A DNA stretch of 28,345 nucleotides from a virus. A program made the position numbers and the translations under genes. The notes under the pieces are model-generated. The model saw only the letters and a program-made list of their open reading frames with translations. It ran no database searches and was not told the DNA's origin. Shown here piece after piece: positions 1-28,345 of the stretch. How positions within the stretch are numbered: the stretch's first letter is position 1; each line of letters starts with the position of its first letter. Location: the IMG/VR virus record IMGVR_UViG_3300025151_000217, positions 1 to 28,345 of that record; one strand, 5' to 3'.

Positions 1-13
1 CTCGCGCGATACC
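1..13. repeat. Left copy of 13-bp terminal direct repeat (candidate cos end)
   Basis: The first 13 bases, CTCGCGCGATACC, are identical to the last 13 bases of the window (28333-28345). The core TCGCGCGA is a perfect 8-bp palindrome, which suits staggered nicking by a terminase dimer. A linear phage genome with 5' cohesive ends that were filled in before cloning or sequencing would look like this. The right copy lies 47 bp from the start of the packaging cluster, as cos does in lambda-type phages. No gene lies in bases 1-51. An incidental assembly overlap is the main alternative. Confidence 0.6.
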
Positions 14-51
14 CGCAATTTGCACGTTTGTAGAAGAACCTAGCACCCCCC

Positions 52-837
52 CTACCTCCTTGCCCTAGACATTCTGAGTTTTTTACCTTTAAATGCTGTT
101 TTCTTAGCCTCCTTGAAGTTTATCTTAAATCTTTTGTCAAAGTTCTTTTGAGCCACAAACCTTGCATCTTTATAAAAATCAAATGTTTTATCAATTTTAA
201 CCGACGACTCTTGCAAATACAGCACACGCAATGGATAACGCTTCTTCCCTTTGCGTTGCATAATCAGATCCTGACCAGATTTTGATTTTTGTCTAAACGC
301 TCGCTTACCGCCAGCCAGTAATGCTCTAGGTCGTTTGCCTTTGGGTACACCGCGTCCAGATACTTTTATTTCGTCAGTTGGTATCGATACTGTGCTACCT
401 CTTGGCGTTTTGATTCCACCGACTGCATGGCGCAATAGGTAATCTTTGTTAAGCCTATCAAAGACCTTCGCCTCAAACTTTCTCTTAGTAGCCTTATCCA
501 CATTAAAAGCTGTGCTGGGAAACCTTTTATTTTTTACATCAAATGCCGCAGGATATGTATCATCTATAACTGCCTTCTTTACTATAAAAGCTGTGTCATT
601 CAATGCCCCAGCAGTTGCAAATGGTATTTGATCCTTGCCAAAAGCATCCAAGGCTTTTGCAAAGGCTGATATGTTTGTTTCAACATTGATATCAAGATTG
701 CCTAAAATATTCTTAACTGATGACTTGGCGGATTTTGCCCTTCTTCTTCTAATGCTTGAACCAACGCCAACGCCTGCACCGCTGACCGCTAATCTAGCAC
801 CACCCCCAAGAACTGCCCCTATTGCTGGTATAGCCAT
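52..837 (-). CDS. Possible lambda gpZ-like minor tail protein (displaced)
   Basis: This 261-residue, very basic protein resembles in outline the lambda gpZ family of minor tail proteins (tail completion, DNA positioning). It has an early segment of the type FAKALDAFGKDQIPFATAGA followed by a helix, a central Arg/Lys-rich part, and a late KGKKRYPLRVLYLQ stretch (around residues 195-207) that parallels GKNRYPIDVVKIP of gpZ. It is longer than gpZ (about 190 residues) because of a Gly/Ala-rich hydrophobic N-terminus (residues 1-28) and a Lys-rich C-terminus. Its start overlaps the stop of the upstream gene (TAATG), so the two are probably coupled. It is the last gene before the left genome end, far from the tail cluster. 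The family call rests on eye-level pattern similarity only. Confidence 0.5.
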   Translation of the reverse strand: MAIPAIGAVLGGGARLAVSGAGVGVGSSIRRRRAKSAKSSVKNILGNLDINVETNISAFAKALDAFGKDQIPFATAGALNDTAFIVKKAVIDDTYPAAFDVKNKRFPSTAFNVDKATKRKFEAKVFDRLNKDYLLRHAVGGIKTPRGSTVSIPTDEIKVSGRGVPKGKRPRALLAGGKRAFRQKSKSGQDLIMQRKGKKRYPLRVLYLQESSVKIDKTFDFYKDARFVAQKNFDKRFKINFKEAKKTAFKGKKLRMSRARR

Positions 838-1418
838 TAGAATGGTAACTCCTGTTCTTCTAGTAAATCGATAGATGTTAACTCAGCATCTGCCCATATC
901 TCTTTAACTGGATGTGATAAATGCTGTAACTTAAACGCCCTCAGTATTCTGCCCACTTCTTCTAAAGTATAAACAGGCAACTCAGTCTGCGCCAAGTTTG
1001 CAACCGATGATGACTTAGCAATGGCAAAGCCCATTTCTTTTTTGCCATTCTCTGCTGGCGCATGACAGAACCACACATCAGGAGGTGCTGGCTCATGCCC
1101 TAACTCTCTTGCCTCTTTGTCCATTGCCTTCCACCCTGCAATTAAAACTTCAGCCCTTCGAACTATTATATCAGTATTTACATCGTGAATCGCAATATCT
1201 AATTTTGCTTTAGCTGATTCAAACTTAGCCGCAGTCTCTGGTGATACTAGTTCCTGCAATCTACCCCTGCCCCAGATCGTTTCCATTTCTTTTGCCACAG
1301 CGTCTAAAGGTTTTACTGCGCCAGCAATGTAATCATATTGCCAACCCTCCATCGGTAAATACTCTGTATCCATTCTTCCAATAGCCTCCACATCATATCT
1401 GCTTTTTACTTTAGACAT
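837..1418 (-). CDS. Conserved-looking phage protein of unknown function
   Basis: This 193-residue soluble protein has no signal peptide or membrane segment. I do not recognise its family. It is mostly helical by appearance (for example residues 60-105, rich in Ala, Glu, Lys and Arg) and ends in an acidic LLEEQELPF tail. An AAAGG ribosome site lies about 9 bases before the ATG at 1418. Its stop codon shares one base with the ATG of the next gene (TAATG), so it is probably co-translated with the gpZ-like gene and may also act in virion assembly. A role downstream of replication is equally possible, because the primase-helicase lies just upstream. Confidence 0.7.
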   Translation of the reverse strand: MSKVKSRYDVEAIGRMDTEYLPMEGWQYDYIAGAVKPLDAVAKEMETIWGRGRLQELVSPETAAKFESAKAKLDIAIHDVNTDIIVRRAEVLIAGWKAMDKEARELGHEPAPPDVWFCHAPAENGKKEMGFAIAKSSSVANLAQTELPVYTLEEVGRILRAFKLQHLSHPVKEIWADAELTSIDLLEEQELPF

Positions 1419-1460
1419 TTTATAAAACCTTTAAATAACATTATTCGCTCACATCTCTCA

Positions 1461-1487
1461 CACACACCCTTTATATAGGGGTGTGTG
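1461..1487 (-). promoter_or_regulatory. Hairpin between primase-helicase and next gene
   Basis: CACACACCC (1461-1469) pairs with GGGTGTGTG (1479-1487) around a 9-base A/T-rich loop containing TATATA. On the transcribed strand no U-run follows, so it is a poor rho-independent terminator. It could be part of an origin, an mRNA-stabilising stem, or a by-product of the TG-rich repeats that surround it. Confidence 0.4.
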
Positions 1488-1549
1488 AGTGTTTGTGATT
1501 TGTGCATTTTCACTGTGTGTTGTGTGATTTTGAGTGTGAGTCACTGTGA
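1484..1549. repeat. TGTGA repeat tract (possible iterons/origin)
   Basis: TGTGA (TCACA on the transcribed strand) occurs at 1484, 1494, 1523, 1535 and 1545, and two more copies at 1622 and 1644 fall inside the 3' end of the primase-helicase gene. The tract fills most of the 122-base gap 1419-1540, one of the longest non-coding stretches of the genome. RepA-like and prim-pol replication genes often lie beside short repeated binding sites, so this is a candidate origin. Spacing is irregular (10, 29, 12 and 10 bases), which weakens the iteron reading. Confidence 0.35.
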
Positions 1550-3397
1550 GTCTCTCCATCTTTCATTAACTAACCCATTGTTAATAATAAGAAAACCATC
1601 ATCATTACTAGCATATACTTGTGTGATTCTTAGTGTTTCTTCGTGTGAGAGTTTCTTGCCCTTCAATTTTGCCACTTCAGCTAAAAAAACGTCCATCGGT
1701 ATGCCTGTAAATTCGTCATCAGTTTCCTGATAATGCGTCCCCAGAAGATTATGTAAGGCATCAAGGCAACGCTGTTGCATAGCCCCTAGCCGTTTAGTTT
1801 TCTTTGGTGCGTCGGTTGTTTCCAACACCAATGAACTTTGCTCCTGTGAAAAGGCATTATGAACAAACGTCACCTCTTTAGCCTCTAGCCACATAGCCTC
1901 TGCCTCGCTCACATCTTTCTGCTTATGGACTGACAGCCTTACCTTCATAGTCTCTGGCGATCGTGTGATTGCAATAGATGTATCAACCGCGCCAAGCAAC
2001 GCAGTCGAACCACGCAATCCTTTGTCTGCATCCTTGCCAGTATGGTGAACGGCTAAGACTGTGCAGTTATATGTTTCACGCAATATATCGCATGACCTTA
2101 TAAAGAACCCCATGTCAGTGGCTTTGTTCTCATCCGCACCCGATCCGGCAAATGACCTAGCCAGTGTATCAACCACAATCAGAGTCGGCTTTATGCCCAT
2201 CTGTTCTATGGCTTTGTTAAGCATCTGCACATCGATGCTGTTATCCATAGCCATCCCGATCGGCTGTGTGACTGTGTAAAATGGCGCAGTCTCATTGGAA
2301 AGATTGTTTTGCTCATGCCATGCGTCAGCCCTGACTGTGATACCAGCTTGCCCTTCCATAGCTAAATAAAGCACCGCGCCCTGCTGTGTAGGTCTACCAT
2401 TCCAATCTACACCATGAGCGACTGATAACGCCCAATCCAATGCAAGGAATGATTTATAGGACGCTGGTGCGCCATAAAGCACAGCAAAGCTATTATGAAT
2501 CAGGTAATCGGCAATCTGAAACGATGGTGGTGGTGTGTTACGCAACTCAGATAAAGTCTTTATTTTTATATCGCGCTGATAAGCCTCCACAGGCGTTTCT
2601 TGTGTTTTTGGAGGTGCAGTGCCAATATCATCTATTTTGCCACTCCTAACCCTCTCTATAGTGCTTAGAGCTTTCTTTTTAAACTCAACTAGCCCCCTGC
2701 CTTGTGCATCCAAATCTCCACCGCGATGGTCAATCTTATTAAGATATGCTTCCCAGCCATTCTCGACTACATATGAGACAGTCGGCGGCACTCCATTCTT
2801 ACGATGGAAGTCAGCAACGATTGCCATTATGATCCGAGCCATTTGCTTCTCACGCCCATCGATTATTTTGCCAAAAGCATCGGAGACTATTTCTGTCCCA
2901 TGCTCTCCGAGTCCAACTTGCTCGGTTGCCAGCTTTGCAACCTTAGAAGGAAATACTGTAAAATCCTCATCATTAAGCCAGCCATACCCATCGCTATTCG
3001 GATGAATAACATAGCCGCCATCGCCGCGCACATCAACACAGCCTGATATACCAGCACGATTCCTAATCCCGTTAACGTGTCGATAATAATAATGCCAGCC
3101 ACCCGACTGAGTCCGAGCAATTCTAGTAATACCCAAAAGTTCTGCATTTTTCTCCACCCATTCTTTTCCTGCTTTGCCATCGCGTATATCAATGTCAATA
3201 ACGCTTAGTCCTGATATGTCGCCTGTCGGCATCCCTATAAGTTTTGCTGATGGGCTGGAAAACATTGCCACCACTGTATCTATGCATTGAGTGGCGGCTT
3301 TATAACCGCCCTCGACTATCGGTCGCTTTTTTTCGTCGCATGGAAAGACAGGATATTCTTCAGCCACCTCTAAGGCTCTGTCTATTATGTCAGTCAT
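1541..3397 (-). CDS. Primase-polymerase / RepA-type helicase fusion protein
   Basis: This 618-residue protein probably primes and unwinds the phage DNA. Residues 5-150 look like a bifunctional DNA primase/polymerase (prim-pol) domain: the catalytic acidic pair is in SVIDID (D68, D70), followed by SGGWHYYY (H102) and VDVRGDGGYV (121-130). Residues 290-500 look like a RecA-fold RepA/AAA_25 helicase, with Walker A GAPASYKS (309-316), Walker B LIVVD (406-410) and an AVHHTGK motif (449-455). Tyr replaces the usual Gly before the Walker A Lys, a variant I believe recurs in this family. The C-terminal 80 residues look like a winged helix. The start has an optimal GGAGGT six bases upstream and overlaps the stop of the methyltransferase gene (TAATG). 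Confidence 0.88.
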   Translation of the reverse strand: MTDIIDRALEVAEEYPVFPCDEKKRPIVEGGYKAATQCIDTVVAMFSSPSAKLIGMPTGDISGLSVIDIDIRDGKAGKEWVEKNAELLGITRIARTQSGGWHYYYRHVNGIRNRAGISGCVDVRGDGGYVIHPNSDGYGWLNDEDFTVFPSKVAKLATEQVGLGEHGTEIVSDAFGKIIDGREKQMARIIMAIVADFHRKNGVPPTVSYVVENGWEAYLNKIDHRGGDLDAQGRGLVEFKKKALSTIERVRSGKIDDIGTAPPKTQETPVEAYQRDIKIKTLSELRNTPPPSFQIADYLIHNSFAVLYGAPASYKSFLALDWALSVAHGVDWNGRPTQQGAVLYLAMEGQAGITVRADAWHEQNNLSNETAPFYTVTQPIGMAMDNSIDVQMLNKAIEQMGIKPTLIVVDTLARSFAGSGADENKATDMGFFIRSCDILRETYNCTVLAVHHTGKDADKGLRGSTALLGAVDTSIAITRSPETMKVRLSVHKQKDVSEAEAMWLEAKEVTFVHNAFSQEQSSLVLETTDAPKKTKRLGAMQQRCLDALHNLLGTHYQETDDEFTGIPMDVFLAEVAKLKGKKLSHEETLRITQVYASNDDGFLIINNGLVNERWRDSQ

Positions 3398-4242
3398 TAA
3401 ATGACCTCCAAATCTACAAACATGCCGCCGTCTTTTTCAATACGCTTACTGGCTATGTCGATATAATCTGGATTAAGTTCAAACATAATTGCATCTCGCC
3501 CCAACCTATCTGCAACAACACCAGTAGTGCCGCTACCTCCAAACGGATCAAGAACAGTGCCGCCTTCAGGACAGCCAGCTAATATGCAAGGCTCAATCAG
3601 TTCTGGAGGAAAGACTGCAAAATGAGCATCGTGAAACGATTTTGGACTAACAGTCCACACTGATCGACGATTGCGCTTTTCTGTGACAACCGCAAACGCT
3701 TTCTTGGAATTTTTAACACCATCTTCCTCACCTTGAGATTTTTTACCTTCATATTCTAATTTGCCCATTCCAGCTCTGTGGTCTGTATAAACTGCATCTT
3801 CTTTAACAGCTTCATAATCGTAGTAATACTTTGGACTTTTACTAAGCAGAAAAATGTATTCATGTGAGTTTGTGCATCTATCTTTAACTGACTCAGGCAT
3901 TACGTTTGGCTTGCTCCAAATAATATCTTGGCGCAAACACCAACCATCAGCCTGTAATGCTAGTGCTACTCGCCACGGTATTCCTGCAAGATTTTTGTTA
4001 ATGTAACTATCGCCTAGATTTAGCCAAACTGTTCCATCATCACGCAGAACACGCCTAACCTCACGAAAAACAGTTACAAGTGCTGATATGTATTCATCTG
4101 GAGTTTTTTCATCACCTATTTGATTATCATTCCCATAATCTCTCAAACCAAAGTATGGAGGTGATGTTACACAACTTTCAACAGACTTCTCTGGCAAATT
4201 TGCCATAAGTTTTCTGCAATCGCCTTGATATATTTTAATCAT
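3397..4242 (-). CDS. DNA methyltransferase, beta class (N4-cytosine or N6-adenine)
   Basis: This 281-residue SAM-dependent methylase modifies the exocyclic amino group of C or A. The catalytic motif IV is TSPPY (26-30) and the SAM-binding motif I is DPFGGSGTT (232-240). Motif IV comes before motif I, which defines the beta class. S-P-P-Y is most typical of N4-cytosine enzymes, but some such enzymes methylate adenine. No restriction endonuclease or specificity subunit lies nearby, so it is an orphan, probably protecting phage DNA from host restriction or marking it for replication. It lies between the candidate SSB and the primase-helicase. The leader contains a long hairpin (4272-4310) before a GAGAGAGA ribosome site. 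Confidence 0.9.
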
Positions 4243-4271
4243 AATCTCTCTCTCGATCCCCCTCGTTAGTT

Positions 4272-4310
4272 TGTGGTCGGCATGGGAGAGGGAGAACCAC
4301 GCCGACCACA
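4272..4310 (-). promoter_or_regulatory. 10-bp stem-loop in methyltransferase leader
   Basis: TGTGGTCGGC (4272-4281) and GCCGACCACA (4301-4310) form a perfect 10-bp stem around a 19-base pyrimidine-rich loop (on the mRNA strand). No U-run follows, so it is not a classical terminator. The loop contains CTCCCTCTCCC, which can pair with the purine-rich GGGGGA and GAGAGAGA stretches just before the methyltransferase ATG at 4242. A pseudoknot that hides the ribosome site, or a protein-binding translational operator, is therefore possible. It fills most of the gap 4243-4319. Confidence 0.55.
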
Positions 4311-4319
4311 GGATAGCTA

Positions 4320-4874
4320 TTAAGAGCGAGCGAACTCGTCTAGGTCGCTATCGTCAGCAACAGATGTGTCCTCCTGCTGAAATACTGATGGTGCATCTAT
4401 CATTTTTTCTATTTTGAATTTTGGAATCTCAGCAGAGCCACCTTTAGTTCCAAAAGCCATATGCTCAGTGCCTTCAAATACAACGACAGGCAACTTGCCA
4501 TCAGCCTTAACCTTTTCATATTCGGCATATAACTCAGCCATGCCTCTACCAGCACCAGCCGCGTTGCTAGAAAACTTTCTAACTGGCTCATCACCAAACA
4601 TAGCTTCACTGTAAACCATGACTTCAAAGCCACGCTTCCAATCGTCACCATCTGGCTTTTTAGCTATCTTATCGATGCTGTCATCCCATACCCACTCTGG
4701 CGAGTTCATTACAAACCTGCACCAGCCTGTCTTAATATTGGCTAGGTCAAAGACTGCTTTGGTAAAATCAAAGTCAACCTTGCCTTCTGGTGATGATTTT
4801 ATAAATCCTTTTTTGCTAGACTTATAATCAATATAGGGCTGACCAGTGCCACCTGTTTCTAACATTAAACCCAT
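4320..4874 (-). CDS. Candidate single-stranded DNA-binding protein (unknown family)
   Basis: This 184-residue protein is not recognised at family level. Position and composition suggest an ssDNA-binding protein: it lies directly downstream of a RecB-like nuclease and upstream of replication genes, and has a beta-rich body with aromatic and basic residues ([15 protein letters not shown] around 51-65). It ends in an acidic tail, [11 protein letters not shown], reminiscent of the protein-interaction tails of SSB and T7 gp2.5. A Gly/Ala segment, [13 protein letters not shown], lies around residues 102-114. The start at 4874 has an AAGGA site about 8 bases upstream; an in-frame ATG at 4865 is a less likely alternative. 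It could instead be an annealase or nuclease partner. Confidence 0.6.
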
Positions 4875-4906
4875 TTCACTTTCCTTTTCTACTTTGAAGC
4901 TGACAA

Positions 4907-5668
4907 CTAAAAACCAAATATGCGTTCAGCTTCTTCCCGCATATTTTTATCACTCCAATAAAAATTGGAATAATCTGGAACTAAATACTCCGGTATCTCT
5001 TGAGCATCTAAAGCTAAATATTTATCGATACGTTTAGCGATTTGCACAAACTCGATCATAAGTTGCTTTGCTTCTTCTTTGCTCATTTCATGTACAGCAA
5101 ACTTCTTAGGAGTCACATAACAAAACTGGATAATATGATATGGCAAGCCAGAGGCATAAATAGCCGCTTGCATTTTATGGTAAGGCAGGATTGCCTCTTT
5201 AGGGCATCGCTCAGTTGTTTTTAAATCTATACTGTAATGCTTACCATCTTTCTCAAACCTAAAATCATCATAGCCCATAATCGGTATTGGCACTCCATCA
5301 TATTCGAACATAATCTTATCTTGCGTTGATTGTATCGCGCCAAAGTCTTTGAAAGCCTCTATGCCCTGACGCACATAACCTTCTAGGTTTTTAAGCTCCT
5401 TTTCCCTGTCATCGGCTGGATAACCTAATGCTGTGGTTCTGTTAAAGTCTTTGATGCAAAACTCAACCGCATCGTCAGCATCTGCAAACTCTTCTTTTAG
5501 ATAAAACTCGATAGCCTTCTCAACCGACTTGCCACGCTCAAACTTAGCCTGTGAGCCGCCCCTGATGCCTAGAACATATTGCATATACCAGGCGGCAGGA
5601 TCAGTCTTAAAACATGAGACTTCAGCATTGCTAAGATATTTCTTTTTTCTGTTTTGTAGTGCGCTCAT
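4907..5668 (-). CDS. PD-(D/E)XK nuclease, RecB/Cas4-like exonuclease
   Basis: This 253-residue protein carries the metal-dependent PD-(D/E)XK nuclease signature: GKSVEKAIEFYL (46-57, motif with E50), GYDDF (132-136), IDLKTT (147-152, the D-x-K pair D148 and K150) and the QxxxY helix HKMQAAIYA (164-172, Q167 and Y171). It has the length and motif order of phage RecB-like or Cas4-like exonucleases that resect DNA ends for recombination. With the adjoining candidate SSB and the RusA resolvase upstream it would form a recombination set. Its ATG overlaps the TGA of the tiny gene upstream (ATGA). Confidence is high for the fold, lower for the exact activity. Confidence 0.85.
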   Translation of the reverse strand: MSALQNRKKKYLSNAEVSCFKTDPAAWYMQYVLGIRGGSQAKFERGKSVEKAIEFYLKEEFADADDAVEFCIKDFNRTTALGYPADDREKELKNLEGYVRQGIEAFKDFGAIQSTQDKIMFEYDGVPIPIMGYDDFRFEKDGKHYSIDLKTTERCPKEAILPYHKMQAAIYASGLPYHIIQFCYVTPKKFAVHEMSKEEAKQLMIEFVQIAKRIDKYLALDAQEIPEYLVPDYSNFYWSDKNMREEAERIFGF

Positions 5669-5781
5669 TTATCTAACCACTTATCTATTTTCTTTTTTCC
5701 AATGTATAGGATGCCCAGCCAAATCGTAAAAAGCACTCCATCGACATAGCTCAATTCATTCCATGCGTTTACCAAATCCAT
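5665..5781 (-). CDS. 38-residue single-pass membrane protein
   Basis: This small gene encodes 38 residues. It starts TGATG-coupled to the upstream gene (the ATG at 5781 shares a base with that stop) and ends ATGA-coupled to the nuclease gene. Residues 13-28 (around GVLFTIWLGILYIG) form one hydrophobic segment, followed by a basic cluster KKKIDKWLDK that fits positive-inside orientation at the cytoplasmic C-terminus. I do not recognise it. The tight coupling on both sides and the clean membrane topology argue that it is real. Possible roles are host-membrane interference or superinfection exclusion, but nothing in the sequence decides this. Confidence 0.65.
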   Translation of the reverse strand: MDLVNAWNELSYVDGVLFTIWLGILYIGKKKIDKWLDK

Positions 5782-6011
5782 CAGTGTTTCTCCAAAATCT
5801 CTGGGTCAATTTCAGCGTCGTCATTCCATAACACTGGCATACATGCCGCTAGTGATGACTCATCATCAGTCGCGCCAGCATTAATCTCTTGAGCCTTTGC
5901 CATGCAACTCACTGGATCAAGTCGCAGTTCAGCCTCGATAAGTTTTAACTCGCTTTCTGATCCTATCGATACTTTTGTGAAAAGCATAAGGATGTAGATG
6001 TACTGTGTCAT
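5781..6011 (-). CDS. Small phage protein of unknown function
   Basis: This 76-residue acidic protein has a hydrophobic start (YIYILMLFTKVSI) and then a soluble part with SELKLIEAELRLD and a Ser/Asp/Glu-rich end. The ATG overlaps the stop of the upstream gene (ATGA), and its own stop overlaps the next start (TGATG). I do not recognise the family. The N-terminal segment is too short for a confident membrane call. Confidence 0.6.
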   Translation of the reverse strand: MTQYIYILMLFTKVSIGSESELKLIEAELRLDPVSCMAKAQEINAGATDDESSLAACMPVLWNDDAEIDPEILEKH

Positions 6012-6220
6012 GCCGCCGCCTTGCTCAAAAAATTCTTTTTTCTAATTTCTGCCGACTGCTTTGTGCGGAAATTTTTTTCAATCCATGACTTGCCGCCCTC
6101 ATCGCAAAAGGTTACGCACCAGAAACCGCGCAAATCGTCCTTATATACAGTTGCGCCGCGAGGCAGGTTTTCAAAGCTACGCGGATTTTGATATTTCAAT
6201 TTAAATATGATTGGGTTCAT
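6008..6220 (-). CDS. Small basic phage protein of unknown function
   Basis: This 70-residue protein has the pattern G-x-x-VYKDD-x-RGFWCVTF, then a short loop and a helix KQSAEIRKK. A similar strand-strand-helix layout (GLWRTSYF, then MKSARLRVEKE) occurs in the gene at 8573-8812, so the two may be distant paralogues. The ribosome site GAGAGGAGAGAGACT precedes the ATG and belongs to a leader repeated before several small genes. It ends in Ala-Ala-Ala with TGA rather than with the hairpin found in its neighbours. Confidence 0.65.
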   Translation of the reverse strand: MNPIIFKLKYQNPRSFENLPRGATVYKDDLRGFWCVTFCDEGGKSWIEKNFRTKQSAEIRKKNFLSKAAA

Positions 6221-6240
6221 AGTCTCTCTCCTCTCAGAGA

Positions 6241-6254
6241 CGGCTTACGCCGCC
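6241..6254 (-). repeat. Degenerate copy of stop-codon hairpin repeat
   Basis: CGGC-TTAC-GCCG, with one further pair after a mismatch, is a shortened copy of the repeat at 6482, 8291 and 8564. It again sits at the end of a small gene, with the stop codon in the loop and the ribosome-site leader of the next gene (6220) immediately after it. Confidence 0.65.
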
Positions 6255-6457
6255 TTGGTTTTGCGCCATCCGTGTTTACAACGGCGGTCACGCACCCATC
6301 CAAGTTTTTTATATGCAATATCTGCTAGAAGATGTCCGTCCTCACCTACAAATTTAAGCGGCACAGGATAGCCAAACGCTTCACTATCCACAACCACAAT
6401 TCCAGATTTGCCATCACATGCAACTGCAAGTTTTTTGTAATTACTATAACCAATCAT
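6245..6457 (-). CDS. Small basic phage protein of unknown function
   Basis: This 70-residue protein has an N-terminal half with alternating hydrophobic strands (KLAVACDGKSGIVVVDSEA) and a basic C-terminus (RDRRCKHGWRKTKAA) that may bind nucleic acid. An AAGGAG site lies 8 bases before the ATG. The last codons and TAA stop lie in a degenerate copy of the repeated hairpin. I do not recognise the family. Confidence 0.65.
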   Translation of the reverse strand: MIGYSNYKKLAVACDGKSGIVVVDSEAFGYPVPLKFVGEDGHLLADIAYKKLGWVRDRRCKHGWRKTKAA

Positions 6458-6481
6458 TTAAGTCTCCTTGAGTTTATTGTC

Positions 6482-6501
6482 GAGGCGGCTTACGCCGCCT
6501 C
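6482..6501 (-). repeat. Stop-codon hairpin repeat, copy 2
   Basis: GAGGCGGC (6482-6489) and GCCGCCTC (6494-6501) form a perfect 8-bp stem. On the mRNA the four-base loop is GTAA, a GNRA-type tetraloop that contains the TAA stop of the upstream gene (6490-6993). No U-run follows, so it is not a rho-independent terminator. Confidence 0.8.
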
Positions 6502-6993
6502 CTTTACATTTACTAGTGTTCTTGTGTGTAATCTTTGAATGTTATAGCCACCTGCTATAATAACTTTAATTGTTACATTGTGACCTGCGATTACAAAGCT
6601 ACCAGTAACTCCATCGCTTTTATGCTCTAATTCAAAGTCTGGAAGTTCAGTAACGCCGATTTTTTCCAGCGCATTAATAATTGTGGCATCTCTGCTTTCA
6701 ATCAATTTTTGAACATTTTTTTCAATAAAGTTCGGGTTGCTTATATTATTGTAAACAGTTTTGCCGCCACAAATTTTCCATAATTCAAAAAGTAACTGCT
6801 CTTTTTCTTGAATTGGACGCATCATATAAGCGTGTTCATTTTCGCCAGTTGCTTCCATCCAATTAGCTTTATTTGCTTTTCTGTGTTCTGACATTTCCTT
6901 GCAAACATTAGATTTCCATGCAAGCTGACGCTCTAACATCTGTGAATTAAGGTCTGCAAATGCCTTATTAAGTTGCTCTTTAATGTTTGTCAT
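6490..6993 (-). CDS. Phage protein of unknown function, first gene after an early promoter
   Basis: This 167-residue protein has a helical, charged N-terminal half (residues 1-100) and a beta-rich end, GSFVIAGHNVTIKVIIAGGY followed by NIQRLHTRTLVNV. I recall closing phrases of the kind NIQxxHxRTLV from other phage proteins of unknown role. It is the first gene after the promoter/operator at 7016-7058, which suggests early, regulated expression. The ribosome site is GAGAGGAGAGAGGCT before the ATG. Its TAA stop lies in the loop of a perfect hairpin. Confidence 0.7.
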   Translation of the reverse strand: MTNIKEQLNKAFADLNSQMLERQLAWKSNVCKEMSEHRKANKANWMEATGENEHAYMMRPIQEKEQLLFELWKICGGKTVYNNISNPNFIEKNVQKLIESRDATIINALEKIGVTELPDFELEHKSDGVTGSFVIAGHNVTIKVIIAGGYNIQRLHTRTLVNVKEAA

Positions 6994-7015
6994 AGCCTCT
7001 CTCCTCTCTCTATTA

Positions 7016-7058
7016 GTGACTATATGTTACATATTAAGCATTTGTGACTGTTCGTCAA
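7016..7058 (-). promoter_or_regulatory. Sigma70-type promoter with operator, copy 1
   Basis: On the minus strand TTGACG (7053-7058) and TAATAT (7031-7036) are separated by 16 bases. Just downstream of the -10 box lies the imperfect dyad GTGAC-TATAT-GTTAC (7016-7030, plus-strand reading), and a further GTGAC half-site (7044-7048) lies in the spacer. The same arrangement recurs at 8834-8877. It would drive the genes from 6993 leftward and could be bound by the small HTH protein at 7413-7631. It fills the gap 6994-7081. Confidence 0.78.
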
Positions 7059-7081
7059 CAACTATTTTAAATTTTTTTTAA

Positions 7082-7438
7082 CTAAATTCCTGCCTTGTTT
7101 ATCGTTACTCGACAGCCATCTAAGTTTTCTTCCCAGTAAACTGTTAAGTGCCATGCCAGCGAGTCATCCTCTATTACACGGACTCTTTCCAGAACATCCA
7201 GCACAGCCTTGATCCGATTATCTATGTCCATCTTTCTTTTGCTTGGTCTGCCCATCGCAATCTCGATGGCAAATGGATAATTAATCAATGGTGGAACACG
7301 ATTGGCAAAATACTCTTCACACTTGCCTATCCACTCAAGATATTTTTTTGAGCGATACATCCTAGCCCTGCCAGCTCTCCACAATGAGTTTACGCTTGGC
7401 GGCAATGGCAAATTATACTGATAGATTTTTGCGCTCAA
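7082..7438 (-). CDS. rusA: RusA-family Holliday junction resolvase
   Basis: This 118-residue protein has the usual RusA length and signature: an N-terminal LPLPPSVNSLWR, then MDIDNRIKAVLDVL (70-83) with the metal-binding Asp residues D71, D73 and D81, and VIEDDS (88-93) with D91 and D92. RusA dimers cut four-way DNA junctions, resolving recombination or replication intermediates before packaging. The start appears to be TTG at 7438, preceded by GAGGTGG; the next ATG would remove 26 conserved residues. It overlaps the HTH gene by 26 bases. A promoter lies directly downstream, so it is likely the last gene of its transcript unless there is read-through. Confidence 0.9.
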   Translation of the reverse strand: MSAKIYQYNLPLPPSVNSLWRAGRARMYRSKKYLEWIGKCEEYFANRVPPLINYPFAIEIAMGRPSKRKMDIDNRIKAVLDVLERVRVIEDDSLAWHLTVYWEENLDGCRVTINKAGI

Positions 7439-7631
7439 GCATCCACCTCTTGCTCATGCAGTCCCAAGTGACTTCATGCTTAGTAGCTTTTTCTATTTCG
7501 TGCATGGTCAAAACAGAAGGCATCCTCTTGCCAGATCGGTAGTAAGAAACGGCTGACCTAGTGACTCCGATTTTTTTAGCCATAGCCTCATCAGTCAGGT
7601 TTTCTCGTTCCATGTATTCTTCCAAGGTCAT
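7413..7631 (-). CDS. Small XRE/Cro-like HTH regulator
   Basis: This 72-residue protein is mostly one helix-turn-helix domain: LTDEAMAKKIGVTRSAVSYY (12-31) followed by RSGKRMPSV, the typical XRE/Cro pattern in which the second helix (TRSAVSYYR) reads DNA. At this size it lacks a dimerisation or cleavage domain, so it is closer to Cro than to CI. The twin operators at 7016-7030 and 8834-8848 flank the small-gene array that contains it and are natural candidate targets. It overlaps the upstream gene by 41 bases and RusA by 26. Confidence 0.85.
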   Translation of the reverse strand: MTLEEYMERENLTDEAMAKKIGVTRSAVSYYRSGKRMPSVLTMHEIEKATKHEVTWDCMSKRWMLERKNLSV

Positions 7632-7788
7632 TTAATATCTCTTTCTTTTTGAGGCAGTAAACCCCATCCATTCCTAATCCAAATACTTTCTTAGCGTTAT
7701 TTCTACGCAAAAATCTTTCACAAATATGGCTGACAGCACAGCCATCATTACAACAGCCCCACTCAAGTCTTGCTTCTGTATTGACCAA
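7591..7788 (-). CDS. Small Cys-rich protein of unknown function (TTG start)
   Basis: This 65-residue protein has CCNDGC at residues 12-17, then H21 and C23 in SHICERF, and C45 further on, so it could bind zinc or an iron-sulfur centre. The only start that retains the Cys cluster appears to be TTG at 7788, preceded by AGGGA. It overlaps the genes on both sides (26 and 41 bases), which fits coupled translation but also means the frame is not proven. Without it, a 131-base hole would be left in a tightly packed operon. Confidence 0.55.
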   Translation of the reverse strand: MVNTEARLEWGCCNDGCAVSHICERFLRRNNAKKVFGLGMDGVYCLKKKEILNDLGRIHGTRKPD

Positions 7789-7975
7789 GTAAGTCAGTCC
7801 CTTCGCGTAAAATATTCATTAAAGCACCTTCGCTCACTGCGTAAACTCTAAACACCTCATCACTACCCATAACACAAATTTCTGCTGGATAATTATCCTC
7901 TGGCGATGGTCGTAATGTTACCAGTGTCTTTGATTTAATTTTATTCGTTGTTTCTGATTTCACTTCTTCTGTCAT
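7763..7975 (-). CDS. Small acidic protein of unknown function
   Basis: From the ATG at 7975 this gene encodes 70 residues. The N-terminus is charged (TEEVKSETTNKIKSK) and is followed by short strands (TLVTLRPSPEDNYPAEICVM). The ATG overlaps the TGA of the tiny membrane-protein gene upstream (ATGA). A longer reading from TTG at 7987 is possible but less likely. I do not recognise the family. Confidence 0.6.
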   Translation of the reverse strand: MTEEVKSETTNKIKSKTLVTLRPSPEDNYPAEICVMGSDEVFRVYAVSEGALMNILREGTDLLGQYRSKT

Positions 7976-8058
7976 AGTATCCACCAAAATAAATATGCAA
8001 CTGCAAAGTTTGATAATAACGCAATCAGCGCAAATATGTCACCTTTGTTAATATTCAT
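7972..8058 (-). CDS. 28-residue membrane peptide
   Basis: This very short gene encodes MNINKGDIFALIALLSNF followed by a hydrophobic end AVAYLFWWIL. One membrane helix covers about residues 8-28, with a polar N-terminus. It has one of the best ribosome sites of the genome, TAGGAGG seven bases before the ATG, and its TGA overlaps the next ATG (ATGA). The strong site supports real translation; alternatively it serves to load ribosomes for the downstream gene. Function unknown. Confidence 0.6.
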   Translation of the reverse strand: MNINKGDIFALIALLSNFAVAYLFWWIL

Positions 8059-8069
8059 AGTATTTCCTC

Positions 8070-8273
8070 CTAATCGCAACTTGTGGCTCTTGTAATCTGA
8101 CAAGTTGTCGATGTTTCAAATGTGATCCGTGTGTCATAACCAAAATGACCATAGGCATCAAAATATTTTCTAACTCCACGCTGTTTGGCTTCTGGCGTTT
8201 CTCCAATAATCTCGACAGTAACCTTGCGCTGGTTGTTCAGCACAGTGTAAATTTTATAATCTTCGTTAGCCAT
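8070..8273 (-). CDS. Small phage protein of unknown function
   Basis: This 67-residue protein looks like an alpha/beta fold: KIYTVLNNQRKVTVEIIGE strands, a short helix (PEAKQRGVRKYFDAY), then a beta end (DTRITFETSTTCQITRA). The ribosome site GAGAGGAGAAA lies just before the ATG and directly follows the hairpin repeat at 8291-8310. Its TAG stop overlaps the ribosome site of the next, tiny gene. I do not recognise the family. Confidence 0.65.
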   Translation of the reverse strand: MANEDYKIYTVLNNQRKVTVEIIGETPEAKQRGVRKYFDAYGHFGYDTRITFETSTTCQITRATSCD

Positions 8274-8290
8274 TATGATTTCTCCTCTCG

Positions 8291-8310
8291 GAGGCGGCTT
8301 ACGCCGCCTC
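8291..8310 (-). repeat. Stop-codon hairpin repeat, copy 3
   Basis: A perfect 8-bp stem, GAGGCGGC (8291-8298) with GCCGCCTC (8303-8310), encloses a loop that carries the TAA of the gene at 8299-8550. The 30 bases 8281-8310, which include the ribosome-site leader of the next gene, are identical to 8555-8584. Confidence 0.85.
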
Positions 8311-8550
8311 TATTACTTTTAAATAATCTTCACGACTGTCATAAATCACACCACCGCGTGATAGATACTTGCCAGCGCGTTCTGCTAAAGCCCATAATAT
8401 TGCAGTATCTTCGTCATTCGTAATATACCAATCACTACGCGCCCTAGGATATTTAGTTCCATTGACAATTACTCTAAACGCAGTTTGCATATCAGTATTT
8501 TGCTCTAAGACCTTAATATTAATTTGTCTGTGTGTGGATGTTTTTAACAT
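8299..8550 (-). CDS. Small phage protein of unknown function
   Basis: From the ATG at 8550 this gene encodes 83 residues. Earlier in-frame codons reach 8643, but they run through the hairpin repeat and the ribosome site GAGAGGAGAGACT that lies just before 8550, so the shorter form is preferred. The protein has an alpha/beta look (TAFRVIVNGTKY, then a helix DTAILWALAERAGKY). It ends in IEAA, with the stop in the hairpin loop. I do not recognise it. Confidence 0.65.
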   Translation of the reverse strand: MLKTSTHRQINIKVLEQNTDMQTAFRVIVNGTKYPRARSDWYITNDEDTAILWALAERAGKYLSRGGVIYDSREDYLKVIEAA

Positions 8551-8563
8551 AGTCTCTCCTCTC

Positions 8564-8585
8564 GGAGGCGGCTTACGCCGCCTCC
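8564..8585 (-). repeat. Stop-codon hairpin repeat, copy 4 (longest stem)
   Basis: GGAGGCGGC (8564-8572) and GCCGCCTCC (8577-8585) form a perfect 9-bp stem with a four-base loop (GTAA on the mRNA) that contains the stop codon of the gene at 8573-8812. The ribosome site of the next gene follows within about 10 bases. Confidence 0.85.
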
Positions 8586-8812
8586 TGTTCTTTAGACCAA
8601 CGCTCAAACTCGGTAAGCTCTTTTTCGACCCTAAGTCTAGCACTTTTCATTGAATAAAAGGTTTGCTGTCCTAGACGAGTCTTAGGAAAATAGCTTGTGC
8701 GCCATAGCCCATCAGATGGCAGTTTATAAAAATCAATATACTGACCTTTATATTCTGTTTCCCAAATTCCGCGACGACGTTTGGTCAATTTTAGCTTTAC
8801 TTTTTCTGTCAT
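8573..8812 (-). CDS. Small basic phage protein, first gene after second early promoter
   Basis: This 79-residue protein shows the order strand (GIWETEYKGQYIDFY), GLWRTSYF, and a helix MKSARLRVEKELTEFERW, resembling a small beta-sheet plus helix DNA-binding module and the gene at 6008-6220. It ends in EQEAA with the stop in the loop of the hairpin repeat. An AAGGAGA site lies 8-9 bases before the ATG. The promoter at 8834-8877 lies directly upstream, so it should be among the first genes expressed. Function unknown. Confidence 0.65.
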   Translation of the reverse strand: MTEKVKLKLTKRRRGIWETEYKGQYIDFYKLPSDGLWRTSYFPKTRLGQQTFYSMKSARLRVEKELTEFERWSKEQEAA

Positions 8813-8833
8813 AGTCTCTCTCCTTCTCTAAAT

Positions 8834-8877
8834 GTGACTATACGTTACATTAAATAGTAATTGTGACTATTCGTCAA
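8834..8877 (-). promoter_or_regulatory. Sigma70-type promoter with operator, copy 2
   Basis: On the minus strand TTGACG (8872-8877) and TTTAAT (8849-8854) are separated by 17 bases. GTGAC-TATAC-GTTAC (8834-8848, plus-strand reading) lies immediately downstream of the -10 box, and a GTGAC half-site (8863-8867) lies in the spacer. It closely matches the element at 7016-7058 and would start transcription into the small-gene array from 8812. It occupies the gap 8813-8902 between the lysis genes and the early genes. Confidence 0.78.
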
Positions 8878-8902
8878 CAGCTATTTTTTTTAATAAAAAC
8901 GA

Positions 8903-9298
8903 TTATTTTTTTCGGATACTTCCGACTACAGATGGAACTACATTTTTAAGGCTAGACAGCCCCCATACCGCGCCGTTCATGGCTATCCACACCTCAACCA
9001 CCCAGCTAGGGGCATATTCTAGATTTTGAAATATCTGCTTACCCCATTCTGGACTTATGACTGTAATCACGATCGGTGCGGTGAACATAGTATAACTAAA
9101 CCAGCGCAAGATTTTATCTTTATCCTGCAACTGTGCCATCTCCCATTCGCTATTCGCCTCATGCTCTGCGAGAGCCAGCCTTGCTTTATTCTCCAGCACA
9201 TTGAGTTCTAGCTTGTGTTTTGCCGCCGCCTTCTCCGCACGGTTCTTTAAAAATGTGCCAGCTAGATTTGCAACTGGTGCAATCAGACCTTGTAGCAT
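8903..9298 (-). CDS. Holin, 3-TM/two-helix phage holin family
   Basis: From the ATG at 9298 this gene encodes 131 residues. A charged helical middle (RAEKAAAKHKLELNVLENKA) precedes two hydrophobic segments (about residues 66-82, FSYTMFTAPIVITVI, and 99-116, VVEVWIAMNGAVWG), and the basic tail ends IRKK. This is the layout of the phage holin family known as 3TM holins, which make inner-membrane holes so that the endolysin reaches the cell wall. A GGAG site lies 8 bases upstream. A GTG start at 9331 would overlap the endolysin gene by 32 bases and is less likely. The neighbouring M15 peptidase supports the call. Confidence 0.82.
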   Translation of the reverse strand: MLQGLIAPVANLAGTFLKNRAEKAAAKHKLELNVLENKARLALAEHEANSEWEMAQLQDKDKILRWFSYTMFTAPIVITVISPEWGKQIFQNLEYAPSWVVEVWIAMNGAVWGLSSLKNVVPSVVGSIRKK

Positions 9299-9299
9299 A

Positions 9300-9704
9300 T
9301 CAATAACTCCAAATGGTAGGACGCGGCGCACCGCCGAGTAATTCTGTGGTGGCTGTATCCAAATGAATAAACCGAGTCGCCGCGTTTCCTTTTTGTGATA
9401 TCCCGATCCCAGTGAAATAATTTAACTCAATGGCGCAAGCCAACAGATCATAAGCATCCCGATAGCAAACCGCCACATCAACAGCAACGCCGTAAGCATG
9501 TGAACCAGCCAACGCTTTGTGCATTTCGTTCGGGTGTTCTAGTGGGCATCGATAGCCGCTAGTTATCTTCATCGGCTTGCCATAAACATCTCTAAGAACT
9601 TGCAAGCACTCTAAAAAATCTGGATTCATTTTGCATAAGCCAGTGGCTGAACACTTAAACTCAGCCTCGCTAAAGTTGCTATAAAGTGACCAATCAATTT
9701 CCAT
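9300..9704 (-). CDS. M15-family peptidase, endolysin
   Basis: This 134-residue protein matches the zinc D-Ala/L-Ala peptidase M15 type 3 family: MKITSGYRCP (45-54), GSHAYGVAVDV (67-77) with zinc ligands H69 and D76, and RFIHLD (111-116) with H114, ending in RPTIWSY. It would cut peptide bonds in peptidoglycan at lysis. The absence of a signal peptide fits export through the holin encoded just downstream. The ATG at 9704 has GGAGG 9 bases upstream and lies inside the 3' end of the previous gene; a TTG three bases earlier is possible. Confidence 0.92.
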   Translation of the reverse strand: MEIDWSLYSNFSEAEFKCSATGLCKMNPDFLECLQVLRDVYGKPMKITSGYRCPLEHPNEMHKALAGSHAYGVAVDVAVCYRDAYDLLACAIELNYFTGIGISQKGNAATRFIHLDTATTELLGGAPRPTIWSY

Positions 9705-10221
9705 CAATCAAATCCTCCATATTAGTATCTGACGCAATGTCTGTAATGTTGCCATCCTGAACGTATTTGAGCCAAATTAAAAGCCCCACCACAATCATAA
9801 CTACAAGAATAAATATTATTGCGCCTGTCTGAAAGTATTCTCGATATTTAGCCATCTTACGCACATAGGCTTGACGCTCTAGCTTCTCTTGCTCTTTTTG
9901 TGCATTAACACGCTTCTGATATTCTTCTTGGATACCCTCGAAAAAATATGCGCCGTACCTTCTATTCAAAAGCACCTTTAATTCATAAAGCGATTCGATA
10001 TGCTCTTGGTATTCTATGGCTTCAGTCGCCACATCATTAAAGCTGATAGCTGATTTACTATAACGCTTTTCGTTGAACTGGCGATGCCCCTCAAAGACAG
10101 ACATAAGTGCCTGACCGATTTGCTGTGCATCGCTCATGCCTTCCTTAGTAGATTTAAGTAACTCTAGCCCCTGCCTCGCTAGTGCGATGCCTGTTAGCGT
10201 TGCTGATATTGGCTCGACCAT
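9694..10221 (-). CDS. Single-pass membrane protein in the lysis cluster
   Basis: This 175-residue protein has a long soluble helical region (coiled-coil-like residues 95-128, rich in Glu, Gln, Lys and Arg), then one strong membrane segment at 132-151 (GAIIFILVVMIVVGLLIW) and a short acidic tail. It lies between a tiny XhlA-like protein and the endolysin, so a role in lysis or in virion attachment to the membrane is possible. No lipobox or spanin signature is visible. I do not recognise the family. The start at 10221 directly follows the stop of the gene at 10222-10392. Confidence 0.7.
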   Translation of the reverse strand: MVEPISATLTGIALARQGLELLKSTKEGMSDAQQIGQALMSVFEGHRQFNEKRYSKSAISFNDVATEAIEYQEHIESLYELKVLLNRRYGAYFFEGIQEEYQKRVNAQKEQEKLERQAYVRKMAKYREYFQTGAIIFILVVMIVVGLLIWLKYVQDGNITDIASDTNMEDLIDGN

Positions 10222-10392
10222 TTATCCACCAAAAGCGATATTAACCAGTAAAAGTATTATTGCCCCACCCGATCCGATGATAATCATTTCCAAACGCTTT
10301 ATGCGATTTATCGTTTCCATAAACCTCTCGTTTGAGATTGCCTCCAACGTATCTATCTGGCTCTTAATTTCGTTGATAGTTGGTCTAGCCAT
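10222..10392 (-). CDS. 56-residue XhlA-like membrane protein
   Basis: This short gene encodes an amphipathic, charged N-terminal helix (RPTINEIKSQIDTLEAISNE, then RFMETINRIKRLEM) followed by a C-terminal membrane helix (about residues 36-54, IIIGSGGAIILLLVNIAF). This is the plan of XhlA/hemolysin-type small proteins of phage lysis cassettes. It begins directly after the fibre-gene stop, and its stop is directly followed by the next ATG. An accessory holin or holin anchor is the best guess. Confidence 0.7.
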   Translation of the reverse strand: MARPTINEIKSQIDTLEAISNERFMETINRIKRLEMIIIGSGGAIILLLVNIAFGG

Positions 10393-10393
10393 C

Positions 10394-11797
10394 TTAACAC
10401 GCCATTAGTACGCATGGCACAAGATACGAACCATCGTCATAAGTATGCGAAACATTTGTTGATGTGACTTTTGCAATCGTTTTACTTCTTACAATGTCAT
10501 CATCCTGTGGCTTGGCTGTGCCATCACCAGCAGACATAAGCAAGTCACCCCTTGCGACTGTTGTGCCTTTTGCAATGCGGATAACCATATCGCCTGTCAT
10601 TGCAACATTCATGTCATTAAACTGGTCATCGTCATTATCCCAATTTACAAATACACCAGCGACATTTGTGTCACCCTCAACTGATGATACAGCCATGCAG
10701 TTAAGTTGTTCGTTATCTTCTGTAAATGCGTCTTGTGCCTCAACAGCCTCAACAGCTTCGCTTACTAAATTTCCGTCGTCATCAAAAACAGCGTCTTGCG
10801 CCTCAACAGCCTCAACAGCATCGTGCGACCAGACTGCCATCTGGTCTAAGTTAGTCATTACTGTGCCTTTAACAATAGATGTATCTTTTGTTCCGTCAGT
10901 AAGCTGTGACCATCTTGATAAATGACCACCATTGTATGAGACTGTTGTGCCGCTGACAGATATTGTACCTTCTTCAGTACCATCTTGGCTAAAGCCAATT
11001 AATTTCCCATCGCTATCATTGCGGTTTACATTCATTGGACTTCCGCTTCTGTTAACAAAAGTTCCTCCGGGTCCAGCTTCAAAAATACCGCTATCAAAAT
11101 CGGATGCTGTTTTGCCAATTAAAACTGTTCCACCAAACGGATTCAGAGCTAAATCATCTGCGGCTGAACCAGCACCATTACAAGATTGAATATATTGTTC
11201 TGCATCATTTGTCAGTGCGCCAAAGAATAGTGATGTTGATGCATCGCTAGAGCCTCTAATTTTTGCCGCCGCTTTAGTTGTGGATGTTGAAAGATTTGAT
11301 GCACTAGAGGAAAATCCTTGCGCCCCTTTAACTTCAAGCGGCACTGTTGGGGCAGTTTCTAAAATTCCTGTCTTGCCATCATCGGCTATCGTTACAGCCG
11401 TGGCATGAGAATTAACACTTGATCCAGAACTGCCGCCATCGGCTGTCTGCAAAATGATTTTACCGCCAGCACCTGTGCCTGTTCCAGCACCTGCACGAAT
11501 TGTTAAATCTGTGCCAGCTTGGTTTGTTCCAGACGCATCTAATACATCAATAAGAGTTGCTAATGTTGCGGCGACATCTGCGCTTTGGTCTAGCTGTAAC
11601 AGAGCGATATTTTGGTCATTATCCTCATTTCTCATGAACAAAATATTCTGCGAACTATCATACCAAATCTGGTTTGCAAACGTCGTGCTTGGGGCAGAAC
11701 TGCCAGAATTGTTTGTGACGATTGCTTGCAGAACAGAATTTAAATCTGCCCTTGTTGCTGGAAACGCCTGATTGTCTATCGAGTAATCATGTTGCAT
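10394..11797 (-). CDS. Tail fibre / structural protein
   Basis: This 467-residue acidic, Ser/Thr/Gly/Asp-rich protein has low-complexity stretches (AGAGTGTGAGGKIILQTADG around residue 101) typical of trimeric fibre shafts. The central part is repeat-rich, with two copies of EAVEAVEAQDA about 21 residues apart. The C-terminal 100 residues (ending GSYLVPCVLMAC) look like a compact tip or fibre-maturation domain. It directly follows the J-like gene and precedes lysis, the usual place for a side or tail fibre that binds the host surface. An AGAGGT site lies before the ATG. No enzymatic motif was seen. Confidence 0.75.
   Translation of the reverse strand: MQHDYSIDNQAFPATRADLNSVLQAIVTNNSGSSAPSTTFANQIWYDSSQNILFMRNEDNDQNIALLQLDQSADVAATLATLIDVLDASGTNQAGTDLTIRAGAGTGTGAGGKIILQTADGGSSGSSVNSHATAVTIADDGKTGILETAPTVPLEVKGAQGFSSSASNLSTSTTKAAAKIRGSSDASTSLFFGALTNDAEQYIQSCNGAGSAADDLALNPFGGTVLIGKTASDFDSGIFEAGPGGTFVNRSGSPMNVNRNDSDGKLIGFSQDGTEEGTISVSGTTVSYNGGHLSRWSQLTDGTKDTSIVKGTVMTNLDQMAVWSHDAVEAVEAQDAVFDDDGNLVSEAVEAVEAQDAFTEDNEQLNCMAVSSVEGDTNVAGVFVNWDNDDDQFNDMNVAMTGDMVIRIAKGTTVARGDLLMSAGDGTAKPQDDDIVRSKTIAKVTSTNVSHTYDDGSYLVPCVLMAC
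10728..10823 (-). repeat. 63-bp-period duplication inside the fibre gene
   Basis: Bases 10728-10760 and 10791-10823 are 33-base copies with two mismatches, offset by 63 bases (21 codons). They encode two EAVEAVEAQDA segments separated by an acidic spacer. The offset is a multiple of three, so the reading frame is kept. It looks like a recent in-frame expansion within the host-contact protein. Confidence 0.85.
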
Positions 11798-11808
11798 AGG
11801 TTTACCTC

Positions 11809-14679
11809 TTAACTTATAACTGCGCCATATCCTTTGGCTTGGTAATCAAAGCTCCTTGAAATAATTGAGTTGGAGCTGTTATAGAACTTGATATTGAATC
11901 CTGTCGCGCTTTTGCCAGTGATTTGATAATAGTCTCCGCTATTCATATTCTGCGCTGTTATTGCCACATTTTGCAGAACACTAAAAGCAGGACTAAATAC
12001 TACGTCAAAGCCTCCTGCGCCTGTTCCTGATGATATATCATTTCCGTGCGTTAGTCTATCAGGCATATCAATCGTGACCTGTAACGTGTCTATTCGTGGT
12101 GTCGCTGATGTATCTTTAGAGTTTAAAACAGCCCTGAATTTAGCCGCCCTAAAGCTATATTCTCCCACGACGAAATCCCTGAAATCAGTATAAGTTGGAG
12201 TGCCAGCAGGATCACCATCGGTTGTTGCTATTTGCAGTTTAGCGTTAGTGTCACCAAACTCGGAAGCGTCACCATCAAAGAAACCCTCTCGGCTATCAAA
12301 GTCACCATCTGCATCTTCAAATAATCCAACATAATCAATTCTGTTGACTACAAACTTAGACGTTACACGGCATGTAAATTTGCTTCCCAAATCTATACTA
12401 GCGTCACCATCTACGCCGACAAAGTTATAAAAGCCCTCATTATCAACAGTAGAAGATCCGCCATCAAATAGCCCTTCTGCATCATCAAAATTTCCTGATA
12501 CGCTATCAAAAAGACTTGTAGTGGTGAGTATTAGTTTATTATCAACAACCACAGTATCAGTCTTTGTGCCAGAAAAGGCTGGGCTTTCAGTGATAGTGGA
12601 AACAATGTTCCCAGCCTCAATGCTATCAATGGTCACAATAGACTGCGCCGCATTACGGCTTTCTCTGCCGCCTTTGTCAAATGCTTTGATGAGATATGTG
12701 CCTGTTAAAGCTGGCACGACAGCCGTATTAGCTGGTCGTGATATTTTATCAGCTATGGTTCTTGACGTTGTAAATGTTGCTCCGCTAGTCGCTGGAGAAT
12801 GTCTAACAACATAATGGCTTAAATCTAAGTCGGTCACTGGTGTCCAGCTAAGATGCGCTTCCTTACCAATAATATTTACAGACAAGTTTGTTACATTAGA
12901 AGGTATGTCAGTCTTACCGACTATTTTCCTGGTGGTGGTTGCAAATGCCGACCTGTTACCGATGCTAGATATTGTTCTGGCTCTAACATCATAGGTAACG
13001 CCATCCTCTACATCTATCATTTCAAATCGGACTGTTTCATTAAATGTCGATATGCCTAAAGTTGTAAACTGGCTATCAGATTGTTTCTTAGCCTGAACCT
13101 CAACTGAGTCTGCTAAAAAATCTGAAGTGCTAACGTCAACATTTAAAACAGTTATAACTTCTTCGTTTATGATCCGAACCTCATCAGTAGCTGTGACTGA
13201 TGGTGTTAATAAATCTGATGGGCTTCTAAGATTAGTGTTATCAGCGACAAAGGCAGTTTCTTCTGCGTTCCAATCGTAAACAGAAGATGATATCTCTTTT
13301 AGTGTTAAGTCTACACCTAGCTCAGAGCCACCAGAAGCATCTATTGAGTTAGAAAAGTTCCACTCAATAACTTCAAATATTTTGCTAGAGAAACCATATT
13401 TATCGAGCGTTACGCTTACAGTGTCGCCAATGTTTAATTTAAAAGCAGTCAGTTTGCATGGCATTGAAATTATTAATTGCTGTCTACCTTTAAACAAAGC
13501 TATCTTTGCAATCCTTTGAGCCATGCTAGAAGATTGTGTAAATGGCAAATCAAGTTCTGCGAATACTCGCTCTGAATTATCCTCAGTTTCAAAAGTTGAG
13601 CTTGTTATAGCGGCGTAATCAGTCGGCTGAAAGTTGCCATCTTCAGAGGGCAAGAAAATACCTTTTACCGCATTAAAGTTTTCTCTGCGACTAGACTTTG
13701 TAGCTATTGAAATAGCCCCTCTTAAATCATCTTCTGTTAGCGTTTCTGATGGTGAAGAATATGCGCCAGCCTTTACATACCATTTGCCGCCAGAGTAGTG
13801 CAAAGTCCCAGCCATTGCTGAAAGCATTTCTTCTATTATTTGTTTCGGTGGTAAAGCTGTATCAACAACGCCATGTGACTCATATCGTTTTTCTGTTCCA
13901 CCGCCTGATGCCGCACTTAGCGAAACATTTTCGTCACAAACATTCGCCGCCGCTATAAATGATGCGTCATCAATTTCTGAACTGCTTGCGCCTAAACCAT
14001 AGTCATCATTTGTTAAATAATCTCTTAGAACGAGTGCTGAGTTTTTGCTATAAGACGTTGAGCTTGTGCGCGGATCGAATAGCTTCTTGCCTTCTACCAC
14101 GGCTGATATATTTGGAATACCATTAGGGTAAGCGTCTGTGTCGTATTCAATTCTTGCATAAATATGACCAATACCATTTAGCGTTGATGTATCAGACCAA
14201 GCCACTGCACCCAGCGTAGCAACATCTAGGTGTTCTTGTGTATCAGTGCCTAAACGAGTTTTAATGATTGCCTTGTCAACAAATTGCGCTGGCGCAGTTA
14301 CAAAGCCGTTAGAGTCTAGCGTTAATGATTTGTCGTTAAAATATATCTCTGAAATAGCATTTAACTCGTTCCCTGATACAGCCACGATAATGTGAAGATA
14401 TCTAGACTTTGCGCTTGTTTCCATAAAAACAACAGCACCAGAAACCCTTTGACGACCATAAACTATTTTTCTTGATGTTAATGGCTGTTTTGTCATTTGG
14501 CTTCTGCCAAGAAGCGCGGCTTGACTCGGCATACTTCTTTTTGCCAAAACCAAGGTTGTCGCTGTAAGTGCTAGGGCTGTTACAAATGTTTTTAAGTGGA
14601 ACCCAATTTTTAAAACGCCAGCCGTAATCGATGAGCCTTGAATTACTGCGGCAATAACAGCAGGGATAGCTTGTGGCAT
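11809..14679 (-). CDS. J-like tail-tip host-specificity protein
   Basis: This 956-residue protein would form the central tail tip that contacts the receptor. The N-terminus has a hydrophobic stretch (residues 5-47), then the domain order of J/gp15-like phage proteins: IVYGRQRVSGAVVF (72-85), a central tail-hub (phage tail type 3) region to about residue 480, and a fibronectin type III-like domain at about 593-680 (PSNVTNLSVN to GTYLIKAFDKGG). Two Asp-rich repeats follow at about 722-743 and 785-810. The C-terminal 80 residues (GGFDVVFSPAFSVLQ to DYQAKGYG) resemble the small beta-sandwich ends of many phage fibres. It lies directly after the NlpC/P60-like gene, as in lambda and gene transfer agents. 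Confidence 0.87.
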   Translation of the reverse strand: MPQAIPAVIAAVIQGSSITAGVLKIGFHLKTFVTALALTATTLVLAKRSMPSQAALLGRSQMTKQPLTSRKIVYGRQRVSGAVVFMETSAKSRYLHIIVAVSGNELNAISEIYFNDKSLTLDSNGFVTAPAQFVDKAIIKTRLGTDTQEHLDVATLGAVAWSDTSTLNGIGHIYARIEYDTDAYPNGIPNISAVVEGKKLFDPRTSSTSYSKNSALVLRDYLTNDDYGLGASSSEIDDASFIAAANVCDENVSLSAASGGGTEKRYESHGVVDTALPPKQIIEEMLSAMAGTLHYSGGKWYVKAGAYSSPSETLTEDDLRGAISIATKSSRRENFNAVKGIFLPSEDGNFQPTDYAAITSSTFETEDNSERVFAELDLPFTQSSSMAQRIAKIALFKGRQQLIISMPCKLTAFKLNIGDTVSVTLDKYGFSSKIFEVIEWNFSNSIDASGGSELGVDLTLKEISSSVYDWNAEETAFVADNTNLRSPSDLLTPSVTATDEVRIINEEVITVLNVDVSTSDFLADSVEVQAKKQSDSQFTTLGISTFNETVRFEMIDVEDGVTYDVRARTISSIGNRSAFATTTRKIVGKTDIPSNVTNLSVNIIGKEAHLSWTPVTDLDLSHYVVRHSPATSGATFTTSRTIADKISRPANTAVVPALTGTYLIKAFDKGGRESRNAAQSIVTIDSIEAGNIVSTITESPAFSGTKTDTVVVDNKLILTTTSLFDSVSGNFDDAEGLFDGGSSTVDNEGFYNFVGVDGDASIDLGSKFTCRVTSKFVVNRIDYVGLFEDADGDFDSREGFFDGDASEFGDTNAKLQIATTDGDPAGTPTYTDFRDFVVGEYSFRAAKFRAVLNSKDTSATPRIDTLQVTIDMPDRLTHGNDISSGTGAGGFDVVFSPAFSVLQNVAITAQNMNSGDYYQITGKSATGFNIKFYNSSNSIISRSFDYQAKGYGAVIS

Positions 14680-14680
14680 T

Positions 14681-15085
14681 TTAAATACTCCATCCAGCCT
14701 TTGCGTCTTTTAAATCAAAGAACACTAAACCATTAGCACTCGTGGCGGCTATTTTATCACCAGTGCAAACACCAATGGCGATGCCTTCTGGCATATCTAA
14801 CGCCGCCCAGTCTCCTCTTTGTAGCATATTAATATCGACTTGCACACATCGCCTATTTATGCAGTCAATCATCCCCCTATAACCATTTTTTAAAAAGGCT
14901 TTTTTTGCACCAAAATTATTATGATATTTTGCTTTATATAACTCTGGAAACCTAGTAACTCCAGAAATGGCAACTTCACATTTTACAGCAAAGGTAAAGC
15001 AATCGTGAAAGCCCCATTGAAAAGGTATGTGCCTAACCTCTTCAATGTAGTTGATAAGTCTTTTTTCCCAATCAGGTAAGCGCAT
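14681..15085 (-). CDS. NlpC/P60-like tail-tip peptidase
   Basis: From the ATG at 15085 this gene encodes 134 residues. The motif FQWGFHDCFTFA (22-33) matches the F-x-W-G-x-x-D-C-F signature of small phage NlpC/P60-like proteins, with C29 as candidate nucleophile. The catalytic His is less clear and the C-terminus ends early, so activity could be reduced. Such proteins sit in the tail tip and help the DNA pass the cell wall. The ATG overlaps the upstream stop (TGATG); a TTG three bases earlier is also in frame. Its place before the J-like gene matches lambda K and gene-transfer-agent gene 14. Confidence 0.78.
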   Translation of the reverse strand: MRLPDWEKRLINYIEEVRHIPFQWGFHDCFTFAVKCEVAISGVTRFPELYKAKYHNNFGAKKAFLKNGYRGMIDCINRRCVQVDINMLQRGDWAALDMPEGIAIGVCTGDKIAATSANGLVFFDLKDAKAGWSI

Positions 15086-15702
15086 CAAAGATTAAAAGGT
15101 ATCATATCTACTGGATTATTAGGCACATAATCAGCAACACTATCTTTCCCTGTACCCCAAGCTATTTCCTTTTCTTGAAGTGCCGCTACAAAATCTAAGC
15201 CTGTGTCGGTTGGATGTCTTAGCTTTTGATCTTCTGAAGTGTATCTTCTTAAACGTGGACGCTCCAAATCTATAAGTCTGCTTTCTGCGGTCATGGTTAT
15301 TGTCGCTGTCTCACCACTGTCGTCTATTGTTAAAACATCCATACGACCATCAAAAAGCTGATATGGAGATGCTACAACAGCACCAGATGACAGAACGCCA
15401 AGATATACTTTGGCTGATCTGGTCTGATAATTTTCTGACAAAGCTAGGCTTATCAAGCTAGAGTCAACACCATTCAATGACATTGTCATCCCTCTTGCCG
15501 CCACCTCGACGGTTTCTTCAATTTGTGAAATATTAAGCACCTGACCGCCGCCAGTATAAGTTTCACTATCAACTGTTATATCGCCATAGCCTGTCCATAA
15601 CCTCAAATCACCACTATCAAAGTTTAATTTAACAGCAAAAAAAGGCTGTAACTCATCTGCTGATAATTGATTCTGAACTGCTGTTGTTAAATCTCTTGAC
15701 AT
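15085..15702 (-). CDS. Tail-tip hub protein (GTA gene 13/DUF2163-like)
   Basis: This 205-residue beta-rich protein has the pattern FFAVKLNFDSGDLRLWTGYG (21-40) and later YQLFDGRMDVLTIDD and a closing DLERPRLRRYTSEDQ segment. This resembles the tail-hub proteins next to the NlpC/P60 gene in alphaproteobacterial phages and gene transfer agents. It probably forms part of the ring between the tube end and the J-like tip. The start (TAATG overlap with the upstream stop) has GGAG nearby. The family name is tentative; the position is standard. Confidence 0.72.
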   Translation of the reverse strand: MSRDLTTAVQNQLSADELQPFFAVKLNFDSGDLRLWTGYGDITVDSETYTGGGQVLNISQIEETVEVAARGMTMSLNGVDSSLISLALSENYQTRSAKVYLGVLSSGAVVASPYQLFDGRMDVLTIDDSGETATITMTAESRLIDLERPRLRRYTSEDQKLRHPTDTGLDFVAALQEKEIAWGTGKDSVADYVPNNPVDMIPFNL

Positions 15703-16331
15703 TATAGGCTCTCCACTGCGCCAAAGGTTATGCCATAAAAGGCAAGATTATTAATGTTCCAGCTTGTTTCGTTACTTGCAAGCCTAAACAAGCCTTTTGC
15801 ATTTGATACGACCACAGTCGCGCCGTCTGCTGGCGATGACCGCAAATTAGGATAAATGTCTAAACTTGCTTCGCCACTGCTGTTAGAGTTTGCATCAGCC
15901 AATACTTTATATAGCTGTGAAGTCGCCGCCGATCCTAGTTGAATATAATCACCAGCCTTTAAGTAGCCTGTCGCGCTGGCAGGTAAACCATCGATATTTA
16001 AAGTGCCACCAGTTTGGCTTGCACCATTTACAACTGGAGTCCCTGCGGCTGTCGATGCCGAGCCTCTAGCAGTGCCGCCCAACGGATCACCTAAAAGAAA
16101 TGTCCCCTTTTGCCCATAAAGTGACATAAGAAACGAAACCCACTGCTCCGCGTCCTCTCTGTTCATTCTTGGCAAAGTTATATCGGCTTCCCAGCGTTGA
16201 CCGCTATATTGATAAACCTGTTGCTTAAAATTAAATGGAGATGTTGAAACACCAATAACATTTCTTGCAACCAGAGTAATGCTTGCAATCGTTTTATTTG
16301 TTGGAGTGGAAAGTGGATAGGTTATAGCCAT
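15702..16331 (-). CDS. Distal tail protein-like
   Basis: This 209-residue protein lies directly after the tape measure gene. It carries QRWEADITLPRMNREDAEQW (about 45-64) and YGQKGTFLLGDPLGG (about 72-86), phrases I associate with distal tail (Dit-like, lambda M/L position) proteins of marine phages, then a beta-rich C-terminal half. It would cap the tube and dock the tip. Start at 16331; the tape-measure stop lies directly before it. Exact family not verified. Confidence 0.75.
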   Translation of the reverse strand: MAITYPLSTPTNKTIASITLVARNVIGVSTSPFNFKQQVYQYSGQRWEADITLPRMNREDAEQWVSFLMSLYGQKGTFLLGDPLGGTARGSASTAAGTPVVNGASQTGGTLNIDGLPASATGYLKAGDYIQLGSAATSQLYKVLADANSNSSGEASLDIYPNLRSSPADGATVVVSNAKGLFRLASNETSWNINNLAFYGITFGAVESL

Positions 16332-17828
16332 TTAATTACCCAGTGCTTTAGAGAACGAGCCTCCACGCATCCTAGCTTCTGCGACAGCCGATTTTGTGGC
16401 TTCGGCTATTTGAGGCATAAGCGAGGCTATTTCGGTTCTTACTGTTTGCTGAACCCCTGTTGACAGGTTTATAGTTTGATTAACCACTACACCAGAGCCA
16501 CCGCCCAGCTTGTCATTAGGGATGATTGCTCCTGATTGGTTCGGCACAAAAAGTTCTTTGCCTCGCTCTCCTACCATATAAGGCTGACCTCTTTGCACAG
16601 CACCGCCGATAGCTTTGCCGCCACCGAAAAAACCATCAAACGCACCAGCTATTGCACCAGTTATAGTTCTTTGAATAAATATTCTGGCTAAGTCGGCGAT
16701 AATGCTTTGAGCCATAGACTTAAAAGCGTCTTTGGCTTTCATAGTGCCTGTCATAACGCCGACCAAGCCATCCTCTAAACTTTGCAATCCTTTAAATGCG
16801 GCATTTTTTAGATTAGCCTCAACATCTTTTGATGCCTCCGCATAATCCTTAAAACTTTTATTAGCTTTTTCTACTGCGGTCTGCTGTCTAGTAAATCCGT
16901 CTGCAACATTGCTAACTGAGTTGCCTAGCGCATTAGTAGGCTCAACAACTGTTTCTAAATTTTGCCTAATTCTTTCTATATCTTTTTGAAAGCTCTCACC
17001 GAATGTAAACTGGTCTAAATCATTTTCTTTAAAAAAGTTTATAATTTCTACGCCAGCATTTGCTAAAGCTCTTAATGCGCCAATAGTTTTAGATATTGAA
17101 AGCAAAACAACACTTGTAACCACAGTGCCTATTGAGGCTAAAGCTGGCATGAGTGTTGCCGTTATCTGTTGTCCGATAGAGCCAAATATCCTAAACAGCT
17201 TATCAAACCTATCGTTAGCCGCTTCTACCGCTTGAGCCTGTTCGCCTGTTAATTCTATCGTTACTAAATTAAACTGATCGCGCAATGCCTCTAAGCTACC
17301 AGAGCCATTTTGCAACATATTGACCATGCCAGCTCCAGCGCGACCAAATAAATCCATAGCAATACGAACTCTATCAGCAGGATTTTCAATCTGAGTAAAT
17401 CCGTTAGCAACTTCATTAAGCAAATCATTGCTAGTTTTTAGAGTCCCATCATTATTCGTTAGGGTAATTCCAAGCGCATCAAAGGCTCTAATCCCAGTGC
17501 CTACACCAGTTGATGCTTCTGATATGGATTTTGTAAAACGCTCAAAACCTTTTTTTAGTTCTTCTGCGCCAGTGCCTGATTGACTAGCCGCAAATTGTAA
17601 GGTCTGAAGTTGGTTAACAGTGATGCCGAGTCTTGCAGATTGCTTTGCAAGGTCATCAATATCTCCTGCAAACTTTTTTAAAGCTAGTGTGCCAGCTAAA
17701 CCTGTTACCGCGCCTTTAACAGAAAAGACTGATTTTTTAACTCTATTTAGACCGCCAGCAACTGACCTAAACGCATCTCGCGTTTTGTCCATCGCCGTGA
17801 TTCGAATACTTAGTTTTTCATCAGCCAT
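16332..17828 (-). CDS. Tail tape measure protein
   Basis: This 498-residue protein has the usual tape-measure features: long helices, hydrophobic segments in the middle (IGTVVTSVVLLSISKTIGAL, about 232-251), and a C-terminal block with AIAGAFDGFFGGGKAIGGAV and the conserved PYMVGERGKELFVPNQSGAI-type signature. It sets tail length: at about 0.15 nm per residue the tail would be near 75 nm, half of lambda. Its ATG overlaps the end of the -1 frame of the chaperone gene, as in lambda T/H. Confidence 0.92.
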   Translation of the reverse strand: MADEKLSIRITAMDKTRDAFRSVAGGLNRVKKSVFSVKGAVTGLAGTLALKKFAGDIDDLAKQSARLGITVNQLQTLQFAASQSGTGAEELKKGFERFTKSISEASTGVGTGIRAFDALGITLTNNDGTLKTSNDLLNEVANGFTQIENPADRVRIAMDLFGRAGAGMVNMLQNGSGSLEALRDQFNLVTIELTGEQAQAVEAANDRFDKLFRIFGSIGQQITATLMPALASIGTVVTSVVLLSISKTIGALRALANAGVEIINFFKENDLDQFTFGESFQKDIERIRQNLETVVEPTNALGNSVSNVADGFTRQQTAVEKANKSFKDYAEASKDVEANLKNAAFKGLQSLEDGLVGVMTGTMKAKDAFKSMAQSIIADLARIFIQRTITGAIAGAFDGFFGGGKAIGGAVQRGQPYMVGERGKELFVPNQSGAIIPNDKLGGGSGVVVNQTINLSTGVQQTVRTEIASLMPQIAEATKSAVAEARMRGGSFSKALGN

Positions 17829-18305
17829 TGCTTTTTATAGCCTCAAGATATGCAATCCATCCCATCAATTCATTATAAGGCATTTCTTCTATTTCGGAAA
17901 CTGTCTTATGCAAACGATCAGCTATTGCATACATTAAAAACAAATGCTGATCGTCTTTTACTTTTTTTCGGCTTCCTCAAGAGTTTCAACATTGCCCATA
18001 ATTTTAGCCGCGACATCTGAGACTGTTGTTAATGGTAGCCTCATAAATACTGGCTTATCAGCTTTGTCAAATACTAAATCGCCATTATCATCACATGCTT
18101 TAAGAATGATTAAATCAACCAGACCTTCAATGGTTTGATTGTTTAAAAAGTTAGGATGCCTTAGTTGCAATTTATTAAAATCACCACAGGTTAAGTTTTT
18201 AGTGTAAACCACCATAGGCTCATCACCCTCGCCCCATTCAGGTATCTCAACCTTTATAAGCTCGGATGAAACTTTACTGCGTATAATATCGCCATATTTA
18301 GACAT
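17821..18305 (-). CDS. Frameshifted tail assembly chaperone (gpGT-like, -1 PRF product)
   Basis: If ribosomes slip back one base at A AAA AAG (17967-17961), the 115-residue chaperone is extended by 46 residues (beginning VKDDQHLFLMYAIADRLHKT) to give a protein of about 161 residues, ending at the TGA at 17821 that overlaps the tape-measure start. The extension (EMPYNELMGWIAYLEA) resembles C-terminal parts of lambda gpT-type chaperones. The slip heptamer directly precedes the zero-frame UAA and is followed seven bases later by an 8-bp stem-loop. This gene pair sits between tube and tape measure, the place where such frameshifting is conserved in long-tailed phages. Confidence 0.85.
17915..17967 (-). 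promoter_or_regulatory. -1 frameshift signal: slippery site and stem-loop
   Basis: On the mRNA strand the heptamer AAAAAAG (17967-17961) is in the canonical X XXY YYZ register, with UAA directly next (17960-17958). After a 7-base spacer, CGATCAGC (17953-17946) pairs perfectly with GCTGATCG (17922-17915) around a 23-base loop. Register, spacer and stem all fit a stimulated -1 frameshift. Confidence 0.85.
17958..18305 (-). CDS. Tail assembly chaperone (lambda gpG-like)
   Basis: This 115-residue acidic protein lies between the tail tube gene and the tape measure gene. It is the zero-frame chaperone that coats the tape measure during tail assembly and is absent from finished virions. The C-terminus contains FMRLPLTTVSDVAAKIMG and ends EEAEKK, where the slippery site lies. 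A strong AGAGGTG ribosome site precedes the ATG at 18305. Sequence similarity to lambda gpG itself is weak; position, size and the frameshift site carry the call. Confidence 0.85.
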   Translation of the reverse strand: MSKYGDIIRSKVSSELIKVEIPEWGEGDEPMVVYTKNLTCGDFNKLQLRHPNFLNNQTIEGLVDLIILKACDDNGDLVFDKADKPVFMRLPLTTVSDVAAKIMGNVETLEEAEKK

Positions 18306-18330
18306 AGTGCCACCTCTTGTCTAAGTTTCT

Positions 18331-18717
18331 TTAAATTGTGGTTTCAGTAATTCCGCCAGTGCCTTGCGCTGTGAACGATGCCTCAACCATGCCATCAACT
18401 GTTGATGTTACAGTCTTACTTGTAACAATCACAGTCCCAGTGAAATATGTATCACCAGAAGATGCGCCCTCTGGATATAATTCCAGTGTTAATTGCGCGG
18501 CTGGATCGAGTGCGTTTTGCGCGGCATCTGTTTCATCAAAGAAAACCTCAAGGTCTGCTGTGAACTGAGAAAGACCAGCTTTGAACGACCTAAACGAATC
18601 GCCCATGCTAGTGTCCTCAATAACATCAGTCGTGATGTTTAAATTAAATGAACGAATTTCCCCTAAAGTTGCTGATCCAATTTTTACAGTTCCCTCAGAG
18701 CCAGAATGGGTGGGCAT
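18331..18717 (-). CDS. Major tail tube protein
   Basis: This 128-residue, beta-rich protein (GTVKIGSATLGEIRSFNLNI at the start, later ATLGE/SFRSF and TGTVIVTSKTVTSTVDG) has the size and look of phage tail tube subunits of the lambda V/TP901-1 type, which stack as hexamers to form the tail. It lies after the tail terminator and before the chaperones, the expected order. The ATG at 18717 directly follows the upstream TAG and has a GAGG site. Confidence 0.82.
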   Translation of the reverse strand: MPTHSGSEGTVKIGSATLGEIRSFNLNITTDVIEDTSMGDSFRSFKAGLSQFTADLEVFFDETDAAQNALDPAAQLTLELYPEGASSGDTYFTGTVIVTSKTVTSTVDGMVEASFTAQGTGGITETTI

Positions 18718-18719
18718 AA

Positions 18720-18881
18720 CTAAACCTCATCTTTAGTTTCATCGGATTTCTTTGGGGCTTTCCGACTTTTCCCCTTTTTTGGCTCTTCAGCCAAATAACC
18801 TAACCTTAACAGCTTTGCGGCTGTATCAGGTAAACATAATATCATATTTCCATCAGTATCAAAAACTTTAACTTGCTTCAT
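18720..18881 (-). CDS. Small Lys-rich protein between tail terminator and tube
   Basis: From the ATG at 18881, one base after the upstream stop, this gene encodes 53 residues; an earlier in-frame ATG at 18902 would overlap the terminator gene. The body (VKVFDTDGNMILCLPDTAAKLLRLGYLAEE) is followed by a Lys-rich, then acidic tail. It shares the AAKLL-x-x-GY/F-A pattern and tail type with the gene at 19637-19831, so the two look paralogous. Function unknown; an assembly factor is possible. Confidence 0.65.
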   Translation of the reverse strand: MKQVKVFDTDGNMILCLPDTAAKLLRLGYLAEEPKKGKSRKAPKKSDETKDEV

Positions 18882-18882
18882 C

Positions 18883-19326
18883 TTAGACCGCCGTCTCCAC
18901 ATCGTTTTCTAGTGTAACATAAATAACTTCAACTGAGAAGCGTCCCACTCCTACTGGATTTTCACCATCGCCAGAAAAGTCTGCCTCGAATGAATTAATC
19001 CTAGTCTCTTTGGCATTGCCGCCGCGTGTTAAGTCAGTGAATAAAGCCTCCTCAACTTCTACTGCAATAGTGTCCAATGTATTATCTACGTTTGTATTAC
19101 CAGCCACATAAGCCTCGACTGTTACATCTAGCGTTCTAATCTGCGTTCTTGGCGTTTTCAAAGTGCCATATTCTGTTTCCTCTGACTTTGTGTAAATCGC
19201 CAGTGCTGGTAACTTAGCTTCAGCAATCGGATAAAATCTTGTTTGGAACACATTAGAGCCAGTGGTTGTTAGCCCTGTTAGAGTTGAAGTGATATTATCT
19301 CTTATTGATTTTCTGACATGCGCCAC
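18883..19326 (-). CDS. Tail terminator / minor tail protein (gpU-like)
   Basis: This 147-residue protein has the layout of tail terminator proteins: an N-terminal helix RKSIRDNITSTLTGLT, the FQTRFYPIAEAKLPALAIYT segment (about 27-46) and a beta-rich C-terminus (GRFSVEVIYVTLE). In lambda gpU caps the tail tube and joins it to the head. Its position between the head-tail joining gene and the tube gene fits. The start at 19326 overlaps the preceding stop. Confidence 0.78.
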   Translation of the reverse strand: MAHVRKSIRDNITSTLTGLTTTGSNVFQTRFYPIAEAKLPALAIYTKSEETEYGTLKTPRTQIRTLDVTVEAYVAGNTNVDNTLDTIAVEVEEALFTDLTRGGNAKETRINSFEADFSGDGENPVGVGRFSVEVIYVTLENDVETAV

Positions 19327-19637
19327 TAATTTTCCTCCAGCACCAAGACAGTGACACCAGTGCCATCGCTTTGAACCACGCGAATAGTGTAATTAACGCT
19401 ATTGATATTGATTGCATCGCCCTCTGTGGCTGACGAAACATCTGAAGTCCTACATGCAAAGCGCGGTTGCTCCATTGCAACAGCGACTTCACCGCCTGCT
19501 TCAACCTCGAAAAACTCATTATCAAAAATCCCATTTATAGTGACAGCAGATTGTCCTTGCCGCGTATAACTAGCCGCAACACCGAAATCATCAGCATCAA
19601 AAAATATTGCTCGCTCGGTTGCTGTCTCTACCGCCAT
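19326..19637 (-). CDS. Head-tail joining protein (lambda FII-like)
   Basis: From the ATG at 19637 this gene encodes 103 residues. The pattern GIFDNEFFEVEAGGEVAVAM (about 36-55), DAININSVNYTIRVVQSDGT and a closing VLVLEEN matches the short beta-barrel head-tail attachment proteins of the FII type. It would form the interface between head and tail. The start overlaps the upstream stop (TGATG); a GTG three bases earlier is in frame. Confidence 0.75.
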   Translation of the reverse strand: MAVETATERAIFFDADDFGVAASYTRQGQSAVTINGIFDNEFFEVEAGGEVAVAMEQPRFACRTSDVSSATEGDAININSVNYTIRVVQSDGTGVTVLVLEEN

Positions 19638-19831
19638 CACTCATCCTCTGGAGTGTCCAGCTTTTTTACAGCCCTGTTTGTTTTCTTTGGTGCGGCTTTC
19701 TTAGCCTTGGCTTTTGCAAAGCCTCTGTCTATCAGCTTTTTAGCCGCCGCATCATCAACATCAATAACGTCACCAGCCATCAGATTACCGCCAGTGCCTA
19801 TAAAACATTTTTGCAAAATCTCTATTTTCAT
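19637..19831 (-). CDS. Small protein after the capsid gene, Lys/Ala-rich tail
   Basis: This 64-residue protein begins with a compact strand-helix unit (MKIEILQKCFIGTGGNLMAG then DVIDVDDAAAKKLIDRGFA), followed by a Lys/Ala/Pro-rich segment and an acidic end (TPEDE). Small proteins of this kind often follow capsid genes in marine phages. The ribosome site GGGGG lies 6 bases before the ATG. The 54-base gap to the capsid gene contains a weak CCCC/GGGG pairing but no clear terminator. Confidence 0.68.
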   Translation of the reverse strand: MKIEILQKCFIGTGGNLMAGDVIDVDDAAAKKLIDRGFAKAKAKKAAPKKTNRAVKKLDTPEDE

Positions 19832-19885
19832 AAAACCCCCAAAAGGTAGGGGCAGAGACTAAGCTCCACCCCATCCCAATGCTAG

Positions 19886-21211
19886 TTAAGCTATGCTAAC
19901 TTCGTCAGTCTTAGCAAAAGAAACTGCGTTTCTAACGCCAACATCGACTTCAGCAAGCAATGTTAATCTGACAGTTCCAGACTTGTCTCCCGAAAATGGA
20001 TTCACCATTATGCTTGGCGATCCAAAATTTGCCACGACAAGTTGACTGAAATCTCCAAAGACCAATGCAGAAGCATCGTTACCGCCATCGCCCGGATCGA
20101 GCGTTGTTGGCACGTTGCTTGTGAACTGGATTGGATAGCCATAGAGGTTATCCCAAGGGTCATTCAGAAGCATTACGCTATCTGTTGAGCCAACCCTTAC
20201 AGTGGATGCCAACTTGGACTTCACAGCAGGGTGTGACAGGAATCCAGCAGAAGCGTTGTTAACGATTCCGTTATCTTCCTCAACCAACTTCACAAGTGCA
20301 ATAATGTCAGCCCATGTTAGTGAGTCAACATCTGTGCCTGATGAAATATCAAGGTTGTTGATTCCTGATGTGTTCAAGATGCCAGTAGGTTGACCAGAAG
20401 AACCGCTACCATTGATGGCATGGAACTCTGTGCGGTCAGCCGCAGAACGCAGAAGGTCATCACGAACAATTTGCTCAATGCTTGGCACTGACTCCATTGC
20501 GAGTAATCTGGAAATTTCCACAAACGATCCCATCGTGCGGGGCTGGAGGGTTAAAGCACCGTCTGTTCCTGCGCCATCACCTACATCGCCAAGTTCTTCA
20601 ACAAAGCCAGCAGATGCGCCTGTTGCAAGCTTTGGCATTTTTACACGCCCTGTAAGCCCTGACATAAATGTTGCGCCCAACTCACCTAACACAAGTTTTG
20701 CTCTGAGTGCTTCAATGAACATATCGCCGCGATGCTCTGTTGGAACAAAGTCATCAAAGACAACTTCAGAACCTGTTGCACCTGTTGCGGCTGTTGACAA
20801 TGCGCCACGTTGCGCCCAGACAAAGTCAGGAACATAAAAGCCTTCACTTCCTCTGCCAACTTTACGAGCAATCTCGTCATTCATTTCACGCTCAAAGCCA
20901 GCTTCACGCCAATCGTTTGTGATTTGCGCTTGAACCATTCTGCCAAGTGAGTAGCTACGCTTCTCTTTGACAGGTGCATCAACAACTGATGCTGGTGTTT
21001 CAAGTGGCTTATCATTAGCGATTGACTCTAATAGCTGACCACGGAACTCGCTAACATCTAGTCCGTCCCTGATAGCTTGTTCGCCAAGGTCACGTTTGTT
21101 TAGCTTGGCGGCGATAGCAAGAATCTCACTATCATTTTTTCGTGCGGCTTTGACAGCTTCTGCCTTCGCCGCTTCAAGGTCTACACCTTGATTTTCAATA
21201 TTATCAGACAT
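19886..21211 (-). CDS. Major capsid protein (HK97 fold), internal start
   Basis: This is the in-frame C-terminal 441 codons of the long ORF 19886-22675. An excellent ribosome site, AAGGAG with a 6-base ATTAAT spacer, precedes an ATG at 21211 (MSDNIENQG). The product would have a helical, charged N-terminal delta domain (about 80 residues) and an HK97-like capsid body (RSYSLGRMVQAQI onward), ending NAVSFAKTDEVSIA. Capsid subunits are needed in hundreds of copies, so separate translation from this site is likely the main source. The delta domain would act as scaffold and be removed by the fused or free protease. Confidence 0.82.
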   Translation of the reverse strand: MSDNIENQGVDLEAAKAEAVKAARKNDSEILAIAAKLNKRDLGEQAIRDGLDVSEFRGQLLESIANDKPLETPASVVDAPVKEKRSYSLGRMVQAQITNDWREAGFEREMNDEIARKVGRGSEGFYVPDFVWAQRGALSTAATGATGSEVVFDDFVPTEHRGDMFIEALRAKLVLGELGATFMSGLTGRVKMPKLATGASAGFVEELGDVGDGAGTDGALTLQPRTMGSFVEISRLLAMESVPSIEQIVRDDLLRSAADRTEFHAINGSGSSGQPTGILNTSGINNLDISSGTDVDSLTWADIIALVKLVEEDNGIVNNASAGFLSHPAVKSKLASTVRVGSTDSVMLLNDPWDNLYGYPIQFTSNVPTTLDPGDGGNDASALVFGDFSQLVVANFGSPSIMVNPFSGDKSGTVRLTLLAEVDVGVRNAVSFAKTDEVSIA

Positions 21212-22675
21212 ATTAATCTCCTTATCTGATCGTTGCGAAAGTTCGGAAACTGCTCGCCCGACCCCCACGGCTGACGAGCCGTCGGCTGGCACCGCAACAA
21301 GACTGATTTCCATAGGCGTGGTGCGAACACGAACAATACCATCCGCGTCATCCTCACGCACAACTTGACCATCAATACGATAGCCAACTGAGATGTTCAT
21401 GCGTATTCCATCACGAACATCATCGAACATTTCAGAGGCACGTTGACTTTTACCAAATCGAACGATTGCACGAAGTCTGCGCTCTTCCTCATCCAGTTCA
21501 ACTCTTTCAACCACACCAATCTGGTCATTCATATCATGCCCAAAAAGTAACGGAGCGCGACCTGAGTTTAAAAACTCTAAGTTCATGCTCTCCCTAGTGT
21601 GGTCAATAACTTCAATACCAAAATCACGTTCAACAGGCTCTTCACTTGAAACGCCAACCCGAACCATTCTGGTATCTTCATCTATAAACCTATCTTCTTC
21701 AAAGAAATGACCGCGCTTGACCATATTTGTTCGGTCTAGCCTTTCCATCTCTTTTTCTTCATCTTCTTTTTCTTCATAATGATATGGTCTAGCCTCCATA
21801 TCTTTATCATCGCCAGTGGCTTCCATCTCTGGCATGGACTTGCCAAAGGTTATGATGTAAGCATCCTCAGTTTCCTCAACATTTTGGATGTGTCTCTCAT
21901 GTAAATTTTCCATAGCTCTTTCCTTAGTTGAAAGCGGATGCCCCAATGGTAGCAAATCCTGATCGTGTTTTCCACCTTGAAAACGTCCATTTCGTAAAGC
22001 AAATAATAGACTGTTCACGCGAGCATAACCCCATTGCTCTGGTGAAGCTACGTTTGGTCTAACTGAAGCTGGCGAGGTTTTATATGCACCTATCCCCCTC
22101 AACATACATTCAGCAAGCATTGAAAGCGTTGCACGTTTTGTCGAGTCATCTCCATATTCTTCGTTATGCTCTTTAACTTTTCTTTCTAATGCTTCACGAA
22201 CATTATCGCTTAAATCGCTTATGGCACGTTCATTGTCTCTGTCTTGCTGTGCCTGACTTGCAGAGCCATACTCTTTCTGCTCGACATATTTGATAGCCTC
22301 CAATACAACATCTTTCATTTTTTGCTCACCCAATACGCCTATGATTCCCCACTTCATCTGGGCTATTATTCCGCCGATATTTGATGGTCTGCCAGCCTTT
22401 TCACCAGACTTGAATTGTGATCCGTCCTCAAAATGTCTAGCCGCCCACGCTTCACGCTCTTTTATCCAATCTATAACGCCTTGCGTTTCTTCACCATCGC
22501 GCGCTTTTGTCCATAAATTAAACGCCTCACTGCCTCTAATATTGCCGCCAGCTTTATAAATATCTGGATTATCTTTCTTTATTCCAGCGATAAAGTCATA
22601 ATCAAACTGCGGATAGTTGCTGTTCCGCAAGCTAATTTTTTTATCCTCACCCTTAACTGGAAAATCAGTCGCCAT
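19886..22675 (-). CDS. Prohead protease - major capsid fusion with extra N-terminal domain
   Basis: This ORF of about 930 codons has three parts (residues counted from an ATG at 22687). Residues 1-270 are an uncharacterised domain with KKISLRNSNYPQFDYDF (16-32), EREAWAARHF (77-86) and WGYARVNSLLFALRNGRF (219-236). Residues 350-480 look like an S78 prohead protease: LLFGHD with H384, MNISVGY with S433 and TTPMEISLVAVPAD with E460. Residues 493-933 are the capsid protein. No stop separates protease from capsid. The ATG at 22675 overlaps the portal stop by 11 bases; the ATG at 22687 is an alternative. The protease would mature the prohead by cutting scaffold segments. Confidence 0.85.
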   Translation of the reverse strand: MATDFPVKGEDKKISLRNSNYPQFDYDFIAGIKKDNPDIYKAGGNIRGSEAFNLWTKARDGEETQGVIDWIKEREAWAARHFEDGSQFKSGEKAGRPSNIGGIIAQMKWGIIGVLGEQKMKDVVLEAIKYVEQKEYGSASQAQQDRDNERAISDLSDNVREALERKVKEHNEEYGDDSTKRATLSMLAECMLRGIGAYKTSPASVRPNVASPEQWGYARVNSLLFALRNGRFQGGKHDQDLLPLGHPLSTKERAMENLHERHIQNVEETEDAYIITFGKSMPEMEATGDDKDMEARPYHYEEKEDEEKEMERLDRTNMVKRGHFFEEDRFIDEDTRMVRVGVSSEEPVERDFGIEVIDHTRESMNLEFLNSGRAPLLFGHDMNDQIGVVERVELDEEERRLRAIVRFGKSQRASEMFDDVRDGIRMNISVGYRIDGQVVREDDADGIVRVRTTPMEISLVAVPADGSSAVGVGRAVSELSQRSDKEINMSDNIENQGVDLEAAKAEAVKAARKNDSEILAIAAKLNKRDLGEQAIRDGLDVSEFRGQLLESIANDKPLETPASVVDAPVKEKRSYSLGRMVQAQITNDWREAGFEREMNDEIARKVGRGSEGFYVPDFVWAQRGALSTAATGATGSEVVFDDFVPTEHRGDMFIEALRAKLVLGELGATFMSGLTGRVKMPKLATGASAGFVEELGDVGDGAGTDGALTLQPRTMGSFVEISRLLAMESVPSIEQIVRDDLLRSAADRTEFHAINGSGSSGQPTGILNTSGINNLDISSGTDVDSLTWADIIALVKLVEEDNGIVNNASAGFLSHPAVKSKLASTVRVGSTDSVMLLNDPWDNLYGYPIQFTSNVPTTLDPGDGGNDASALVFGDFSQLVVANFGSPSIMVNPFSGDKSGTVRLTLLAEVDVGVRNAVSFAKTDEVSIA
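21211..21223 (-). promoter_or_regulatory. Strong internal ribosome-binding site for capsid protein
   Basis: AAGGAG (21218-21223 on the plus strand as CTCCTT) lies six bases before an in-frame ATG at 21211, inside the protease-capsid ORF. It is among the best ribosome sites of the window and decides the capsid start. Confidence 0.85.
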
Positions 22676-24158
22676 CTTCAAACCCATCTACATCTGCTTC
22701 AACAGGGAATTTTGCACCAAATGGCTCAAACGCCATCTTCAGCCCATATCTTTCAGCCATTTGTTTGTCTGATTGTATCTGGCTAAAGACATCCTCAACA
22801 TCACGCCCATAATTAGCCGCAACATCTGACAGGCTAACCATTCCATTACTTACCGCTTGAATGTTTGCGTTTATCTCGCGCTGTGGATCAACCCATGCAA
22901 ATCCACGCCCACGGAAAACAACATTATCAGCAAACTTATCAAACTTATCTATGGGCAAAGTAATATCACCAGCAATCATTGCATTTTCTAGCCACGCTCT
23001 AAACACTGGCTCACAAAAATGCTCAATCAAAAAAGATTGAATCATTTTGTAATGGTCGCGCTCTTCAATCGTTCCCTGCCGTATAGAAGAATAGCTAACG
23101 CCAGTTAAATCATTTGATAGGCTTGTATAACTAACATTCAAACCAGAGGCTATGCCGCGCAAGATTGCAGTCTGAAAGCCCTCAAATGTTGTCGTTGGGT
23201 GATTAGGATCAATAAGTTTTAAGTCTTGACCTTCTGGCAACTGGAATATGCTGGCTGGCTCAAAGTCAACAACAGGCATATCGCTTTCAGTCTCATCGTC
23301 CCCGACAAAATCTTCCCCAGTCGGAGATGTTAAAACAGCAAATTTAGATGCCGCCGCCCTTGCCGCGACAAGGCTGGCTTCTGCAAAACCATCCAACATC
23401 TTCAATCCTGTTATGGCTGGCGACATAAAAGGCTCACCTCTTGTTTGGTGCGTTCTAGCTGGCATAAATAAATGAATCATTTCATCAGCAGGAACACGAA
23501 TATGCTCTCTGTTTTTTGGCGTGGTAAAAAAGCTATCATTCGGGTGACTTGTCAAAACGTAATAAGCAACTGGTCTATGAAACTCATCTAGCTCCACGCC
23601 CATTCTTATTTCATTATTATTGCTTTCATTGCGTCCATTCTTCTGGTCGTCAACTAAATCGGCTTCAATAAATTGCAGTGTGAAATTATTATTAAATTTT
23701 CTGTTTCTTATTTTCTTAATAAATACTTCGCCATCCCTAGCTAGTGTTTCTGCTGTTACTCTTTGGCAGTCTAGCCAACTAAGTCTGCCTGTTACATCTG
23801 CGTTACCAACCCTGCCCCATGACCTAAATGCGTTTTCAATGATTGCATTGCCAGCCGCATCCAATGTCCTATCTTCATTTCTAGCCCTGACTTGTGTATT
23901 GAAACCTTTTTCACCGACGACATTCGTTTTTATGAGGTTTAAAAAACGCTTTGCGTATTCATTATTCCTAGCTAAATCCCTGCTTCTGTTTCTTAGTATT
24001 GGCAGTGAGTTTTTAAGCTCACTATCAGCAGAAAAACTACTGGCTACAAAATCACCAAAAAGGCGACCACTGTTTGCGCCTCCATACGAGCGATATAATT
24101 TTTTATATCTTGATTGCTTTGGTTTTTCAGAACGGCTCATGAAATCTAAAATGCCCAT
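22665..24158 (-). CDS. Portal protein (lambda gpB type)
   Basis: This 497-residue protein matches the lambda-type portal family in length and motifs: YRSYGGANSGRLFGDF (23-38), then SLPILRNRSRDLARNNEYAK (about 51-70) and RFLNLIKTNVVGEKGF, and later the RDGEVFIKK strand (about 140) and EMIHLFMPARTHQTRGEP. Twelve copies would form the DNA gate of the head and bind the terminase. The C-terminal acidic end (VDGFEDGD) overlaps the start of the protease-capsid ORF. The start at 24158 lies two bases after the upstream stop, with GAAGG upstream. Confidence 0.92.
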   Translation of the reverse strand: MGILDFMSRSEKPKQSRYKKLYRSYGGANSGRLFGDFVASSFSADSELKNSLPILRNRSRDLARNNEYAKRFLNLIKTNVVGEKGFNTQVRARNEDRTLDAAGNAIIENAFRSWGRVGNADVTGRLSWLDCQRVTAETLARDGEVFIKKIRNRKFNNNFTLQFIEADLVDDQKNGRNESNNNEIRMGVELDEFHRPVAYYVLTSHPNDSFFTTPKNREHIRVPADEMIHLFMPARTHQTRGEPFMSPAITGLKMLDGFAEASLVAARAAASKFAVLTSPTGEDFVGDDETESDMPVVDFEPASIFQLPEGQDLKLIDPNHPTTTFEGFQTAILRGIASGLNVSYTSLSNDLTGVSYSSIRQGTIEERDHYKMIQSFLIEHFCEPVFRAWLENAMIAGDITLPIDKFDKFADNVVFRGRGFAWVDPQREINANIQAVSNGMVSLSDVAANYGRDVEDVFSQIQSDKQMAERYGLKMAFEPFGAKFPVEADVDGFEDGD

Positions 24159-24160
24159 CT

Positions 24161-24742
24161 TTAAAACCTTCCCAAAATAGTTGCTTTAGTTTTTCTGCCA
24201 TGAGTTATCTGTTCTTTTCTTCTTATTTCGTTAACTTCACGCCTGTAGTAATCACGCCATTGTAACAACTCATCGATGGCAAGTTTAGTCAGTGACCTGC
24301 CTTGTATTGAGTAAGAGGCAACATCGCTATCTGCTTTGCCCTCAAGTATGCTTTCTATTTTGCCAAGCATTATTTCCGCATGGTGTCGCGGATCAACATT
24401 ATTATCATAGTCAGTAGAAACTTTTATCTGACCACGATCGACAACAATACGCTCGTTATCGGAATCACGTTCAATCTCTATCTGATAATGATAATTTCCT
24501 ACAGTATAATTTGCGCTTGTTGCAGAGGCTACAGAAAACAAATAATCATTATCTGATGCGCTTGCAGTAATTGTAAACTCTGTGTTTGCGCCAGTTGATA
24601 TTCGCGCCACAAACTTCATCGTAAATAAACTATTATCGTAATCGCCAGAAAACTCAGTAATTTTAAACTGGATAAAGTCACCGACAAATACTTCTTCTGG
24701 AACACCTACTGGCGCATTTGCGGCATCAAATAAATTAGGCAC
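24161..24742 (-). CDS. Head completion/adaptor protein: beta domain plus gpW-like C-terminus
   Basis: From GTG at 24742 (GGGGG 8 bases upstream) this gene encodes 193 residues; a GTG at 24751 lies too close to that ribosome site. Residues 1-113 are beta-rich (FVGDFIQFKITEF to RGQIKVSTDYD), like an Ig-type fold. Residues 118-178 have helix, short hairpin (ASYSIQGRSLT) and helix (IDELLQWRDYYRREVNEIRR), the topology and G-R-S/L-x-E-L pattern of lambda gpW. gpW is only about 68 residues, so this would be an enlarged form. It lies between the terminase and portal genes, exactly the lambda W position. Confidence 0.68.
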   Translation of the reverse strand: MPNLFDAANAPVGVPEEVFVGDFIQFKITEFSGDYDNSLFTMKFVARISTGANTEFTITASASDNDYLFSVASATSANYTVGNYHYQIEIERDSDNERIVVDRGQIKVSTDYDNNVDPRHHAEIMLGKIESILEGKADSDVASYSIQGRSLTKLAIDELLQWRDYYRREVNEIRRKEQITHGRKTKATILGRF

Positions 24743-24767
24743 TCTTAGCACCCCCTATAATAAAAGT

Positions 24768-26645
24768 TCACCGCCAGCCCTGCACAAAATTAGACTGCTT
24801 CCTTGCCCTCTGCCTTCTTTTCGGCTTGGCTTTCTCAATGTCAGCATCTGTTGCGCCTGATTTAGCAGACCTCTGTATTAGCATATTAACCGAAATTCCC
24901 ATAATGTTCAACGCCGCTAAAGCATATACCCTGCAATCGAGTGCTTCGTTTCTTGGTCGAACCTTTATCCACTCTCTTCTGTGAAAGCCTTTGTGATATT
25001 TTTTTACAACCTTTTCGGCTGTAAGCTGTTTAAAATATTCGTCTGTGTAATGCTTCGGGAAGTGACAGTAGCCAGCACCTTGCTCTTTTATTTTGAGTCT
25101 TGAATAAACAATCTCTTTAGCGGTATCCACGCCAATGCTCCACAGCTTACATTTTAAATTATTATTAGTTGATGGTCTGCCATTTATTAGCGGCTTACCT
25201 TCACCGCCTATACCTTTAATGGCAAATATGCGCCGCCCCAGTCGTGGCTTGCAAAACTTATAAACTGCTTGAGTGTGATGACCGCCACTGTCAATGCAAG
25301 CCCCCTTTATAGCTAACTGGACTCCGTCCTCTCTTTCCCAAGTCAACTGCAAATAAGCATCTAACTCAGCCCATACATTTGCGCTGTTCGGATCGCCATA
25401 AAATGTTCTATAATCAACACTCCACGTTTCTTCATCACTGCCCCAACCCACAGTCTCGCACTCTAATCGATCACTCTGGCAATCGATGCCAGCAGTTAAT
25501 ATGACAACACCCTCTGGCACTTTTTCGCCATAATCTTCACGATGGCTTGCTATATCAAAATCATCAACACGCTCACCTTCATCCGTCCACGTTTCTCCTA
25601 AAAATGAATTAACAAAAACACGCAATGTCTCAGGCAGTTTCTTTGCCTCTAAAAAATCTTTAACCGCACTCTCTAAACTAGTCCATGGAGAATATAACCC
25701 TGATAATCGGAAACCCGCCTTCCCGACTACCTCTGGCATGGTGGCTTGCCAGCTACCCCTGCGAATCGCCCTAAACCGATCTGCATCATCCCAAACAACA
25801 CCGCAATGCTCACAAATATAAACGGCTGTTTGAGGTTTGTCTTGTTCCCAGTTTACGTTTTTCCATTTTAAAACTTGATGCTCACCACACTCATGGCATG
25901 GCACATAAAATTCACGCTTGTCTGTTTCTTCAAAAGCAGAGGCTATTCTACTGCTTCCCTCATTTGTTGGAGTGCTGACCATCACTGTTTTTTTATTCCA
26001 AAATGTCATGGCACGTTTTTTAGCCAGCGCAATGCTATCCCCCTCGCTGGTCACTGTGTATCTATCCACCTCATCAAATAATAAAACTCTGATCGGACGC
26101 GATGCCAGCGATGCGGCTGAGTTAGAGCCGACCAATGTAATATGACCGCCCTCAAATGTTTTATGGTAAGTCGTATTATTAGAGTCACGACTGCGCGGAT
26201 CTTTTACCTTATTTGCTAATACAGGAGTATCACGCAACATAGGCGACAGCCTATCTTTGCTAAATGTTGCCGCCATATCTAGCGTGGGCTGGATACACAT
26301 TATAGGCGATGCGTCTTGAGATATATAATATCCGATGGTGTTTAATATTATTTCTGTTTTGCCAACTTGCGCTGACGACATAACCACAACCTCATCAATC
26401 TTTTCGTCGGTTATAGCATCCATGATGCCGCGCTGATACTCGGCACGTTCTGTCGACCAGCCGCCAGCCTCGGCTGATGCCTCACGACTTAACACGCGAT
26501 ACTGGTCTGCCCATTCACTTATTTTTAACTCTGGCGGTGGAGCTAGTGCCTTCATCGTTTGCGCCGTTATCTGGCTCAACGATGGAGGAACGGATAGGGT
26601 TAGCCGTTTTGACTTCGACCGCCGCGAGTTCCGCGAGTGCTTCAT
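24768..26645 (-). CDS. Large terminase subunit (GpA type)
   Basis: This 625-residue DNA-packaging motor and nuclease has Walker A SAQVGKTE (91-98), Walker B VLLFDE (187-192), a four-Cys zinc cluster (C250, C253, C278, C281), and the nuclease motifs AGIDCQSDRLE (about 385-395, D388) and NEALDCRVYALAAL near the C-terminus. This matches lambda gpA-type terminases, which make cohesive ends. The ATG at 26645 has AAAGGA seven or eight bases upstream, so the 131-base overlap with the small terminase gene is probably real; a later ATG at 26555 has no good ribosome site. Confidence 0.95.
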   Translation of the reverse strand: MKHSRNSRRSKSKRLTLSVPPSLSQITAQTMKALAPPPELKISEWADQYRVLSREASAEAGGWSTERAEYQRGIMDAITDEKIDEVVVMSSAQVGKTEIILNTIGYYISQDASPIMCIQPTLDMAATFSKDRLSPMLRDTPVLANKVKDPRSRDSNNTTYHKTFEGGHITLVGSNSAASLASRPIRVLLFDEVDRYTVTSEGDSIALAKKRAMTFWNKKTVMVSTPTNEGSSRIASAFEETDKREFYVPCHECGEHQVLKWKNVNWEQDKPQTAVYICEHCGVVWDDADRFRAIRRGSWQATMPEVVGKAGFRLSGLYSPWTSLESAVKDFLEAKKLPETLRVFVNSFLGETWTDEGERVDDFDIASHREDYGEKVPEGVVILTAGIDCQSDRLECETVGWGSDEETWSVDYRTFYGDPNSANVWAELDAYLQLTWEREDGVQLAIKGACIDSGGHHTQAVYKFCKPRLGRRIFAIKGIGGEGKPLINGRPSTNNNLKCKLWSIGVDTAKEIVYSRLKIKEQGAGYCHFPKHYTDEYFKQLTAEKVVKKYHKGFHRREWIKVRPRNEALDCRVYALAALNIMGISVNMLIQRSAKSGATDADIEKAKPKRRQRARKQSNFVQGWR

Positions 26646-27072
26646 TGACGTTTTCCTTTAAAATCTTTTTTGCTTCAGTTATGTCGTTAGCCGCGAATAC
26701 TGTGGTCGCCGCTTTTGTTGGGACAGATAACACTCTAGAGCGCATATTGGATACCATAACCTCCCACGCATCTTTTACATCCTGCGCTGGTATCAAGTCG
26801 TTTGACATCTGTTCGCGTTCCATCTCAGCCATATCAGCTTTTGCTTTTGTAAGCCTTGCGCGATGTGCCGCATAATCATCACCGCCGACATCGCTGTTAA
26901 CCGCCTTCTGCCGCAAGTAATGAATATAAGCGCGGACGACAGGAACAAGTTCATATCTACCGCGAGCCGCCTTTGGCAATACGCCATCTTTTGCAAGCTG
27001 GTTAACTCTGCGCTCTGTTAAATCTAATAGCTTTGCGACTGTTGCGAGTGGAACTGTATTATTTGCCGCCAT
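26515..27072 (-). CDS. Small terminase subunit (Nu1-like)
   Basis: This 185-residue protein begins with a winged-helix DNA-binding domain (VPLATVAKLLDLTERRVNQL at 7-26, then a GRYELVPVVRAYIHYL strand-helix), like lambda Nu1, which binds cosB. A long charged helix follows (AAHRARLTKAKADMAEMERE) and a central helical domain contains MSNMRSRVLSVPTKAATTVF. The C-terminal part (after about residue 142) overlaps the large terminase gene in another frame. Its ATG overlaps the last codons of the methyltransferase fusion by 14 bases, with GGAG a few bases upstream. Confidence 0.88.
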   Translation of the reverse strand: MAANNTVPLATVAKLLDLTERRVNQLAKDGVLPKAARGRYELVPVVRAYIHYLRQKAVNSDVGGDDYAAHRARLTKAKADMAEMEREQMSNDLIPAQDVKDAWEVMVSNMRSRVLSVPTKAATTVFAANDITEAKKILKENVNEALAELAAVEVKTANPIRSSIVEPDNGANDEGTSSTARVKNK

Positions 27073-28285
27073 CGCGCTCCGCTTTCATTTCGTTAAATGT
27101 TTTGCCTGTTTCTGCGTGGACTGCTTCCTTGCCTGTGAAGTCTTGCCAGCGTTTTATGATTACATCAACATAAACTTCATCTAGTTCCATCATGCGACAA
27201 TTCCGACCAGTTTTTTGACATGCTAAAAGTGTTGAGCCAGAGCCGCCAAATAGGTCAACTATATTTTTTTCATTATTAAATTCTAATAATATTTTTTCTG
27301 ATAGAAGAACAGGCTTTTGAGTTGGATGAACTCTTTTACCACTTTCACCCTCTCTATTCATTCCGTCCCATGTGACTTTGTATTTTTTTACAACTATCCC
27401 CTTAATGTTCGACCATGCTAATTCACAATCTGAGAAAGATGTGCCTTCACCTCTATTCTTATCCCAGACAAACCATCTTCCACCTATCGGTAATTTGTCA
27501 TTGTAATAATTTGCTCCCCATAAAATATATTTTGCATCAGGAAAAGATAAAAAAATATGTGATGGATTATATTCATCATCATCACCAATCACCGCCTTAT
27601 ATTCGGCGGCTTGAACTTTATTAGCTCCGCAAATTGTCCCATTTCTTGCTTTAGCTCCGCCAATTGTCCCATTTCTTGCTTTAGCTCCGCCAACAACACT
27701 GATTCCATAAGGCGGATCGGTAAAAACCATATCAGCCTTGTTGCCATCCATCAATTTATCAACCGCATCAACACTAGTGCTGTCACCACACATGAGCCGA
27801 TGATTGCCAAGCGTCCAGATGTCACCTAACACGCTCACTGGCTCATCAGGTAACTCAGGCACATCATCCTCATCGGTAAAGCCTTCTACGGCTTCGGTTA
27901 ACATGCCGTTAAGTTCGTCATCATCAAAGCCTGTAAGCAATAAATCATAATCCAGATTATCAAGGTCAGAAAGTTCAAGCCTTAACAAATCCAAATCCCA
28001 CTCAGCCTCTTGGCTAACCCTGTTGTCTGCGATCCGATACGCCTTCACTTGTGCATCAGTTAAATCTTCTGCAATTTGAACTGGCACTTTATCCATGCCT
28101 AAAGTTCTAGCCGCTTCTAAACGTGTATGCCCTGCGATAACCACCATATCCTTATCGACCACGATAGGCTGTTGCCACCCAAATTCTTTTAAACTAGCGG
28201 AAACCTTCGCTATTGCCGCTTTATTTTGTCGTGGATTGCGGACGTATGGGATAGCCTCTTCAATTTTTACTGTTTTAATTTTCAT
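27059..28285 (-). CDS. ParB/sulfiredoxin-like domain fused to DNA methyltransferase
   Basis: This 408-residue protein has an N-terminal ParB-like nuclease/Srx domain (residues 3-105; PYVRNPRQ, IVVDKDMVVIAGHTRLEAAR with GHTR at 52-55) and a beta-class methylase. Catalytic motif IV is DPPYG (190-194), indicating N6-adenine (or N4-cytosine) methylation, and the SAM site is LFGGSGST (345-352). Such fusions are common beside phage terminase genes. A 30-bp tandem repeat inserts extra residues at about 199-220, directly after motif IV. It is the first gene after the right cos end; AAGGG lies about 10 bases before the ATG. Confidence 0.92.
   Translation of the reverse strand: MKIKTVKIEEAIPYVRNPRQNKAAIAKVSASLKEFGWQQPIVVDKDMVVIAGHTRLEAARTLGMDKVPVQIAEDLTDAQVKAYRIADNRVSQEAEWDLDLLRLELSDLDNLDYDLLLTGFDDDELNGMLTEAVEGFTDEDDVPELPDEPVSVLGDIWTLGNHRLMCGDSTSVDAVDKLMDGNKADMVFTDPPYGISVVGGAKARNGTIGGAKARNGTICGANKVQAAEYKAVIGDDDEYNPSHIFLSFPDAKYILWGANYYNDKLPIGGRWFVWDKNRGEGTSFSDCELAWSNIKGIVVKKYKVTWDGMNREGESGKRVHPTQKPVLLSEKILLEFNNEKNIVDLFGGSGSTLLACQKTGRNCRMMELDEVYVDVIIKRWQDFTGKEAVHAETGKTFNEMKAERDGGK
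27621..27692 (-). repeat. 30-bp tandem repeat, 2.4 copies, inside methyltransferase gene
   Basis: Two 30-base units (27621-27650 and 27651-27680) differ at one base, and a partial third copy runs to 27692. The unit is ten codons long (GGAKARNGTI and a variant), so the frame is kept. It directly follows the catalytic DPPYG motif of the protein. Confidence 0.95.
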
Positions 28286-28332
28286 AGAATAGAAACCCTT
28301 ATAATTTTTTCACTCGCTAGAATTTATCTGAC
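28286..28332 (-). promoter_or_regulatory. Leader between right cos end and packaging operon
   Basis: This 47-base A/T-rich leader contains TTATAA, a possible -10 box, and AAGGG as ribosome site, but no convincing -35 box. It is the only room for terminase binding sites on this side. No certain site is identified. Confidence 0.3.
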
Positions 28333-28345
28333 CTCGCGCGATACC
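28333..28345. repeat. Right copy of 13-bp terminal direct repeat (candidate cos end)
   Basis: CTCGCGCGATACC is identical to bases 1-13. It lies just upstream of the packaging genes, where lambda-type cos sites are found. See the left copy for the reasoning. Confidence 0.6.

Follow-up and report, generated by a model that had tools for sequence, protein, structure and literature searches.

Tetraloop hairpins that enclose a stop codon: a recurring element at the ends of small phage genes

Genes and hairpins of the window

The window, i.e., the whole stretch of DNA that was analysed, comprises 28,345 bases of the virus record IMGVR_UViG_3300025151_000217. Its terminase is of the gpA type, the closest isolated relatives being CRP-group Roseobacter phages (58% identity). 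The element considered here lies where small genes follow one another on the minus strand, which is the coding strand for every gene of the hairpin region. Read in this direction, a gene for 79 amino acids (8573–8812; C-terminus EAA) ends in hairpin 1, a gene for 83 amino acids (8299–8550; C-terminus EAA) ends in hairpin 2, and a gene for 67 amino acids (8070–8273) lies downstream of hairpin 2. A gene for 167 amino acids (6490–6993) ends in hairpin 3; it is followed by a gene for 70 amino acids (6245–6457; C-terminus KAA) between hairpins 3 and 4, and by another gene for 70 amino acids (6008–6220) downstream of hairpin 4, the 3′ end of which overlaps the next ATG and is without a hairpin of the stop-codon type. 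Family searches of the small proteins of the window, among them the first three, gave no match; the 167-residue protein belongs to the GGYNIQ family of T4-like and other phages, to which no function is assigned. All four open reading frames (ORFs) that end in a hairpin terminate in Ala-Ala.

On the minus strand the four hairpins follow the design GGCGGC-GUAA-GCCGCC, with the TAA stop codon in the GUAA loop, a Shine-Dalgarno (SD) sequence after the 3′ arm, and the two Ala codons before the stop making up most of the 5′ arm. Hairpin 1 (8564–8585; stop 8573–8575) has the sequence GGAGGCGGC-GUAA-GCCGCCUCC and a perfect stem of 9 bp. Hairpin 2 (8291–8310; stop 8299–8301) and hairpin 3 (6482–6501; stop 6490–6492) share the sequence GAGGCGGC-GUAA-GCCGCCUC with perfect stems of 8 bp. 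Hairpin 4 (6239–6254; stop 6245–6247), GGCGGC-GUAA-GCCGUC, pairs over 6 bp including one G·U and is the weakest fold. The core GGCGGCGTAAGCCGCC is thus exact at 6484–6499, 8293–8308 and 8567–8582, and 6239–6254 differs by the one change that gives the G·U pair. Shuffled sequence contains on average 0.07 matches to GGCGGCGTAAGCCGCC and never the 8 of the real window. The RNA fold z-scores of three copies are −6.5, −3.1 and −3.5, and that of copy 4, whose SD is predicted to pair locally, is weak (−1.1).

The SD sequence is GAGAGGAGA between hairpin 1 and gene 8299–8550 (8555–8563), between hairpin 2 and gene 8070–8273 (8281–8289) and between hairpin 4 and gene 6008–6220 (6227–6235). Gene 6245–6457 is preceded by AAGGAG (6464–6469), which is further from hairpin 3 than the other SD sequences are from theirs. 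A U-run after the stem is found at none of the window copies on the coding strand, and GAGAGGAGA or GACAATAAACTCAAGGAG stands there instead. The stems do have the length and composition of an intrinsic terminator (GC-rich, at least 5 bp), and a consensus terminator scan calls three copies terminator-like on the antisense strand, because A-rich codons precede the 5′ arm.

A sequence-only reading of this DNA had already described the four hairpins with TAA in a GTAA loop and Ala-Ala codons in the stem, and had placed them correctly to within two bases. It was also right about the absent U-run and about a block of 30 bases that is identical between 8281–8310 and 8555–8584. The ribosome site that it put after the hairpins is there in the form GAGAGGAGA at three copies, with the exception of the copy at 6484 and its more distant AAGGAG. 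Of the "small genes" that it put before the hairpins, the one for 167 amino acids is not very small.

Searches for close relatives spanning the small genes of the window found none, nor were related loci found via gene 6490–6993 or via an exonuclease alignment. Vertical inheritance together with the structural genes of the phage was rejected, since there are no hairpin copies in 30 records related by terminase, many of which, it should be noted, are fragments without the early region.

Distribution in other phages

Other phages have the element too. When IMG/VR was scanned for exact copies of the core, at least 119 stretches were obtained, corresponding to 103 distinct contexts; among the contexts listed, 88 terminate an ORF that has 40 codons or more or that runs to a contig edge, and 67 of these 88 also have an SD sequence and a start codon shortly downstream. 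The carriers are many unrelated phages, represented by environmental DNA alone, with GC contents from 0.38 to 0.68, the sampled large proteins of which (primases, a helicase, a tail fibre, structural proteins) belong to different families or to none. In one record of 31.9 kb, hairpins followed by SD sequences occupy four successive junctions and a hairpin with a U-run the fifth. Pairing in the gene-end copies generally ends at 6 bp. The exact 20-base form of the window, with a single further IMG/VR match in an unrelated contig, is nearly private to the window phage. Short-query BLAST against known phages gave mostly weak matches, the informative one being gene 17289–17597 of Phage C72C1, a sequenced phage that offers a parallel case. 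An element of host genomes was also considered and rejected, the motif being rare there: bacterial and archaeal genomes amounting to 257 Gb contain 21 matches to the motif with SD and ATG, about 7 of them (~1/3) at ORF ends. A description of tetraloop hairpins with a stop codon as part of the loop was not found in the open literature, a scope that takes in few of the subscription journals.

From stop to start the distance is short and narrowly distributed (median 26 nt, 5–95% range 20–43), and the start codon lies a median of 17 nt beyond the 3′ arm. These distances are what one would expect of a device for translational coupling, namely a hairpin that governs reinitiation at the following start codon or holds its SD open. 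We consider such a device improbable, since the predicted effect of the hairpin on the SD is small: the accessibility of the SD is calculated as 0.48 in the native sequence, 0.48 with both arms blocked and 0.38 with the left arm alone blocked. The same folding results support insulation of the SD weakly, and as the chief role of the hairpin it was set aside.

Covariation of the stem and choice of the loop

If the hairpin is formed in RNA, changes in one arm should be matched in the other. IMG/VR was scanned with GGCNGCNTAAGCNGCCC, in which one stem pair and one loop base are free, and 80 matches were listed. Among these, 37 of the 38 sites at gene ends with an SD have a Watson-Crick pair at the free position (CG 22, GC 12, TA 2, AT 1), versus only 14 of 31 sites away from gene ends (Fisher p = 6e-7). 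A second scan, from which the G-C pair was excluded, listed 60 sites at gene ends followed by an SD: 56 are Watson-Crick, 2 are GU and 2 are mismatches. The evidence for covariation comes from other phages rather than from close relatives of the window. Both the stem base left free and the base that opens the loop are wobble positions of the Ala codons, where changes are synonymous.

The loop is also chosen, albeit less strictly. Among the same 38 listed gene-end sites it is GTAA in 29, ATAA in 7, CTAA in 2 and TTAA in none, the excess of G as first loop base being significant relative to the listed sites away from gene ends (p = 0.003). Hairpins that lack the seed sequence and are followed by an SD have GTAA (14) or TTAG (9) loops in 23 of the 27 cases listed, versus about 15% of background gene ends. 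We take GUAA to belong to the GNRA class and UUAG, the loop that goes with UAG stops, to fit the YNMG class of stable tetraloops. A strict requirement for a GNRA loop was rejected, as ATAA loops occur at gene ends as well; a GNRA loop is preferred, not required.

At other gene ends, terminator-like versions with a U-run carry GUAA or UUAG loops too. This makes one think of translation-gated or decayed intrinsic terminators placed over the stop codon, which in mid-operon would be silent because the U-run is lost and the ribosome covers them. Indeed, when in Escherichia coli a stop codon was moved to 5 bp before a terminator, termination fell from ~90% to <10% (PMC4824070). Mere decaying remnants, however, would not keep the stem paired in 37 of the 38 gene-end copies listed, nor would an SD so regularly stand in place of the U-run, and we therefore regard this explanation as unlikely.

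Homologues of gene 6490–6993

The family of gene 6490–6993 (motif AGGYNIQ, end ...RVL-KVK) is present in 31 records of isolated phages, and in eight of the nine homologues from isolated phages that were examined a GC-rich hairpin lies directly after or around the stop codon. The stems of these hairpins are unrelated to those of the window, and the loops are, e.g., GCGA, UUCG or GAAA; in the homologue of Rhodobacter phage RcMamaDuck the stop is inside the loop region. Homologues with a separate hairpin end in ...K, without Ala-Ala, and only the forms fused to the hairpin add 3–6 residues ending in AA. In a tree calculated without the tail the fused form needs at least two origins, one of them on the branch of the window beside Pseudanabaena phage Pan1. 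The IMG/VR homologues have GGCCGC or GGCGGC stems at the hairpin end and mostly different next genes; 10 hairpin-ended members among the matches listed have 8 different downstream genes. It should be noted that these homologues were retrieved via the hairpin motif, so that the presence of the hairpin is in their case no evidence, whereas the changes in the stem and the differing neighbours are. In this family a hairpin thus recurs at the gene end with different sequences, and the Ala-Ala tail looks like its by-product.

The reverse has also to be considered, namely that the C-terminal Ala-Ala is conserved, e.g., as a degradation tail of the ClpXP type, and that the hairpin follows from Ala codons being GC-rich. 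Almost every copy has Ala-Ala at the C-terminus, as do ssrA-like tails, and AA is the commonest C-terminal dipeptide in the hairpin contigs even without the seed sites. On the other hand, the downstream arm, which is non-coding, covaries with synonymous wobble bases, many genes ending in AA have no hairpin, and the AA tail is missing from homologues whose hairpin is separate. We hold conservation of the tail to be very improbable. Chance and a by-product of codon usage were rejected on the shuffled sequences, the covariation at wobble positions and the comparison of tails.

These findings bear on what the sequence-only reading proposed, an intergenic punctuation element, and on the two observations by which it would have been abandoned. 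The first, absence of compensatory changes, was not made: changes at gene ends are usually paired. The second, copies that are by-products of common C-terminal codons, is contradicted in the case of gene 6490–6993. Together with the different stems in homologues of this gene, the paired changes speak for punctuation.

Hairpins as joints between genes

The same reading had suggested that cassettes of small genes spread by means of the element. Hairpin junctions are places where homology breaks, which supports the suggestion as an association. At 200 such junctions 90% of homologous pairs share one side only, versus 44% at the remaining junctions in these contigs. In a control within genes, 61 pairs are broken only towards the hairpin and 8 only towards the other side (counted by family, 18 versus 1). 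With small genes on both sides of the junction, pairs of 95–100% identity conserve the neighbour in 17% of cases across hairpins versus 82% across plain junctions of these contigs. The tests were made on other hairpin-bearing IMG/VR contigs rather than on close relatives of the window; the pairs are non-independent and the contigs were picked via the hairpin among the matches listed, concerns which the within-gene and small-gene controls lessen and do not remove. Neighbouring genes thus show a strong tendency to differ across the hairpin, as judged from these comparisons, and on the contigs tested homology between phages breaks at the element as at a module boundary.

Breaks as strong as these, and the identity of the 30-base block with its SD at two junctions of the window, could also be understood if the element were a site in DNA for recombination or protein binding at module boundaries and the RNA hairpin incidental. 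A DNA site would not explain the asymmetry of the loop, which spells a stop in the direction of the gene, nor that variants of the stem preserve the pairing and not the sequence, nor that homologues of one gene bear hairpins of unrelated sequence at the same place. For these reasons we give it little credence.

Comparison with known elements

Mosaic lambdoid phages have short conserved boundary or linker sequences at module joints where homology breaks. The break at a joint is common to both, with the difference that in the present case an RNA hairpin, placed at the end of a single gene and enclosing its stop codon, forms the joint. In integrons, cassettes consist of a small gene and a foldable attC hairpin and are moved as a unit. 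This is an analogy only: the present hairpins are 16–22 nt long, perfect and without the core sites GTTRRRY/RYYYAAC, and no integrase is implicated.

The CUUCGG hairpins of T4 and other phages are small, very stable tetraloop hairpins and mainly intergenic (Tuerk et al., 1988, as cited in PMC8948821). As here, the tetraloop hairpin is situated at a phage gene end or between two genes. The loop, however, is not C(UUCG)G, being GUAA in all four window copies and mostly GUAA or UUAG elsewhere, and unlike the CUUCGG hairpins the present ones have the stop in the loop, a coding 5′ arm and an SD directly after, and lie at joints of gene exchange. With intrinsic terminators that overlap or abut stop codons they share the GC-rich stem at the gene end and, in other phages, the U-run versions; the window copies differ in having an SD instead.

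Short repeats beside the SD of phage genes are also known from cluster K mycobacteriophages, where SAS and ESAS accompany many non-structural genes; SAS is a non-palindromic sequence of 13 bp, and the inverted repeats of ESAS lend no support to RNA pairing and contain putative promoters (PMC3203893, PMC11373665). The 13-bp SAS sequence GGGATAGGAGCCC at the start codon is not found after the window hairpins. Unlike in ESAS the pairing covaries (37 of 38 gene-end copies listed), and the element is not limited to one phage cluster. It is neither SAS nor ESAS of cluster K nor, by a search of the window against Rfam 15 at gathering score, which gave no match, a member of an Rfam family, and its window copies have neither the CUUCGG loop nor the U-run of a terminator. 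It is best read as kin in kind to the intercistronic tetraloop hairpins and terminators of phages, and as a variant of these.

Proposed role

On balance we think that the element is probably an RNA hairpin whose function is to mark off one phage cistron from the next, and at which small genes are interchangeable. A role as cistron boundary with tolerance for gene exchange is favoured because of the precedent from translation and terminators and because of the small effect of folding on the SD. A translating ribosome must melt a hairpin with the stop codon in its loop, and transcription should therefore continue; with the ribosome terminating on the loop codon, RNA polymerase would proceed into the next gene. 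After release of the ribosome the hairpin would refold, mark and protect the upstream message at its 3′ end, and separate this message from the next SD. It has been reported that a T4 CUUCGG hairpin stabilises its transcript, although that hairpin is located at the 5′ end (PMC8948821). Addition of a U-run would make the same hairpin an intrinsic terminator. Since the boundary is independent of the flanking genes and has nearly the same short sequence everywhere, genes could be swapped at it: recombination over short homology would exchange small genes at the hairpin, and the swapped genes would remain expressible.

A more far-reaching version of the proposed role, which we put forward tentatively and as rather less probable than not to hold in full, is that of a cassette grammar: unrelated phages would pool small accessory genes as SD-ORF-hairpin units, the hairpin being both expression boundary and recombination joint, so that operons could be assembled in any order and the last unit closed by the U-run version. 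Where mosaic phages swap small genes is an old question to which the usual answer is just "illegitimate recombination plus selection". If the proposal is true, there would be a concrete, searchable nucleotide signature of the sites of small-gene exchange in mosaic phages, a motif by which viral dark matter could be searched for small genes of accessory, possibly counter-defence, function, and a further case of a stop codon that also serves as the loop in an RNA structure under selection.

Hairpins of another kind, with UUCG or GAAA, were seen after the capsid gene in several of the terminase relatives and in Roseobacter CRP phages.

The minus-strand gene at 6490-6993 of the window belongs to a family of 165-aa proteins with an AGGYNIQ motif, which ranges over T4-like, Rhizobium, Rhodobacter, cyanobacterial and Sphingomonas phages and has no Pfam or PHROG match. 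A hairpin tends to come after genes of this family. The nearest relative found, a 6.6-kb IMG/VR contig (L393) whose terminase is 97% identical to that of the window phage, carries no copy of the stop-codon hairpin.

In Rhizobium and Sinorhizobium phages, GGCCGC-GTAA-GCGGCC followed by a T-run lies at the end of a primase-type gene (at about 4010 in record L390 and about 4009 in L391); this is a terminator whose loop contains the stop codon. Separate from the stop-codon hairpin is a recurrent intercistronic hairpin in terminase relatives of the window phage: it is strong, has a UUCG or GAAA loop, and separates the large capsid gene from the SD that follows (L125, 22046; L128, 23559; L129, 22979; L127, 21421; also in records L427, L455, L465 and L467).

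Upstream of the two small-gene operons of the window lies a near-identical repeat (7037-7068 and 8856-8887; 88%) with TTGACG and TAGTCAC/GTGACTA motifs. It looks like a common promoter-operator, perhaps one on which the HTH regulator at 7413-7631 acts. Within the ORF at 27059-28285, a 30-base unit occurs twice in tandem (27621-27680; units 97% identical).
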